64,000 nt of DNA from Enterobacter cloacae complex sp. ECNIH7 (GTDB lineage Bacteria > Pseudomonadota > Gammaproteobacteria > Enterobacterales > Enterobacteriaceae). The stretch spans positions 496,001 to 560,000 of the forward strand of contig NZ_CP017990.1 in assembly GCF_002208095.1 (NCBI RefSeq), given 5' to 3'. A program made the position numbers and the translations under genes. This document shows, piece by piece, positions 1 through 64,000 of the stretch (positions within the stretch are counted from its first letter, which is position 1; every line of letters begins with the position of its first letter). Below the pieces are notes generated by a model. It was not told the origin of the DNA. It ran no database searches and saw only the letters and a program-made list of their open reading frames with translations.

Positions 1-11
1 GCGTCAATTTT

Positions 12-492
<481 letters not shown>

Positions 493-498
493 TTTCTG

Positions 499-1045
<547 letters not shown>

Positions 1046-1074
1046 TCGGGCACGGTCCATTAATACGACTTTAA

Positions 1075-1536
<462 letters not shown>

Positions 1537-1557
1537 TTTTTTACTCTGCTCACGTTG

Positions 1558-1589
1558 AAACGCCGGCCTTGTGCCGGCGTTTTGCTTTT
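1558..1589 (+). terminator. Intrinsic terminator of the rpsF-rplI operon
   Basis: AAACGCCGGC at 1558-1567 pairs perfectly with GCCGGCGTTT at 1573-1582 around a CTTGT loop and is followed by a T-rich run. The A-rich 5' side may also serve ytfB transcripts arriving from the other strand. Confidence 0.9.
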
Positions 1590-1603
1590 TACAGATCCGG
1601 GTC

Positions 1604-2248
1604 TTAACGCGCCCTGATGAAACTGCCGTCTGGCTGGCGGGTAAACAGTACCTGTTGCCCATTTCCCGTATCAATCGTTAACCCTGTCACCACCCCGCTG
1701 GCATTCTGGCGAATCTGTACCATCTGGCCATTCTGCAGATTACTGAGCGGTTTACCCGCACCTTCCACCTTCGCCATAGCATACACGTCGGTTGGCGGCA
1801 GGTTGTGGTCGCGGAACAGCTGTGCCAGCGTTTTGCCCGGCTCTACGCGATAGGAACGCCACTGTTGCTCAATGCCGGTAGGCTGTTGCGTCTGAGGCTG
1901 AGACGGGGCGGCGGCTTGATCCTGCGGCTGTTCATCCTGAATGGGTTCTGGCTCAACCGGCGCGACCTGACCCGGATCGTTAGACGGGGTCACAAGCTGC
2001 GTTTGCATCGGCTGTGCGTCAGGCTGCGGCCGCGTCTGCGACTGAATGTCCAGTTGGGCATTGCGGGTGACGGGGGCGGTATCGACATCATCGCCCCCGG
2101 AAGGAAGCAGGAAGCCCACGATCACCATCAGCGCGCCAATGATGATCCCTCTGCGATGCAGAGGAGGCAGCGGGTCCATGATGCGAAAATTGTCCGGCGC
2201 CTGCCAGATTTTCGCCAGGGTAGGTTTCAGTTCAAATCGCCCGGGCAT
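1604..2248 (-). CDS. ytfB: OapA-family cell-division-associated protein YtfB
   Basis: Inner-membrane-anchored, envelope-facing protein of 214 residues. It has a short cytoplasmic N-terminus (OapA N-terminal type), one membrane helix near residues 33-50 (GIIIGALMVIVGFLLPSG), a long Pro/Gln-rich linker, and a C-terminal OapA/LysM-like domain from about residue 130 (WRSYRVEPGKTLAQLFRDH to the end). E. coli YtfB is reported to bind glycans and to act at the division septum; that role is carried over from the homolog. It is convergent with rplI and divergent from fklB. Confidence 0.9.
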   Translation of the reverse strand: MPGRFELKPTLAKIWQAPDNFRIMDPLPPLHRRGIIIGALMVIVGFLLPSGGDDVDTAPVTRNAQLDIQSQTRPQPDAQPMQTQLVTPSNDPGQVAPVEPEPIQDEQPQDQAAAPSQPQTQQPTGIEQQWRSYRVEPGKTLAQLFRDHNLPPTDVYAMAKVEGAGKPLSNLQNGQMVQIRQNASGVVTGLTIDTGNGQQVLFTRQPDGSFIRAR

Positions 2249-2481
2249 GGCACTCCTCCTGCTCCGCGTATTTTTTATCCTGTGCCCCGAAGTATAGTTT
2301 GCTAACTGCCTGAACGGCGTAGTAAACCCGACATCCGTGACATCAGTTCGGGATTAATCCTGGTTATCTCTATTGTTTCTGTTTCGTCGCGGTTTGTCAC
2401 CTTAACTTCAGACAAAGTTTTACCCATAAGGGCATGGCTGATATGCTGCCCGCTACTTTAAATGTGATGGAAGGAAAACCC

Positions 2482-3102
2482 ATGACCACCCCGACTTTTG
2501 ACACTATCGAAGCGCAGGCAAGTTACGGTATCGGCTTGCAGGTAGGACAGCAGCTGAGCGAATCCGGCCTGGAAGGTCTGTTACCAGAAGCGCTGGTGGC
2601 GGGTATCGCTGACGCACTGGAAGGCAAACAGCCTGCCGTTCCGGTTGACGTTGTGCACCGTGCGCTGCGTGAAATCCACGAGCGTGCTGACGCCGTGCGT
2701 CGCGCACGCTTTGAAGAGATGGCCGCCGAAGGTGTGAAATATCTGGAAGAGAACCGTGAGCGTGAAGGCGTGAACAGCACCGAGTCTGGTCTGCAGTTCC
2801 GCGTGATCAATCAGGGCGACGGCGCAATCCCGGCGCGTACCGATCACGTTCGCGTGCATTACACCGGTAAACTGATCGACGGTACCGTGTTCGACAGCTC
2901 CGTGGCGCGCGGCGAACCGGCTGAGTTCCCGGTTAACGGCGTGATCGCTGGCTGGATTGAAGCTCTGACCCTGATGCCAGTGGGTTCCAAATGGGAACTG
3001 ACTATCCCGCATAACCTGGCCTACGGCGAGCGCGGCGCTGGCGCGTCCATTCCGCCATTCAGCACCCTGGTCTTTGAAGTCGAGCTGCTGGAAATTCTGT
3101 AA
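2482..3102 (+). CDS. fklB: FKBP-type peptidyl-prolyl isomerase FklB (FKBP22)
   Basis: Cytoplasmic prolyl isomerase of 206 residues. Residues 1-95 form the helical FKBP N-terminal dimerisation domain ([20 protein letters not shown]). Residues about 110-206 form the FK506-binding catalytic domain ([34 protein letters not shown]). The start at 2482 gives the E. coli length and has a ribosome site (GGAAGGA at about 2469-2475). An in-frame ATG 48 nt upstream would add 16 residues with no family match, so it was not used. Confidence 0.97.
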
Positions 3103-3119
3103 TCGAATTTTCTTATTTC

Positions 3120-3142
3120 CTCTCCCCGTTGGGGAGAGGAAA
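3120..3142 (+). terminator. fklB terminator-like hairpin (short form of the CCCTC repeat)
   Basis: CCTCTCCCC and GGGGAGAGG flank a three-base loop, with a run of T before and A after. It resembles the core of the repeat hairpin found at 4864, 14016, 35683, 44104 and 56563, here without the CCCTCACC arm. It probably ends fklB transcription, although the T-run on the + strand is poor. Confidence 0.5.
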
Positions 3143-3412
3143 ATAGTGCAAAAACCTATAGTTATGGCGCTATCAACATTTTATCTTGCAAACGAAACTG
3201 TTGCGTGTATTTTTGTGAGCTGTTTCGCGCTGTATGAGTGATATGACACTCACTTTCAACATATTATTAACATAATATCTAAATCATAGTATTCATCCCG
3301 CCGATTCTTACCTAATATCGATAAACCCTTACAAAGGGACCGTCATTTTTTTGACGTTTTTAAAGGCCAGAAGAGCCTTAACAACACAGACAGGCATAAA
3401 CAGGAAAATTAC
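3143..3412 (+). promoter_or_regulatory. cycA upstream region and leader
   Basis: Gap of 270 nt without an open gene. It is AT-rich up to about 3330. It then contains a small hairpin (CGTCATTTTTTTGACG near 3341-3356) and a CA-rich leader (AACAACACAGACAGG near 3380-3394). In E. coli the cycA leader is a target of the GcvB small RNA, whose seed is G/U-rich; the CA-rich stretch would fit that. No promoter could be fixed with confidence. Confidence 0.4.
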
Positions 3413-4822
3413 ATGGTAGATCAGGTCAAAGTCGCCGCTACAGAAGAGGCGACGTCTGAACAGTCGCTACGGCGCAATCTCACAAACCGTCATATTCAGC
3501 TCATTGCGATTGGGGGTGCCATCGGTACCGGGCTGTTTATGGGGTCAGGCAAAACCATCAGTCTCGCCGGGCCGTCGATCATCTTCGTTTATATGATCAT
3601 CGGTTTTATGCTCTTCTTCGTGATGCGTGCAATGGGTGAACTGCTGCTCTCGAACCTCGAATACAAATCCTTTAGCGACTTCGCTTCTGACCTGCTCGGG
3701 CCGTGGGCGGGCTATTTCACCGGCTGGACCTACTGGTTCTGCTGGGTCGTCACCGGTATGGCGGACGTCGTGGCGATTACCGCCTACGCGCAGTTCTGGT
3801 TCCCGGGGCTGTCGGACTGGGTCGCCTCGCTGGCGGTCATTGTTCTGCTGCTGAGCCTGAACCTCGCCACCGTTAAAATGTTCGGTGAGATGGAGTTCTG
3901 GTTCGCGATGATCAAAATCGTGGCGATTGTCGGGCTTATCGTCGTGGGTCTGGTGATGGTGCTCACCCACTTCCAGTCGCCAACGGGCGTTCAGGCGTCG
4001 TTTACCCATCTGTGGAATGACGGCGGCTGGTTCCCGAAAGGCATTAGCGGCTTCTTTGCCGGCTTCCAGATCGCGGTATTTGCGTTCGTGGGAATTGAGC
4101 TGGTGGGCACGACGGCAGCGGAGACCAAAGATCCCGAGAAGTCTCTCCCGCGCGCGATAAACTCTATTCCGCTGCGTATCATCATGTTCTACGTCTTCGC
4201 GCTGATCATTATTATGTCCGTGACGCCGTGGAGCTCCGTGGTACCAACCAAGAGCCCGTTCGTTGAGCTGTTCGTGCTGGTAGGCCTGCCTGCCGCCGCG
4301 AGCCTGATTAACTTCGTGGTGCTGACCTCTGCGGCGTCTTCCGCGAACAGCGGCGTGTTCTCCACCAGCCGTATGCTGTTTGGCCTGGCACAGGAAGGCG
4401 TGGCGCCGAGCGCGTTCGCCAAGCTGTCGAAGCGCGCGGTACCGGCAAAAGGGTTGACCTTCTCCTGCATGTGCCTGCTGGGCGGCGTGGTGATGCTCTA
4501 CGTGAACCCAAGCGTGATTGGCGCGTTCACCATGATCACCACGGTCTCTGCGATCCTGTTTATGTTCGTCTGGACCATCATCCTCTGTTCATACCTGGTA
4601 TACCGCAAGCAGCGCCCGCACCTGCATGAGAAATCGATCTACAAGATGCCGCTGGGCAAGCTGATGTGCTGGGTATGCATGGCGTTCTTCGTCTTCGTGC
4701 TGGTTCTGCTGACGCTGGAAGATGATACCCGTCAGGCACTCATCGTCACGCCGCTGTGGTTTATCGCGCTGGGGCTGGGCTGGGTGTTTATCGGTAAGAA
4801 ACGTATGGCAGGCGTAAGGTAA
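3413..4822 (+). CDS. cycA: D-alanine/D-serine/glycine:H+ symporter CycA
   Basis: Inner-membrane amino-acid permease of the APC superfamily (amino acid transporter family), 469 residues with about 12 membrane helices. It imports glycine, D-alanine and D-serine, and also D-cycloserine. The first helix carries the family signature IGGAIGTGLFMGSGKTI at about residues 33-49, which shapes the substrate site. The start has AGGA upstream. It stands alone between fklB and convergent ytfE, with its own terminator. Confidence 0.97.
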   Translation: MVDQVKVAATEEATSEQSLRRNLTNRHIQLIAIGGAIGTGLFMGSGKTISLAGPSIIFVYMIIGFMLFFVMRAMGELLLSNLEYKSFSDFASDLLGPWAGYFTGWTYWFCWVVTGMADVVAITAYAQFWFPGLSDWVASLAVIVLLLSLNLATVKMFGEMEFWFAMIKIVAIVGLIVVGLVMVLTHFQSPTGVQASFTHLWNDGGWFPKGISGFFAGFQIAVFAFVGIELVGTTAAETKDPEKSLPRAINSIPLRIIMFYVFALIIIMSVTPWSSVVPTKSPFVELFVLVGLPAAASLINFVVLTSAASSANSGVFSTSRMLFGLAQEGVAPSAFAKLSKRAVPAKGLTFSCMCLLGGVVMLYVNPSVIGAFTMITTVSAILFMFVWTIILCSYLVYRKQRPHLHEKSIYKMPLGKLMCWVCMAFFVFVLVLLTLEDDTRQALIVTPLWFIALGLGWVFIGKKRMAGVR

Positions 4823-4826
4823 AAGC

Positions 4827-4853
4827 AAAACGGCAACTTCGGTTGCCGTTTTT
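4827..4853 (+). terminator. Intrinsic terminator of cycA
   Basis: AAAACGGCAAC, a TTCG tetraloop and GTTGCCGTTTTT form an ideal hairpin with T-run 4 nt after the cycA stop. The A-run on the left makes it usable from both strands. Confidence 0.9.
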
Positions 4854-4863
4854 AGTTTTTGCA

Positions 4864-4920
4864 CCTTCTCCCCGTGGGAGAGGGGCGGGGTGAGGGCATC
4901 AGGCCGCAGCGGCCTTTTTT
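4864..4920. repeat. CCCTC-type repeat hairpin plus bidirectional terminator
   Basis: CTTCTCCCCGTGGGAGAGG followed by GGCGGGGTGAGGGC (4864-4897) is a copy of the repeat family, in the arm-last orientation. Directly after it, AGGCCGC AGC GGCCTTTTTT (4901-4920) is a compact hairpin with a T-run that ends inside the ytfE stop codon, so it can close both cycA read-through and ytfE. Confidence 0.7.
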
Positions 4921-5581
4921 ATTCCCCCGCTAATGCCCGCGGGAACAGAACGTTGTTCTCAAGACTGATGTGTTCCATCAGGTCGTCAATCAACTCGTTA
5001 ATGCCGTTGTACATCGCTTTCCACGTTGTGCACGCTTCTGGCGGCGGCGTGACGTTGTGGGTGGTGTGTTTGATCACTTCCAGCAGTTCGCCCGCATCAT
5101 CATGCTCGCTTTCCATCACGCTGATAGGCCCCATCGCCTGGCTTCCCATTCCCTGCTTAATCATCGGGAAGAGGATCTGCTCTTCTTTCATCATGTGGCT
5201 GGAAAGCTCTTCGTGCAGCAGGGTCAGGTATTTCGCCAGACCGCGCGGTACGGACGGTTTGTCGGCATGGACGCGCTCAACTTTGGTTGCCTGCAGGATC
5301 AGTTCCGGCAGCTGCTCACGGTGACGGTCATGGTAACGCACGAGGATATGGTCGATGATTTCAGCGAGTGGGGCGGCTCGCCAGTCTTTGTCGACGGGCT
5401 GCTGGGCCAGCAGCGCCAGCTCTGATTCAATCACCTCAACGTCCAGCTCTTTTCGTGAGGCCGCACGCGCCAGGGTTTGCTTACCGCCGCAGCAGTAATC
5501 CATATCGTATTTACGAAACAGCGCAGAAGCGCGAGGAATGGAGAGCGCCAGCTCGCCCAGTGGTTGGTCGCGAAAGGCCAT
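4919..5581 (-). CDS. ytfE: Iron-sulfur cluster repair di-iron protein YtfE (RIC)
   Basis: Cytoplasmic protein that helps repair iron-sulfur clusters damaged by nitric oxide and oxidants; it carries a di-iron centre. It has 220 residues, as in E. coli. The N-terminal ScdA_N-like part contains the Cys pair in [10 protein letters not shown] (residues 30-31). The C-terminal hemerythrin-like four-helix part holds the iron ligands ([60 protein letters not shown]). A near-perfect NsrR operator lies directly upstream. Confidence 0.96.
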
Positions 5582-5608
5582 AGCAGTTACCTCGTCATCA
5601 ATAATATA

Positions 5609-5630
5609 AAGTGCATATTAAATGCATCTT
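5609..5630 (-). promoter_or_regulatory. NsrR operator of ytfE
   Basis: Read on the - strand this is AAGATGCATTT-AATATGCACTT, two 11-nt inverted half-sites close to the NsrR consensus AAGATGCYTTT. NsrR is the NO-sensing repressor of ytfE in E. coli. The site sits about 28 nt upstream of the ytfE start. Confidence 0.85.
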
Positions 5631-5759
5631 TATGGCGGCGCTATAACCCTTTAGAGGGAAGGGGAAAAGTGAGATGCAGATCACAAAAAAATACCCCGTT
5701 TAACTCTCTGAATGGGCTCAGGAAAGTGGTTTAGAAACTTTTTAAAGGTGTAGAAACAG

Positions 5760-5786
5760 TAAACAACCCGCCGCGCCTGCCGATAT
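5760..5786 (+). promoter_or_regulatory. FliA (sigma-28) promoter of the first chemoreceptor gene
   Basis: TAAA at 5760-5763, a 15-nt spacer, then GCCGATAT at 5779-5786. This fits the enterobacterial flagellar class 3 consensus TAAA-N15-GCCGATAA with one mismatch. It lies 40 nt before the receptor start, so the gene should be expressed with the flagellar regulon. Confidence 0.9.
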
Positions 5787-5825
5787 ATCCACGTCAGACA
5801 AACCTGCATATAACAAAGGCAACGC

Positions 5826-7475
5826 ATGTTTAAACGTATAAAAGTCATTACCCTTCTGATTTCGGTGCTGCTTGTGCTCGGCATCATGCAAGTGATTTCC
5901 GCGGGTATCTTTATCAACGCGCTGAATAACGATAAAGACAATTTCACCGTGTCGCAGCTCTCCAGCAAGAACGTGGCGGAGTTTACCGATGCGTGGATCA
6001 GCCTGAACCAGGCGCGCGTGACGCTGAACCGCGGGATGCTGCGTCTGCAAAGCAGCATGGCCTCTCAGATTAACGGTGGGCAGCTCAATGAGCTGGTCAA
6101 CACGGCGAAAAATCTGCTCGCCGATGCGCAGGTCCATTACGATAAATACTATGCCCTGCCAAATACGCCGGGCCTGGACGAGAACCTGGCCAAGCGTCTG
6201 GAAGAGCAGTACCGCATTTACTCCTCAACGCTGACGCAAATGAACGTCCTGCTGAGCCAGGGCAATCTGGAAGACATGTTCAAGCAGAACGCGGAGCAAA
6301 AGCAGACTGCGATGCAGGCGGTTTACCGTGAATGGCGTGAAGCGCAGGCAACGCTTACCGATAAAGGTATCCAGGACAATGAAAGCGACTACAAGCGCAT
6401 CCTGTGGATCCTCTCTGCGGTTATGCTGCTGGTGATTGTGGTGATTATCTCCAGCTGGGTAGCCATGCGCCGCGTGCTGCTGCTGCCTCTGGAAGAGGTG
6501 ATTAACCATATTCGCGCCATTGCGGCAGGGGATTTAACCCAGCCGATTCAGGCTGAAGGTAAGAACGAAATGGCTATCCTGGCGCGCAACGTTCAGGAGA
6601 TGCAGACCTCGCTGGCGAACACCGTGGGCGTGGTGCGTGAAGGCGCAGATACGATTTACACCGGTGCAGGCGAAATCTCTGCGGGCAGTAACGACCTCTC
6701 TTCCCGTACCGAGCAGCAGGCCGCGTCTCTGGAAGAGACGGCAGCCAGCATGGAACAGCTGACGGCAACCGTGAAGCAGAACGCCGATAACGCGCGTCAG
6801 GCGTCCCGTCTGGCGCTGGACGCCTCCTCAACGGCGAAGAAGGGCGGTAACGTGGTGGAAGGCGTGGTGCGTACAATGGACGAAATCGCCACCAGCTCCA
6901 GTAAAATCGCGCAAATTACTAACGTGATCGACGGAATTGCCTTCCAGACTAACATTCTGGCGCTGAACGCGGCGGTGGAAGCGGCGCGCGCGGGCGAGCA
7001 GGGCCGTGGTTTTGCGGTGGTGGCAGGGGAAGTACGCACTCTCGCCCAGCGCAGCGCCCAGGCGGCGAAAGAGATCAAAGCGCTGATCGATGATTCCGGC
7101 GAGCGCGTGAACGCGGGCTCCCAGCTGGTTAACGAAGCCGGGGAGACGATGGCGGAGATCGTTAATGCGGTCACCCGCGTCACCGACATCATGGGCGAAA
7201 TTGCCTCGGCCTCTGACGAGCAGAGCCGCGGTATCGATCAGGTGGGTCAGGCGGTAGCCGAGATGGACCGCGTGACCCAGCAGAACGCCTCGCTGGTAGA
7301 GGAGTCTGCAGCCGCGGCGGCGGCGCTGGAAGATCAGGCTGCACGCCTGAACGAAGCGGTGGCGGTGTTCAAAATCACCCGCAATCAGGCGGTCAAAGCG
7401 GCGCCGGTGAAAACCTATGTGCCCAAAGCGCAGCCCGTAGCGGCGGCGTCTGAAGGGAACTGGGAAACGTTTTAA
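5826..7475 (+). CDS. Tsr-like methyl-accepting chemotaxis protein
   Basis: Transmembrane chemoreceptor of 549 residues: TM1 (about 7-30), periplasmic four-helix ligand domain, TM2 (about 190-212), HAMP, methylation helices and the signalling tip ([20 protein letters not shown]). It ends in NWETF, the docking pentapeptide for CheR and CheB. The ligand helix keeps Arg64, Asn68, Arg69 and Arg73 at the same numbers as Tsr, which grip the amino-acid backbone. Position 156 is Ala where Tsr has Thr, so the ligand may not be serine. It is absent at this place in E. coli, between ytfE and ytfF, and has a FliA promoter. Ligand unknown. Confidence 0.92.
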
Positions 7476-7480
7476 GGACT

Positions 7481-7551
7481 TGCCCGGTGGCGGTTACGCC
7501 TTACCGGGCCTACGATTTTGTAGGCCCTGCAAGCGCAGCGCCGCTGGGCAA
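7481..7551. repeat. REP/BIME element
   Basis: Two imperfect REP units in opposite orientation: TGCCCGGTGGCGGTTACGCC...CCGGGCCTAC and GTAGGCCCTGC...GCGCAGCGCCGCTGGGCA. It lies in the convergent gap between the chemoreceptor gene and ytfF. A related pair is at 33745-33818 and a single unit at 44059-44090. Confidence 0.8.
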
Positions 7552-7554
7552 TGA

Positions 7555-8520
7555 TCACACCTCCGACGCCGGAACGACCCTCGGTTTTTCCGGCTTCGCT
7601 CTTACCGCCATCACCACTCCCACCACCAGCAGCGCGATCCCGCAGGCCGTAAATAGCGGCGGCACGCTCTGACGCATCAGGAAGGTATAAAGCAGTCCGG
7701 CCAGGGTTTCGAAGACAATCAGCGGCCCTAAAATCACCGTTGGCAGCTTCTGGCTGGCAATGTTCCAGCACAGCGCGCCCACCCATGAGCACAGCACCGC
7801 AATCGCAACCATCAGGCCGATAAACACCCAGGGTCTTGGCCCGAAGGGCTGGGCGAAGTCTGGCAGTTGATGGCCTAACCAGATGCACGCCCCGGCATAG
7901 CCCACCAGCGAGACGGGCAGCGTGACCAGCGCCTGCGCCGTCGCCCACATCATCGGATGCTTGTCCGGGTTCTCCCGCAGCCAGCGCGCGTTGCGCAGGG
8001 CATACCATGCCCAGCACGCCACGGAAATGAACGCCAGCACAATGCCAGAGCCGTAACGCCACAGGTCAACATCCGCCTGCCCGTGACGCAGCTCGGCAAT
8101 ATTGACGCATACCAGCCCCACGGCGGTGCATACCAGCGCCGGCGCCATTTTTGACCACGCCAGTTTGCCATCGCGGTGGCTGTAGAGCAGGTTAGCAAAG
8201 ACGGGGATGACGACCGGCAGCGTGCCGATAATCATGGTAGATACCGGCGCACCGGTACGCTGAATGGCGCTCGCAAGGCAAACGTAGTAGATAAGATTGC
8301 CCATCATGGTCAGCGCCAGCGCGGTGCCCCAGTCCTGACGGCTGAGCTGACGCAGGCGCGCGCGTCCCAGCCACGCCAGGGGCAGAGCAATCAGCCCCAG
8401 CGCCAGATAACGTCCGGTCGACTGCAGTATTGCCGGATACTCGGGCACGATCAGCGGGCCGACAAAAATCAGTCCCCACATCATCCCGGCCAGCAGGGCA
8501 TACAACACTCCACTAATCAT
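7555..8520 (-). CDS. ytfF: DMT-superfamily (EamA) inner-membrane transporter YtfF
   Basis: Putative drug/metabolite exporter of 321 residues with about ten membrane helices in two EamA repeats (first from about residue 5, second from about 155). It matches E. coli YtfF along its length, for example RTGAPVSTMIIGTLPVVIPV and LLPTVILGPLIVFETLAGLL-like segments. The substrate is unknown. The start at 8520 (MISGVLYALLAGMMWG) has GGATGGAAAA just upstream; the ATG 12 nt earlier lacks a ribosome site. An AraC-type regulator gene lies just upstream in the same direction (75-nt gap) and may control it. Confidence 0.92.
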   Translation of the reverse strand: MISGVLYALLAGMMWGLIFVGPLIVPEYPAILQSTGRYLALGLIALPLAWLGRARLRQLSRQDWGTALALTMMGNLIYYVCLASAIQRTGAPVSTMIIGTLPVVIPVFANLLYSHRDGKLAWSKMAPALVCTAVGLVCVNIAELRHGQADVDLWRYGSGIVLAFISVACWAWYALRNARWLRENPDKHPMMWATAQALVTLPVSLVGYAGACIWLGHQLPDFAQPFGPRPWVFIGLMVAIAVLCSWVGALCWNIASQKLPTVILGPLIVFETLAGLLYTFLMRQSVPPLFTACGIALLVVGVVMAVRAKPEKPRVVPASEV

Positions 8521-8595
8521 TTTTCCATCCACAGGTATTTACGCTGCATGCAGTGTAGGAGGGGAAAATGCGCGCGTATTGTATGAGGTTGCGCA

Positions 8596-9420
8596 TTAGC
8601 GCCGGGTGACCTGCTTCTGGTAGCGCACGGGCGTAATGCCGTAGCGGTGGGTAAACGCGCGGGTTAAATGAGACTGGTCGGTCAGTCCGGTCGCGGCTGC
8701 CACTTCGGCGGCGGGCATGCCGTGGGTGAGGAACGCTTTGGCGCGCCAGAGGCGAATGGCCATCAGCATTTGGTGCGGCGTAACGTGAAAATGGGCTTTG
8801 AACTGGCGCTGGAAATGGTACGGGCTGAGCGATACGACGCTGGCCAGCTCGTCCAGCGTCAGGGCGCGCATATAGTTGTCGTGCAGATACTCGCGCACGC
8901 GTTCGAAGCGGTGCGCGCCCTCCTGAATAACCGGCGCGTGATGGGCCAGCGGCCGGAAGGTCTCAATCAGATCCAGCAGTAATCCTTTTTGCGCAAGCGG
9001 ATCGTCCGTGTGCCACAGGCCGTAAATCAGCCTGCCGATTTGCTGCGAGCGAAGCGGGTCATGACGCGTGACATCGCTAAACCACCAGTGCCGGAGGCCG
9101 GTCACCTCTTCCAGCAGGTCGGGTTCGATATAGACCATCCGGTAGCGCCAGCCGCCTTCGGTGGCGGATTCACCGGTATGGATCTCGTCCGGGTTCATGG
9201 TGACGACGGACTTTTCCGCCGCGAGATGCTGAGTACCGCGATAGCGAAAGCGTTCGGCGCCGGTTTCAATCGTGCCGATCCCGAAGGCTTCATGGGTATG
9301 CGGCTCAAAGGCGTAGTCAGAAATATGCGCGTGATAAAGCTCCAGCCCCGGCAGCTGCGCCAGATGGCGAAAGCGCGCGCTGTCTCTTTCATCATTAAAC
9401 TGTTCCGGTACGCCTTGCAC
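8596..9420 (-). CDS. AraC-family transcriptional regulator
   Basis: Regulator of about 274 residues. The N-terminal half is a cupin-type sensor (AHISDYAFEPHTHEAFGIG, MNPDEIHTGE). The C-terminal half has the two AraC helix-turn-helix motifs (LTLDELASVVSLSPYHFQRQF and AEVAAATGLTDQSHLTRAFTHRYG). The GTG at 9420 is preferred because a perfect AGGAGG lies 6 nt before it. The in-frame ATG at 9441 would add seven residues, but its own upstream AAAGG is only 1 nt away. It is likely co-transcribed with ytfF and may control it. The effector is unknown. Confidence 0.88.
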   Translation of the reverse strand: MQGVPEQFNDERDSARFRHLAQLPGLELYHAHISDYAFEPHTHEAFGIGTIETGAERFRYRGTQHLAAEKSVVTMNPDEIHTGESATEGGWRYRMVYIEPDLLEEVTGLRHWWFSDVTRHDPLRSQQIGRLIYGLWHTDDPLAQKGLLLDLIETFRPLAHHAPVIQEGAHRFERVREYLHDNYMRALTLDELASVVSLSPYHFQRQFKAHFHVTPHQMLMAIRLWRAKAFLTHGMPAAEVAAATGLTDQSHLTRAFTHRYGITPVRYQKQVTRR

Positions 9421-9468
9421 GTTGAGCCTCCTCGTGGTCATCCTTTCATTATCAGAGATGACCGGCGT

Positions 9469-10512
9469 TTATGCACTAAACATCTTTGCCCGGACGGTTT
9501 TACGGTAATCCCCCGGTGACACCGTGGTTTTATGCTTAAACTGGCGATTAAAGTGCGCAATATCCTGATATCCAACCGCATTCGCGATCTCCTGAATGGA
9601 AAGATTGGTGGATTGCAGCATTGTCATGGCGGATTCAATTCTGGTGGTTAATAAATACTGCAGAGGAGACATGTCGGTGGCATTTTTAAAGCGGCGATTA
9701 AAGTTGCGCAAACTCATGCCGGCCATATCTGCGAGACTTTGCATGGATATATCCGAAGCGCAGTTGGCTTTTATCCAGATTTGAATTTGAATAATATCCT
9801 CATCCGGATGGGGTTTGTTTTCTTCACTGTAACATTGACGTTCAAACTGGCTACGAATTTCATGGAAAAATGTCCGTTGAGTATGTGTGGCTACACGTTT
9901 CCCGTATATTGTTTCTATAAAATGGATCGTCAGATCTGACAGGGCCTTAACGCTTGCGGCGCAGAAAATATTATCGGCCTGAGTGAGAAAATGCTTTGTC
10001 TGTAATTTTACGCTGGGGTAGTCGTGCGAGAATTGTTTGAAGTAGTGCCAGTGGGTGGTGGCGGGCTTTCCGTTGAGCAGTCCCGACTCCGCCAGAAAAC
10101 AGCAGCCCGTTCCGACGGCGGCGATGCGGGTTCCTCGCGCGGCCTGCTCGGTCAGCCATTCCAGAAGTTCAGGCTGTTGTCTGACCACTGCGCGAGGATT
10201 GCGCCACAGGGCAGGAAGATAGATAACGTCATAGTGTCTGTCTTCGGCAAGGGTGGTATCGGCGGTAATGCTAAAGCCGCTGTGCGTCAGGATGGGCTCG
10301 CTGTTTATGCCAATGGTATTCACCTTCAGAATATTCTCCGGGCGACAGAGCCTGAAGGGTGACTTCTCCGGTTTGTGCGTGCCTGCGTGGGATGTTGTTT
10401 TTTGCTCAGCTAAATAGCTACTGGCTGCCGCTTTCCACATTTCAATCGGAAGACTGAGACCGGAACTTAGCATGCGTTCACATAACACAAATCCTATTTG
10501 TGTATTTGTCAT
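9469..10512 (-). CDS. GlxA-type AraC regulator with DJ-1/PfpI-like sensor domain
   Basis: Regulator of 347 residues. Residues about 5-195 form a class I amidotransferase-like (DJ-1/PfpI) domain, including YDVIYLPALW and AAVGTGCCFLAESGLLNGKPATTHW with Cys residues at the nucleophile elbow. Residues about 245-340 hold two AraC helix-turn-helix motifs (MQSLADMAGMSLRNFNRRFK, IQEIANAVGYQDIAHFNRQFK). The gene is noticeably AT-richer than the backbone, a sign of transfer. It is divergent from the FabY-like synthase across a 176-nt AT-rich gap and is the natural candidate regulator of it. Effector unknown. Confidence 0.9.
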   Translation of the reverse strand: MTNTQIGFVLCERMLSSGLSLPIEMWKAAASSYLAEQKTTSHAGTHKPEKSPFRLCRPENILKVNTIGINSEPILTHSGFSITADTTLAEDRHYDVIYLPALWRNPRAVVRQQPELLEWLTEQAARGTRIAAVGTGCCFLAESGLLNGKPATTHWHYFKQFSHDYPSVKLQTKHFLTQADNIFCAASVKALSDLTIHFIETIYGKRVATHTQRTFFHEIRSQFERQCYSEENKPHPDEDIIQIQIWIKANCASDISMQSLADMAGMSLRNFNRRFKNATDMSPLQYLLTTRIESAMTMLQSTNLSIQEIANAVGYQDIAHFNRQFKHKTTVSPGDYRKTVRAKMFSA

Positions 10513-10688
10513 TTTTGATTAATACCTGTTTTGACTATTATTTTTGGTAGTTCATCGTTGCCGTGGCCAAAAAAGTCAGCGTTTTGGCTGGATTTTCATA
10601 TTAGCTTTTGTCGGTGATTTGTAAACTAATATCTGAAATTATCGCACTTGCTTAATAAAATAAATGCACGACCATGAGAGGATGAATT

Positions 10689-12587
10689 ATGGTGAAATTA
10701 CCCGTAATAACGGCTTTTGGCGGCTATGGTCCAGCTGGTCGTAGTTCTTCACATCATGCATTTCGTCGCATGATTATTGAGTCATTATCGGAAAAGGAAA
10801 GACAGGAAACATTATTATCGTTAGCCATTCTGATGGGCATGCTTAAATATGATGAAGGTGGGTATTGCGATATTTCTGGTAAAAGATTCACACCTGCTCA
10901 GGCCGCCGCGAGGATAAAAGACGAGGTGCTTGAGGGAACCCTTATCAGAAAAATTACGCGCGACTATTTTGATGTCGATGCTATTGCCAGCCATGCAAAA
11001 TTGAATATGGCTTCAGGCGAAGAGGGATTCAGTTTTAATATATCTGCCAGGCAATTACCTCAACCCTTACCGGCGGGATGGCACGTTGAAGAATTAGCGG
11101 ATCGGCGTGTCCGTATTACCGTTCAGGGAGAGATGGACTGCAAAATTGAGGCGTTGCTGCGCACGGAGGTTCAGGCTGCAGGGCTGTTGCCGCAGGGATT
11201 CCGTCCGGGCGACCATTACAATTCGCAGTTCCATCCGCGGGCGTTACAGATGGCGATTGTCGGGGCGTCAGACGCCATCAATGCCCTGGGGATCCCGTGG
11301 CGAGAGATACAGGCCAAAATCACGCCGGATCAGCTCGGCGTCTATTCGGGCAATATCATGGGGCAGCTCGACGATTATGGCTTTGGCGGAATGCTGCAGT
11401 CGCGCCTGAAAGGCCATCGCGTCAGCGCCAAACAGTGCCCGCTGGGCCTGAACAGCATGTGCGCCGATTTCCTCAATGCCTATGTGCTGGGTAGCGTCGG
11501 TCATACCAGCGCCACGCTAGGGGCGTGCGCCACGTTTCTGTATAACCTGAATGCGGCAGTCGAAGATATCAAAGCGGGGCGCATTCGCGTAGCCGTCGTT
11601 GGCAGCGCCGAAGCGCCGGTTACCTCAGAAGTGATTGAAGGCTTCGATGCCATGGGCGCCCTGGCAACGGAGAGCAAGCTTAAGCACATTGATGAAACGG
11701 AAACGGCCGACTGGCGCAACAGCAGCCGCCCGTTTGGCAACAGCTGCGGTTTTGTTATCGCAGAATCCAGCCAGTATGTCGTGTTAATGGACGACGAGCT
11801 GGCGCTGCAGCTTGGCGCAGAGATCCACGGTTCGGTGGGAAATGTCTTCATCAACGCTGACGGCTATAAACGTTCTATTGCGTCGCCGGGGCCGGGGAAC
11901 TACATCACCATGGCGAAAGCCGTAGCCTCTGCGGTATCGATGGCCGGGATGGAGACGGTGCAGAAGGGATCGTTTATTCAGGCGCACGGATCAAGCACGC
12001 CGAAGAATTGCGTCTCCGAGGCGGATATTTTTGACCGCGTTGCGCAAGCCTTTTCGATTCGCGACTGGCCGGTGACGGCGGTGAAATCGTATCTCGGCCA
12101 CTCTCTGGGCCCCGCCAGCGGCGACCAGCTGATCGGCTGCCTCGGCGTCTTCCGCTATGGTATTTTGCCGGGAATTAAAAGCGTGTCCCGCATCGCGCCG
12201 CAGGTGAACAACGCGCGCTTAACCATTCCTCTTCAGGACTGCAAATTAGAGGAAGACCAGGGACAAATCGCCTTTATTAATTCAAAAGGCTTTGGCGGTA
12301 ATAATGCCACGGGGGTGGTTTACTCGCCAAAGCTTACCCATCAATGGTTGCGCAAACGCTATGGGGAAGCGGTGTTTGCGGATTATCAGCAGCGTAACCG
12401 CCAGGTGCGACGTCAGGCTAAAGCGTACGACCAGGCGGCGTCACAGGGGGAACTGAATGTCATTTATCTGTTCGGACAGCAGGGAATAAATGAGGAAGAT
12501 ATTAAGATTGATATGAATGGCATCACCATTCCCGGATTTGAAAAGCCGATAACGTACGCGACGGAAAAAGAATACCCGGATTTTTAA
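10689..12587 (+). CDS. FabY-like beta-ketoacyl-ACP synthase
   Basis: Stand-alone condensing enzyme of 632 residues, much longer than FabB/FabF (about 410). The thiolase-fold catalytic set is complete: Cys280 in TLGACAT, His433 in QAHGSSTPKN, Lys466 and His471 in KSYLGHSLG, and the Gly-rich loop FINSKGFGGNNAT (529-541). About 170 extra N-terminal residues have no FabF counterpart. Length and opening (MVKLPVITAFGGYGPAGRSS) recall Pseudomonas FabY (PA5174), which starts fatty acid synthesis; this match is from memory. Its start has AGAGGATG upstream. No ACP, reductase or acyltransferase gene is nearby, so whether it serves housekeeping or a special lipid is open. Confidence 0.82.
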   Translation: MVKLPVITAFGGYGPAGRSSSHHAFRRMIIESLSEKERQETLLSLAILMGMLKYDEGGYCDISGKRFTPAQAAARIKDEVLEGTLIRKITRDYFDVDAIASHAKLNMASGEEGFSFNISARQLPQPLPAGWHVEELADRRVRITVQGEMDCKIEALLRTEVQAAGLLPQGFRPGDHYNSQFHPRALQMAIVGASDAINALGIPWREIQAKITPDQLGVYSGNIMGQLDDYGFGGMLQSRLKGHRVSAKQCPLGLNSMCADFLNAYVLGSVGHTSATLGACATFLYNLNAAVEDIKAGRIRVAVVGSAEAPVTSEVIEGFDAMGALATESKLKHIDETETADWRNSSRPFGNSCGFVIAESSQYVVLMDDELALQLGAEIHGSVGNVFINADGYKRSIASPGPGNYITMAKAVASAVSMAGMETVQKGSFIQAHGSSTPKNCVSEADIFDRVAQAFSIRDWPVTAVKSYLGHSLGPASGDQLIGCLGVFRYGILPGIKSVSRIAPQVNNARLTIPLQDCKLEEDQGQIAFINSKGFGGNNATGVVYSPKLTHQWLRKRYGEAVFADYQQRNRQVRRQAKAYDQAASQGELNVIYLFGQQGINEEDIKIDMNGITIPGFEKPITYATEKEYPDF

Positions 12588-12624
12588 TTGTTATATCTGA
12601 TTTTATTATTAATAAATTTGAGCG

Positions 12625-12650
12625 GGCCGGGTAAGGGGAATCACCCGGCC
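12625..12650 (-). terminator. Terminator of qorB (hairpin)
   Basis: GGCCGGGT and ACCCGGCC flank a 10-nt loop. On the - strand the hairpin is followed by an AT-rich run (CAAATTTATTAATAATAAAA), so it mainly ends qorB; it may also slow + strand transcripts leaving the synthase gene. Confidence 0.65.
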
Positions 12651-12672
12651 GCGGGAGATAACGGTCAGGCCG

Positions 12673-13521
12673 TTACAGAATGGCTTTGATGCTCTGCGCC
12701 AGCGGCGTGGTGGCGCGCCCGATCAGTTTGCTCAGCGTATGGCTGTCGTCAAAGAGTCCGCCTTTGGAGGCCCCGACATCGGAATCCGCCAGCATATCGG
12801 CCAGGCCGGCAGGCAGGCCGACGCTCTTCAGCGCGTCGGCAAAATCCGCTTCACTGAGATTCTGGTAGCTGACCGGCTTTCCGCTCTGTTTGCTGAGTTC
12901 AGCCGCCAGTTCGCTCAGCGTCCAGCCGTGGTCGCCCGCCAGTTCATACACCTTGCCTTCATGGCCCTCTTCAACAATCACTTTGGCTGCCGCCGCGGCA
13001 TAGTCTGCGCGGGTGGCAGAGGCAATTTTGCCTTCGCCTGCCGCACCAATAAACACGCCGTGTTCCAGCGCAGGCGGCGCGCTCGCCAGGTAGTTTTCGG
13101 TATACCAGCCGTTGCGCAGCAGGGCATAAGGAATGCCGGATGCCGCCAGCGCTTTTTCAGTGGCAACGTGTTCAACGTGCAGGCCCAGTGGGGAGTTGTC
13201 CGCATGCAGCAGGCTGGTGTAGGCGATAAATTTCACACCAGCCGTTTTGGCGGCGTTAATGACGTTCTGGTGCTGGGTCGCGCGCTGGCCGACTTCGCTG
13301 GAAGAGATCAGCAGCAGCTTATCCACGCCGCTCAGCGCGGCGGTGAATGCGGCTTCATCCGTGTAGTCCGCCTGACGAACCACAATTCCCTGCTGGCTTA
13401 AGGCCTGCGCTTTCGCCGGGTTACGTACGATGGCCACAATCTGGCTGGCCGGTACGGTTTTCAGCAGCTGTTCGATAACGAGATGGCCAAGCTGGCCGGT
13501 AGCGCCGGTAATCGCGATCAT
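12673..13521 (-). CDS. qorB: NAD(P)H:quinone oxidoreductase QorB
   Basis: Cytoplasmic NmrA-type extended short-chain dehydrogenase of 282 residues that reduces quinones with NADPH. The nucleotide-binding loop ITGATGQLG is at residues 3-11, and the family stretch LLISSSEVGQRATQHQNVI follows in the middle. The start at 13521 has GGAG upstream; the longer reading (to 13569) has no family support. Also called ytfG. It is divergent from ytfH across 84 nt, an arrangement shared with E. coli, and is probably induced by quinones through that regulator. Confidence 0.95.
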   Translation of the reverse strand: MIAITGATGQLGHLVIEQLLKTVPASQIVAIVRNPAKAQALSQQGIVVRQADYTDEAAFTAALSGVDKLLLISSSEVGQRATQHQNVINAAKTAGVKFIAYTSLLHADNSPLGLHVEHVATEKALAASGIPYALLRNGWYTENYLASAPPALEHGVFIGAAGEGKIASATRADYAAAAAKVIVEEGHEGKVYELAGDHGWTLSELAAELSKQSGKPVSYQNLSEADFADALKSVGLPAGLADMLADSDVGASKGGLFDDSHTLSKLIGRATTPLAQSIKAIL

Positions 13522-13605
13522 GATGAATCTCCTTCGTGTTTGTCTGGTGTTGTGGCACACTAGCACCATAGCTAACTTTTAGTAAGTACGTACAAAAAGG
13601 TAAGT

Positions 13606-13992
13606 ATGAAAACAACGATACCGACGCTCAGCGAACTCGTGCGCGATGGCAATCTTTTCGCGGAACAGTGCCCTTCACGCGAAGTGCTCAAACACGTTAC
13701 CAGCCGCTGGGGCGTTCTCATTCTGCTGGCTCTGCGCCAGGGAACGCATCGCTTTAGCGATCTGCGCCGTAAAATGGGCGGGGTGAGCGAAAAGATGCTG
13801 TCCCAGTCACTCCAGGCGCTGGAGCTGGACGGGTTTGTCGATCGCATGTCGTATCCGGTGGTGCCGCCGCACGTAGAGTATAGTCTGACGCCGATGGGGA
13901 TTGAGGTGAGCGAGAAGGTCGCCGCGCTGGCGGACTGGATTGAGGTGAATACGCCGAAGGTGATGGCGAATCGGGACGATCGTGCGGCTTAA
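13606..13992 (+). CDS. ytfH: HxlR-family transcriptional regulator YtfH
   Basis: Small DNA-binding protein of 128 residues with one winged helix (VLKHVTSRWGVLILLALRQG, FSDLRRKMGGVSEKMLSQSL). A single Cys near the N-terminus, in AEQCPSREV (residue 23), is the usual redox or electrophile sensor of HxlR/YodB-type repressors. It is divergent from qorB. The gap between them contains GTACGTAC at 13586-13593 within repeated TAAGTA motifs, a possible operator. Regulation of qorB is inferred from this layout. Confidence 0.92.
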   Translation: MKTTIPTLSELVRDGNLFAEQCPSREVLKHVTSRWGVLILLALRQGTHRFSDLRRKMGGVSEKMLSQSLQALELDGFVDRMSYPVVPPHVEYSLTPMGIEVSEKVAALADWIEVNTPKVMANRDDRAA

Positions 13993-14015
13993 ACGCCGGA
14001 TATATGCGGCCTGAT

Positions 14016-14050
14016 GCCCTCACCCTGACCCTCTCCCACAGGGAGAGGGA
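14016..14050. repeat. CCCTCACC-type repeat hairpin
   Basis: GCCCTCACCCTGACCCTCTCCC, then ACA, then GGGAGAGGGA: the full repeat unit with an arm and a hairpin. It lies in the convergent gap between ytfH and cpdB. Confidence 0.8.
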
Positions 14051-14059
14051 ACAAACACG

Positions 14060-14086
14060 AAAAACGGCAACGCATGCCGCCGTTTT
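14060..14086 (-). terminator. Terminator of cpdB
   Basis: AAAACGGC and GCCGTTTT flank a GC-rich loop containing CGCATGCCG. On the - strand the hairpin is followed by TTTTTCGTG, 4 nt past the cpdB stop. Confidence 0.75.
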
Positions 14087-14090
14087 GTTT

Positions 14091-16034
14091 TTACTTGCTC
14101 AAATCCACCTGATAAATCGCGAACCCAATATCATCCGTTGCGACCTTCTTCATCGGATACTGGGCTTTATCCTTGATAAACGCGGCTGCCTTATCGGATG
14201 GCGACGTTTCGAAGCGGATATCCAGTTTCGTATCGCTGTGGATCGGCGCGAGACGCCAGTTGTTGTCCACTGCCGGATGAATTTCGCCCGCCTTCTTCGA
14301 CTCCGCGCTGATCCACGCCGCCAGCACCGAGCGGTTCTCGTCCGGCGAGGCAAAGGCGATGTGGCTATCTCCCGTACCGGCAAACTTACCGCCGTAGGCG
14401 CGGTAGTTATTGGTCACGACCAGGAAGGTGGCATTCGGGTCAATCGCCTTGCCGTTGAAGGTCAGGTTTTTGATGCGCTCCGCCTGCGGGTTGATCGCCT
14501 GACACTCGCCGTCATATTTCGCCGGCTGGGTGACGTCAATCTGGTAGTTCACGCCGTCGATCACGTCGAAGTTATAGGTACGGAAGCCGTCCCAGTTAAT
14601 CAGCGACTGCGGCTTACTGCTGTGCGGGTCAATCTGGTTAAACTGTCCGGCAGAGCACTCCAGCCACTCTTTCACCTCCTGGCCCGTCGCTTTTACCACC
14701 ACCAGCGTGTTCGGGTAGAGGTAGAGATCGGCGGCGTTACGGAAGGTCAGCTGGCCCTTTTCGACTTCAACATAGCTTGCCGGGTCGTTCTTACGTCCGC
14801 CCACCTTGAATGGCGCAGCGGCTGACAGAACCGGCAGTTTTGCCAGATCCGGATCGCCCTGCACAAAGTGTTCGGCATAGGCTTTCTGCGCCATGTTGAC
14901 GACCTGAACGGTCGGGTCGTCCTGCACCAGCGCCAGGAAGCTGTACATGTTGTCGGCGGATTTGCCGATCGGCTTGCTGACGAATTCGCGCGTGGCGTCG
15001 TGATCGTGTTTTAGCACGTCGACCAGTTTTTTATCTTCCGCCGCCAGAGATTTTTTAGCCGCAGCGTCGTAAATCGGGCGCGCTTCGGCTTTTGACTGCG
15101 TCACCTTCCAGCTGCCGCCGTCGTTATTCAGCACCAGATCCACCACGCCAAGATGGTCGCCCCACATGCCCGGCATCACCGACGGCACGCCGTTGAGCGT
15201 CCCTTTCTCAATGTCCGCCCCTTTGATGCTGGCGAAATCTTTGCCCGGGAAGACCGCGTGGGCGTGGCCGAACAGGATCGCGTCTACGCCCGGAACTTCA
15301 CTCAGATAGTAAACGGAGTTTTCTGCCATGGCCTGATACGGATCGGCGGAGAGACCCGAGTGGGCGACAACGACTACCAGATCGGCGCCTTTTTCGCGCA
15401 TTTCCGGCACGTATTTCCGCGCGGTTTCGGTGATGTCGTTAACGGTCACTTTGCCGTCGAGGTTGGCTTTATCCCACGTCATGATCTGCGGCGGCACAAA
15501 GCCGATATAGCCGATTTTCAGCGTCTGTTTTTTACCGTCCTGGTCGACGACGTTGGTCTCTTTAATCAGGTAAGGGGTAAAGAGCGGCTTTTGCGTCTTA
15601 ACGTCGATGATATTGGCGTTAACGTACGGGAATTTCGCACCGGCGAGCGCATCGTGCAGGTATGTCAGACCGTAGTTGAATTCGTGGTTACCGAGGTTGC
15701 CGACGGTATAGTCCAGGGTGTTCATCGCTTTATAAACAGGATGGATCTCGCCTTTTTTCAGCCCCCTGGTCGCCATGTAATCCCCGAGCGGACTGCCCTG
15801 AATCAGATCGCCATTGTCGACCAGCACGCTGTTTTTCACTTCGCCACGCGCCGCATCGATCAGGCTTGCCGTGCGTACCAGGCCGAATTTTTCCGTCGGG
15901 GTATCTTTGTAGTAGTCGAAGTCCATCATGTTGCTGTGCAGATCGGTCGTTTCCAGAATACGCAGATCTACCGTCGCCGCCTGCGCGCTCGCTGCAATCA
16001 GCGTCGCCAGAAGCGTTGCACTAAACTTAATCAT
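14091..16034 (-). CDS. cpdB: Periplasmic 2',3'-cyclic-nucleotide phosphodiesterase/3'-nucleotidase CpdB
   Basis: Periplasmic enzyme of 647 residues that opens 2',3'-cyclic nucleotides and then removes the 3'-phosphate, allowing nucleotide salvage. A signal peptide ([19 protein letters not shown]) precedes the mature start. The metallophosphatase motifs are present: [32 protein letters not shown] and [10 protein letters not shown]. The C-terminal 5'-nucleotidase domain has [15 protein letters not shown] and [13 protein letters not shown]. The start at 16034 was chosen for the signal peptide and the AGGAG upstream; the longer reading adds 38 unmatched residues. Confidence 0.97.
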
Positions 16035-16224
16035 CAGAGGAGTCCTTTTTTCGATGCAGAGCACAAAAGAGTATGTATCTATAGCTTGTTGCTTACAGAA
16101 ATGTGAATCCTGACAGAAAAAAGTAACCTGAAACCGGAATTGCTTCACAGATAGCGGAATTGTTCACATTACGATATAACTAAAACAAAGAGTTAACCTC
16201 ACTGCGTTAACAAAGAGGTGGAAA

Positions 16225-16965
16225 ATGCTAGATAAAATTTGTCAGCTCGCACGGGATGCGGGAGATGCTATCATGCAGGTATATGACGGCAGTAAACCTA
16301 TGGAGGTGGTCAGCAAAGCCGACGACTCTCCGGTCACGGCGGCGGATATCGCGGCGCATAAGGTGATCCTGAAAGGGTTACAGGCCTTAACGCCGGACAT
16401 CCCCGTTCTGTCAGAAGAAGCGCCGCAAAGCTGGGACGAGCGCCAGCACTGGCAGCGCTACTGGCTGGTCGATCCGCTGGACGGGACAAAAGAGTTCATC
16501 AAGCGCAACGGTGAATTCACCGTCAATATCGCCCTGATTGAGAAGGGCAAAGCGGTGCTGGGCGTGGTCTACGCGCCGGTAATGAAGGTGATGTACAGCG
16601 CTGCAGAAGGGAAGGCGTGGAAGGAAGAGTGCGGCGTGCGCAAGCAGATCCAGGTGCGCGATGCGCGTCCGCCGCTGGTGGTGATTAGCCGCTCGCACAG
16701 CGACAGCGAACTGCAGGAGTATCTGCAGCAGCTGGGTGAACACCAGACCACCTCGATTGGCTCATCGCTGAAATTCTGCCTGGTGGCGGAAGGCCATGCG
16801 CAGCTCTACCCTCGCTTTGGGCCAACCAACGTCTGGGATACCGCGGCAGGTCATGCCGTTGCCGTGGCCGCCGGGGCGCATGTTCATGACTGGCAGGGCA
16901 AGCCGCTTGACTATACCCCGCGTGAATCCTTCCTCAACCCCGGCTTCCGCGTCTCTATCTACTGA
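16225..16965 (+). CDS. cysQ: 3'(2'),5'-bisphosphate nucleotidase CysQ
   Basis: Mg2+-dependent phosphatase of 246 residues that turns PAP into AMP, clearing the by-product of sulfate assimilation that would otherwise inhibit PAPS-using enzymes and exoribonucleases. The inositol-monophosphatase-fold metal motifs are present: SEEAP, then [20 protein letters not shown] with the double Asp, and WDTAAGHAV near the C-terminus. It is divergent from cpdB, and its last 7 nt overlap the end of convergent ytfJ. Confidence 0.96.
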
Positions 16966-17516
16966 GCCAGCAGCTTATGCAGCAGGTCGACAACCTGCTG
17001 CACCTCTTCCTGGGTTAACGCGCCGTCTTTCGCCCACTGTACGCGGCCCTCTTTATCCAGCACGATAATCGCGGAGCTCTCTTCCTCCAGCTGCCAGGCC
17101 TTACGGGTTACGCCGTTGCTGTCGACGATAAACTGCGACCACGGGTAGAGCTTTTTATTGCTCTCAAGACTGGAGCGCACAAACATTCCGGAGCCCGGAA
17201 TGGCGTCGTCGGTGTTAACAATGGTGGTCGTCTGGTAGCGGTCGTGAGGGAGTTTTGCGGCCTTGATCGCTTCCACCAGGTTGGCATTTTTCTCTTTTGC
17301 GGATGTACGACCGGCAATATGTTGTACAACTCTCACTTTGCCCGCGAGCTGCGCGCTATTCCAGGGTTTGTAGCTAAACTTATCATTGTCGAGAATCAAT
17401 TCTCCCCGGTCAGCAATGCCGACTGGCGGTACACGTTGTCCTTTTTCAATGTTGTGAGCGGAAGCCCACAGGGGCAGCAGCAGACAGGCTGCTGCAAGGA
17501 TATTACGTAGGGTCAT
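16959..17516 (-). CDS. ytfJ: Periplasmic thioredoxin-like protein YtfJ
   Basis: Exported 185-residue protein of the YtfJ/HI0045 family. The signal peptide is [20 protein letters not shown]. The rest resembles a peroxiredoxin/thioredoxin fold ([39 protein letters not shown]), but a CXXC active site is missing, so no redox activity can be claimed. Function unknown in E. coli as well. It overlaps cysQ tail to tail. Confidence 0.9.
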
Positions 17517-17840
17517 GGCGTTTCCTTATTGTTTGCAGGTGATCCGACCACTTGGTCTTGCGCTTTTAATCATAAGTGCGATCAATGTGGTTTTCCCGCA
17601 ATCCGGATGCCAGTTTGCGGGCGAACGCACATATCCATGAAAAAACGACGGCTTATACTGCGCCCGGTCACGCTTTGCAAAGATTATTCTGAATAATTGT
17701 AATCAAACGGTAAATAAACTTATGCACACTGGGTAACACCGTAGTTCTGGTCTATAGTCATTGGGCATTAAAATTTGCGCTCAGGACAGTCGGGCCGATT
17801 GTGGCACCGCAAGAGCGTATGATTCGCAGGAGATACAAGA
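17517..17840. promoter_or_regulatory. Divergent ytfJ/ytfK upstream region
   Basis: Gap of 324 nt without a gene. A good -10 box TATAGT at 17753-17758 faces ytfK, about 83 nt from its start. ytfK belongs to the phosphate-starvation regulon in E. coli; here TTGTAAT-CAAA-CGGTAAA (17697-17714) is only a weak PhoB-box match and lies too far upstream to be sure. The rest shows no clear signal. Confidence 0.4.
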
Positions 17841-18047
17841 ATGAAAATTTTCCAACGCTACAACCCGCTTCAGGTGGCGAAGTACGTGAAGATCCTGTTC
17901 CGTGGACGGTTGTATATCAAGGATGTTGGCGCTTTTGAGTTTGATAAGGGCAAGATCCTTGTCCCAAAAGTGAAGGACAAACAGCACCTGTCTGTGATGT
18001 CCGAAGTCAACCGTCAGGTTATGCGTCTGCAGACTGAGATGGCTTAA
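17841..18047 (+). CDS. ytfK: Stress-response protein YtfK (DUF1107)
   Basis: Small 68-residue cytoplasmic protein, nearly identical to E. coli YtfK ([20 protein letters not shown]). There it is reported to bind SpoT and raise (p)ppGpp synthesis under phosphate or fatty-acid starvation. That role is carried over from the homolog. It is convergent with ytfL, and a shared hairpin lies between them. An AGGAG ribosome site is present at 17828-17832. Confidence 0.95.
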
Positions 18048-18073
18048 CCAACGTGCTATGCAGTAGTTAAAAA

Positions 18074-18096
18074 AACGGCTCCCAATGGGAGCCGTT
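18074..18096 (-). terminator. Terminator of ytfL
   Basis: AACGGCTCCC-AAT-GGGAGCCGTT is a perfect hairpin. On the - strand it is followed by TTTTT, so it mainly terminates ytfL; it also lies just after ytfK. Confidence 0.85.
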
Positions 18097-18117
18097 GATG
18101 TTTGTGGGGCCAGAATT

Positions 18118-19455
18118 TTACGCCGAAACCTTCTCTTCCGCGTCCGGCAGCTTTGGCACCAGTACGGTCGGTTTGTTGTCGATGCGCGTCACCAGCAGCT
18201 GGTCGATGCGGTAGTTATCAATATCCACTACTTCAAACTTGTAGCCGGAGAACTTCACCGAGTCGGTACGTTTCGGGATCTTACGCAGCATAAACATCAT
18301 AAAGCCGCCAATGGTCTCGTAGTTACCGGACTGCGGGAACTCGTCGATATCCAGCACGCGCATCACGTCTTCAATCGGCGTGCCGCCATCAATCAGCCAT
18401 GAATTATCGTCACGCTGAACAATCTGCTCTTCCAGCCCCTGGCCAACCAGGTCGCCCATCAGCGTGGTCATCACGTCGTTCAGGGTGATAATACCCACCA
18501 CCAGCGCGTATTCGTTCATGATAACCGCGAAGTCTTCCCCGGCGGTTTTGAAACTTTCCAGCGCTTCTGAGAGCGTCAGGGTGTCCGGCACAATCAGGGT
18601 GTTACGGATCTGCACGCCGCTGTTAAGCGCCAGGCTCTGGTTTGCCAGCACGCGGTTCAGCAGGTCTTTGGAGTCGACGTAACCGATGATGTGGTCAATA
18701 TCTTCATTACAGACCAGGAACTTAGAGTGCGGATGCTGCGCCACTTTGTTCTTCAGGCTCTGCTCATCTTCATGTAAATCGAACCAGATAATGCTTTCAC
18801 GGCCCGTCATGGAAGACGGTACGGTACGGGATTCCAGTTCGAACACGTTCTCAATCAGCTCGTGCTCCTGCTTGCGCAGCACCCCGGCCAGCGCGCCGGC
18901 TTCCACGACCGCATAAATGTCGTCAGAGGTGATGTCGTCTTTACGCACCATAGGCAGCTTAAAGATGCGGAAAATCACGTTCGCCAGGCCGTTGAAGAAC
19001 CACACCAGCGGACGAAACACGTACAGACAGAAGCGCATCGGGTTGATGATACGCAAAGCCACAGCTTCTGGCGCAATCATACCGATGCGTTTCGGGGTCA
19101 GGTCTGCAAAGAGGATGAACAGGCCGGTTACCAGCGAGAAGGAGAGGATAAAGCTGAGCTGTTCGGCCAGTTCAACGGACATGTACTTAACAAACAGACT
19201 ATAAAACGCCGGGGAAAACGCCGCATCACCCACGATACCGCCGAGAATGGCGACCGCGTTGAGGCCAATCTGCACCACGGTGAAGAACATCCCGGGGTTT
19301 TCCTGCATTTTCAGGATGCGGGTGGCATTGATGTTGCCTTCATCGGCAAGCAGCTTCAGTTTGATTTTACGGGACGCGGCCAGCGAGATCTCAGATATCG
19401 AGAAAAACGCGCTGACGGCAATCAGACAAAGTATTACTAAAATACTGTTTAACAT
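18118..19455 (-). CDS. ytfL: CBS-domain inner-membrane polyamine exporter PaeA (YtfL)
   Basis: Membrane protein of 445 residues from the HlyC/CorC (TerC-adjacent) family. The N-terminal DUF21 part has about four membrane helices (residues 1-150). A pair of CBS domains follows (about 205-335), then a C-terminal CorC_HlyC domain (about 350-430). Salmonella and E. coli YtfL, renamed PaeA, is reported to export cadaverine and putrescine in stationary phase; that substrate is taken from the homolog. In E. coli msrA is next; here about 7.5 kb of accessory sequence intervenes. Confidence 0.93.
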   Translation of the reverse strand: MLNSILVILCLIAVSAFFSISEISLAASRKIKLKLLADEGNINATRILKMQENPGMFFTVVQIGLNAVAILGGIVGDAAFSPAFYSLFVKYMSVELAEQLSFILSFSLVTGLFILFADLTPKRIGMIAPEAVALRIINPMRFCLYVFRPLVWFFNGLANVIFRIFKLPMVRKDDITSDDIYAVVEAGALAGVLRKQEHELIENVFELESRTVPSSMTGRESIIWFDLHEDEQSLKNKVAQHPHSKFLVCNEDIDHIIGYVDSKDLLNRVLANQSLALNSGVQIRNTLIVPDTLTLSEALESFKTAGEDFAVIMNEYALVVGIITLNDVMTTLMGDLVGQGLEEQIVQRDDNSWLIDGGTPIEDVMRVLDIDEFPQSGNYETIGGFMMFMLRKIPKRTDSVKFSGYKFEVVDIDNYRIDQLLVTRIDNKPTVLVPKLPDAEEKVSA

Positions 19456-19618
19456 AGTTTATCCGGCTTATCGCCAGATCCTCAGAAGGGGAGTTGATAC
19501 CATTTGTGTGAAAACACATTGAAAATCAGCTCGTAGCGTTGAGCCGATTATTTCAGCGGGTAGTATAGCGTAAAGAGATGTAAATCTGCCAGAGGTCACG
19601 TTTTTGGCATAAAACAGA

Positions 19619-19640
19619 CCGGACAGCGGGCGCTGTCCGG
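19619..19640 (-). terminator. Terminator of the oxidoreductase/symporter operon
   Basis: CCGGACAGCG-GG-CGCTGTCCGG is a 10-bp perfect stem. On the - strand it is followed by TCTGTTTTATG. It lies 10 nt after the symporter stop. Confidence 0.8.
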
Positions 19641-19649
19641 TACATCGCG

Positions 19650-21197
19650 TTATTTCACGGCAGACAGGCGGACATCGCCCACTGCCCGACGGGTTGCATC
19701 GCCTCCCCATACCTGATCGTATTCATAGCCCGTGAGCTGCTTAATCACCACGCGAGTTCTGGCGTCGCAGTCGAGGTAATCACCACCTAGCTTACGACGT
19801 GCTATCTCCTTCAGGAGCAGCCTGTGCGTCTCACGGGTGAGCCTGAACCTGTAGGTGGTAAAGAAACTGACCGCCAGCAGGGCTGCCGTCGCGAAGATCA
19901 TCAGGCCGATAATCGCCCCCAGCGCGCTTTCAGGCTGTGCGCCGCTGCCCTTCACAAAGCCGGACTCCTGCAGCACCAGGCCAATAATCATGATGGCAAT
20001 CGCCACGGTGCTCTTGCGGGTCAGAACCATCACCCCGGCAAAAATCCCTTCGCGGCGCTGCTGGGTCACTATCTCGTCAATATCCGGAATGAAGCTGTAG
20101 ATATTCCACGGAATATAGTAGAGGCCAGAGCGGGCGGCACCGAGCAGAATAAAGAGCGCGGAGAACAGCAGGGGCGGTACCTGCGTTTTAGTGAGGTAGA
20201 CCGTAAACAGGAAGGCCAGCACCAGGAAGATACAGCCGTAGGAGAGCCGCAGGGCGGCAGATGGCGTGATGTTCAGCCGGTTCAATAGCAGCATAAATCC
20301 ATAAGTACCTGGTACTGAGGCAAAGGCTGCAATACTCAGCCAGCCGGAAACCGCCGAGGCGTCCTGGCTGAGGCAATACACGACATAATAGGTGAAGACC
20401 GACCCAAATACGTCCATCGCCGTGAACGAAAAGATATAAATAATAATATGCAGGCGGAACGCGCGAATACGAAAGGAGGAAAAGAGATCCAGCACCAGAT
20501 ATTTAAGGTGATTGAGTAGCCCGCCGCTGCGCTGGTTGTCCACTTTAAAACTGGATTCCTGCTGCACATCCTTCGCTTCCCAGGTGGTGTACCAGGTAAT
20601 AAACACCGCAATGCAGAACACGCAGGAAAATATCAGCCCGGTGAGGGTATAGGTAAACGGATTATCTTTCCCCGTGAAATGCATAATCACGCCCGGAACG
20701 GAAACCGCAAGAAAACCGCCCAGCTGGGAGCAGATCATGCGCACGCCGGACAGGCGGCTTCGCTCTTCATAGCGGTTTGTCATCTCCGCCGCCAGGGTCT
20801 CCCAGGGCACCAGCACCATCGCCGACAGCAGCTCAATAGAGAGGTAGGTGCCCAGGTAGTACCAGTAACCCATGTCCGTCAGCCATAGCAGGGCATACAA
20901 AAACATGAGCGGCGAACTGAGTAATAAAAAGAAGCGGCGACGGCCAAATTTACGCCCGAGCCAGGTATCCCCGAAATTATCCGTGATATAGCCCATAATC
21001 GGGCTTAATAGCGCATCAATGACGCGGGCAATAGCGAATATAGACCCCGCTTCAATAACCGAGAGCCCGCAATAGGTGGTGTAAAAAAAGAGCAGCCAGG
21101 TGCCGATAACGGCGAACGCCCCTCCGCCAAACAGATCGGTTACGCCGTAGCCCAGCGCCACGCCGTAACCCACTCTACGTTCAGTAGGTTTGACCAT
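19650..21197 (-). CDS. GPH-type (melibiose symporter-like) sugar:cation transporter
   Basis: Major-facilitator protein of 515 residues with about 12 membrane helices and the GPH-family features: YGVTDLFGGGAFAVIGTWLLFFYT in the first helix region, and SPIMGYITDNFGDTWLGRKFGRRRFFLL between helices 2 and 3, whose Asp and Arg residues are typical of cation coupling. It is the last gene of an operon with four Gfo/Idh/MocA oxidoreductases (79-nt gap), so it most likely imports their substrate, a glycoside or rare sugar. The longer C-terminal tail of about 60 hydrophilic residues is unusual. Substrate unknown. Confidence 0.88.
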   Translation of the reverse strand: MVKPTERRVGYGVALGYGVTDLFGGGAFAVIGTWLLFFYTTYCGLSVIEAGSIFAIARVIDALLSPIMGYITDNFGDTWLGRKFGRRRFFLLLSSPLMFLYALLWLTDMGYWYYLGTYLSIELLSAMVLVPWETLAAEMTNRYEERSRLSGVRMICSQLGGFLAVSVPGVIMHFTGKDNPFTYTLTGLIFSCVFCIAVFITWYTTWEAKDVQQESSFKVDNQRSGGLLNHLKYLVLDLFSSFRIRAFRLHIIIYIFSFTAMDVFGSVFTYYVVYCLSQDASAVSGWLSIAAFASVPGTYGFMLLLNRLNITPSAALRLSYGCIFLVLAFLFTVYLTKTQVPPLLFSALFILLGAARSGLYYIPWNIYSFIPDIDEIVTQQRREGIFAGVMVLTRKSTVAIAIMIIGLVLQESGFVKGSGAQPESALGAIIGLMIFATAALLAVSFFTTYRFRLTRETHRLLLKEIARRKLGGDYLDCDARTRVVIKQLTGYEYDQVWGGDATRRAVGDVRLSAVK

Positions 21198-21276
21198 AAT
21201 AATATCCAGTGTAGGGTAATGATTAACCTGTTTTTCAGGCCGTATTTTTATTCAAATCTGGACGACACATTACGTT

Positions 21277-22299
21277 CTACTTATTGATTTCTATCCATTG
21301 TCTTAACTGAGATGAGCGATAAATAGCCTCCACAAGGGTGAGTGATTTTCCGGCTTCGCGGATGTCGGTGTATTTCGCGTTTCCGGGATGGGAAATAGCA
21401 TGATAAAAACGGCGGATCGCCTGCTCATGCCCCAGCCCCCAGTAGCTTTTAACCAGACCGTCTGGGGTGTTATCGCTCGCCAGCCTCAGGCGCTCGCCGG
21501 GCGTGATGCGCCAGAGTACGTTGTCGCTGAGCAGCAGCGAGCCCCGTTCGCAGTGGATTTCAAGCCAGAGGGGGGAGTCCGCGGTATTGCAGTTGCTGGC
21601 ATAAAACAGGCCGCGCGCGCCGTTGGCAAAATGCAGCGTCGCCATCGCGCTGTCTTCGCCTTCTGTCACGTCCGCCAGCTCGCCGCGGTCCACCACGCCT
21701 TTCACCCGCGTCACGCCGCCGGCGAACCACTGCATCAGGTCGAGAGTATGGATGGCCTGGTTGATCAACAGGCTGCCGCCTTCCGTTGCCAGCCGCCCGC
21801 GCCACGGGCTTTCGGTGTAGTACGCGCCCGAGCGCGACCACGTCAGCACCGCCTTGATGCTGAGCATTTTCCCCAGCACGCCATCGTCCAGCGCCTGGAG
21901 AATGCCCTGGCTGGTGGGGTTGAACCGGTTCTGATAGCACACGCCGAGCAGACCCGGCGCCTGTTCCGCGGCGAGGGTGATCTCCACGAGCTCGCTGCTA
22001 TTCAACCCCACCGGTTTTTCACAGAAAACATGCTTCCCGGCAGCGAGCGCCTCCAGGATCATGCTCTTATGCTCAAAATGCGGCGTGCAGATGTGGACCA
22101 CGTCGATGGCATCATCCAGCAGCATTTCCCGGTAATCCTGATAGAAGTGACACTGATAGCCCATCGCCAGCTTCAGCCCTTTGCCACTGTCGATATCTAC
22201 CAGCGCGCGCAGCGCGACGTTGGGCATCTGGCGCAACGCGTTCACGTGGCAGCCGTGAATTGCTCCGGCACCGATAACCGCCGTGTTCAGGATCGTCAT
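21277..22299 (-). CDS. Gfo/Idh/MocA-family oxidoreductase A
   Basis: NAD(P)-dependent sugar dehydrogenase-type protein of 340 residues. The Rossmann loop AVIGAGAIHGCH (7-18) and the CEKP motif with Lys95 are present. The catalytic strand reads EGGSLLINQAIHTLDLMQW, giving Asn180, His184 and Asp187. It lies 12 nt after oxidoreductase B and 79 nt before the symporter gene. The set of EKP, N-x3-H and H-x2-D fits oxidation or reduction at a sugar ring hydroxyl (as in 1,5-anhydrofructose reductase, inositol or glucoside 3-dehydrogenases). Exact substrate unknown. Confidence 0.87.
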   Translation of the reverse strand: MTILNTAVIGAGAIHGCHVNALRQMPNVALRALVDIDSGKGLKLAMGYQCHFYQDYREMLLDDAIDVVHICTPHFEHKSMILEALAAGKHVFCEKPVGLNSSELVEITLAAEQAPGLLGVCYQNRFNPTSQGILQALDDGVLGKMLSIKAVLTWSRSGAYYTESPWRGRLATEGGSLLINQAIHTLDLMQWFAGGVTRVKGVVDRGELADVTEGEDSAMATLHFANGARGLFYASNCNTADSPLWLEIHCERGSLLLSDNVLWRITPGERLRLASDNTPDGLVKSYWGLGHEQAIRRFYHAISHPGNAKYTDIREAGKSLTLVEAIYRSSQLRQWIEINK

Positions 22300-22311
22300 T
22301 ATCGCCTCCCG

Positions 22312-23379
22312 TTATTCCGTTGCGTTGGCCAGCATCTGAGCCTTCACGCAGAGCTCCGCCGCTTTGAAAGCGTGCGCCTGCGTCATGGCGTTTTCGGTTC
22401 GATGCAGACAGTCGAGGATCAGTTCGCCAAAGAACGGGAACCCGACCTCCCCGGCGACCGGATAGCGGAATTCTCCCTCCTTATTGACGAGATAAACCAC
22501 GTCCTGCTCGCCGCGGGTGAGATCGACATATTTGCGGATTTCGATATAGCCTTCGGTGCCGAGCAGCGTCAGGCGGCCGTCGCCCCACGTAGAAAGCCCG
22601 TCCGGCGTAAACCAGTCGCAGCGGAAATAACCGCTGGCACCGTTTTCGCCCCTGATTGTTGCGTCGCCAAAATCTTCAAATGCCGGATGCTGCGGATGGT
22701 TGAAATTGCGTGCCTGGCTGGCGACCACGGTGGCGTTACTGTTGTCCGTGTAGAAGAGAAATTGCTCAATCTGGTGGCTACCGATGTCGCACAGAATGCC
22801 GCCGAAATAGCGTCGATCGTAGAACCAGTCCGGGCGACCGGTTCCTTCCCGGTGCGGGCCTGTCCCCAATGTTTGCACGACGCGGCCAATGGCCCCCTGC
22901 TGCACCAGCTGTCCGACAAATACCGCGCTCTCCACGTGCAGACGTTCGCTGTAGTACACCGCGTATTTCCGCCCGGTTTTTGCCACCATCGCTTTGGCAT
23001 CGGCCAGCTGTTCAAGGGTGGTGAGCGGCGCTTTATCCGTGAAGTAGTCCTTGCCTGCGGCCATTATTTTCAGCCCCAGCGCGCAGCGCTCGGAAGGGAT
23101 GGCCGCACCCGCAACCAGGCGCACCTCGTCGTCGTTGAGTATCACCTCCAGCGACTCTGCCACTTTTGCCTGCGGGTACTGCTGGATAAATTTGTCCACT
23201 TTGGCCGGATCGGGGTCGTACACCCATTTCAGGGTGGCCCCGGCTTCTATCAGGCCGTTACTCATCCCGTAGATATGGCCGTGGTCGAGCGCGGCGGCGG
23301 CAAAAACAAACTCTCCTTCCCTGACAACGGGCTGCGGTTTGCCCACCGGGGCGTAGTTCATTCCGTCATTCTTGTTCAT
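22312..23379 (-). CDS. Atypical Gfo/Idh/MocA-family oxidoreductase B
   Basis: Protein of 355 residues that keeps the family fold but not the usual motifs. The Gly-rich loop is replaced by FAAAALDHGHIYGMSNG (26-42). The EKP motif reads TDKAPLT, with Lys116. The catalytic strand reads GGILCDIGSHQIEQF, with Asp198 and His202. About 25 extra residues precede the Rossmann fold. It has a good ribosome site (AAGGAG). It may still bind NAD(P), or may have become an isomerase, hydratase or lyase acting on a keto-sugar; members with this DHGH type occur in sugar-acid loci. Only the fold assignment is firm. Confidence 0.8.
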   Translation of the reverse strand: MNKNDGMNYAPVGKPQPVVREGEFVFAAAALDHGHIYGMSNGLIEAGATLKWVYDPDPAKVDKFIQQYPQAKVAESLEVILNDDEVRLVAGAAIPSERCALGLKIMAAGKDYFTDKAPLTTLEQLADAKAMVAKTGRKYAVYYSERLHVESAVFVGQLVQQGAIGRVVQTLGTGPHREGTGRPDWFYDRRYFGGILCDIGSHQIEQFLFYTDNSNATVVASQARNFNHPQHPAFEDFGDATIRGENGASGYFRCDWFTPDGLSTWGDGRLTLLGTEGYIEIRKYVDLTRGEQDVVYLVNKEGEFRYPVAGEVGFPFFGELILDCLHRTENAMTQAHAFKAAELCVKAQMLANATE

Positions 23380-23390
23380 GGTGTCACTCC

Positions 23391-24560
23391 TTAGTCCAGA
23401 TCTTTGCCAAGGGGAATCGCGCCCACTTCGCTGAAGTTGGCGACGCTTGCGGATTTTTCATAAAAACGAGGGGCGAGGGCGTTCGTCCCGCCGGTGCGGT
23501 AAAACGGGTCATCGCGCTGAATCGGCAGCGAGACCACGCTGCGGGTAATGGCGGATTTATAGATCGCGGTAATCAGCTCCAGCGAGCGTTTGCCCTGCAG
23601 GCCATCCACCAGCGGCGCCGTGCCGTGCTCGATGGCGTAAAGCAGGTCGTCGATCTGCCCGGCGTGCAGCGTCCATTCGAGCTTCGGCGTCTGCTGAAAC
23701 ACCGCGTCGAGCTGCGCTTCTCGCTGCTGATCGTGGATTTCCTGCGGGAAGCCGTTATCGGCGCTGACGCTGGCAAAAGCCTGCCACGGCGCGGAGATAC
23801 GCGCTTTATCGCCCTGAATGATCATTTTCTGATCTTCGCCGTGATGCACGACCGAGGCGGTTAGCTGGGTGAGGGCACCGCTGGGGTATTTGAAGATCGC
23901 GGCGCTGAGGTCTTCAACTTCCGCGTTGTCGTGCGCCACGTTGGTCATCATCGCCACCACTTCGGACGGGAAGCCGAGCATCCACTGAATGGCGTCGATG
24001 TGGTGTACCGCGTGGTTAAGGGTGCAGCCGCCACCCTCTTTTTCCCAGGTACCGCGCCACCACAGGTCGTAGTAGCAGTGTCCGCGCCACCAGAACGAAT
24101 CCACCTGCGCATGACAGATTTTTCCCGCGAGGCCGGAATCGAGCGCTGCTTTCAGACGCCAGAAGGCATCGGTAAAGCGGTTCTGTGCAATGATGGCGAG
24201 CGTTTTGCCGCTGGCCTGTTGCGCGGCGATCATCGCGTCGCACTCCTCCAGCGAGGCGGCCATCGGTTTTTCGCACAGCACGTGGCAGCCCGCGTTCAGG
24301 GCATCAATGCCGATCTCTGCGTGGACGTAGGGCGGCGTGCAGACATCGACGATGTCAATATCCGGCTCTGATGCCAGCATCTGCTGGTGGCTGTCATACA
24401 CGCGGGCGTCCGTCAGGCCGTAGCGCGTTTTTTTCTCGTGGGCTTTTTCCGGGTAGATATCTACCAGCGCGACGATCCGGCAGCGCTGGCCAAACTGCAA
24501 ATAACCCTGAATATGGTTATGCGAGATATTCCCTGTTCCCACAATAGCGACATTTAACAT
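23391..24560 (-). CDS. Gfo/Idh/MocA-family oxidoreductase C
   Basis: Protein of 389 residues with Rossmann loop AIVGTGNISHNHI (5-17), LCEKP with Lys98, and catalytic strand EGGGCTLNHAVHHIDAIQW (Asn182, His186, Asp189). A Trp-rich loop just before it (SFWWRGHCYYDLWWRG, 155-170) is likely to line the substrate pocket and suggests an aromatic platform for a sugar ring. The C-terminal tail after residue 350 (RDDPFYRTGGTNALAPRFYEK) is long and Pro/Arg-rich. It lies 16 nt after oxidoreductase D and 11 nt before B. Substrate unknown. Confidence 0.87.
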   Translation of the reverse strand: MLNVAIVGTGNISHNHIQGYLQFGQRCRIVALVDIYPEKAHEKKTRYGLTDARVYDSHQQMLASEPDIDIVDVCTPPYVHAEIGIDALNAGCHVLCEKPMAASLEECDAMIAAQQASGKTLAIIAQNRFTDAFWRLKAALDSGLAGKICHAQVDSFWWRGHCYYDLWWRGTWEKEGGGCTLNHAVHHIDAIQWMLGFPSEVVAMMTNVAHDNAEVEDLSAAIFKYPSGALTQLTASVVHHGEDQKMIIQGDKARISAPWQAFASVSADNGFPQEIHDQQREAQLDAVFQQTPKLEWTLHAGQIDDLLYAIEHGTAPLVDGLQGKRSLELITAIYKSAITRSVVSLPIQRDDPFYRTGGTNALAPRFYEKSASVANFSEVGAIPLGKDLD

Positions 24561-24576
24561 CGTTTCTTCTCCGGAG

Positions 24577-25728
24577 TTACCAGGTGCCAGAGGCGTCCAG
24601 CGTGACGCTGGCTGTCTCTTTTGCCACTGAGGTGCTGATGCGTTGTTGAAGCAGGCGCAGATACTGTTTCTCGTTGAGCGGGAGTTCGACCCAGTCGTCT
24701 GTCCAGGTGGAGAGGTGCATTGCGTTGGAGAGCGTCAGCCCGTGGATCCCTTCCAGACCCGGCGCAATGAGCGGCTCGCCGCGCAGGATGGCGGCACAGA
24801 AGTTGGCGGTAATGACGTGGTGTTCGCTGCATTCCGCGGCCACGGGAAGCGTGACCTCCCAGCACTCAGGTTCACCAAAACCGTTTTGCCAGCGGGCGTT
24901 GAAGGCGGTTTCTGATTCACGCAGCCGCCAGTAGCGCAGCTTGCCCTCTTCGACGACCACCTTGCCGCGATCGCCGACGATTTCCAGCCGGTTGGTTCCC
25001 GGCGTTTCCGCCACGGTGGTGATAAACACGCCCGTCGCGCCGTTGGCATACTCGGCGTAGGCGGTAACCTCGTCTTCCACTTCGATATCGCGATGCTTGC
25101 CGAACTGGCAGAACGCGCGCAGGCGGACCGGCATGCCGACCAGCCACTGCCAGAGATCGAGCTGGTGCGGGTCCTGGTTGAGCAGCACGCCGCCGCCTTC
25201 TCCTTTCCAGGTGGCGCGCCAGCCGCCGGAGTTGTAGTAGCTCTGCGAGCGATACCAGTTGGTGATGATCCAGTTGGAGCGGCGGATCTCACCCAGCTCG
25301 CCGCTGTCGATCAGATCTTTCACCTTCTGATAGAGCGGATTCGGGCGCTGGTTGTACATGATGCCGAACACCACATCGCACTCCCGGGCGCAGGCATTCA
25401 TCTCCTGTACCTGGGCGGTGTACACGCCCGCCGGTTTTTCACACAGGGTGTGGATGCCGTTGCGCATCGCCAGCATCGACAGGCGCGGATGTTCGTAGTG
25501 CGGCGTGGCGACAATCACCGCGTCGATAAGCCCGCTCTGGAGCATCTCCTGCGCGTCGCTGAATAATGGGAGGGTACCGACCAGCTGGCGGATAGCGGGA
25601 TGCTTTTCCGGCGCATTATCACAAACCGCGGCCAGGCAGGCGTCGCTGACTGTACCCGCCAGTAAATAACGCGCGTGGACCGTACCGATATTACCTATTC
25701 CAATAATGCCAAAACGTACCTTCTCCAT
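24577..25728 (-). CDS. Gfo/Idh/MocA-family oxidoreductase D
   Basis: First gene of the - strand operon, 383 residues. The Rossmann loop GIIGIGNIGTVHA (7-19), LCEKP with Lys98, and EGGGVLLNQDPHQLDLWQW (Asn184, His188, Asp191) are all present. It shares the W-x-x-x-W-x-x-EGGG pattern with oxidoreductase C. The start at 25728 (MEKVRFGIIG) has AAGGTG upstream; the longer reading has 63 residues that fit no family. The operator region for the divergent LacI-type regulator lies just upstream. Substrate unknown. Confidence 0.87.
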   Translation of the reverse strand: MEKVRFGIIGIGNIGTVHARYLLAGTVSDACLAAVCDNAPEKHPAIRQLVGTLPLFSDAQEMLQSGLIDAVIVATPHYEHPRLSMLAMRNGIHTLCEKPAGVYTAQVQEMNACARECDVVFGIMYNQRPNPLYQKVKDLIDSGELGEIRRSNWIITNWYRSQSYYNSGGWRATWKGEGGGVLLNQDPHQLDLWQWLVGMPVRLRAFCQFGKHRDIEVEDEVTAYAEYANGATGVFITTVAETPGTNRLEIVGDRGKVVVEEGKLRYWRLRESETAFNARWQNGFGEPECWEVTLPVAAECSEHHVITANFCAAILRGEPLIAPGLEGIHGLTLSNAMHLSTWTDDWVELPLNEKQYLRLLQQRISTSVAKETASVTLDASGTW

Positions 25729-25802
25729 GTCACACCTTAATTTCAGTTGAAATGAGTGATGACCGGAAAATAGGAAAGGGGAGCGGTAGCGACAATGTGT
25801 TT

Positions 25803-25820
25803 TTGTGAGAATACTCGCAA
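25803..25820. promoter_or_regulatory. Candidate LacI-type operator 1
   Basis: TTGTGAG-AATA-CTCGCAA, an inverted repeat with one mismatch in seven, in the gap between the oxidoreductase operon and the divergent LacI-type regulator. Confidence 0.45.
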
Positions 25821-25875
25821 GGTGATTAAGTAATCTCCAGACGTTCAGAAATTTGGTTTTAAAATCAAAGGACTG

Positions 25876-25897
25876 TTTCTGCAAATATTTGCAAAAA
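25876..25897. promoter_or_regulatory. Candidate LacI-type operator 2
   Basis: TTTCTGCAAAT and ATTTGCAAAAA form a 22-bp inverted repeat with one mismatched pair; the inner 14 bp (TGCAAATATTTGCA) are perfectly symmetric. It lies 23 nt before the regulator start, a place that suits autoregulation and control of the divergent operon. Confidence 0.6.
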
Positions 25898-25920
25898 CTG
25901 AATGAGAGCGAGGTCACACT

Positions 25921-26979
25921 ATGCCGGGCAGGTTAAAAATGGAGGAAATTGCGGCCCTGACGGGCTATTCCGTCAGCACGGTTTCGCGGGTATTAAGCGG
26001 CAAGTCTTACACCAGCGACAAAGCCAGGGAGGCGATTGTTCGCACCGCGCGGGAGCTCGGTGTGCTGGAGTCTATGGCGAGCGGAAGACTGTTAGTTAAC
26101 GGTATCGCTGTTTTTGCACCGGAGAGAACCTTTCAGGGACGCGGAGATATTTTTTATCTGGAAGTGACGAAAGGAATTGCTGAAGCCTGCGCGCGGCATA
26201 ATGTGTGGGTCACGTGCTGCGGTTTAGAAGAGCAGCACGCCGATGTGAAAGTCTTTCTGGAAAAGGCCAGCCATAAGAATATCAACGCGATAATTATTAT
26301 AGGCACTGATGATTCCACCATATTTAAACTGGCGAGCACGCTGAATAAGCCCTGCGTCTTAATTAATTCCGTTGACCGGGATCGGGTGCTGGATGCCGTG
26401 TCACCCGACCACCGGGCAATTGGCTTCACCGCCATGCAGTACCTTTTTGAGGAGGGGCATCGCCGGGTGCTCACGCTCACCTGCCTGCGGCGGGATACGC
26501 TGTACGCGCGTCTGGACGGCATTAAAGAGGCGTATCGCCATTTTCACGTGGCCTTTGATCCTCAGCACGATTTGCTCGTGACGGAATGGTTTACGGCAGA
26601 CGAGGCCGAGCGGGCGCTGGATGCGTGGCTGATGACGCATGACCGCTCCCGGTGGCCGGAGGTGATTTTTCCGAACAGTACCAGCATGACGGAAGGGGTG
26701 ATCAGGGCGTTAACGAGACACGGGCTACGCATTCCGGAAGACATTTCGCTCATCACGACCGATTTTGCATGGAATTTAGCGCACCGTCTGGAAAAACCGG
26801 TTACCGGCGTCACGGTGCCCTGCCGCGAGCTGGGGATTGAGGCCGTTCATCTGCTGCAAACGCGGCTGAACCGTCCTCAGGCGCCTGTCTTTAACCTGCT
26901 GTTGCAGGGTAAAGTAATGGATAACGGTTCGGTCAGTAACGCCACGCGCCACGCGGCGCGCGTGGCGCTGGACCAATAA
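25921..26979 (+). CDS. LacI-family transcriptional regulator
   Basis: Regulator of 352 residues. The N-terminal LacI helix-turn-helix is clear (MEEIAALTGYSVSTVSRVLSG, residues 7-27, then the hinge KAREAIVRTARELGV). The rest is a periplasmic-binding-protein-like sugar sensor (FYLEVTKGIAEACARHNVWV, NAIIIIGTDD, EEGHRRVLTLT, PEDISLITTDF). It is divergent from the four-oxidoreductase operon, and two palindromes lie in the gap, so it most likely represses that operon until the sugar appears. It ends on the base before the msrA stop on the other strand. Inducer unknown. Confidence 0.9.
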   Translation: MPGRLKMEEIAALTGYSVSTVSRVLSGKSYTSDKAREAIVRTARELGVLESMASGRLLVNGIAVFAPERTFQGRGDIFYLEVTKGIAEACARHNVWVTCCGLEEQHADVKVFLEKASHKNINAIIIIGTDDSTIFKLASTLNKPCVLINSVDRDRVLDAVSPDHRAIGFTAMQYLFEEGHRRVLTLTCLRRDTLYARLDGIKEAYRHFHVAFDPQHDLLVTEWFTADEAERALDAWLMTHDRSRWPEVIFPNSTSMTEGVIRALTRHGLRIPEDISLITTDFAWNLAHRLEKPVTGVTVPCRELGIEAVHLLQTRLNRPQAPVFNLLLQGKVMDNGSVSNATRHAARVALDQ

Positions 26980-27621
26980 TTACGCCAGCTGTGGCGGCAG
27001 GCAGACGCCGATGCCCCCAATACCGCAGTAGCCGTACGGGTTTTTATGCAGATACTGCTGGTGGTCGTCCTCGGCATAGTAGAACGGTTTCGCGGTGGTG
27101 ATTTCGGTCGTCACCTCGCGCGTATCGCCCGCTTCACGCATGGCCTGCTGGAAACGCTCAAGGCTGGCGCGCGCGGCGGCATCCTGTTCGGGCGTGAGCG
27201 GATAAATAGCCGAACGGTACTGTGTGCCGTGGTCGTTGCCCTGACGCATGCCCTGCGCCGGGTCGTGGTTCTCCCAGAAGACCTGCAGCAGCTGTTCATA
27301 GCTGATTACCGCAGGGTCATAGACCACGCGCACCGCTTCCGCATGCCCGGTTTCGCCGGAGCAGACTTCGCGATAGGTAGGGTTCGGCGTGTAGCCGCCC
27401 GTATAGCCAGCCGCCGTGCTGTAAACGCCGGGCAGCTGCCAGAAGAGGCGCTCAACGCCCCAGAAACAGCCCATGGCGAACAGGGCGATTTCCATTCCCT
27501 CCGGCACGTTGGTCATGGAATGGTTATTGACGGCGTGTAAGGTCGCCACAGGCATAGGGGTGTTGCGTCCCGGTAATGCATCAGCTTGTGAAACCAGATG
27601 CTTTTTGTCGAATAAACTCAC
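26980..27621 (-). CDS. msrA: Peptide-methionine (S)-S-oxide reductase MsrA
   Basis: Cytoplasmic repair enzyme of 213 residues that reduces the S-epimer of methionine sulfoxide in proteins, recycled by thioredoxin. The catalytic motif [11 protein letters not shown] holds the sulfenic-acid Cys (residue 52), and [17 protein letters not shown] and [12 protein letters not shown] hold the recycling Cys residues. Length and sequence match E. coli MsrA. It is divergent from tamA, as in E. coli, and abuts the LacI-type regulator tail to tail. Confidence 0.97.
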
Positions 27622-27844
27622 GATGGGGCCTCCCGGGGTGCGATGTTTCAGTTAAGGTTGTCACGAAGCGTTTAATTGAACACAATAAATGCGCTGAATC
27701 AGTCTAGATTTAATCATAAGAAATATTTGGGTGTTACACCCATTTTCAACCCGCGATTCGGGTTTTTGGCTACAGGCCGTATTTTGCCGCGGAGCGGCAC
27801 TTCATTTGCTTCCAGGGTGGAAACAGGGATATTCAGGAGAAAAC

Positions 27845-29578
27845 GTGACAAAAATCCGCCAGTTATGTTTAGTCAGTGTGTTGCTGACAAGCGGGATTGC
27901 CAGCGCGGCGAATGTCCGTTTGCAGGTTGAGGGGTTATCCGGGGCGCTACAAAAAAACGTGCGTGCGCAGTTGTCGACCATCCAGAGTGATGAGGTGACG
28001 CCGGACCGGCGTTTTCGCGCGCGCGTGGATGACGCCATCCGTGAAGGGCTGAAAGCGCTGGGGTATTACGAACCCACCATTGATTTCGATCTCCGCCCGC
28101 CTCCAGAGAAGGGGCGCCAGGTCCTTATTGCCCGCGTTTCGCCGGGGGAGCCGGTACTGATTGGCGGTACGAACGTCATCCTCCGCGGCGGGGCGCGTAC
28201 CGACCGGGATTACCTGGACCTGCTCAGCACGCGGCCGAAAATCGGTACCGTGCTTAACCACGGTGACTACGACCATTTCAAAAAAGAGCTGACGAACGTT
28301 TCCCTGCGTAAGGGCTACTTCGACAGCCAGTTCAATAAAAGCCAGCTGGGGATTGCGCTGGATCGGCGTCAGGCCTTCTGGGATATCGACTACGACAGCG
28401 GAGAACGCTACCGCTTTGGCGATGTCACGTTTGAAGGTTCGCAAATTCGTGAAGAGTATCTGCAAAACCTCGTGCCGTTCAAAAAAGGGGATTACTACCA
28501 GTCGAGGGACCTGGCGGAACTGAACCGTCGTCTTTCCGCTACCGGCTGGTTTAACTCCGTGGTTGTCGCACCGGAATTTGATAAGTCTCGCAAAACGAAG
28601 GTGTTGCCGCTGCATGGCGTTGTCTCGCCGCGCACCGAGAACACCATTGAGACCGGTGTTGGCTACTCGACGGATGTTGGACCACGCGTGAGAACCTCGT
28701 GGAAAAAACCGTGGATGAACTCGTACGGTCACAGCCTGACCACCAGCCTGAGCCTCTCTGCGCCCGAGCAGCAGCTGGATTTCAGCTACAAAATGCCGCT
28801 GCTGAAAAATCCGCTTGAGCAATATTACCTTGTGCAGGGCGGTTTTAAGCGCACCGACTTGAACGACACCAAGCAGGACTCTACGACCCTTGCGGTCTCA
28901 CGCTTCTGGGATCTCTCCAGCGGCTGGCAGCGCGCCATTAACCTGCGCTGGAGCCTGGACCACTTTACCCAGGCCAACGTCACCAATACCACCATGCTGC
29001 TTTATCCGGGCGTAATGATCAGCCGAACCCGCTCGCGCGGGGGCCTGATGCCGACCTGGGGCGACTCACAGCGCTACTCTATTGATTATTCCAACTCCGC
29101 CTGGGGCTCCGACGTGGATTTCTCCGTCCTGCAGGCGCAAAACGTCTGGATCCGCACGCTGTATGACAAACACCGCTTTGTGATGCGCGGCAATCTCGGC
29201 TGGATTGAAACGGGAGACTTCGAGCGCGTTCCGCCGGATCTGCGCTTCTTCGCCGGTGGCGACCGCAGCATTCGTGGGTATAAGTACAAATCGATCTCAC
29301 CTGAGAACGAAAAGGGCCAACTGACCGGTGCGTCAAAACTGGCGACCGGATCGCTTGAGTATCAGTACAACGTCAGCGGAAAGTGGTGGGGCGCCATGTT
29401 TGTTGACGGCGGTGAAGCGGTGAACGATATCCGCCGCAGCGACTTTAAAACCGGCGCGGGCGTGGGCGTACGCTGGCAGTCGCCAGTCGGACCCATCAAG
29501 CTCGACTTCGCCGTGCCTGTCGGCGACAAAGATGAACACGGATTACAGTTTTACATCGGTCTGGGGCCTGAATTATGA
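27845..29578 (+). CDS. tamA: Outer-membrane translocation and assembly protein TamA
   Basis: Omp85-family outer-membrane barrel that works with TamB in inserting certain outer-membrane proteins and in lipid movement. The 577 residues comprise a signal peptide ([21 protein letters not shown]), three POTRA domains (to about residue 265) and a 16-strand barrel with the lid-lock motif [14 protein letters not shown]. The start is the GTG at 27845, preceded by AGGAGA and giving the E. coli length; the ATG 114 nt upstream would hide the signal peptide. Its stop overlaps tamB by 4 nt (ATGA). Confidence 0.96.
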
Positions 29579-32500
29579 GTTTATGGAAGAAAATAAGCCT
29601 CGGGGTGCTGATTTTTATCGTGCTGCTGCTCGGTACGGTGGCGTTTCTGGTGGGAACGACGACCGGGCTGCATCTGCTGTTTAACGCTGCGAACCGCTGG
29701 GTGCCGGGGCTGGAGATTGGCCAGGTAACGGGCGGCTGGCGCGATCTGCGTCTGAAGAACATCCGCTACGAGCAGCCGGGCGTGGCGGTGAACGCCGGGG
29801 AGTTCCACCTGGCGGTGAAGCTGGGCTGCCTGCGTGACAGCAAGCTCTGCGTCAACGATCTGGCGCTAAAAGACGTCAACGTGGCGATAGATTCGAAAAA
29901 AATGCCGAAGTCTGCGCCAGTCGAGGAAGAGGACAGCGGCCCGCTGAATCTCTCCACGCCGTACCCGATCGCGCTCTATCGGGTCGCGCTCGATAACGTC
30001 AATATCAAAATCGACGACACTACCGTGTCCGTGATGGATTTCACCTCCGGCCTGCGCTGGCAGGAGAAAAACCTCACCCTGACGCCGACGTCCCTGCAGG
30101 GATTGCTGATCGCGCTGCCGAAGGTGGCCGACGTGGCGCAGGAAGAGATCGTCGAGCCGAAGATCCAGAACCCGCAGCCGGAAGAAAAGCCGCTGGGCGA
30201 AACGCTGAAAGATCTCTTCTCGAAGCCTGTGCTGCCGGAAATGACCGACGTTCATCTGCCGCTGAATCTCAACATCGAGGAGTTCAAAGGCGAGCAGCTG
30301 CGCCTGACCGGCGATACCGATCTGACGGTCTATAACATGCTGCTGAAAGTCAGCAGCATTGACGGCAATATGAAGCTCGACGCGCTGGATATTGACACCA
30401 ATCAGGGCTCGGTGAATGCGTCGGGGAATGCCCTGCTGCGCGACAACTGGCCGGTGGACATTACGCTTAACAGTGCCCTCAACATCGATCCGCTGAAAGG
30501 CGAAAAGGTGAAGGTCAAAGTGGGCGGGGCGCTGCGCGATAAGCTGGATGTCGGGGTGAATCTCTCCGGCCCGGTGGACATGGTCCTGCGCGCGCAAACG
30601 CAGCTGGCGGAAGCCGGGCTGCCGCTCAATCTTGAGGTTGTCAGCAAGCAGCTTTACTGGCCGTTCACCGGCGAAAAGCAGTTCCAGGCCGATGACCTGA
30701 AGCTGAAGCTGAGCGGCAAGATGACCGACTACACGCTCTCGTTCCGCACCGCGGTGAAGGGGCAGGGCTTGCCGCCCGCGAACATCGCGCTGGATGCGAA
30801 GGGCAACGAACAGCAGGTCAACCTCGACAAGCTGACCGTCGCGGCGCTGGAAGGTAAAACCGAGCTGACCGCGCTGCTTGACTGGCAGCAGGCGATCAGC
30901 TGGCGCGGCGAGCTGAAGCTGACGGGCATTAACACCGCCAAAGAGGTGCCGGACTGGCCGTCGAAGCTGGATGGCCTGATTAAAACCCGCGGCAGCCTGT
31001 ACGGCGGTACGTGGCAGATGGACGTGCCGGAAATCAAGCTCACCGGGAACGTGAAGCAGAACAAGGTTAACGTTGAAGGCTCGGTAAAAGGCAACAGCTA
31101 TCTGCAGTGGGTTATCCCGGGGCTGCACGTGGCGCTGGGCCGCAACACGGCGGATATCAAAGGCGAGCTGGGGGTGAAGGATCTCAACCTGGACGCCACC
31201 ATCGACGCGCCGAATCTCGACAACGCCCTGCCGGGTCTGGGCGGCACGGCGAAAGGTCTCGTGAAAGTGCGCGGTACGGTGGAGGCACCGCAGCTGCTGG
31301 CGGACATTATCGCCAATAACCTGCGCTGGCAGGAGCTGAGCGTTGCCCGCGTCCGCGTGGAAGGGGATGTGAAATCCACCGATCAGATCGGCGGTAGCCT
31401 GAACCTGCGCGTGGAGCGCATTTCTCAGCCGGACGTGAACATTAGCCTGGTCACCCTGGACGCCAAAGGGAACGAGAAGCAGCACGACCTCCAGCTGCGC
31501 GTGCAGGGCGAGCCGGTCTCCGGCCAGCTTCACCTCACCGGCAGCTTCGACCGCAAGGAAGAACGCTGGAAAGGTCTGCTTGATAACACCCGTTTCAATA
31601 CGCCGGTCGGGCCGCTGGCGCTCTCGCGATCCATTGCCCTCGACTACCGCAATGCCGAGCAGAAGATCAGCATTGGGCCACACTGCTGGACCAACCCGAA
31701 TGCGGAGCTGTGCGTGCCGCAGACCATCGATGCGGGTGCGGAAGGGCGCGCGCAGATCAACCTCAACCGCTTCGATCTGGCGATGCTGAAGCCGTTTATG
31801 CCGGACACAACCCAGGCCAGCGGCGTCTTCAGCGGGAAAGCCGATGTGGCCTGGGACACTACCAAAGAGGGGCTGCCGCAGGGCAGCGTCACGCTGTCAG
31901 GGCGTAACGTGAAGGTGACGCAGGAGGTCAACGACGCGCCGCTGCCGGTGGCTTTCGACACCCTGAACCTGAGTGCCGATCTGCATAACAATCGCGCACA
32001 GCTGGGGTGGACGATCCGCCTGACCAACAACGGTCAGCTGGACGGGCAGGTCCAGATTACCGATCCGCAGGGACGGCGTAATCTGGGCGGCAACGTCAAC
32101 GTCCGTAACTTCAACCTGGCGATGGTGAACCCGATTTTCGCGCGCGGGGAAAAAGCGGAGGGTATGCTGAACGCTAACCTGCGCCTGGCCGGTAACGTGC
32201 AAAGCCCGCAGCTGTTCGGTCAGATGCGGCTCAGCGGCGTGGATATCGACGGCAACTTCATGCCGTTTGACATGCAGCCCAGCCAGATAGCGATGAACTT
32301 CAACGGCATGAGCTCGACGCTGAGCGGCTCGGTATTGACGCAGCAAGGGCAAATCAACCTGAGCGGCGACGCGGACTGGAGCCAGCTCGACAACTGGCGC
32401 GCCCGTATTGCCGCGAAGGGCAGCAAGGTGCGCATCACCGTACCACCGATGGTGCGCCTGGACGTCTCGCCTGATGTGGTCTTTGAAGCCACGCCAAGCC

Positions 32501-33351
32501 TCTTCACGCTTGACGGACGCGTCGACGTGCCGTGGGCGCGCATCGTGGTTCACGACGTGCCGGAAAGCGCGGTCGGCGTCTCAAGTGATGAAGTTATGCT
32601 CAATGAAAATCTGAGACCTATAGAACAGAAGAGCGCGGGCATACCGATTAATAGCAACCTTATCGTGCACGTGGGGAATAACGTGCGGTTGGATGCGTTT
32701 GGGCTGAAGGCGAGGCTCACGGGCGATCTGAAAGTGGCGCAGGATAAACAAGGGCTTGGCCTGAACGGGCAGATCAATATTCCTGAAGGGCGTTTCCACG
32801 CCTATGGTCAGGATCTGATTGTGCGCAAAGGCGAGCTGCTGTTCTCCGGTCCACCGGATCAGCCCCTGTTGAACATCGAAGCGATTCGTAACCCGGAAGC
32901 GACGGAAAACGACGTCATTGCTGGCGTTCGCGTCACCGGTTCTGCCGACGAGCCGAAGGCGGAGATCTTCTCTGACCCGGCGATGTCGCAGCAGGAAGCT
33001 CTCTCTTATCTGCTGCGTGGACAAGGTCTGGACAGCGGACAAAGCGACAGCGCGGCGATGACCTCGATGTTAGTGGGTCTGGGGGTTGCACAAAGTGGGC
33101 AGGTTGTGGGTAAAATCGGCGAGACGTTCGGCGTAAGCAATCTGGCGCTGGACACCCAGGGCGTGGGTGACTCCTCGCAGGTGGTGGTCAGCGGCTATGT
33201 ACTGCCGGGTCTGCAGGTAAAATATGGTGTGGGGATCTTTGACTCACTGGCAACTCTCACGTTACGCTATCGCCTGATGCCCAAGCTATATCTGGAAGCA
33301 GTGTCCGGCGTAGACCAGGCACTTGATCTGCTCTATCAGTTTGAGTTTTAG
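29575..33351 (+). CDS. tamB: AsmA-like translocation and assembly / lipid-transport protein TamB
   Basis: Very long (1258 residues) inner-membrane-anchored periplasmic protein bridging to TamA. The N-terminal anchor is about residues 7-27 ([21 protein letters not shown]). The long middle is made of repeated beta-strands forming a hydrophobic groove. The C-terminal DUF490 domain ends in the short LLYQFEF strand that can join a barrel. TamB is redundant with YhdP and YdbH for phospholipid transport in E. coli; that function is carried over. It overlaps tamA by 4 nt, so the two are translationally coupled, and ytfP follows after 2 nt. Confidence 0.96.
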
Positions 33352-33353
33352 CA

Positions 33354-33698
33354 ATGCGAATATTTGTCTACGGCAGTTTACGAACCAAGCAAGGCAACAG
33401 TCACTGGATGACCAATGCCCTGCTGCTGGGGAATTACAATATCGAGAACTACCAGTTGTACAGCCTGGGCCACTATCCAGGCGCGGTTCCGGGCGAAGGA
33501 ACAGTACAGGGTGAAGTCTATCGTATTGATAACGCGACGCTTGCCGAACTTGATGCCTTGCGCACCAGGGGCGGTGAATACGCACGCCAGTTGATCCAGA
33601 CGCCGTACGGAAGTGCGTGGATGTACGTCTACCAGCGTCCGGTCGAAGGGTTAACGCGGATTGTAAGCGGTAACTGGTTAGACAGAGACCAGTACTGA
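33354..33698 (+). CDS. ytfP: Gamma-glutamylcyclotransferase-fold protein YtfP
   Basis: Small cytoplasmic protein of 114 residues in the AIG2/GGCT-like family. The opening MRIFVYGSLRTKQGN holds the YGSL substrate loop (residues 6-9), and GEVYRIDNATLAELDALR contains the conserved late glutamates. Enzymatic activity is not proven for E. coli YtfP. It is the third gene of tamA-tamB-ytfP, with a 2-nt gap from tamB. Confidence 0.93.
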   Translation: MRIFVYGSLRTKQGNSHWMTNALLLGNYNIENYQLYSLGHYPGAVPGEGTVQGEVYRIDNATLAELDALRTRGGEYARQLIQTPYGSAWMYVYQRPVEGLTRIVSGNWLDRDQY

Positions 33699-33737
33699 AA
33701 AAAAAACAACGCCACCGTGAGGTGGCGTTGTTTTTTT
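33699..33737 (+). terminator. Intrinsic terminator of tamAB-ytfP
   Basis: AAAAAACAACGCCACC-GTGA-GGTGGCGTTGTTTTTTT: a 12-bp stem or longer with an A-run before and T-run after, immediately after the ytfP stop. It can act in both directions. Confidence 0.92.
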
Positions 33738-33744
33738 GCGTCTC

Positions 33745-33818
33745 TTGCCGGGTGGCGCTACGCTTACCCGGCCTACATGTTCATTGTAGGCCCGTGCAAG
33801 CGTAGCGCCGCCAGGCGA
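33745..33818. repeat. REP/BIME element
   Basis: TTGCCGGGTGGCGCTACGC...CCCGGCCTACA and TGTAGGCCCGTGCAAGC...GTAGCGCCGCCAGGCGAAA are two opposite REP units with a 10-nt centre. It lies in the convergent gap between ytfP and ppa. Confidence 0.85.
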
Positions 33819-33836
33819 AACTCTCCAGCCATAAAA

Positions 33837-33857
33837 AAGCCCCGACTGGCGGGGCCT
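33837..33857 (-). terminator. Intrinsic terminator of ppa
   Basis: GCCCCG-ACTGG-CGGGGC hairpin; on the - strand it is followed by TTTTTTATGG. It lies 20 nt after the ppa stop. Confidence 0.88.
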
Positions 33858-33876
33858 TCATTAACAGCAGTAAGAA

Positions 33877-34407
33877 TTACTTCTTAGCAGCGCGTTCGAA
33901 AGAGGCGATGATTTCTGCTTTCGCCGCTTCCGCGTTGTCCCAGCCGTCAACTTTAACCCACTTGCCTTTTTCGAGATCTTTGTAGTGCTCGAAGAAGTGA
34001 GTGATCTGCGCTTTCAGCAGTTCTGGCAGGTCGTTCACATCTTTGATGTGATCGTATTCTTTGCTCAGCTTGGTGTGCGGTACCGCAACCAGCTTCGCAT
34101 CTTCACCGGATTCGTCGGTCATTTTCAGCACGCCAACTGGACGGCAGCGAATGACGGAGCCTGGCTCCAGTGGGTATGGCGTTGGGACCAGCACGTCAAC
34201 CGGGTCACCGTCCAGAGACAGAGTGTGGTTGATGTAACCGTAGTTGCACGGATAGAACATCGCGGTAGACATGAAACGGTCTACGAACAGGGCGCCGCTC
34301 TCTTTGTCCACTTCGTATTTGATCGGATCTGCGTTAGCCGGGATTTCGATAACTACGTAGATGTCTTCTGGCAGTTCTTTACCCGCTGGGACGTTGAGTA
34401 AGCTCAT
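33877..34407 (-). CDS. ppa: Inorganic pyrophosphatase
   Basis: Essential cytoplasmic enzyme of 176 residues (type I family) that splits pyrophosphate, pulling biosynthetic reactions forward. The Mg2+-binding signature DGDPVDVLV (around residues 66-74) and the YPCNYGYI segment are intact. The start at 34407 matches E. coli in length and has AAGGACAC upstream; the ORF extends 50 codons further without family support. It has its own terminator and is divergent from ytfQ. Confidence 0.98.
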
Positions 34408-34571
34408 GTCGGTGTCCTTTAAAATGGATGGTAAACAAGTGGCAGGTATTATAGCCAACTCGCGCTGAATGTCTCCGCCTGTTTTCGCTTTCTCTCCCCG
34501 CTTTCTCCACTTTTCAGACCCTTTCCATGACAGAAAAATCCATAAACTCAGCCGCATTTTTCATGGTGAAA

Positions 34572-34585
34572 TGAAAGCGATTACA
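34572..34585. promoter_or_regulatory. GalR/GalS-like operator upstream of ytfQ
   Basis: TGAAAGCGATTACA fits every fixed base of the GalR/GalS core TGNAANCGNTTNCA. It lies 133 nt before ytfQ. Control of the galactofuranose importer by a galactose regulator makes sense; binding is inferred from the match alone. Confidence 0.6.
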
Positions 34586-34624
34586 AACTTGTGATTAACG
34601 TTTTATTCACTTTTCTGAAGTGTG

Positions 34625-34662
34625 ATGTAACGCAATTCGTTACATATTTCATGGGCTATAGT
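34625..34662 (+). promoter_or_regulatory. Perfect palindrome and -10 box upstream of ytfQ
   Basis: ATGTAACG-CAATT-CGTTACAT (34625-34645) has perfect 8-bp arms. It is followed by a -10 box TATAGT (34657-34662) whose -35 region is poor. The palindrome covers the -35 region and may bind a repressor or activator; which one is not known. Confidence 0.5.
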
Positions 34663-34717
34663 CATTTCGCAGAACATCTTTTAACCAACAATAAACCCCC
34701 CCTACGAGGACGCTCAT

Positions 34718-35674
34718 ATGTGGAAGCGCTTACTTCTTGTCACAGCAGTTTCGGCAGCCATGTCGTCTATGGCGATGGCCGCTCCCTTAACCGTAGGTTT
34801 TTCGCAGGTCGGCTCTGAATCTGGCTGGCGAGCGGCTGAAACCAACGTTGCCAAAAGCGAGGCTCAGAAACGCGGCATTACCCTGAAAATCGCCGATGGT
34901 CAGCAGAAACAAGAGAATCAGATCAAAGCCGTGCGCTCCTTTATCGCCCAGGGCGTGGATGCCATCTTTATTGCACCCGTCGTGGCGACCGGCTGGGAAC
35001 CCGTCCTGAAGGAAGCGAAAGACGCTGAGATCCCTGTCTTCCTGCTTGACCGTTCCATCGACGTCAAAGACAAATCCCTCTATATGACCACCGTGACCGC
35101 CAACAACGTGCTGGAAGGGCAATTGATTGGCGACTGGCTGGTGAAACAGGTCGACGGCAAGCCGTGTAACGTCGTTGAGCTGCAGGGCACCGTCGGCGCG
35201 AGCGTGGCCATCGACCGTAAAAAAGGCTTTGCTGAGGCCATCGCTAAAGCGCCAAACATCAAGATTATCCGCTCTCAGTCCGGCGACTTTACGCGCAGTA
35301 AAGGTAAAGAGGTCATGGAGAGCTTCATCAAGGCTGAAAACAACGGCAAGAACATCTGCATGGTTTACGCCCACAACGATGACATGGCGATCGGTGCGAT
35401 TCAGGCGATTAAAGAAGCGGGCCTGAAGCCGGGCAAAGATATCCTCACCGGCTCTATCGACGGCGTGCCGGACATCTACAAAGCAATGATCGACGGCGAA
35501 GCCAACGCCAGCGTGGAGCTGACGCCAAACATGGCGGGCCCGGCATTCGACGCGCTGGAGAAATTCAAGAAAGACGGCACGATGCCTGAGAAGGTGACGG
35601 TCACCAAGTCCACGCTCTACCTGCCTGACACGGCGAAAGAAGAGTTAGAGAAGAAGAAAAATATGGGCTACTAA
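34718..35674 (+). CDS. ytfQ: Galactofuranose ABC transporter, periplasmic binding protein
   Basis: Periplasmic sugar-binding protein of 318 residues (LacI-like PBP1 fold) that captures galactofuranose and, more weakly, galactopyranose in E. coli. The signal peptide MWKRLLLVTAVSAAMSSMAMA precedes mature APLTVGFSQVGSESGWR. Hinge and pocket segments such as VRSFIAQGVDAIFIAPV, VYAHNDDMAIGAIQAIKEAG and GSIDGVPDIYKAMIDG are intact. It is the first and probably the most abundant product of ytfQ-ytfR-ytfT-yjfF; an inverted repeat pair between ytfQ and ytfR may help set that ratio. Confidence 0.97.
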   Translation: MWKRLLLVTAVSAAMSSMAMAAPLTVGFSQVGSESGWRAAETNVAKSEAQKRGITLKIADGQQKQENQIKAVRSFIAQGVDAIFIAPVVATGWEPVLKEAKDAEIPVFLLDRSIDVKDKSLYMTTVTANNVLEGQLIGDWLVKQVDGKPCNVVELQGTVGASVAIDRKKGFAEAIAKAPNIKIIRSQSGDFTRSKGKEVMESFIKAENNGKNICMVYAHNDDMAIGAIQAIKEAGLKPGKDILTGSIDGVPDIYKAMIDGEANASVELTPNMAGPAFDALEKFKKDGTMPEKVTVTKSTLYLPDTAKEELEKKKNMGY

Positions 35675-35682
35675 GACCCGCG

Positions 35683-35721
35683 CCCCTCACCCCAGCCCTC
35701 TCCCCGGAGGGGAGAGGGAGA
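35683..35721. repeat. CCCTCACC-type repeat, first of an inverted pair (ytfQ-ytfR)
   Basis: GCCCCTCACCCCAGCCCTC followed by TCCCC-GGA-GGGGAGAGGGAG. It starts 9 nt after ytfQ stops. Together with the inverted copy at 35764-35801 it can form a long stem in the mRNA. Confidence 0.85.
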
Positions 35722-35763
35722 AAGGCAGGGCGGAGCTGGATATTAACAATTGGCACGATCAAT

Positions 35764-35801
35764 CCCCTCTCCCCTCCGGGGAGAGGGTCAGGGTGAGGGG
35801 G
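35764..35801. repeat. CCCTCACC-type repeat, second of an inverted pair (ytfQ-ytfR)
   Basis: CCCCTCTCCCCTCCGGGGAG followed by AGGGTCAGGGTGAGGGGG, the reverse orientation of the copy at 35683. Its last bases, GAGGGGG, lie 5 nt before the ytfR ATG and serve as its ribosome-binding site. Confidence 0.85.
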
Positions 35802-35806
35802 AAACC

Positions 35807-37309
35807 ATGACCACTGAACAACACCAGGAAATCCTCCGCACAGAGGGCTTAAGCAAATTCTTCCCCGGCGTAAAGGCGCTGGATAACGTTGATTTCAGCC
35901 TTCGGCGCGGTGAGATCATGGCGCTGCTGGGCGAGAACGGTGCGGGAAAATCGACGCTGATTAAATCCCTCACCGGCGTTTATCACGCCGATCGCGGCAC
36001 CATCTGGCTGGAAGGCAACGCCATTTCGCCGAAAAATACCGCCCACGCCCAGCAGCTGGGGATCGGGACGGTGTACCAGGAAGTAAACCTGCTGCCGAAT
36101 ATGTCGGTGGCGGATAATCTGTTTATTGGCCGTGAGCCGCGACGTTTTGGCCTGCTGCGCCGCAAAGAGATGGAGGCGCGGGCGACAAAGCTGATGGAAT
36201 CGTACGGCTTCTCCCTCGACGTCCGCGAGCCGCTGAACCGCTTTTCCGTGGCGATGCAGCAGATCGTCGCCATCTGTCGCGCGATAGACCTCTCGGCAAA
36301 GGTGCTGATCCTCGACGAACCCACCGCCAGCCTCGATACCCAGGAGGTGGAGATGCTTTTTACCCTGATGCGCCAGCTGCGCGATCAGGGCGTCAGCCTG
36401 ATCTTCGTTACCCACTTCCTCGATCAGGTATATGAGGTGAGCGATCGCATCACGGTGCTGCGCAACGGCAGCTTTGTCGGCTGCCGCGAAACCCGCGAGC
36501 TGCCGCAAATCGAACTGGTGAAAATGATGCTGGGCCGCGAGCTGGAAACCAATGCCCTTCAGCGCGCCGGGCGCACGCTGCTGAGCGAGAAACCGGTCGC
36601 CGCGTTCAGCGATTACGGCAAGAAAGGCGTGATATCGCCGTTTAATCTGGAAGTCCGCCCGGGCGAAATTGTCGGGCTGGCGGGCCTGCTAGGCTCCGGA
36701 CGAACCGAAACCGCCGAGGTGATCTTCGGGATCAAGCCGGCCGACAGCGGCACCGCGCTGATCAAGGGCAAACCGCGAACCTTACGATCGCCGCATCAGG
36801 CCTCCTGCCTGGGCGTCGGCTTCTGCCCGGAAGACCGAAAAACGGACGGTATTATTGCCGCGGCCTCGGTGCGGGAAAATATCATCCTGGCGCTGCAGGC
36901 CCAGCGCGGCTGGCTGCGCCCGATCCCCCGTAAAGAGCAAAACGCCATCGCCGAGCGCTTTATCCGTCAGTTGGGTATCCGCACGCCGAGCGCGGAACAG
37001 CCCATCGAGTTCCTCTCCGGCGGCAACCAGCAGAAGGTGCTGTTGTCTCGCTGGCTGCTGACCAAACCCCAGTTCCTGATCCTCGATGAACCAACCCGCG
37101 GCATTGACGTGGGGGCGCACGCCGAAATTATCCGGCTTATCGAAACCCTGTGCGCGGACGGTCTGGCGCTGCTGGTTATTTCGTCCGAGCTGGAGGAGCT
37201 GGTGGGCTATGCCGATCGCGTCATCATCATGCGCGATCGCAAACAGGTGGCAGAGATCCCGCTGGATAAGCTGTCCGTTCCGGCGATCATGAATGCCATC
37301 GCGGCATAA
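35807..37309 (+). CDS. ytfR: Galactofuranose ABC transporter, ATP-binding protein
   Basis: Double-ATPase sugar importer subunit of 500 residues. The first nucleotide-binding domain has Walker A GENGAGKST (42-50), and Walker B LILDEPTASLD. The second, degenerate as in RbsA/MglA-type proteins, has LGSGRTETAE in place of Walker A, signature LSGGNQQK and LILDEPTRGID. The start at 35807 (MTTEQHQEILRTEGL) gives the E. coli length; the 19-codon upstream extension is the translated repeat element and is rejected. The ribosome site comes from that repeat. Confidence 0.96.
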   Translation: MTTEQHQEILRTEGLSKFFPGVKALDNVDFSLRRGEIMALLGENGAGKSTLIKSLTGVYHADRGTIWLEGNAISPKNTAHAQQLGIGTVYQEVNLLPNMSVADNLFIGREPRRFGLLRRKEMEARATKLMESYGFSLDVREPLNRFSVAMQQIVAICRAIDLSAKVLILDEPTASLDTQEVEMLFTLMRQLRDQGVSLIFVTHFLDQVYEVSDRITVLRNGSFVGCRETRELPQIELVKMMLGRELETNALQRAGRTLLSEKPVAAFSDYGKKGVISPFNLEVRPGEIVGLAGLLGSGRTETAEVIFGIKPADSGTALIKGKPRTLRSPHQASCLGVGFCPEDRKTDGIIAAASVRENIILALQAQRGWLRPIPRKEQNAIAERFIRQLGIRTPSAEQPIEFLSGGNQQKVLLSRWLLTKPQFLILDEPTRGIDVGAHAEIIRLIETLCADGLALLVISSELEELVGYADRVIIMRDRKQVAEIPLDKLSVPAIMNAIAA

Positions 37310-37319
37310 GGAGTAAATC

Positions 37320-38345
37320 GTGATGCCCCGTTCGCTTTCGCAAACCGGTGAGCCAAAGCGCCGATTCAGCTGGCCAACCGGCACGCCGCAAATCGCAGCG
37401 CTGCTGGTTGTTCTGCTGGTTGATAGCCTGGTCGCGCCGCATTTCTTCCAGATTATCGTGCAGGATGGTCGCCTGTTTGGCAGCCCGATAGACATTCTAA
37501 ACCGTGCCGCGCCGGTGGCGCTGCTGGCCATCGGGATGACGCTGGTCATCGCCACCGGCGGGATTGACCTTTCCGTCGGCGCGGTGATGGCCATCGCCGG
37601 GGCCACGGCAGCCTCCATGACCGTGTCCGGACACAGCCTGCCGGTGGTACTGCTGGCGGCCTTAGGCACCGGCGTGCTGGCCGGATTATGGAACGGCATT
37701 CTGGTGGCGGTGCTGAAAATTCAGCCCTTTGTCGCCACCCTTATTTTAATGGTGGCCGGGCGCGGCGTGGCGCAGCTGATTACCTCCGGACAGATTGTCA
37801 CCTTTAACTCGCCGAGCCTGGCGTGGATCGGAAGCGGCAACCTGCTGTTCTTCCCGACGCCGGTGATCGTTGCCCTGGTCACGCTCATTGTCTTCTGGCT
37901 TTTCACCCGCAAAACGGCGCTGGGCATGTTCATTGAAGCCGTCGGGATCAACATCCGCGCCGCGCGCAACGCCGGGGTCAACACCCGCCTGATGGTGATG
38001 CTGACCTACGTGCTGAGCGGCGTCTGCGCCGCCATCGCCGGGGTCATCGTCGCGGCGGATATTCGCGGGGCCGATGCCAACAACGCGGGGCTCTGGCTGG
38101 AGCTGGACGCGATCCTCGCGGTGGTGATCGGCGGTGGGTCGCTGATGGGCGGTCGCTTTAACCTGCTGCTCTCGGTGATTGGCGCGCTGATCATTCAGGG
38201 AATGAACACCGGGATCCTGCTTTCGGGGTTCCAGCCGGAACTCAACCAGGTGGTGAAAGCGGTGGTCGTGCTTTGCGTGCTGATCGTCCAGTCGCCGCGC
38301 TTTGTCAGCATCATTAAGGGGATCCGTGGCCATGATAAAACGTAA
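37320..38345 (+). CDS. ytfT: Galactofuranose ABC transporter, permease YtfT
   Basis: Inner-membrane permease of 341 residues, BPD_transp_2 (RbsC-like) family, with about ten helices. The signature GMTLVIATGGIDLSVGAVMAIAG lies near residues 73-95, and IGGGSLMGGRFN near the C-terminal end is the loop touching the ATPase. GTG at 37320 is directly followed by ATG at 37323; either may start the protein, with AAGGAG at 37307-37312 serving both. It pairs with YjfF as a heterodimer and overlaps it by 14 nt. Confidence 0.95.
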   Translation: MMPRSLSQTGEPKRRFSWPTGTPQIAALLVVLLVDSLVAPHFFQIIVQDGRLFGSPIDILNRAAPVALLAIGMTLVIATGGIDLSVGAVMAIAGATAASMTVSGHSLPVVLLAALGTGVLAGLWNGILVAVLKIQPFVATLILMVAGRGVAQLITSGQIVTFNSPSLAWIGSGNLLFFPTPVIVALVTLIVFWLFTRKTALGMFIEAVGINIRAARNAGVNTRLMVMLTYVLSGVCAAIAGVIVAADIRGADANNAGLWLELDAILAVVIGGGSLMGGRFNLLLSVIGALIIQGMNTGILLSGFQPELNQVVKAVVVLCVLIVQSPRFVSIIKGIRGHDKT

Positions 38346-39333
38346 TTTACCGTTGATGATCACGCTGGGCGTGTTTGTGCTGGGGTATCTCTACTGCCTC
38401 ACCCAATTCCCCGGTTTTGCGTCGACGCGCGTGATTTGCAATATCCTGACCGATAACGCCTTTTTAGGCATTATCGCCGTCGGCATGACCTTTGTGATCC
38501 TCTCCGGCGGGATCGATCTCTCCGTCGGGTCGGTGATCGCGTTTACGGGCGTGTTCCTCGCGAAGGCGATCGGCTTCTGGGGGATCTCTCCGCTGGTGGC
38601 GTTTCCGCTGGTGCTGGCGATGGGCTGCGCGTTTGGCGCCTTTATGGGGCTGCTGATCGACGCGTTAAAAATCCCGGCGTTTATCATTACCCTCGCAGGA
38701 ATGTTCTTCCTGCGCGGGGTGAGCTATCTGGTCTCGGAAGAGTCGATTCCGATTAACCATCCGGTGTACGACACGCTCTCCAGCCTGGCGTGGAAAATTC
38801 CCGGCGGCGGCCGCCTGAGCGCGATGGGGCTGCTGATGCTGGGCGTGGTGGTGATTGGCATCTTCCTCGCCCACCGTACCCGGTTTGGCAATCAGGTGTA
38901 CGCCATCGGCGGTAGCGCCACGTCGGCAAACCTGATGGGGATCTCCACCCGCAGTACCACCATCCGCATCTATATGCTCTCGACCGGCCTGGCGACGCTG
39001 GCGGGTATCGTCTTCTCGGTGTATACCCAGGCGGGCTATGCCCTTGCAGGCGTGGGCGTGGAGCTGGATGCGATTGCTTCTGTGGTTATCGGCGGCACGC
39101 TGCTGAGCGGTGGGGTCGGTACCGTGCTGGGAACGCTGTTCGGCGTGGCTATCCAGGGGCTGATACAAACCTATATCAACTTTGACGGCACGCTCAGCTC
39201 CTGGTGGACGAAGATCGCCATCGGCATTCTGTTGTTTATTTTTATTGCCCTGCAGCGCGGTCTTACGGTGCTCTGGGAGAACCGCCAAAGCTCACCTGTT
39301 ACCCGCGTAAACACATCGGTAACAGAGCGATAA
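38332..39333 (+). CDS. yjfF: Galactofuranose ABC transporter, permease YjfF
   Basis: Second RbsC-like permease of the importer, 333 residues. It carries the same loops as YtfT (GMTFVILSGGIDLSVGSVIAF, VIGGTLLSGGVGTVLG). The start at 38332 (MIKRNLPLMITLGVF) gives the E. coli length and overlaps the end of ytfT by 14 nt, implying coupled translation. In E. coli fbp follows nearby; here a chemoreceptor gene and a LysR-type gene intervene. Confidence 0.95.
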   Translation: MIKRNLPLMITLGVFVLGYLYCLTQFPGFASTRVICNILTDNAFLGIIAVGMTFVILSGGIDLSVGSVIAFTGVFLAKAIGFWGISPLVAFPLVLAMGCAFGAFMGLLIDALKIPAFIITLAGMFFLRGVSYLVSEESIPINHPVYDTLSSLAWKIPGGGRLSAMGLLMLGVVVIGIFLAHRTRFGNQVYAIGGSATSANLMGISTRSTTIRIYMLSTGLATLAGIVFSVYTQAGYALAGVGVELDAIASVVIGGTLLSGGVGTVLGTLFGVAIQGLIQTYINFDGTLSSWWTKIAIGILLFIFIALQRGLTVLWENRQSSPVTRVNTSVTER

Positions 39334-39355
39334 CACGCTGAATTTGCTTAAAGTC

Positions 39356-39382
39356 TAAACATTTTCCGGTAGCGGCCGATAC
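39356..39382 (+). promoter_or_regulatory. FliA (sigma-28) promoter of the second chemoreceptor gene
   Basis: TAAA at 39356-39359, 15-nt spacer, GCCGATAC at 39375-39382. This matches the flagellar class 3 consensus in all but the last positions and lies 44 nt before the receptor start. Confidence 0.9.
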
Positions 39383-39426
39383 TCTTTTTTTATGCCCAGA
39401 AATATCTCGCTACCGGAAATAATATC

Positions 39427-40998
39427 ATGCTTAAAACGCTATCGATTCGTACCGGCTTGCTCTCTTTACTGGCCGTTATGACCCTTCTGCTGCTGATTGT
39501 CAGCGGCATTGGCATTTATGCTCTCACACAGAGTTCTTCTTCACTGCAGCGTATTAATCACCTTCAGGGTGAGCAGATGGTGCAGCTTAATTCAGGCTAT
39601 ACGCTGATCCTGCGCGCGCGCAATGAGGCGGGCCAGGCCGTCCGCATGATGGAAATCGGCATGCTGGACGATGCGGCCAAAGCGGTAAAAAACATCAATC
39701 AGGAAGTTGCCCTGGCCCAGAAAACGCTGAAAGGCGTGATCGACGGCGGCGTGGCTGACGAGCAGGGGCAACAGCTGCTCGATAAAGTGGCGGCCAGCCT
39801 GGCGACCTATAGCCAGCAGGGGATCAACCCGATGCTGAAAACCCTGAATGACCAGAGCGCGGACGGGTATTACGATCTGCTGGAGAAGACGCTGATTCCG
39901 GTGGCGAAGCAGTTTGATAACGATATGCAGGCGTTTCAGAAATGGAGCGAAGCGCGTGGTCAGGCGGAAGTGAGCGCCGTGCAGGCGAGCAAAACCCGCG
40001 TCCTGATCCTGATTATCGTCGCCGCGCTGCTGACGGCGGGCATTATCGTGCTCGCGTGGCTGGCGCTGCGCCATATGCTGCTCAAGCCGCTTTCGGCCTC
40101 GATCGCTCAGCTGGAGAACGTGGCGGCGGGGGATTTAACCCATACGCTGAATGCCCCCGCGAGCCAGGAATTTAACCGCCTCAACGCGGTGATAGAGCAG
40201 ATGCGACAGTCGCTGATGAATTCGGTTATGCGGGTACGCGATGCCAGCGCGCAGATTGACACCGGCAGCCGCGAGCTGACGCTGGGGAACCGCGATCTTG
40301 CCGAGCGTACGGAATCCACCGCCACGTCGCTGGAGCAGACGGCGGCCAGCATGGAACAGATCACCGCGACGGTGAAGCTCAACGCCGATAACGCCGAGCA
40401 GGCGCACCAGCTGGCGAAGTCGGTGTCCGACACGGCCGATCACGGCAGCGAAATGGTCTGCTACGTAATTGAAAAAATGCGCGATATCTCGGGCAGCTCG
40501 GCGCGCATCGCCGACATCCTGAGCGTGATCGACGGTATTGCCTTCCAGACCAATATCCTGGCGCTTAACGCCTCCGTGGAAGCGGCGCGCGCGGGCGAGC
40601 AGGGGCGCGGGTTTGCCGTCGTCGCGGGCGAAGTGCGAAACCTTGCCAGCCGCAGCGCCGACGCGGCGAAAGAGATCCGATCGCTTATCAGCGATTCGCA
40701 GACCCACGTTAACGAGGGCAGCGAGCTGGCCCAGCAGGCTGGCGAAACCATGGACGAAATCGCAACAGAAGTGCTGCGCATGACCAAACTGATGCGTGAG
40801 ATTGCGACCGCGTCTCAGGAGCAGAGCCGTGGTATTGAGCAGGTGAATATTGCGGTGAATCAGATGGACGAAACCGCGCAGCAGAATACGGCGCTGGTGC
40901 AGCAATCCTCCGCCGCGACCCGCTCCCTTGAGGAGCAGTCGCGTCAGCTGATGGAAGCCATGTCATCATTCAAAGTGACGACTCAGACCGCTGCATAA
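39427..40998 (+). CDS. Methyl-accepting chemotaxis protein without docking tail
   Basis: Transmembrane chemoreceptor of 523 residues: TM1 (about 11-33), periplasmic four-helix domain, TM2 (about 195-215), HAMP, methylation helices and the tip [21 protein letters not shown]. The ligand domain shares no serine/aspartate Arg pattern with Tsr or Tar (it has LILRARNEAGQAVRMMEIG), so the ligand is unknown. The C-terminus ends FKVTTQTAA and lacks the NWETF-type docking pentapeptide, as in Trg or Tap-like minor receptors. A FliA promoter precedes it. Its 3' end overlaps a LysR-type gene on the other strand by 29 nt. Confidence 0.92.
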   Translation: MLKTLSIRTGLLSLLAVMTLLLLIVSGIGIYALTQSSSSLQRINHLQGEQMVQLNSGYTLILRARNEAGQAVRMMEIGMLDDAAKAVKNINQEVALAQKTLKGVIDGGVADEQGQQLLDKVAASLATYSQQGINPMLKTLNDQSADGYYDLLEKTLIPVAKQFDNDMQAFQKWSEARGQAEVSAVQASKTRVLILIIVAALLTAGIIVLAWLALRHMLLKPLSASIAQLENVAAGDLTHTLNAPASQEFNRLNAVIEQMRQSLMNSVMRVRDASAQIDTGSRELTLGNRDLAERTESTATSLEQTAASMEQITATVKLNADNAEQAHQLAKSVSDTADHGSEMVCYVIEKMRDISGSSARIADILSVIDGIAFQTNILALNASVEAARAGEQGRGFAVVAGEVRNLASRSADAAKEIRSLISDSQTHVNEGSELAQQAGETMDEIATEVLRMTKLMREIATASQEQSRGIEQVNIAVNQMDETAQQNTALVQQSSAATRSLEEQSRQLMEAMSSFKVTTQTAA

Positions 40999-41326
40999 TA
41001 TTACCCAGCCCCGGTACGTTCTGTTCCGGGGTTTTATTTTTTCCGGAATTAACTGCCGCAATATTATCGTGAATATCACCCATTAATATTTCCAGCGAAC
41101 TGGTTAAGGCTAACGCTTTTTCCGTCGGTTCAAGGTATAAACCTTTGCGGAAAAATAACGGTTCATCAAAGAGTTGATTAAAACGCTTTAAGGCCAGGCT
41201 CACCGCCGGACGTGACATCTCCAGACGCAAAGAGGCTTTTGCCATGCTGCCGCAGCGGACGACTTCAATAAATACAGGGATAAGATTTAAATCAATGCCG
41301 GTATTAGCACGGGAATAATTTTTCAT
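40970..41326 (-). CDS. LysR-type protein with DNA-binding domain only
   Basis: Protein of about 118 residues holding a complete LysR winged helix (IDLNLIPVFIEVVRCGSMAKASLRLEMSRPAVSLALKRFNQLF) and the start of the linker helix, but no effector domain. The closest recalled pattern is the LeuO N-terminus. The ATG at 41326 is preferred, with GGAG 10 nt upstream; an upstream TTG at 41356 is possible. The 3' end runs 29 nt into the chemoreceptor gene. The region is AT-richer than its neighbours. It may be a truncated remnant or a small stand-alone DNA-binding protein. Confidence 0.62.
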   Translation of the reverse strand: MKNYSRANTGIDLNLIPVFIEVVRCGSMAKASLRLEMSRPAVSLALKRFNQLFDEPLFFRKGLYLEPTEKALALTSSLEILMGDIHDNIAAVNSGKNKTPEQNVPGLGNIMQRSESSL

Positions 41327-41442
41327 TGCGATTCTGCTCCACGAAATATCTGTCAAACTGTTATGGAAATAATGCAGGAGCAGTGGTGAATATTAAAGCA
41401 TGTTTTTTATAAACACTTATACGGTAAAATATATAAATGACC

Positions 41443-41465
41443 AGGGGAGCCAGAACGGCTCCCCT
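41443..41465 (-). terminator. Intrinsic terminator of fbp
   Basis: AGGGGAGCC-AGAAC-GGCTCCCCT, a 9-bp stem 11 nt after the fbp stop; on the - strand it is followed by GGTCATTTATATATTTTACC. Confidence 0.8.
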
Positions 41466-41476
41466 GTAGAGAGGCA

Positions 41477-42475
41477 TTACGCGTCCGGGTACTCACGGAT
41501 AAAACGTTCAACGTCTTCAACCATGTGGTTGTTGCCGACGAAGAATGAACGGCGCTGGTGAAGGCTTTCCGGCACGATATCCAGAATACGCTCTTTACCG
41601 TCGCTCGCCTTGCCGCCCGCCTGTTCGGCGAGGAACGCCATCGGGTTGCACTCGTATAGCAGACGCAGCTTCCCGTCCGGATGGCTGGCGGTGCTAGGGT
41701 AGAGGTAGATACCGCCTTTCAGCAGGTTACGGTGGAAATCCGCGACCAGAGAGCCAATATAGCGCGACGTGTACGGACGCTGGGTCGCTTTATCTTCTTC
41801 CTGGCAGAATTTAATGTACTTCTTCACGCCGTTCGGGAAGCGGATGTAGTTGCCTTCGTTGATGGAGTAGGTGTTGCCCTTCTCCGGGAAGCGCATGCGT
41901 TCCTGGCTCAGGCAGAAAACGCCCAATGACGGATCGTACGTAAAGGCGTGAACTCCGCAACCGGTGGTGTACACCAGCATGGTGGAGGAGCCATAAACGA
42001 CGTAACCGGCAGCAACCTGGTTAATGCCCGGCTGCAGGAAATCTTCTTCGGTTACCGGCGTACCGACAGGCGTGACGCGGCGGTAGATGGAGAAAATGGT
42101 ACCGACAGAAACGTTAACGTCGATGTTTGAGGAACCGTCGAGCGGATCCATCAGAACAACGTATTTAGCGTGTTCACACCCTTCGAAAACAACAATTTCA
42201 TCTTCTTCTTCGGAGGCGATACCCGCAACGATGTCGCGCGCGCGCAGTGCAGCTTTCAGTTTTTCATTTGCGAACAGATCGAGTTTCTGCTGAACCTCGC
42301 CCTGAACGTTCTCGGCACCGCTGGCACCCAGGATATCGACCAGACCGGCCTTGTTGATATCGCGGTGGATGATCTTAGCGCCCAGCTTTATTGCCGACAG
42401 CAAAGCAGTGAGTTCACCGGTAGCATGAGAGAACTCGTGCTGCTTTTCGACAATAAATTCACCTAACGTTTTCAT
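41477..42475 (-). CDS. fbp: Class I fructose-1,6-bisphosphatase
   Basis: Key gluconeogenic enzyme of 332 residues that removes the 1-phosphate of fructose 1,6-bisphosphate in the cytoplasm and is inhibited by AMP. The metal site is intact ([31 protein letters not shown]), as is the sugar-phosphate site ([24 protein letters not shown]). The start at 42475 gives the E. coli length; the 15-codon extension is unsupported. It is divergent from mpl. Confidence 0.97.
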
Positions 42476-42672
42476 AACACTTTCCCTGCATCTTTGTGAG
42501 TAGAGCGATTGTATGTTCACTAAAACGACTAAAGCCCAACAATCTTAACAAATATTCAAATAGTAGCGCAGAGGTGAATCGCGCCAGCAGGATACGGATT
42601 TTCCTGAAATGCGTTTCACACCCGCTAACATGTGAGTAAAATGTGCGCCACATTGAAGAAGGATAGTGACGT

Positions 42673-44052
42673 ATGCGCATTCATATATTGGGGATTTGTG
42701 GCACTTTCATGGGCGGACTGGCAATGCTGGCGCGCTCGCTGGGCCATGAAGTGACGGGTTCGGACGCCAATGTGTATCCGCCAATGAGCACACTTCTGGA
42801 GAAACAGGGCATCTCGTTAATTCAGGGCTACGATGCCAGCCAGCTGGATCCCGAGCCGGACCTGGTGATCATCGGCAACGCCATGACCCGCGGCAATCCG
42901 TGCGTCGAGGCGGTTCTGGAACGCAATATTCCGTTCATGTCCGGTCCGCAGTGGCTGCATGACTTCGTCCTGCGCGACCGCTGGGTGGTTGCCGTTGCCG
43001 GTACCCATGGCAAAACCACGACCGCAGGGATGGCGACCTGGATCCTCGAAGCCTGCGGCTACAAGCCGGGCTTCGTGATTGGCGGCGTACCTGGAAATTT
43101 CGACGTCTCCGCACGTCTGGGCGACAGCCCGTTCTTTGTGATCGAAGCCGACGAATACGACTGCGCGTTCTTCGACAAGCGCTCCAAGTTCGTGCATTAC
43201 TGCCCGCGCACGCTGATCCTCAACAACCTTGAGTTTGACCACGCGGATATTTTTGACGACCTGAAAGCGATCCAGAAACAGTTCCACCACCTGGTGCGCA
43301 TTGTTCCGGGCCAGGGGCGCATCATCCTGCCGGAGAACGACATCAACCTGAAGCAGACGATGGCGATGGGCTGCTGGAGCGAACAGGAGCTGGTGGGCGA
43401 GCAGGGCCACTGGCAGGCGAAGAAACTCAACGCCGATGCTTCCGAGTGGGAAGTGCTGCTCGACGGTGAAAAAGTGGGTGAGGTGAAGTGGGGCCTGGTG
43501 GGCGAGCACAACATGCACAACGGCCTGATGGCCATTGCTGCGGCGCGTCACGTGGGCGTTCAGCCTGCGGATGCGGCCAATGCGCTGGGTTCGTTTATCA
43601 ATGCCCGCCGCCGCCTGGAGCTGCGCGGTGAAGCCCACGGCGTTAGCGTGTATGACGATTTCGCGCACCACCCAACGGCCATTCTGGCGACGCTTGCCGC
43701 CCTGCGCGGCAAGGTCGGCGGGACGGCCCGCATTCTGGCGGTGCTGGAACCGCGCTCGAACACCATGAAGATGGGCATCTGCAAAGACGATCTCGCGCCG
43801 TCATTAGGACGCGCCGATGAGGTCTTCCTGCTGCAGCCGCAGCATATTCCGTGGCAGGTGGCGGAAGTGGCCGATGCCTGCATTCAGCCTGCGCACTGGA
43901 GTGCGGATGTGGATGCGCTCGCGGATATGGTTGTGAAAGCCGCTCAGCCAGGCGACCACATTCTGGTGATGAGCAACGGCGGTTTTGGTGGGATCCATCA
44001 GAAGCTGCTGGACGGTCTGGCGAAGAAAGCGGAAGCGGCAGCCGCAGAGTAA
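42673..44052 (+). CDS. mpl: UDP-N-acetylmuramate:L-alanyl-gamma-D-glutamyl-meso-diaminopimelate ligase
   Basis: Cytoplasmic murein-recycling ligase of 459 residues that attaches the reclaimed tripeptide directly to UDP-MurNAc. It is a Mur ligase: N-terminal UDP-binding domain (MRIHILGICGTFMGG), ATP-binding loop GTHGKTTTAGM (around 115-125), FVIEADEYDCAFFDKRSKF, and C-terminal domain with EPRSNTMKMG. It is divergent from fbp and followed by a REP unit and a CCCTC repeat. Confidence 0.96.
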   Translation: MRIHILGICGTFMGGLAMLARSLGHEVTGSDANVYPPMSTLLEKQGISLIQGYDASQLDPEPDLVIIGNAMTRGNPCVEAVLERNIPFMSGPQWLHDFVLRDRWVVAVAGTHGKTTTAGMATWILEACGYKPGFVIGGVPGNFDVSARLGDSPFFVIEADEYDCAFFDKRSKFVHYCPRTLILNNLEFDHADIFDDLKAIQKQFHHLVRIVPGQGRIILPENDINLKQTMAMGCWSEQELVGEQGHWQAKKLNADASEWEVLLDGEKVGEVKWGLVGEHNMHNGLMAIAAARHVGVQPADAANALGSFINARRRLELRGEAHGVSVYDDFAHHPTAILATLAALRGKVGGTARILAVLEPRSNTMKMGICKDDLAPSLGRADEVFLLQPQHIPWQVAEVADACIQPAHWSADVDALADMVVKAAQPGDHILVMSNGGFGGIHQKLLDGLAKKAEAAAAE

Positions 44053-44058
44053 AAAAAA

Positions 44059-44141
44059 GCCCGGTGGCGCTTACGCTTACCGGGCCTACTTTCCCGTGTT
44101 TTCTCCCTCGCCCCTCCGGGGAGAGGGCCGGAGTGAGGGGG
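44059..44141. repeat. REP unit followed by a CCCTC-type repeat
   Basis: GCCCGGTGGCGCTTACGC...ACCGGGCCTACTT (44059-44090) is one REP unit, here at the end of mpl. CTCCCTCGCCCCTCCGGGGA followed by GAGGGCCGGAGTGAGGGGGA (44104-44141) is the other repeat family. This is the only place in the window where the two families are side by side. Confidence 0.8.
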
Positions 44142-44147
44142 AAGAGA

Positions 44148-44699
44148 TTACTCTTCGTTCTCAGACAGCTCGCGCAGATACTGGAAAATCAGGCGCGCAG
44201 ACTTCGGCGGCTTATTCCCTTCTTTCTCTTTCTTCGCGTTGCGGATCAAGGAACGCAGCTGCTGGCGGTCGGCATCCGGCCACAGGTTCAGCACTTCCGG
44301 CACGGCGTCATCACCCTGTTCAATCAGACGATCGCGGATCTGCTCCAGCTTATGGAACAGCGCAACCTGCTGGTTGTGGCGGTTTTTCAGCTTGTCCAGC
44401 GCCTGGCGGATCGGATCGACGTCGCGCTGACGCAGCATTTTCCCGATAAGCTGAAGCTGGCGACGACGGCCTTCTTTTTTGATTTTCTGTGCCAGTTCAA
44501 TGGCATCGCGCAGATCCTGGTCGAGCGGGATCTTGTCCAGCGCGTTTTTACCCAGTTCTACCATTTCCGCGCCAAGCTGTTTTAACTCTTCGGCGTCACG
44601 TTTAATTTCACTTTTGCTGACCCAGATGATCTCATCATCTTCGTCTTCGATGTCATCACCGGGAACGTCGTCGAGCCAGTCTTCGGGCTGCTTAGTCAT
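44148..44699 (-). CDS. yjgA: Ribosome biogenesis factor YjgA (DarP)
   Basis: Highly charged 183-residue cytoplasmic protein that binds late pre-50S particles and promotes correct folding of the peptidyl-transferase region in E. coli. It starts with an acidic stretch ([22 protein letters not shown]) and continues with helical segments ([22 protein letters not shown]). Also named DarP. It is divergent from pmbA across 95 nt. Confidence 0.95.
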
Positions 44700-44794
44700 G
44701 TCAGGCTCCTTAAAAAAAGAGGCTAATGTTACCAGTTAAGACGCGCACTGAAAAACGGTTCTCTGTTAGACTTCAGTTAACTCTCTCTTACAGT

Positions 44795-46147
44795 ATGGCA
44801 TTTGCGATGAAAGTAACCTCACAAGTTGAAGCGCAGCGTAAGATTCTTGAAGAAGCCGTCTCCACCGCGCTGATGCTTGCTTCAGAAAAATCAGATGGCG
44901 CCGAAGTGGCGGTCAGCAAAACCACCGGCATCAGCGTAAGTACCCGCTATGGTGAAGTGGAGAACGTAGAATTCAACAGCGATGGCGCGCTAGGGATCAC
45001 GGTGTATCACCAGAATCGCAAAGGCAGCGCGTCATCCACCGATCTCAGCCCGGATGCCATTGCCCGCACGGTGCAGGCTGCGCTGGATATCGCCCGTTAT
45101 ACCTCCCCGGATCCTTACGCAGGCGTGGCGGATAAAGACCTGCTGGCGTTTGACGCGCCGGATCTCGATCTTTTCCACCCGGCGGAAGTGACCCCGGACG
45201 AAGCGATCGAACTGGCCGCGCGCGCCGAGCAGGCTTCCCTGCAGGCCGATAAGCGCATCACCAATACCGAAGGCGGCAGCTTTAACAGCCACTACGGCAT
45301 CAAAGTCTTCGGCAACAGCCACGGCATGCTGCAGGGCTACTGCTCCACCCGTCATTCGCTCTCCAGCTGCGTGATCGCCGAAGAGAACGGTGACATGGAG
45401 CGTGACTACGCCTACACCATTGGCCGCGCGCTGGGGGATTTGCAGTCTCCTGAGTGGGTGGGTAAAGAGTGTGCCGAACGCACGCTGTCTCGCCTGTCGC
45501 CGCGTAAACTCTCCACCATGAAGGCCCCGGTCATTTTTGCCAACGAAGTGGCGACCGGCCTGTTTGGCCATCTGGTGGGCGCTATCGCAGGCGGCTCGGT
45601 TTACCGTAAATCGACCTTCCTGCTCGACTCGCTGGGCAAGCAGATCCTGCCGGAATGGCTGACCATCGAAGAGCATCCGCACCTGCTGAAAGGTCTGGCC
45701 TCCACGCCGTTCGACAGCGAAGGCGTGCGCACGGAGCGTCGTGACATCGTGAAAGACGGCATTTTGACCCAGTGGCTTCTGACCAACTACTCCGCGCGCA
45801 AGCTGGGGCTGAAAAGCACCGGACACGCTGGCGGCATCCACAACTGGCGCATTGCCGGACAGGGTCTGAACTTTGAGCAGATGCTGAAAGAGATGGGCAC
45901 CGGTCTGGTGGTCACCGAGCTGATGGGCCAGGGCGTAAGCGGCATCACCGGAGACTACTCGCGCGGCGCGGCGGGCTTCTGGGTGGAAAACGGCGAAATC
46001 CAGTATCCGGTGAGCGAAATTACCATCGCCGGTAACCTTAAGGACATGTGGCGCAATATCGTTACGGTCGGTAACGATATTGAAACACGTAGCAATATAC
46101 AGTGTGGTTCTGTACTTCTGCCGGAAATGAAAATCGCCGGTCAGTAA
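44795..46147 (+). CDS. pmbA: Metalloprotease subunit PmbA (TldE)
   Basis: Non-catalytic partner of TldD in the heterodimeric protease that matures microcin B17 and degrades CcdA in E. coli. It has 450 residues; conserved stretches are [39 protein letters not shown] and [16 protein letters not shown]. The HExxxH of TldD is not present, as expected for this subunit. The start at 44795 ([14 protein letters not shown]) gives the E. coli length. tldD itself is outside the window. Confidence 0.96.
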
Positions 46148-46188
46148 TATCCGTAAAGGCGTTTTAATAATAAAAAAGGAAGTGAGCA

Positions 46189-46575
46189 ATGCGTAAACAT
46201 CTGTTAGCGATCGTCGCGGCTTCAACGCTGGTTCTTGGCTCTTCTGCGTTTGCTGCCGATCTTGAAGACGACATGGGCATCCTCGGTCAAAACCTGAAGG
46301 TGGTGCAGAAAACCGACAATGCGGCTGAAATGAAAGACGCGCTGACCAAAATGCGTGAAGCGGCGCTGGACGCACAAAAAGCGACGCCTCCGAAGCTGGA
46401 AAGCAAAGCGGCAGACAGCGCAGAGATGAAAGACTACCGCCACGGCTTTGACGTGCTGGTCGGCCAGATCGACGGCGCGCTGAAGCTGGCTAACGAAGGC
46501 AAAGTGAAGGAAGCCCAGGCGGCGGCCGAGCAGTTTGTGACGACCCGTAACACGTATCACAAGAAATACCGTTAA
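46189..46575 (+). CDS. cybC: Soluble cytochrome b562
   Basis: Periplasmic four-helix haem b protein of 128 residues; its electron partner is unknown. The signal peptide is [22 protein letters not shown]. The mature protein has both haem ligands: Met7 (ADLEDDMGI) and His102 (NTYHKKYR). The gene is intact here; in E. coli K-12 it is described as disrupted. It has its own terminator, after which the accessory locus begins. Confidence 0.96.
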
Positions 46576-46602
46576 CCGATCGCGCATCTGACAAACAACC
46601 AG

Positions 46603-46629
46603 CGGGGGCCAGTGGCTCCCGTTTTTTTT
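46603..46629 (+). terminator. Intrinsic terminator of cybC
   Basis: CGGGGGCC-AGT-GGCTCCCG hairpin (one mismatch) followed by a run of eight T. Confidence 0.88.
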
Positions 46630-46722
46630 ACGCGGTAATAAGTAAACCCTATCGCCATCACATTTTTGCGCCACCACGCCTGAACGTTTCGTTTCCCTTG
46701 CGCGCGTTTTGCCGCTGGAATA

Positions 46723-46738
46723 CGTGATATTCATCACG
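46723..46738. promoter_or_regulatory. CRP-like site upstream of the DUF4310-4312 locus
   Basis: CGTGATATTCATCACG: both core GTGA and TCAC halves at the 6-nt CRP spacing, outer bases C and G instead of T and A. It lies 170 nt before the first gene. Carbon catabolite control of a sugar-acid locus would be expected; binding is inferred. Confidence 0.5.
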
Positions 46739-46802
46739 CAAATACCGGGATTAATTCAGATTCACCGCATTTATGTGGCACAGATCACTGCTGCGGCTCG
46801 CC

Positions 46803-46822
46803 TTTCCACTTCGAAGTGGAAA
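46803..46822. promoter_or_regulatory. Perfect 20-bp palindrome, probable activator site
   Basis: TTTCCACTTC-GAAGTGGAAA is symmetric at every base. It lies 86 nt before the first gene of the ten-gene locus. The locus encodes its own PRD-type DNA-binding activator (53558-55468), the obvious candidate to bind here. The remaining bases of the 46630-46908 gap show no other clear signal. Confidence 0.6.
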
Positions 46823-46908
46823 ACAACTCGCTACAAACAATTCCCCCCCAACGTTAGTTTTATTCCAGAGCCATTAACGGGGTAAGACCAGTGATTAACG
46901 GAGCGGTA

Positions 46909-47229
46909 ATGAACGACGTTGGGGAACAGGCGGAGCAAACAGAACAGCTCGCGAACACCATGCTGCAGCAGGTTTATGCCCTGCTGGCCCGGAACAACAT
47001 CATCCCCAATGCGGTACAGGAGCAGATGCTCACCTCCCACGTGCGCGCCATGGCGCACCGGTCCGTGACCGGCGAGCCGCTGCCGGAGGTTGAAGCAGAG
47101 CTGTTTGACGAAATTTCACCGGATTCAATGCGGCTTGCCCGTGAAGTGGTGGCGCAGTTTGGCAACCTTCCTGATGAAGAAGCCTGGCTGCTCTCCGTTC
47201 ACTTTGAAGTCGCGAAAGACAACCTTTAA
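46909..47229 (+). CDS. Stand-alone PRD-domain protein
   Basis: Small cytoplasmic protein of 106 residues that looks like a single PTS regulation domain, all helical, with His44 and His50 (LTSHVRAMAHRS) and His98 (LLSVHFEVAKDNL) as possible phosphorylation sites. It has no DNA- or RNA-binding part. The ATG at 46909 has GGAG 5 nt upstream; a GTG at 46891 is an alternative. It heads an operon with SFCGS and DUF4312-4310 proteins; the same order is recalled for the EF_0829-type clusters of Enterococcus and Aeromonas. It may be a phosphorylatable subunit of the uptake system. Confidence 0.8.
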   Translation: MNDVGEQAEQTEQLANTMLQQVYALLARNNIIPNAVQEQMLTSHVRAMAHRSVTGEPLPEVEAELFDEISPDSMRLAREVVAQFGNLPDEEAWLLSVHFEVAKDNL

Positions 47230-47239
47230 GGAGCAACAC

Positions 47240-47602
47240 ATGGAACAGATTACAGTCGTGATTGGCGATCGCCTGGGTAAAGGTCAGAAAGTGGCTGCCG
47301 GTGTGGAAAAAGCAGGTGGACGCGCGGTGGTCGTACCGGGCATGGCGGCGGACATGAAGCTCGGCGACGTGATGAAAGCGGAAAACGCCACCTTCGGCAT
47401 CTCCTTCTGCGGCAGCGGCGGCGCGGGTGCCATCACTGCCCAAACCAAATATGGCTACAAAGCCAAATACGGCATGCGTTCCGTGGAAGAGGGCGTGACC
47501 GCCATTAACGAAGGCTGCAACGTGCTGGGCTTCGGCTTTATGGATAAAGAAGAGCTGGGCGAGCGTCTGGTGCAGGCGTGGCAGAAGAAATACGGCGCAT
47601 AA
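47240..47602 (+). CDS. Glycine-rich SFCGS-family protein
   Basis: Protein of 120 residues, probably cytoplasmic. Its hallmark is GISFCGSGGAGAITAQTKYG (53-72) with Cys57 in a Gly-rich loop. The first half resembles an alternating alpha/beta fold (QITVVIGDRLGKGQKVAAGV). Size, a single prominent Cys in a glycine loop, and a PRD neighbour are reminiscent of a PTS EIIB subunit, but the motif is not a known EIIB motif; this is speculation. It starts 10 nt after the PRD gene (AAGGAG at 47227-47232) and ends 2 nt before the DUF4312 gene. Confidence 0.82.
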   Translation: MEQITVVIGDRLGKGQKVAAGVEKAGGRAVVVPGMAADMKLGDVMKAENATFGISFCGSGGAGAITAQTKYGYKAKYGMRSVEEGVTAINEGCNVLGFGFMDKEELGERLVQAWQKKYGA

Positions 47603-47604
47603 GC

Positions 47605-47904
47605 ATGAAAGAACAGTTCACAACCACGGTGAGAGTGAAGGGGAAGGGCGACGCCAAAGCGCGCGCCTTTGCCGACGCGCTCAACCACGTTCAGGCCGCG
47701 GTGATGAAAGCCTCACCGCATATCTTACTGCGTATTGAGCCACAGGATGTGCAGGTCGTTCAGGCGCAAGAAGCGGTGCGAAAAGAAGCCTTTCTGTTCT
47801 TCTTTCTGCGCCGGGAAAGACGCACCTACAGCGTGGAGCTGGATGTGACCGTCAACGTGACCGCCATCAATCTTGACCAGGTGGATTTCGTCACGCAACG
47901 CTGA
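47605..47904 (+). CDS. DUF4312-family protein
   Basis: Protein of 99 residues without membrane segments. It opens MKEQFTTTVRVKGKGDAKARAFADAL, then has a strand-rich second half (RRTYSVELDVTVNVTAIN) after a basic/aromatic stretch (KEAFLFFFLRRERR). The fold is not recognised. It lies between the SFCGS gene and the two membrane-protein genes and is expected to act with them. The start 2 nt after the previous stop was chosen over an out-of-context upstream ATG. Confidence 0.8.
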   Translation: MKEQFTTTVRVKGKGDAKARAFADALNHVQAAVMKASPHILLRIEPQDVQVVQAQEAVRKEAFLFFFLRRERRTYSVELDVTVNVTAINLDQVDFVTQR

Positions 47905-47926
47905 TTATTCATAAAAGGGCAGACTG

Positions 47927-48703
47927 ATGTTCTTAATTATATTAATAAAATCGCTCATCATTGGCGGCCTGGTTGGCGTCGGTGTCGGAGCCGGGGCTGC
48001 ACGCATGTTTCATGCGCCTACCACTCAGGGTATGGGCGCGTTTCGTACGTTGGGGGAACTGAACTCCTGTGAAGGGGATCCGGCGTCCCACTTCTCCTTT
48101 GGGTTAGGTTTCTTCTTTAACGCCTGGGCCTCTTCCGTGGCCGCAGGTGCCTTCACACAGGACGTTGACCACCGCATCATCCCGAACTGGGGTGCTGCTG
48201 CACTGATGATCAAAAACCGTAACGTCGGCGAAACGCTGCACGATCCCCGCAAAATGGCGATTGCCTGCGGCGTGATTGGCATGCTCGTCGTCACCTTCCT
48301 GAACCTGACCGCCTCCTCCGTGCCCGCTGCGCTTCAGGTCACCGCCGTGAAGGTGCTGGTACCGGCGGCAAACCTGCTGGTGAACACCGTCATGCCGGTG
48401 ATCTTCTGGCTGGCGGCCATCGACGCGGGTAAAAAATCGGGCTTCTGGGCCACCATCTTTGGCGGCGCGGCGCAGCTGATCATGGGCAACGCCGTACCGG
48501 GCCTGGTGCTGGGGATCCTGATCGGGAAAGGCGTGGAAGAGAGCGGCTGGAACCACGTCACCAAAGTGATGATGGCGGCGATCGTCCTGCTCTTCGTGCT
48601 GAGCGGCTTCTTCCGCGGCTTCGACATGAAGATGATCGAATCCTTCCATCTGACCGTGCCGAACTGGCTCGACATGATCCACAACTCGCTCAGCGGTAAA
48701 TAA
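47927..48703 (+). CDS. DUF4311-family membrane protein
   Basis: Inner-membrane protein of 258 residues with about six helices: LIILIKSLIIGGLVGVGVGAG, a conserved hydrophilic loop (FRTLGELNSCEGDPASHFSFG, about 39-59), FFFNAWASSVAAGAF, MAIACGVIGMLVVTFLNL, VLVPAANLLVNTVMPVIFWL, GNAVPGLVLGILIGKG and VMMAAIVLLFVLSGFF. The loop with Cys, Asp and His, and Asp55/Asp-His in FTQDVDHRIIPNWG could bind substrate or a metal. It is presumed to form a transporter with the DUF4310 protein encoded 13 nt downstream. No known transporter family was recognised. Confidence 0.85.
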   Translation: MFLIILIKSLIIGGLVGVGVGAGAARMFHAPTTQGMGAFRTLGELNSCEGDPASHFSFGLGFFFNAWASSVAAGAFTQDVDHRIIPNWGAAALMIKNRNVGETLHDPRKMAIACGVIGMLVVTFLNLTASSVPAALQVTAVKVLVPAANLLVNTVMPVIFWLAAIDAGKKSGFWATIFGGAAQLIMGNAVPGLVLGILIGKGVEESGWNHVTKVMMAAIVLLFVLSGFFRGFDMKMIESFHLTVPNWLDMIHNSLSGK

Positions 48704-48716
48704 CAGGAGCCTCTAA

Positions 48717-49358
48717 ATGGAACAGAATAAAGGTTTTTGGTATGCCGACTGGTCGTTCCCGATCTTCGTTGGCCTGCTCTCCTCCGGCGTGTTTGCCGGG
48801 ACGCACATGTACTACCTCTACGGCATCGGCGCGTTTAACGAAGTGGCCTTCGTGGCGATGCTGAAAGCGGGGATCGATACCGGCGTCTACGGCGCGGTGG
48901 CGGCGTTCGGCGCGAGCTTCCTGTTCGCCCGTATTATCGAAGGGTCGCTGGTCGGTATTCTCGACATCGGCGGCGCCATCCAGACCGGCGTGGGCCTCGG
49001 CGTTCCGGCGCTGCTGCTGGGCGCGGGCATCATGTTCCCGGTGACCAACTTCATTGCCGCGCTGATTACCGGCCTGGTGATTGGTCTGGCGATTGGCTAC
49101 GTCATCATCCTGGCGCGTAAGTTCACTATCAACCAGAGCAACTCCACCTACGGCGCAGACGTGATGATGGGCGCGGGCAACGCCTCCGGCCGCTTCCTCG
49201 GGCCGCTGATTATTCTCAGCGCCATGACCGCCTCCATTCCAATCGGCGTCGGCTCGCTGGTGGGTGCGCTGCTGTTCTACATCTGGCAGAAGCCGATTAC
49301 CGGTGGCGCTATCCTCGGTGCGATGATTCTGGGCTGGCTGTTCCCGGTCGCCCTTTAA
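48717..49358 (+). CDS. DUF4310-family membrane protein
   Basis: Inner-membrane protein of 213 residues with about six helices (WSFPIFVGLLSSGVFAGTHM, AGIDTGVYGAVAAFGASFLF, GVGLGVPALLLGAGIMFPV, FIAALITGLVIGLAIGYVII, FLGPLIILSAMTASIPIGVG, GAILGAMILGWLFPVAL). Gly-rich helices suggest tight packing, as in channels and exchangers. A loop between helices 4 and 5 (NQSNSTYGADVMMGAGNASGR) is hydrophilic and conserved-looking. It is adjacent to the DUF4311 gene and probably its membrane partner. Function not established. Confidence 0.85.
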   Translation: MEQNKGFWYADWSFPIFVGLLSSGVFAGTHMYYLYGIGAFNEVAFVAMLKAGIDTGVYGAVAAFGASFLFARIIEGSLVGILDIGGAIQTGVGLGVPALLLGAGIMFPVTNFIAALITGLVIGLAIGYVIILARKFTINQSNSTYGADVMMGAGNASGRFLGPLIILSAMTASIPIGVGSLVGALLFYIWQKPITGGAILGAMILGWLFPVAL

Positions 49359-49400
49359 TACCCGCGGGCGCTCCGGCGCCCGCCTTTTCAGGAGATCCTC

Positions 49401-50534
49401 ATGTTTGATTTACTCCTGCGCCGTGCGCGCCTCGCCGACGATACCCTGACCGATATCGCCATTCAGGACGGGAAGATTGCCGCGACGGGCGACATTGACG
49501 CTCCCGCTCGCAAGACGGTTGATCTTAACGGTGACGTGTTCGTCAGCGCAGGCTGGATTGACTCCCATGTACACTGCTATCCGAATTCCCCGATTTACCA
49601 CGACGAGCCGGACAGCGTGGGCATTGCCACCGGCGTCACCACCGTAGTGGACGCGGGCAGTACCGGGGCCGACGACGTGGACGATTTCTATGACATCACC
49701 CGCAGGGCCTCCACTGAGGTCTTTGCCCTGCTGAACATCTCCCGCGTGGGGCTGATTGCCCAGAACGAGCTGGCCAACATGGCCAATATTGACGCCGACG
49801 CGGTGAAGCAGGCGGTGACGCGCCACCCTGATTTTATCGTCGGCCTGAAGGCGCGCATGAGCAGCAGCGTGGTCGGTGAAAACGGCATCACGCCGCTGGA
49901 GCGTGCCAAAGCCATTCAGAAAGAGAACGGCGACCTGCCGCTGATGGTTCATATTGGCAACAACCCGCCGAACCTCGACGAGATTGCCGAGCTGCTGAGC
50001 TCCGGCGACATTATCACCCACTGCTATAACGGCAAGCCCAACCGCATTCTGACGTCGTCCGGCGAGCTGCGCGCCTCCATTTCCTCCGCCCTGAAGCGCG
50101 GCGTGCGTCTGGACGTCGGTCACGGCACGGCGAGCTTTAGCTTTGAGGTGGCAAAACGCGCCATCGCGATGGGTATTCTGCCGCACACCATCAGCTCGGA
50201 CATCTACTGCCGCAACCGCATCAACGGCCCGGTGGGCTCGCTGGCAAGCGTGATGTCGAAGTTTCTCGCCATCGGCATGTCGCTGCCGCAGGTGATTGAC
50301 TGCGTGACTGCGAACGCCGCCGACGGCCTGCGCCTGGTGCGCAAGGGCCGCATTCAGCCGGGTCTCGACGCCGACCTGACGCTGTTTACGCTTAAGCGCC
50401 AGCCGACGGTGCTGACGGATGCCGAAAATGACAGCCTGCAGGCTGAACACATTCTGGTGCCGCTTGCCGCGATCCGCGCGGGCAAGGGCTACATGACCGA
50501 ACAAGGGAGCACGGAACATGCCTTCGATTTATGA
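49401..50534 (+). CDS. Metal-dependent amidohydrolase/deacylase (EF_0837 type)
   Basis: Cytoplasmic enzyme of 377 residues of the amidohydrolase superfamily with a complete two-metal site: His56 and His58 (DSHVHCY), Lys150 for the bridging carbamate (VGLKARMSSS), His184 (VHIGNN), His207 (THCYNG) and Asp267 (SSDIYC). Related proteins remove N-acyl or O-acyl groups from amino-acid or hydroxy-acid derivatives. Followed by DgaE and DgaF, it most likely deacylates an N-acylated amino-sugar acid. It overlaps dgaE by 17 nt, so the two are coupled. Exact substrate unknown. Confidence 0.87.
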   Translation: MFDLLLRRARLADDTLTDIAIQDGKIAATGDIDAPARKTVDLNGDVFVSAGWIDSHVHCYPNSPIYHDEPDSVGIATGVTTVVDAGSTGADDVDDFYDITRRASTEVFALLNISRVGLIAQNELANMANIDADAVKQAVTRHPDFIVGLKARMSSSVVGENGITPLERAKAIQKENGDLPLMVHIGNNPPNLDEIAELLSSGDIITHCYNGKPNRILTSSGELRASISSALKRGVRLDVGHGTASFSFEVAKRAIAMGILPHTISSDIYCRNRINGPVGSLASVMSKFLAIGMSLPQVIDCVTANAADGLRLVRKGRIQPGLDADLTLFTLKRQPTVLTDAENDSLQAEHILVPLAAIRAGKGYMTEQGSTEHAFDL

Positions 50535-51636
50535 GAAGTACAACTTAAAGCAGGTGATCAATACCTCCGGCCGCATGACGGCGCTGGGCGTCTCCACGCC
50601 GCGCCCGGAAGTGGTGCAGGCGGCGATGGACGGCATGAATCACTATTTCGAGATGAAGGATCTGGTCAATAAAACCGGGGAATACATTGCGAAGCTGCTG
50701 GATGTAGAAGGCGCGACGGTGGTTTCCTGCGCGTCGGCGGGCATAGCCCAGTCGGTGGCGGCGGTGCTGGTCAAAGACAGCGACTGGCTGCTGGAAAACC
50801 TGCACGTGACCCCGATTGAGAACAACGAAATCGTCCTGCCGAAAGGCCACAACGTAAACTTTGGCGCGCCGGTGGGCACCATGGTGGCGCTGGGCGGCGG
50901 CAAGCTGGTGGAGGCGGGCTACGCCAACGAATGCTCTGCCGATCAGCTGGCGGCGGCGATCACCCCGCGCACGGCGGCGATCCTCTACATCAAATCTCAC
51001 CACTGCGTGCAGAAAAGCATGCTCAGCGTCGGGCAGGCGGCGGTGGTGGCGCGCAAGCACGATCTCCCGCTGATCGTCGATGCGGCGGCGGAAGAAGATT
51101 TGCACGCGTACTACCGATCCGGCGCCGATCTGGTGATCTACAGCGGCGCGAAGGCGATTGAAGGCCCAACCAGCGGGCTGGTGATCGGCAAAACCCAGTA
51201 CGTTGAGTGGGTGAAGCGTCAGACCGCGGGCATTGGCCGCGCGATGAAGGTCGGTAAAGAGGGGATCCTCGGTCTGACCTGCGCCATCGAACACTACCTT
51301 ACCGCGACCAAAGAGAGCGGGGCCGAGATGGTGGCGAAGATGACGCCGTTTATCGAGGCGCTCAACACCCTGAACGGCGTGACCGCTCGCGTGGTCTGGG
51401 ACAGCGCCGGTCGCGATATCGCCCGTACCGAGATTAAGTTCGACGAAGCCACGACCGGCGTCGGCACGGGCGATCTGGTGGCGAAGCTCAAGCAGGGCGA
51501 ATACGCCATTTACTTCCGTGGCTACAAGGCCAATGAAGGGATTATCGAGGCGGACGTGCGCAGCGTGAACGCTGACCAGCTGAACATCGTCTACCGCCGC
51601 ATTAGCGAAGTATTAGGACAGGAGAAAAAAGCATGA
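50518..51636 (+). CDS. DgaE-type PLP-dependent ammonia lyase
   Basis: Pyridoxal-phosphate enzyme of 372 residues (SelA-like, fold type I). In Salmonella, DgaE converts D-glucosaminate-6-phosphate to 2-keto-3-deoxygluconate-6-phosphate plus ammonia. Lys212 in VIYSGAKAIEGPTSG should hold the cofactor, and Asp188 in LPLIVDAAAEEDL its ring nitrogen. KSHHCVQKSMLS (159-170) is a likely substrate loop. It is coupled to the amidohydrolase upstream and to dgaF downstream (4-nt overlap). Whether the substrate is glucosaminate-6-P or another 2-amino acid is not shown. Confidence 0.87.
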   Translation: MPSIYEKYNLKQVINTSGRMTALGVSTPRPEVVQAAMDGMNHYFEMKDLVNKTGEYIAKLLDVEGATVVSCASAGIAQSVAAVLVKDSDWLLENLHVTPIENNEIVLPKGHNVNFGAPVGTMVALGGGKLVEAGYANECSADQLAAAITPRTAAILYIKSHHCVQKSMLSVGQAAVVARKHDLPLIVDAAAEEDLHAYYRSGADLVIYSGAKAIEGPTSGLVIGKTQYVEWVKRQTAGIGRAMKVGKEGILGLTCAIEHYLTATKESGAEMVAKMTPFIEALNTLNGVTARVVWDSAGRDIARTEIKFDEATTGVGTGDLVAKLKQGEYAIYFRGYKANEGIIEADVRSVNADQLNIVYRRISEVLGQEKKA

Positions 51637-52373
51637 AACTGACCCCTAACTTTTACCGTGACCGCGTCTGCCTGAACGTGCTGGCAGGATCGAAAGCCAA
51701 CGCCAGCGCCATTTACGAGGCGGCGGAAGGTCACGTGCTGGTGGGCGTGCTCTCCAAAAATTACCCGGACGTGGCGAGCGCCGTTGCCGACATGCGCGAA
51801 TACGCCGCGCTGATTGATAACGCGCTCTCCGTCGGCCTCGGCGCGGGGGATCCGAACCAGTCGGCGATGGTGAGCGAGATCTCCCGTCAGGTGCAGCCGC
51901 AGCACGTTAACCAGGTCTTTACCGGCGTGGCCACCAGCCGCGCGCTGCTGGGGCAGAATGAGTCGGTGGTCAACGGTCTGGTCTCTCCAACCGGCACCGT
52001 CGGGATGGTCAAAATCTCCACCGGACCGCTGAGCAGCAACGCTCCGGACGGCATTGTGCCGGTTGAAACCGCGATTGCCCTGCTGAAGGATTTCGGCGGC
52101 AGCTCCATCAAATACTTCCCGATGGGCGGCCTGAAGTGCCGTGACGAGTACAAAGCGGTGGCGGAAGCCTGCGCCCGTCACGACTTCTGGCTGGAGCCGA
52201 CCGGAGGTATCGATCTGGAAAACTATGAGGAGATCCTGCAGATCGCCCTCGACGCGGGCGTGAGCAAAATCATCCCGCATATCTACAGCTCGATTATCGA
52301 CAAAGCCAGCGGTGATACGCGTCCGGAAGATGTGCGTACGCTGCTGGCGATGACGAAGAAGCTGGTGAAGTAG
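51633..52373 (+). CDS. DgaF-type ketodeoxyphosphogluconate aldolase
   Basis: Class I aldolase of 246 residues expected to split 2-keto-3-deoxy-6-phosphogluconate to pyruvate and glyceraldehyde-3-phosphate. Lys160 in GGSSIKYFPMGGLK sits where KDPG aldolase has its Schiff-base Lys (VKFFPA). WLEPTGGIDLENY (near 198-210) gives the usual second-half phosphate-binding loop. It overlaps dgaE by 4 nt (ATGA), so lyase and aldolase are made together. It is a different family from Eda. Confidence 0.87.
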   Translation: MKLTPNFYRDRVCLNVLAGSKANASAIYEAAEGHVLVGVLSKNYPDVASAVADMREYAALIDNALSVGLGAGDPNQSAMVSEISRQVQPQHVNQVFTGVATSRALLGQNESVVNGLVSPTGTVGMVKISTGPLSSNAPDGIVPVETAIALLKDFGGSSIKYFPMGGLKCRDEYKAVAEACARHDFWLEPTGGIDLENYEEILQIALDAGVSKIIPHIYSSIIDKASGDTRPEDVRTLLAMTKKLVK

Positions 52374-52398
52374 AACTCACATATATACAGGAGCCACC

Positions 52399-53535
52399 AT
52401 GCACACCCGTACCCTGCTTGTTGCTTCACTCTCAATGTTCGCCAACGCCGCTATCGCCCAGACGCAGTACGCCTGGGTGGGCACCTACAACCCCAACGGC
52501 GAAGGGCTGTACCGCTTCACCGTTGACCCGCAAAGCGGCGCGCTGGCGAATAAAACGCTGGTGAGCAAGCTGCCGAACGCCGCGCAGCTGGCCGTCTCGC
52601 ACGACGGCAAAATGCTGTATCTGGCAAGCGAAGTGGAGCAGGGCGTGGTGCAGGCGCTGCGGGTGGGGGATAACGGCCAGCTGAGCGAGCTGAATCAGGT
52701 GGCCTCCGGCGGCGCGGGGCCGGTTTACCTGTCGCTGACGCCGAACGGTCGCCATCTTCTGGTGGCGAACTACGTCAGCGGATCTATCGCGGTGCTGCCC
52801 GTTAAAGCAGACGGCAGCCTGGGTGAGGCTACGGATAAGCATCAGGATCAGGGCGAGCCGGGCGCGGCGAAGCCGGAAGCGGCAGCGGAGGGCAGCTTTG
52901 CCATCAGCGATCATAACGGCCCACACGCGCACATGATCGCCGCCGATCCGAGCGGGAAATACGTCTTTTCTACCGATCTTGGGCTGGATCGCCTCTACCA
53001 GTACCGTTTTGACGATCGAACAGGAAAGCTGACGCCGAACGATCCGCCGTTTATCAATGCCTCCTCAAAAGGCGCCGGGCCGCGCCACTTTGTCTTTACG
53101 CCAAAAGGCGATGCCCTGTGGCTGATTAACGAAGAGGCGTCTACGCTCACCCATTATACCGTGAGCACCAACGGCACCTTAAAAGAGGGCAAAACGCTTT
53201 CAGCCCTGCCGGAAGGCTACAAAGGCACCAGCTTTGCTGCCGGGCTCGCATTAAGCGCCGACGGTAAACAGCTGTATGTGGCTAACCGTTTGCATAACAG
53301 CATCGGGCACTTTACCGTAACAGCGGAGGGAACGCTGACGCATCAGGACGACGTCTGGACGCGCGGCGACTACCCGCGCACCCTGACGCTCGATAAGCAG
53401 GGGCGCTGGCTGTACGTCATGAACCAGCGCAGCGACAACATCACCCGTTTCCGCGTGGCGCAGGGCGGGAAATTGAGCTTCGAGCCAGACTATACCCCGG
53501 TCGGCAGCCCATCCCAGATGGTCATTTCACCTTAA
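52399..53535 (+). CDS. Exported lactonase-family beta-propeller protein
   Basis: Protein of 378 residues of the YbhE/Pgl-like (seven-bladed propeller) lactonase family. A signal peptide (MHTRTLLVASLSMFANAAIA, cut before QTQYA) sends it to the periplasm, unlike cytoplasmic Pgl. Repeated blades read as in VSHDGKMLYLASEVEQG, SLTPNGRHLLVANYVSGS, ALSADGKQLYVANRLHNS, TLDKQGRWLYVMNQRSDN. It lies between dgaF and the regulator gene, so a plausible job is to open a sugar lactone before uptake. Activity not shown. Confidence 0.83.
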   Translation: MHTRTLLVASLSMFANAAIAQTQYAWVGTYNPNGEGLYRFTVDPQSGALANKTLVSKLPNAAQLAVSHDGKMLYLASEVEQGVVQALRVGDNGQLSELNQVASGGAGPVYLSLTPNGRHLLVANYVSGSIAVLPVKADGSLGEATDKHQDQGEPGAAKPEAAAEGSFAISDHNGPHAHMIAADPSGKYVFSTDLGLDRLYQYRFDDRTGKLTPNDPPFINASSKGAGPRHFVFTPKGDALWLINEEASTLTHYTVSTNGTLKEGKTLSALPEGYKGTSFAAGLALSADGKQLYVANRLHNSIGHFTVTAEGTLTHQDDVWTRGDYPRTLTLDKQGRWLYVMNQRSDNITRFRVAQGGKLSFEPDYTPVGSPSQMVISP

Positions 53536-53557
53536 GCTGTAATAAGAGGACAAGCCC

Positions 53558-55468
53558 GTGCGATTTCCGAACCAACGTTTAGCGCAACTGTTCGATCTGT
53601 TGCAAAACGAGACGCTGCCGCAGGACGAGCTGGCGCAGCGGCTGTCGGTCTCCACGCGAACCGTCCGTGCCGATATCACCGCCCTGAACGCGCTGCTGGC
53701 AGGCCACGGCGCGCAGTTTATATTGAGCCGGGGCAACGGCTATCAGCTCAAAATTGATGATGCCCAGCGCTACCAGCAGCTGCAGGCATCCCACCCGCGC
53801 GCGCTGCGTATTCCCCGGACCGGGCCGGAGCGCGTGCACTATCTGGTGGTGCGTTTTCTCACCTCGGCGTTTTCTCTTAAGCTGGAGGATCTGGCGGACG
53901 AGTGGTTCGTCAGCCGCGCCACGCTGCAAAGCGACATGGCCGAAGTCCGCGAGTGGTTCCACCGCTATAACCTGACGCTGGAAACGCGTCCTCGCCACGG
54001 CATGAAGCTGTTTGGCAGCGAGATGTCGACCCGCGCCTGCCTGACCGATCTGCTCTGGGAGCTTGCGCAGCAGGACAGCCTGAACCCGCTGGTGACCGAC
54101 GTGGCGCTGAATGCAGGCGTGGCGGAGCAGATGGTGCCCGTGCTGCACGAGGCGCTGACGCGTCATCACATCCGTCTGACAGACGAAGGCGAGCTGTTCC
54201 TGCGCCTGTACTGCGCGGTGTCGGTGCGGCGCATCAGCGAGGGCTATCCGCTGCCGGAATTCCACGCCGAAGACGTGGAAGAGAACGTGCGCGAGGCGGC
54301 GAAGGATATCGCCGTCACTATCCAGCAGCTGGCGGGCAAAGCGCTTTCACCTTCGGAGGAGAGCTGGCTGTGCGTGCACATTGCGGCGCGGCAGATTCAG
54401 GAGATTGCCCCGAGCGCAATTAACGCGGATGACGACGAAGCGCTGGTCAACTACATCCTGCGCTATATCAACACCCACTATAACTACAACCTGCTGAGCG
54501 ACGCGCAGCTGCACGCGGACCTGCTCACGCACATCAAAACCATGATCACCCGCGTGCGGTATCAAATCATGATCCCCAATCCGCTGCTGGATAACATCAA
54601 GCAGCACTACCCGATGGCGTGGGATATGACCTTGGCGGCGGTGTCGAGCTGGGGAAAATACACGCCTTATGTGATCAGCGAAAACGAAATCGGCTTCCTG
54701 GTGCTGCATATCGGCGTCGGGCTGGAGCGCCACTACAACATCGGCTACCAGCGTCAGCCGCGCGTGCTGCTGGTGTGCGACGCAGGTAATGCCATGGTCC
54801 GCATGATTGAAGCGGTGCTGCAGCGCAAGTACCCGCAAATTGAGGTGGCCCGCACGCTCACCCTGCGCGAGTACGAGCTGGCGGAAACGATTAGCGAAGA
54901 CTTTGTGATCGCCACCGCCCGCGTCAGCGAAAAGTCCAAACCGGTGGTGACGATCGCCCCGTTCCCGACCGATTACCAGTTAGAGCAGATCGGCAAGCTG
55001 GTGCTGGTGGACCGCACCCGCCCGTGGATGCTGGATAAATACTTCGACGCGGCCCATTTCCGCATTATCGACAAGCCCGTTGACCAGCAAACGCTGTTTC
55101 GCGAGCTGTGCGCGCAGCTTGAAGGCGAGGGGTTTGTCGGCGCGGAGTTCCTGGATTCGGTCGTTGAGCGTGAAGCCATCGTCAGCACCATGCTCGGCGA
55201 CGGCATCGCGCTGCCGCACTCCCTCGGCCTTTTAGCGCAGAAAACCGTGGTCTATACCGTCCTCGCCCCGCACGGCGTACAGTGGGGCGACGAAACCGCG
55301 CACGTCATCTTCCTGCTCGCCATCAGCAAAAGCGAATACGAAGAGGCGATGGCGATTTACGATATCTTCGTCACCTTCCTGCGTGAACGGGCGATGTCGC
55401 GGCTCTGTAGCTGCAGTGACTTTGCCGAATTTAAGGCGGTGGCAATGGAGAGTTTGAGTCGGTTTTGA
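53558..55468 (+). CDS. PRD-containing transcriptional activator with EIIB- and EIIA-like domains
   Basis: Regulator of 636 residues of the LicR/MtlR/ManR type. Two helix-turn-helix parts (5-45, LPQDELAQRLSVSTRTVRADI; 95-135) precede PRD1 (about 165-285, with His203/204 and His274) and PRD2 (about 295-395, with His319 and His384). A GatB-like EIIB part (VLLVCDAGNAMV, Cys407) and an EIIA-like part (GDGIALPHSLG, His554) follow. Its activity should be set by phosphorylation from the PTS. The GTG start at 53558 has AAGAGGA upstream. It probably drives the ten-gene locus through the palindrome at 46803. Confidence 0.9.
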   Translation: MRFPNQRLAQLFDLLQNETLPQDELAQRLSVSTRTVRADITALNALLAGHGAQFILSRGNGYQLKIDDAQRYQQLQASHPRALRIPRTGPERVHYLVVRFLTSAFSLKLEDLADEWFVSRATLQSDMAEVREWFHRYNLTLETRPRHGMKLFGSEMSTRACLTDLLWELAQQDSLNPLVTDVALNAGVAEQMVPVLHEALTRHHIRLTDEGELFLRLYCAVSVRRISEGYPLPEFHAEDVEENVREAAKDIAVTIQQLAGKALSPSEESWLCVHIAARQIQEIAPSAINADDDEALVNYILRYINTHYNYNLLSDAQLHADLLTHIKTMITRVRYQIMIPNPLLDNIKQHYPMAWDMTLAAVSSWGKYTPYVISENEIGFLVLHIGVGLERHYNIGYQRQPRVLLVCDAGNAMVRMIEAVLQRKYPQIEVARTLTLREYELAETISEDFVIATARVSEKSKPVVTIAPFPTDYQLEQIGKLVLVDRTRPWMLDKYFDAAHFRIIDKPVDQQTLFRELCAQLEGEGFVGAEFLDSVVEREAIVSTMLGDGIALPHSLGLLAQKTVVYTVLAPHGVQWGDETAHVIFLLAISKSEYEEAMAIYDIFVTFLRERAMSRLCSCSDFAEFKAVAMESLSRF

Positions 55469-55489
55469 GAGGCGTTATCCAGAATTCGA

Positions 55490-55522
55490 TGTAATGCGAA
55501 TGTAATGCTAAACTGCATTACA
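55490..55522. promoter_or_regulatory. RelBE operator
   Basis: TGTAATGC (55501-55508) and GCATTACA (55515-55522) form a perfect inverted repeat with a 6-nt centre. A third copy, TGTAATGC at 55490-55497, lies 11 nt upstream as a direct repeat. This layout suits cooperative RHH-antitoxin binding and autoregulation of relBE. Confidence 0.75.
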
Positions 55523-55545
55523 CATTCGATTTTACCGGAGGCATA

Positions 55546-55788
55546 ATGGCCACGCTGAACGTCCGTCTGGATGACAAACTCAAAAATGAGGCTTATGCCG
55601 TGCTGGAAAAACTCAATATCACCCCAACGGAAGCCGTGCGATTACTGTTTCAGTACGTCGCGGAGACGGGACGTATGCCGGTGAAAACGGTCACGATTAG
55701 CGACAGTGAAGATGCGCTGATACAGACGGTCCGGGAGCGACTGGCGAATCCGCAAAAGGGAATCAAGGTTAGTCTGGATGACTTATGA
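55546..55788 (+). CDS. relB: RelB/DinJ-family antitoxin
   Basis: Antitoxin of 80 residues. The N-terminal ribbon-helix-helix (MATLNVRLDDKLKNEAYAVLEKLNITPTEAVRLLFQYVAE) binds the operator. The C-terminal half (ALIQTVRERLANPQKGIKVSLDDL) wraps the toxin and ends like E. coli RelB. AGGAG-type ribosome site CGGAGG precedes the ATG. It overlaps relE by 11 nt. The same pair next to nrdG is recalled in Salmonella Typhimurium LT2. Confidence 0.92.
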   Translation: MATLNVRLDDKLKNEAYAVLEKLNITPTEAVRLLFQYVAETGRMPVKTVTISDSEDALIQTVRERLANPQKGIKVSLDDL

Positions 55789-56062
55789 ACTGGCATTTGA
55801 CCCGATGGCGTTAAAGGAGTGGTGCAAGCTGGGGCAGACTGTAAAAGACCAGTTTAAGAAGAAACTTGCGGACGTGCTGGTGAACCCCAGGGTCGAATCG
55901 GCCCGCCTGCATGGTCTGCCGGATTGCTACAAAATAAAACTCAGAACGCAGGGTTATCGTTTGGTCTATCAGGTTCAGGACAACGTTGTAACGGTATTTG
56001 CTATCGCTATCGGTAAGCGAGAGAAATCAGCCGTTTATCATGATGCAAACAAACGGCTTTAG
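55778..56062 (+). CDS. relE: RelE-type mRNA interferase toxin
   Basis: Ribosome-dependent endoribonuclease of 94 residues that cuts mRNA in the A site. It is close to E. coli RelE along its length (ALKEWCKLGQTVKDQFKKKL, LPDCYKIKLRTQGYRLVYQV, GKREKSAVYHDANKRL), including the catalytic basic residues (Lys and Arg of KKKL and YRLVYQ) and the late Tyr in AVYHDA. It looks intact. It ends only 3 nt before convergent nrdG ends on the other strand. Confidence 0.93.
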   Translation: MTYELAFDPMALKEWCKLGQTVKDQFKKKLADVLVNPRVESARLHGLPDCYKIKLRTQGYRLVYQVQDNVVTVFAIAIGKREKSAVYHDANKRL

Positions 56063-56065
56063 CGA

Positions 56066-56530
56066 TCATCGTAAATGGTGCACAACCTGATTGCTGCTGC
56101 CGCGCCAGATGAGCGCCGGGTCTTTTAAATCTTGCACAAACTTGCCGTCGACCAGGACGTTAATCAGATCCACTACTTCCATTTGCTGCGCGTTCAGCTC
56201 ATCCAGCCTGTAGCCTGTCCAGACCCAGATATCTTTTCCCGGACACTCTCTCCGAATGCGCTTCACTAGCTTCAGGATATCCGGCACGTTTTGCGGATGC
56301 AGCGGATCACCGCCGGAAAGCGAAATTCCCTGACGGTGAATTCGCGTATCGTTAAGGTCGTTGACGATCCGGTCTTCCATTTCGGCGCTGAACGGCATGC
56401 CGGAATTCAGGCGCCAGGTGCTTTTGTTATAGCAGCCGGGGCATTCGTGGACGCAGCCTGAGACGAACAGGGTGCAGCGGGTGCCGGGGCCGTTGACGAT
56501 GTCGACGGGGTAGTATTGATGATATCGCAT
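56066..56530 (-). CDS. nrdG: Anaerobic ribonucleotide reductase activating enzyme
   Basis: Radical-SAM activase of 154 residues that uses a [4Fe-4S] cluster and SAM to place the glycyl radical on NrdD. The cluster motif is CVHECPGC (Cys26, Cys30, Cys33), followed by the SAM-binding GISLSGGDPLHPQN. It lies 158 nt after nrdD on the same strand, separated by an inverted repeat pair, and faces relE with a 3-nt gap. Confidence 0.97.
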   Translation of the reverse strand: MRYHQYYPVDIVNGPGTRCTLFVSGCVHECPGCYNKSTWRLNSGMPFSAEMEDRIVNDLNDTRIHRQGISLSGGDPLHPQNVPDILKLVKRIRRECPGKDIWVWTGYRLDELNAQQMEVVDLINVLVDGKFVQDLKDPALIWRGSSNQVVHHLR

Positions 56531-56562
56531 AGAAAATGTCCAGAGAATTTGTGCGCGCTGAT

Positions 56563-56598
56563 GCCCTCACCCCGACCCTCTCCCACAGGGAGAGGGAG
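56563..56598. repeat. CCCTCACC-type repeat, first of an inverted pair (nrdD-nrdG)
   Basis: GCCCTCACCCCGACCCTC followed by TCCC-ACA-GGGAGAGGGAG. It lies 33 nt from the nrdG start. It is complementary to the inverted copy at 56635-56672. Confidence 0.85.
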
Positions 56599-56634
56599 AA
56601 AACCGGCGGCCAGAATAACAATGTGCTCGATCGG

Positions 56635-56672
56635 TCCCCTCTCCCTTGAGGGAGAGGGGTAGGGTGAGGGGT
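56635..56672. repeat. CCCTCACC-type repeat, second of an inverted pair (nrdD-nrdG)
   Basis: TCCCCTCTCCC-TTGA-GGGAG followed by AGGGGTAGGGTGAGGGG. Opposite orientation to 56563-56598; together they can fold into a long stem in the nrdDG transcript. Confidence 0.85.
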
Positions 56673-56688
56673 AGACCCTGCGCAGAAC

Positions 56689-58827
<2,139 letters not shown>

Positions 58828-58852
58828 GATCACTCCATTTTTTGAAAACAGG

Positions 58853-58861
58853 TTATCCACA
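58853..58861 (+). promoter_or_regulatory. DnaA box 1 upstream of nrdD
   Basis: TTATCCACA, a perfect high-affinity DnaA box, 26 nt before the nrdD start (nrdD reads on the - strand). Confidence 0.6.
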
Positions 58862-58929
58862 GAGGTGGAGAAGTAATAACCGGGCGTATTCCCCGCCGGG
58901 CCAAAGACTTCCCGCGTTCCCAGCTCGTG

Positions 58930-58938
58930 TTATCCACA
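58930..58938 (+). promoter_or_regulatory. DnaA box 2 upstream of nrdD
   Basis: A second perfect TTATCCACA in the same orientation, 77 bp from box 1. Between them the sequence is GC-rich without an obvious further signal. Confidence 0.6.
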
Positions 58939-59030
58939 ATTCCGGCCAGCGTAAGCGCCGTCTTGTTGTTGGAATAGTAGACGATAAATACAAGATGTTG
59001 GGTTGGCGTGCATTTTAAGTGCTACATATA

Positions 59031-59075
59031 GTGATTTGCATCAAACATGTTTGCGATTTATTTGATGCAGAACAA
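59031..59075 (-). promoter_or_regulatory. Two FNR-like sites upstream of nrdD
   Basis: On the - strand TTGATGCAAATCAC (59031-59044) fits TTGAT-N4-ATCAA with one mismatch. On the + strand TTGATGCAGAACAA (59062-59075) also has one mismatch. Their centres are 31 bp apart. FNR activates nrdDG in E. coli. A partial NrdR-box match (GTGCTACATATAGTGA, 59019-59034) overlaps the first. The remaining 59076-59171 is AT-rich without a clear signal. Confidence 0.65.
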
Positions 59076-59171
59076 AGTAAAAAGACGAGAGTACAAACGA
59101 CGGGCGCTTCAGCGATTGTAAAGGCGCGCGAGAAAAATCTGATTAATTATTCAACAAAAACAGTAAAGTAA

Positions 59172-59195
59172 GCCGGGTGCTGAGCCGCACCCGGC
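59172..59195 (-). terminator. Terminator of treBC
   Basis: GCCGGGTGC-TGAGCC-GCACCCGGC, a 9-bp stem 8 nt after the treC stop; on the - strand it is followed by TTACTTTACTGTTTTT. Confidence 0.75.
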
Positions 59196-59203
59196 AGGGA
59201 AAG

Positions 59204-60847
59204 TTACTCCTGCAACCACCAGACGGCTTCAAACGGACGGAGTGACGTCGTTTGCGGTGCCGGGTAGTTACTCATCAGCGCCTGCGACTTATCGCTGAGA
59301 GCCTCTGTCTGCCATTCCTGCGGCCTAGGACTCAGGTTCGCCGCTACCATCAGCGTCTGCCCCTGCCACTGACGACGGTAACACCAGAGGTAAGGATGCT
59401 CCGGCAGGAGATCCTCATAATCTCCCCACGTCAGCACAGGCAAGGTTTTACGCAGGCCGATCAGCGACTGGTAGGTGTAGAACACCGAATCCGGGTCGTC
59501 GAGCGCGGCGCGGGCGTTCACCGTCTCGTAGTTATCGCAGACGCCAATCCACGGCTCGCCCTCGGTAAAGCCCGCATTGTGCGACGCGTCCCACTGCATT
59601 GGGGTTCGTCCGTTATCACGGGACTTACTCGCCAGAATCGCCAGTAATTCATCCGGCTCGCGGCCGTTGGCGCGCAGTTCGGCGAACATGTTCAGGCTCT
59701 CCACGTCGCGGTAATCGGTGATGCGGCTGAAGTGCGGGTTGGTCATCCCCAGCTCTTCGCCCTGGTAGATATACGGCGTGCCCTGCATGCCGTGCAGCAC
59801 CATGCCGAGCATCTTCGCGGCCAGTACGCGGTATTCTCCTTCGTCACCAAAGCGCGACACGATGCGCGGCTGATCGTGGTTACACCAGAACAGCGCGTTC
59901 CAGGCCCTGTTGTGCATGCCCTGCTGCCAGTGGCGGAAGAGGGTTTTCAGCGCCACGAAGTCCGGCTTTGCCTTCGTCCACTTTTCGCCGCCGGGGTAGT
60001 CCACCTTCAGGTGATGGAAGTTAAAGGTCATCGACAGCTCGCTGCCGTCGAGCGAGGCGTACTGCTGGCAGTTCTCCAGCGAGGTCGAGGACATCTCGCC
60101 CACCGTCATCAGGTTGCGCGGGGTGAAGACGTCCCGGCTCATCTCCTGCAGATATTCGTGAACGCGCGGCCCGTCGGTATAGAAGCGGCGGCCGTCTCCG
60201 GTGTTGTCGTCCGGGAAATCCTGATCTTTTGAAATCAGGTTAATCACGTCGAGACGCAAGCCGTCCACGCCGCGATCGGCCCAGAACTCGCACACCTTTT
60301 TCAGCTCGGCGCGCACTTCAGGGTTTTCCCAGTTGAGGTCCGCCTGCTCCGGGGCGAACAGGTGCAGATAGTACTGCTCGCTCTCGGCGTGCCAGCGCCA
60401 GGCGTTGCCGCCAAACTTGGAGCGCCAGTTGTTGGGAAGCTGCTCCGGCGTGCCGTCGCGCCAGATGTAGAACTGGCGGTACGGACTCGCTTTGTTCAGC
60501 GACTCGCGGAACCAGGCGTGCTGCGTGGAGGTGTGGTTAAACACCATGTCCAGCACGATGCGGATGCCGCGCTCGTGCGCCCGGGCAACCAGCTCGTCGA
60601 AATCATCCAGCGTGCCGTAGGCCGGGTCGATGGCGGTGTAATTCGCCACGTCGTAGCCGTTATCCACCTGCGGGGAGATATAAAACGGCGTCAGCCAGAT
60701 GGCGTCGATGCCGAGGGTTTTCAGGTAGTCCAGACGCTTCGTCACGCCGCGCAGATCGCCGGTGCCGCTGCCGGTGGTGTCCTGGAAACTCTTTGGGTAA
60801 ATCTGATAGATGACGCCGTTCTGCCACCAGTGAGGAAGGGTATTCAT
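59204..60847 (-). CDS. treC: Trehalose-6-phosphate hydrolase
   Basis: Cytoplasmic GH13 enzyme of 547 residues that splits trehalose-6-phosphate into glucose and glucose-6-phosphate. The alpha-amylase motifs are intact: DMVFNHTS, GLRLDVINLI with the nucleophile Asp, VGEMSS with the acid Glu, and FWCNHDQPRI. The start at 60847 (MNTLPHWWQNGVIYQIYPKS) has AGGA 7 nt upstream. It lies 51 nt after treB in one operon. Confidence 0.97.
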   Translation of the reverse strand: MNTLPHWWQNGVIYQIYPKSFQDTTGSGTGDLRGVTKRLDYLKTLGIDAIWLTPFYISPQVDNGYDVANYTAIDPAYGTLDDFDELVARAHERGIRIVLDMVFNHTSTQHAWFRESLNKASPYRQFYIWRDGTPEQLPNNWRSKFGGNAWRWHAESEQYYLHLFAPEQADLNWENPEVRAELKKVCEFWADRGVDGLRLDVINLISKDQDFPDDNTGDGRRFYTDGPRVHEYLQEMSRDVFTPRNLMTVGEMSSTSLENCQQYASLDGSELSMTFNFHHLKVDYPGGEKWTKAKPDFVALKTLFRHWQQGMHNRAWNALFWCNHDQPRIVSRFGDEGEYRVLAAKMLGMVLHGMQGTPYIYQGEELGMTNPHFSRITDYRDVESLNMFAELRANGREPDELLAILASKSRDNGRTPMQWDASHNAGFTEGEPWIGVCDNYETVNARAALDDPDSVFYTYQSLIGLRKTLPVLTWGDYEDLLPEHPYLWCYRRQWQGQTLMVAANLSPRPQEWQTEALSDKSQALMSNYPAPQTTSLRPFEAVWWLQE

Positions 60848-60898
60848 AATGCGTTCCTGCAAATGCGAAGGGGCGCAACTGCGCCCCGAAAGAAGAAG

Positions 60899-62320
60899 TT
60901 AAACAATCTGCAGCGAGCCCTGACGGAACTTACGCTGGTAAACCACGGTGGTGAGCGCCATTGGGACGATAATCGCGATGGCCATCGCCAGGGCAAACAC
61001 CTGCCAGTAAGCGGGCTGGATGGAGAGAATGCCCGGCAGGCCGCCGACGCCAATCCCGTTCGCCATCACTCCGTTCAGACCGCACACCAGGCCCGCCAGA
61101 CCGGAACCGATCATCGCGCAGAGCATCGGGAAGCGGTACTTCAGGTTGATACCGTACATCGCCGGTTCGGTGACGCCGAGGTAGGCAGAGATGGCCGCCG
61201 GAACGGAGATCTCACGCTCGTTGTGCTTGCGGCTGACGATGATGATGCCGGTAACCGCCGACGCCTGTGCAATGTTAGACAGGGCGATAATCGGCCAGAC
61301 CGGCGTGCCGCCGAGGCTCTGGATCATCTGCATATCAATGGCCAGCGTGGTCTGGTGCACGCCGGTGATCACCAGCGGGGCGTACAGGAAGCCAAACAGT
61401 GCGGCTCCAATCGGCGCGAAGCTGCCGGTCATCAGGTGACGCACCGCGAAGGCCACGCCGTCGCCGATCATGCGGCCAAACGGACCGATAAAGGCGTGCG
61501 CCAGGAACACCGCCAGGATCAGCGAGCAGACCGGCACCACCACCAGATAGAGGTAATCCGGCACGATGCGCTTCAGGCGCGTTTCAATAAAGCCCAGCGC
61601 CAGACCCGCCAGCAGGGCCGGAATGACCTGCGCCTGATAGCCCACTTTGGCGATAGTAAACAGGCCGAAGTTCCACACCTCAGGCACCTGCTGACCAAGT
61701 AAGTAAGCATTCATTAACTGTGGAGAGACCAGCGTGACGCCCAGCACGATACCGAGAATCGGCGTGCCGCCCATCTTGCGCACCGCGGACCAGCAAATCC
61801 CGACCGGCAGATAGAAGAAGATCGCCTCGCCAATCAGCCACAGGAAATCGTAAACGGTTTTCAGCGCCGGATACATCTGCGCCAGGGTTTTGCCGTCGCT
61901 CATCGGTACATCGCCGATGACGTTACGGAAGCCTAAGATTAAGCCCCCGCTGATCAGCGCCGGCAGCAGCGGGAAGAAAATTTCCGCGAAGTGGGAAATC
62001 AGCTGCTCGTGCCACTTCATATTCTGGCGCGCGGCCTTCTTCGCCTGCTCTTTATCGGCGGAGGAGTGCCCGGTTGTCGCCAGCAGAGCCTGATAGTAAT
62101 CGCCCACTTCGGTACCAATAACGACCTGGAACTGCCCGGCGTTGGTGAAGCAGCCTTTGACCATGGAAAGTTCTTCAATGGCCTTCGGGTTGGCTTTGGC
62201 CGGATCGTTCAGCACGAAGCGCAGGCGGGTAATGCAATGGCTGACGGTAGCGATGTTTTCGCGGCCACCGACCAGGACGATCAACCGATCGATATCTGCT
62301 TGTTTAACTTTACTCATCAT
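60899..62320 (-). CDS. treB: PTS trehalose-specific EIIBC
   Basis: Inner-membrane PTS permease of 473 residues that imports trehalose and phosphorylates it to trehalose-6-phosphate. The N-terminal EIIB domain has the phospho-Cys in TVSHCITRLRF (residue 29). The EIIC domain follows from about residue 105 with about ten helices (GITGVHQTTLAID-like loop VITGVHQTTLAI, GVTEPAMYGINLKYRFP). No EIIA domain is attached; in E. coli the glucose EIIA (Crr) serves it. A TreR operator lies upstream. Confidence 0.97.
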   Translation of the reverse strand: MMSKVKQADIDRLIVLVGGRENIATVSHCITRLRFVLNDPAKANPKAIEELSMVKGCFTNAGQFQVVIGTEVGDYYQALLATTGHSSADKEQAKKAARQNMKWHEQLISHFAEIFFPLLPALISGGLILGFRNVIGDVPMSDGKTLAQMYPALKTVYDFLWLIGEAIFFYLPVGICWSAVRKMGGTPILGIVLGVTLVSPQLMNAYLLGQQVPEVWNFGLFTIAKVGYQAQVIPALLAGLALGFIETRLKRIVPDYLYLVVVPVCSLILAVFLAHAFIGPFGRMIGDGVAFAVRHLMTGSFAPIGAALFGFLYAPLVITGVHQTTLAIDMQMIQSLGGTPVWPIIALSNIAQASAVTGIIIVSRKHNEREISVPAAISAYLGVTEPAMYGINLKYRFPMLCAMIGSGLAGLVCGLNGVMANGIGVGGLPGILSIQPAYWQVFALAMAIAIIVPMALTTVVYQRKFRQGSLQIV

Positions 62321-62394
62321 GAAACCTCATGACAGATGGTGAGGGGTGTAATGACCTGAGCGCAAGCCTACTCCTTCAGCGTGACGGCGAAAAT

Positions 62395-62406
62395 GGGAAC
62401 GTTCCC
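62395..62406. promoter_or_regulatory. TreR operator of treBC
   Basis: GGGAACGTTCCC, a perfect 12-bp palindrome 74 nt before treB, of the kind bound by TreR in E. coli. A half CRP site (TGTGATCTT on the - strand near 62411-62419) lies just upstream of it. Confidence 0.8.
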
Positions 62407-62445
62407 TAAATCAGGCGAAGATCACAATAATCTGTTTTAGAGGGG

Positions 62446-63393
62446 TTACGAAAGGTGAGCGGGAATGACGATCTGACGGGGCTCTGAACGCCCGTTTATC
62501 TGCTCGATCAGCTGCGCGGCGGCCTGCCTGCCGGACTCGGCGTAGCCCGGATCGACGGTGATAATTTCCGGGTGCAGGAACTTCATCAGCGGCGTGCTGC
62601 CGACGCTCGCCACCTGCAGGTTATCGATGCGCTGCTCCTGCAGATATTTGCTCGCACCCAGCGCCAGGGTATCCGTGGCACACACCAGCGCCGTGGTCTG
62701 CGGCGTCAGAACGCTGGCGACCTGCTCGTAGCCCTGCTTCATGCCCAGCCCCGGCAGGGAGGCCACGGCGGAGAGATTGTGCTTTTTGCAAAAAGCCAGG
62801 TAGGCCTCATGCCGACGCTTGCCGGTGGTGACGTCCGCGTGCGGGACGCCGAGGAAGCTGATGTGGCGATGGCCTTCGTCAAACAGGCGCTGCATCAGGG
62901 TGATAATCGCGCCCTCGTCGTCGTAGCAGACGGAGGCAAACCCGTGGGCATCGCGCGCCAGCAGCACCAGCGAAGGCTGCCAGGGTTTTAGCATCTCGTC
63001 CTTAATGCCGGTAAAACCGAACAGCACCACACCGTCAATGTTGCGCCGCTGGAGCATGCCCAGGTGCTCTTCAACCAGCTGCACAGAAAACTGACTCTCC
63101 ATCATGATCGGATCATACCCCTGCTCGTAGAAGGCGGGCAGCATGGTCTGCACGGCGAGATTTTCAGACAGAGAGTCCAGACGCGAGACAATGATGGCGA
63201 CCACTTTGTCACTCTGCCCGCGCATGGCGCGCGCGGAGCGGGAAGGGGAAAACCCGTGCTGATTCATGACCGCCTCAACGCGCTCGCGGGTGCGTTCGCT
63301 GACGCCGCTTTCGTTGTTCAGCACGCGTGAGACGGTCGATTTCCCCACGCCGCTTAAACGCGCGATGTCTTTAATCGTAAGGCGGTTCTGCAT
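62446..63393 (-). CDS. treR: Trehalose operon repressor TreR
   Basis: LacI-family repressor of 315 residues. The helix-turn-helix is LTIKDIARLSGVGKSTVSRVL (residues 5-25). The sensor domain binds trehalose-6-phosphate as inducer in E. coli. The start at 63393 (MQNRLTIKDIARLSGVGKST) gives the E. coli length; the 43-codon extension covers the mgtA promoter side and is rejected. It is upstream of treB on the same strand with its own gap (125 nt), and divergent from mgtL-mgtA. Confidence 0.96.
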   Translation of the reverse strand: MQNRLTIKDIARLSGVGKSTVSRVLNNESGVSERTRERVEAVMNQHGFSPSRSARAMRGQSDKVVAIIVSRLDSLSENLAVQTMLPAFYEQGYDPIMMESQFSVQLVEEHLGMLQRRNIDGVVLFGFTGIKDEMLKPWQPSLVLLARDAHGFASVCYDDEGAIITLMQRLFDEGHRHISFLGVPHADVTTGKRRHEAYLAFCKKHNLSAVASLPGLGMKQGYEQVASVLTPQTTALVCATDTLALGASKYLQEQRIDNLQVASVGSTPLMKFLHPEIITVDPGYAESGRQAAAQLIEQINGRSEPRQIVIPAHLS

Positions 63394-63470
63394 GTTGTAT
63401 TCCCTGTAACAACGACGATGTAGTGAATTGAGCCTAATGCTATAGCGCGATTTCGCTATGGGCAAAGTCT

Positions 63471-63505
63471 GGTTTACGTTTGGTTTATTTGCAGGGGGGT
63501 ATAAT
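63471..63505 (+). promoter_or_regulatory. PhoP box and promoter of mgtA
   Basis: GGTTTA-CGTTT-GGTTTA (63471-63487) is a perfect direct-repeat PhoP box. A consensus -10 TATAAT follows at 63500-63505, 12 nt later, the classic class II spacing. Transcription should start near 63512, giving a leader of about 270 nt. Confidence 0.92.
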
Positions 63506-63588
63506 ACCGCCCGAATCGTCATAAAGGGTATGCCTAAATCCCTGGACTGCGCGGCAACACCCTGTTTTTTTTACTTACCGGAGGCTTC

Positions 63589-63642
63589 ATGGATCCCGAT
63601 CCCACACCTCTCCTGAACGGGAGAATGCGTTCTTTCCGGTAA
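63589..63642 (+). CDS. mgtL: mgtA leader peptide MgtL
   Basis: Short open frame of 17 residues, MDPDPTPLLNGRMRSFR, with CCGGAGG directly upstream as ribosome site. It matches the Pro-rich start of E. coli MgtL (MEPDPTPLP...). In E. coli and Salmonella, poor translation of its Pro codons or low Mg2+ changes the leader fold and lets transcription continue into mgtA. CTTACCGGA at 63574-63582 can pair with TCCGGTAAG at 63635-63643, enclosing the whole gene. Confidence 0.88.
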   Translation: MDPDPTPLLNGRMRSFR

Positions 63643-63782
63643 GCCAGCTTTTGCTGTCTCACCGGCGTGAGGCAGCAACGTCTTAAACGTTCCTGCTTAA
63701 AAAATTAAGTGCCTCTCAGGTACGGCTTCGCCACGCCTGAAGGAATTGCTGCATCCGCCCCGGCGGATGCGGAGGAATGACT
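63643..63782 (+). promoter_or_regulatory. Rest of the mgtA Mg2+-sensing leader
   Basis: Leader between mgtL and mgtA. It has several hairpins; the last, GCATCCGCC-CC-GGCGGATGC (63751-63770), ends directly at the mgtA ribosome site GGAGGA (63771-63776). This leader is known in relatives as an Mg2+-responsive RNA that controls elongation. The fold was not computed here. Confidence 0.6.
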
Positions 63783-64000
63783 ATGTTTAAAAATATCACC
63801 CGGCAGCTGCAGGCCCTGCTGAGCCGCCACCTGCCACACCGTCTTGTTCAGCGCGACCCGCTGCCAAACGCCAAAAACATGGCGGGCGCCGCGATCCCCG
63901 CCTCCCTGACCGAACGCTGCCTGAACGTGGCGGCGATGGATGAAAACGAAGTCTGGCGCGCGTTCGGCGGACACCCGGAAGGGCTCAACGCGGCCGAAGT
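63783..64000 (+). CDS. mgtA: P-type Mg2+-importing ATPase MgtA (5' part)
   Basis: Start of the magnesium-importing P-type ATPase; 72 codons are in the window and the frame is open to its end. The N-terminus MFKNITRQLQALLSRHLPHR and the segment EVWRAFGGHPEGLNAAEV resemble E. coli MgtA. This basic, soluble tail precedes the first membrane helix. GGAGGAATGACT lies before the ATG. Upstream are the PhoP-dependent promoter and the mgtL leader. Confidence 0.95.
   Translation, partial: MFKNITRQLQALLSRHLPHRLVQRDPLPNAKNMAGAAIPASLTERCLNVAAMDENEVWRAFGGHPEGLNAAE

What the first reader, a model, noticed from the sequence alone, without database searches (positions are those of the whole stretch)
46723..55468. 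Ten-gene locus with an unclassified membrane system and a DgaE/DgaF-like pathway
Seen: PRD protein, SFCGS protein, DUF4312, DUF4311 and DUF4310 membrane proteins, metallo-amidohydrolase, DgaE-type lyase, DgaF-type aldolase, exported lactonase and a PRD activator, all on one strand with short gaps or overlaps. Known: DgaE and DgaF degrade D-glucosaminate-6-phosphate. Inferred: the locus imports an acylated (or lactone) amino-sugar acid, deacylates it, removes ammonia and cleaves the product to pyruvate and a triose phosphate. The four small proteins plus two membrane proteins would be a new type of transporter. From memory the core is also found in Enterococcus and Aeromonas (EF_0829-EF_0839) and in Salmonella at the same place, without assigned function.
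Basis: partly seen in the sequence, partly recalled or inferred. Interest (0 to 1): 0.85.

Follow-up and report, generated by a model that had tools for sequence, protein, structure and literature searches.

The report
PTS-linked amino-sugar-acid operon, unclassified transporter
A bacterial operon carries enzymes that probably strip, deaminate and split an unusual amino-sugar acid, together with a membrane protein pair of unknown fold and helper proteins that seem wired to the cell's sugar-phosphorylation system; neither the food nor the way in is yet known.

Summary
The gene list is right: ten genes on one strand, 46891-55468, in the stated families. They are the unassigned NCBIfam set EF_0829-EF_0839. 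In the 80 nearest loci (all Enterobacterales) eight genes (PRD, SFCGS, DUF4312, DUF4311, DUF4310, amidohydrolase, DgaE, DgaF) occur in 80 of 80, in one order with no room for a kinase, the regulator in 79, the exported lactonase in 46.

New evidence: (1) two Bartonella plasmids of one lineage carry the core and regulator plus an HPr-EI fusion; (2) a 20-bp palindrome, unique in the host genome, sits 88 bp upstream, with a like site at -87 in Bartonella; (3) the DgaE-like enzyme keeps three Arg placed near the phosphate in Salmonella DgaE; (4) SFCGS resembles RpiB, Cys kept, His99 replaced; (5) SFCGS and DUF4311 occur in the same 7 of 299 genomes.

Most likely: a PTS-dependent operon for an acylated amino-sugar acid. 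A transporter role for DUF4310/4311 is inferred; no fold match was found for DUF4311. Group translocation is possible, not shown.

The parts
46774..46789 (+). CRP-like site TGTGGCACAGATCACT
   Evidence: read; mostly conserved in the consensus of 75 upstream regions; likeness to the CRP consensus recalled, not tested
46803..46822 (.). candidate operator: perfect 20-bp palindrome TTTCCACTTCGAAGTGGAAA, proposed binding site of the PRD activator
   Evidence: only site in the host genome at up to 2 mismatches; pattern with a Y/R centre matched exactly in 75 of 80 loci and within 2 mismatches in 78 of 80; TTTCC-N10-GGAAA at -87 in Bartonella
46891..47229 (+). small single-PRD protein, EF_0829 family, GTG start
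   Evidence: TIGR03582 139.8 bits over 69.35; two His shared by all four EF_0829-type sequences aligned, their role as PRD phosphorylation sites recalled
47240..47602 (+). SFCGS protein, probably RpiB-like fold, Cys57 in the C-G-S-G loop
   Evidence: TIGR03577; PF02502 second-best Pfam match, E 0.013; model and fold comparison
47605..47904 (+). DUF4312 protein, EF_0831 family, function unknown
   Evidence: TIGR03578; PF14189
47927..48703 (+). DUF4311 polytopic membrane protein, EF_0832 family
   Evidence: TIGR03580 513.7 bits; AlphaFold2 model, mean pLDDT 82.3 in the best of five, helical
48717..49358 (+). DUF4310 polytopic membrane protein, EF_0833 family
   Evidence: TIGR03579 393.7 bits; hydrophobic segments
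49401..50534 (+). amidohydrolase/deacetylase metallohydrolase, EF_0837 family
   Evidence: TIGR03583 and NF006689 over cut-off; PDB 8wzy 720.8 bits over 376 residues, 2ics E 2.8e-110; HxH, Lys, His, His, Asp shared by three sequences, roles recalled
50518..51636 (+). DgaE-family PLP ammonia-lyase
   Evidence: TIGR01437 606 bits over 385; DGL residues His162, His163, Arg301, Arg332, Arg346 conserved (roles from PMC9529869), and a Lys in S-G-A-K taken as the PLP Lys (recalled)
51633..52373 (+). DgaF-type KDGP aldolase
   Evidence: TIGR03581 410 bits and NF047796 394 bits over cut-offs; the only PF07071 match in the genome
52399..53535 (+). exported 7-bladed lactonase, accessory gene
   Evidence: PF10282 320 bits; signal-peptide-like N-terminus by eye; in 46 of 80 loci
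53558..55468 (+). PRD activator (HTH, Mga, two PRD stretches, EIIA-type domain; an EIIB-like Cys region by eye), GTG start
   Evidence: PF08279, PF05043, PF00874 in two stretches, PF00359; aligned with Bartonella and E. faecalis homologues

Best explanation
A single operon, switched by its own PRD activator acting at a palindrome 88 bp upstream (with a CRP-like site next to it), for uptake and breakdown of an acylated 2-amino-sugar acid. Inferred uptake: DUF4311 and DUF4310 form one membrane complex that brings in the sugar acid, and the substrate becomes phosphorylated with phosphate that ultimately comes from EI and HPr; the small PRD protein (His) and SFCGS (Cys57, RpiB-like fold) are the candidates for carrying phosphate or for handling the phosphorylated sugar. 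Enzyme steps, from family and residues: the metallo-amidohydrolase removes the acyl group, the DgaE-like PLP enzyme eliminates ammonia to give a 2-keto-3-deoxy sugar-acid 6-phosphate, and the DgaF-like aldolase splits it into pyruvate and a triose phosphate. In about half of the loci an exported lactonase would first open a sugar lactone in the periplasm. Shown: genes, order, co-inheritance, the conserved palindrome, a PTS-type regulator, HPr-EI in Bartonella, active-site residues. Inferred: substrate, order of steps, that the regulator binds the palindrome, transporter role, route of phosphate. My odds: amino-sugar-acid phosphate catabolism 0.75; DUF4311/4310 transport it 0.65; function depends on EI/HPr 0.65; phosphorylation is coupled to uptake through these very parts 0.3.
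For: Eight-gene core 80 of 80, regulator 79 of 80 (the missing one, L069, lies on a contig that ends there), no gap over 156 bp between core genes, so no kinase inside. SFCGS and DUF4311 in the same 7 of 299 genomes. DgaE-like: the two active-site His and the three Arg near the docked phosphate of DGL are conserved (roles in PMC9529869); E. faecalis and Bartonella copies keep the three Arg; the PLP protein YhfS lacks both His and the third Arg in the alignment. DgaF equivalog cut-off met. Bartonella HY761 and HY406 plasmids (one lineage): core and regulator without lactonase, plus an HPr-EI fusion with GLHARP and GGATSHVA motifs directly downstream; in the two related records opened, of 396 with a match, a glucose-type EIIBC gene lies next to the homologous EI gene or one gene away. 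DUF4311 was found in 0 of 394 and 0 of 397 genomes sampled from the family and order of handle G079, which I take to be alphaproteobacterial, so the Bartonella copy looks acquired as a unit. Palindrome unique in the genome and exact in 75 of 80 loci, with a like site at the same distance in Bartonella, met by 18 of 20000 random sequences. Regulator carries PRD and EIIA domains. Precedent: in Salmonella DgaR is controlled by HPr and by the permease (PMC4987338, passages).
Against: HPr-EI in Bartonella may serve only the PRD regulator and the PRD protein, not uptake; it is one lineage, and only two neighbourhoods of its relatives (55% identical or less) were read. The three Arg also occur in PDB 8t7j, whose substrate I do not know, and YhfS has an Arg at the second position too, so they do not prove a phosphate. 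Bartonella DgaE lacks the first of the two His. The E. faecalis cluster carries an ordinary EIIC, MupG and a PfkB kinase, and its regulator shows no EIIA domain, so phosphate could come from a kinase or a second PTS. I did not search the host genome for a sugar-acid kinase. No EII family matched DUF4310, DUF4311, DUF4312, SFCGS or the small PRD protein. The DUF4311 model is good in one of five runs only, and no fold matched. The DgaE equivalog cut-off is not met (381 of 600 bits). Three of 80 loci, all Erwiniaceae-type by title, have 2 to 5 mismatches in the palindrome, and one locus has two sites.
Confidence: 0.55

Rival explanations
1. DUF4311/DUF4310 are an ordinary secondary carrier or channel for the free sugar acid; phosphate is added inside by a kinase elsewhere in the genome (for instance a 2-keto-3-deoxygluconate kinase after the lyase). 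PTS phosphate only controls the regulator.
For: A PfkB-family kinase follows the aldolase in the E. faecalis cluster; no EII domain in the membrane proteins; the Arg cluster also in 8t7j.
Against: No room for a kinase between the core genes in 80 of 80 Enterobacterales loci and none annotated in the Bartonella cluster; the three Arg kept in window, E. faecalis and Bartonella lyases. Kinases elsewhere in the genome were not searched for.
Confidence: 0.3
2. DUF4311/DUF4310 with SFCGS and DUF4312 are not a transporter but a membrane-bound enzyme or sensor complex; uptake is by another permease.
For: SFCGS resembles an isomerase fold with a conserved Cys; the E. faecalis cluster has its own EIIC; DUF4311 and DUF4310 are more conserved than the enzymes (medians 96% and 94% against 84-91%), which I find unusual for a plain permease; no transporter fold found for DUF4311.
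Against: No other permease is annotated in the Bartonella cluster, and the Enterobacterales gaps leave no room for one between the core genes; DUF4311 is predicted as a polytopic helical protein.
Confidence: 0.15

Closest known systems
Salmonella dgaABCDEF operon (D-glucosaminate PTS and enzymes)
   Same: DgaE-type lyase with the same active-site residues, DgaF-type aldolase, PRD-type control
   Different: dga uses a PTS permease (mannose family by the title of the 2013 paper in a reference list) and a sigma-54 activator DgaR (PMC4987338, passages); here no recognisable EII proteins, instead DUF4310/4311/4312/SFCGS/PRD, plus an amidohydrolase, and the lyase misses the DgaE equivalog cut-off
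NCBIfam set EF_0829-EF_0839 (TIGR03577-TIGR03583)
   Same: this is that set
   Different: its models give no function to the non-enzyme members; E. faecalis adds an EIIC, MupG and a kinase and has no lactonase match in the 24.7 kb searched
E. coli yhfSTUWXYZ operon
   Same: small PRD protein, small protein with a Cys motif (DUF2620) and a membrane protein in one operon with a PLP enzyme
   Different: no sequence relation of YhfT to DUF4310/4311 above controls; the PLP protein YhfS lacks the two active-site His of DgaE
RpiB/LacAB isomerases
   Same: SFCGS aligns with RpiB over the Cys66 loop and in predicted fold
   Different: position 99 is Asn90, shorter protein, below the Pfam cut-off

Membership tests
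[quoted passage not shown]
   381.3 bits
DgaE family TIGR01437 (subfamily) | curated cut-off 385.3 bits | tested here: met
   606.2 bits
DgaE family TIGR01437 (subfamily) | His162/His163 and Arg301/332/346 of DGL, plus the PLP Lys | tested here: met
   aligned to 7lc0; His and Arg roles from PMC9529869, PLP Lys recalled; the Bartonella copy lacks the first His
KDGP aldolase DgaF (NF047796) | curated cut-off 300 bits | tested here: met
   393.8 bits
PTS permease (EIIA/EIIB/EIIC) | EIIA, EIIB and EIIC domains recognisable by sequence in the transport proteins | tested here: not met
   no EII Pfam family listed for PRD, SFCGS, DUF4312, DUF4311 or DUF4310 at E up to 10 (HMMER filters drop most matches above about 0.1); EIIA only in the regulator
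PTS permease (EIIA/EIIB/EIIC) | phosphate passed from HPr to the incoming substrate | not testable with these tools
   Bartonella HPr-EI is indirect
PTS permease (EIIA/EIIB/EIIC) | EIIC fold in DUF4311 | tested here: inconclusive
RpiB/LacAB (PF02502) for SFCGS | Pfam gathering score 24.7 | tested here: not met
   15.9 bits, E 0.013
RpiB/LacAB (PF02502) for SFCGS | RpiB fold | tested here: inconclusive
RpiB/LacAB (PF02502) for SFCGS | Cys66 and His99 of E. coli RpiB | tested here: not met
   Cys57 matches Cys66; Asn90 lies at position 99 (alignment to the H99N mutant 2vvr); roles of the residues recalled
PRD transcription activators (MtlR/LicR type) | HTH, Mga, two PRDs, EIIA domain | tested here: met
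   that these features define the type is recalled
YhfT family for DUF4311/DUF4310 | sequence homology above shuffled controls | tested here: not met
   profile scores within the range of shuffles, hhalign none

The most novel reading that the evidence does not exclude
DUF4311/DUF4310 with the small PRD protein, DUF4312 and the RpiB-like SFCGS protein form a group-translocating uptake system fed by EI and HPr but built from none of the known EII domains: a PRD domain as phospho-His carrier and an RpiB-fold Cys protein in the EIIB role.
Probability: 0.25. Interest if true: 0.88.

Novelty: new variant of a known kind. Interest (0 to 1): 0.58.

Why it matters
Families found in Enterobacterales, Enterococcus and a Bartonella plasmid carry no function in the family libraries or in the paper searches made here. 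The palindrome, the PTS link, the phosphate-site residues and the RpiB-like SFCGS protein turn them into a small set of direct tests. If phosphate passes through these parts, the bacterial PTS would have a permease class not recognised so far. In E. faecalis one gene of the set (EF0839) was reported among promoters active in urine, though it could not be told from its identical twin EF2975 (PMC2912369, passages); [quoted passage not shown]

Tried and rejected
YhfT as a fused DUF4311+DUF4310: looked plausible by eye (FH motif at residues 28-29 in both) but hhalign and a profile comparison with shuffled and reversed controls gave nothing; dropped. SFCGS-YhfU: hhalign P 5.2e-4 with six sequences (probability 31%) and 0.004-0.006 with larger sets; left open. 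DUF4311's weak hit in E. coli and in two relatives, below cut-off: in the two relatives it is a J-domain-type protein with a glycine-rich N-terminus (DjlA, recalled); the E. coli place was not shown; taken as chance. DUF4312: nothing beyond its own family. Fused DUF4311-DUF4310 proteins in metagenomes (P0008, P0012, P0042, P0049): junctions all differ, so read as assembly joins. Viral contigs: none. E. coli genomes: no megablast match, which would miss distant copies. Fold of DUF4311: no listed family stands out; DUF4310 was not folded. More Bartonella-like cases: 0 of 394 and 0 of 397 genomes (the two draws may overlap, and the taxon of the handle is my inference). A weak SFCGS hit in Lactococcus lactis, below cut-off, was not traced. 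Protein searches listed only the best 120 of 1436, 1471 and 1368 hits. Papers, all seen as listings unless said: DUF4310/DUF4311/DUF4312/SFCGS, cog3964/Atu3266/EF0837, STM4445-STM4450, yhf genes, PDB codes, MupG and others, TIGR03580/TIGR03577 and acetylglucosaminate, EF0829-EF0839; none of what I saw gives a function for the transport genes, and subscription journals are mostly missing from the library. STM4446 appears in a table of PMC11000858 under protein synthesis (passage); that it belongs to this locus is recalled, not checked. Work on Atu3266 deacylating acyl hydroxy and amino acids is recalled only. The 2013 dga paper was not held.


Full report
Observation. They lie on the + strand from 46891 to 55468 with gaps of 2-42 bp and two overlaps. 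The 168 bases of the given range before the first gene are upstream DNA. The set is the NCBIfam group EF_0829-EF_0839; its non-enzyme members are 'hypothetical equivalogs'.

Conservation. In these, PRD, SFCGS, DUF4312, DUF4311, DUF4310, amidohydrolase, DgaE and DgaF occur in 80 of 80, the regulator in 79 (the other contig, L069, ends there), the lactonase in 46. No gap between these eight genes exceeds 156 bp, so no kinase or permease is hidden among them; between DgaF and the regulator the loci without lactonase have 15-389 bp. pmbA was found in 71 and nrdG in 65 of the 80 fetched stretches, so the site is mostly the same. Over 299 Pseudomonadota genomes SFCGS and DUF4311 are found over cut-off in the same seven, the window's own included. 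SFCGS, DUF4311 and DUF4310 are the most conserved members (medians 97, 96 and 94%), above the enzymes (84-91%).

Control DNA. A perfect 20-bp palindrome, TTTCCACTTCGAAGTGGAAA, lies at 46803-46822. Allowing two mismatches it is the only one in the 5.39-Mb genome. With a Y/R centre the pattern is exact in 75 of 80 loci and within two mismatches in 78 of 80; the worst has five; one locus has two sites. A CRP-like site lies just upstream and is mostly conserved. On the Bartonella plasmid stretch one TTTCC-N10-GGAAA occurs in 19.6 kb, 87 bp before the PRD gene; the window has one in 64 kb, 88 bp before its PRD gene. The relaxed arms were chosen after seeing the Bartonella sequence; 18 of 20000 random sequences made from its dinucleotides had one. 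The regulators are 52% identical. I take this as the operator of the PRD activator; binding is not shown.

PTS link. Bartonella sp. HY761 and HY406, with nearly the same plasmid, carry core and regulator without lactonase, followed by a 671-residue HPr-EI fusion with HPr and EI histidine motifs (motifs recalled). Of 396 plasmid records with a match to this EI, I opened two beyond Bartonella: Caballeronia grimmiae, with ptsG next to it, and Azospirillum thermophilum, with ptsG one gene away. DUF4311 was found in 0 of 394 and 0 of 397 genomes sampled from the family and order of handle G079, which I take to be Bartonella's kin from its small genome and its kinship label. So the cluster seems to have been acquired with its own phosphate donor. 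This suggests dependence on the PTS, not the point at which phosphate is used: the regulator itself has PRD and EIIA domains, and the small PRD protein has two His shared by all four EF_0829-type sequences.

Enzymes. [quoted passage not shown] PMC9529869, section 0 part 1). E. faecalis keeps all of them, Bartonella lacks the first His. 8t7j, of a substrate unknown to me, has the three Arg too, and YhfS has one of them but neither His. The score misses the DgaE equivalog cut-off, so the exact substrate may differ. The aldolase meets the DgaF equivalog cut-off and is the only PF07071 match in the genome. The amidohydrolase is very close to PDB 8wzy and related to 2ics, and keeps its metal ligands (roles recalled).

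Membrane pair. DUF4311 is predicted as a helical membrane protein with moderate confidence in one of five models and matches no solved fold. DUF4310 was not folded. Neither has a sequence match to a transporter in Pfam or the PDB. That they transport the substrate rests on their place in the operon. The idea that they correspond to YhfT failed its control.

E. faecalis. Its cluster inserts an EIIC, a 99-residue membrane-like protein and MupG before the amidohydrolase and has a PfkB kinase after the aldolase; its regulator shows no EIIA domain. A study of enterococci suggested amino-sugar metabolism for EF0839 and EF2975 (PMC7701990, passages); EF0839 or its identical twin came up in a urine screen (PMC2912369, passages); dgaEF duplication was noted in PMC7396535 (passages). 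In Salmonella, DgaR is controlled by HPr and by the permease (PMC4987338, passages).

Verdict. The stronger new claim is that the unit is wired to the PTS. Whether it is itself a PTS-like permease is the question worth testing.

Noticed in passing
window 55546-56062: Two ORFs directly downstream of the regulator; at the same place the Klebsiella record names a RelB/DinJ and RelE/ParE pair.
   Followed up: no
window 46604-46629: By eye, a hairpin followed by a T run after cybC, which looks like its terminator, so the operon probably has its own promoter.
   Followed up: no
L095:13548-16280: E. faecalis cluster contains an ordinary EIIC (PF02378), a 99-residue membrane-like protein and MupG between DUF4310 and the amidohydrolase.
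   Followed up: partly
L096 and L130: Bartonella bat isolates carry a 55-kb plasmid with this operon next to type VI secretion genes; L096 holds an inverted duplicate of its replication and partition genes.
   Followed up: partly
P0008, P0012, P0042, P0049: Metagenome proteins joining DUF4311 to DUF4310 at different junctions; probably assembly joins.
   Followed up: partly
L082:6936-14345: E. coli yhf operon has a similar layout (PRD protein, Cys-motif small protein, membrane protein, PLP enzymes) and its genes are named putative or uncharacterized; homology of the membrane part not shown.
   Followed up: partly
L132:7482-11854: A Caballeronia plasmid has a ptsP-ptsG pair, apparently a self-contained glucose-type PTS.
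   Followed up: no
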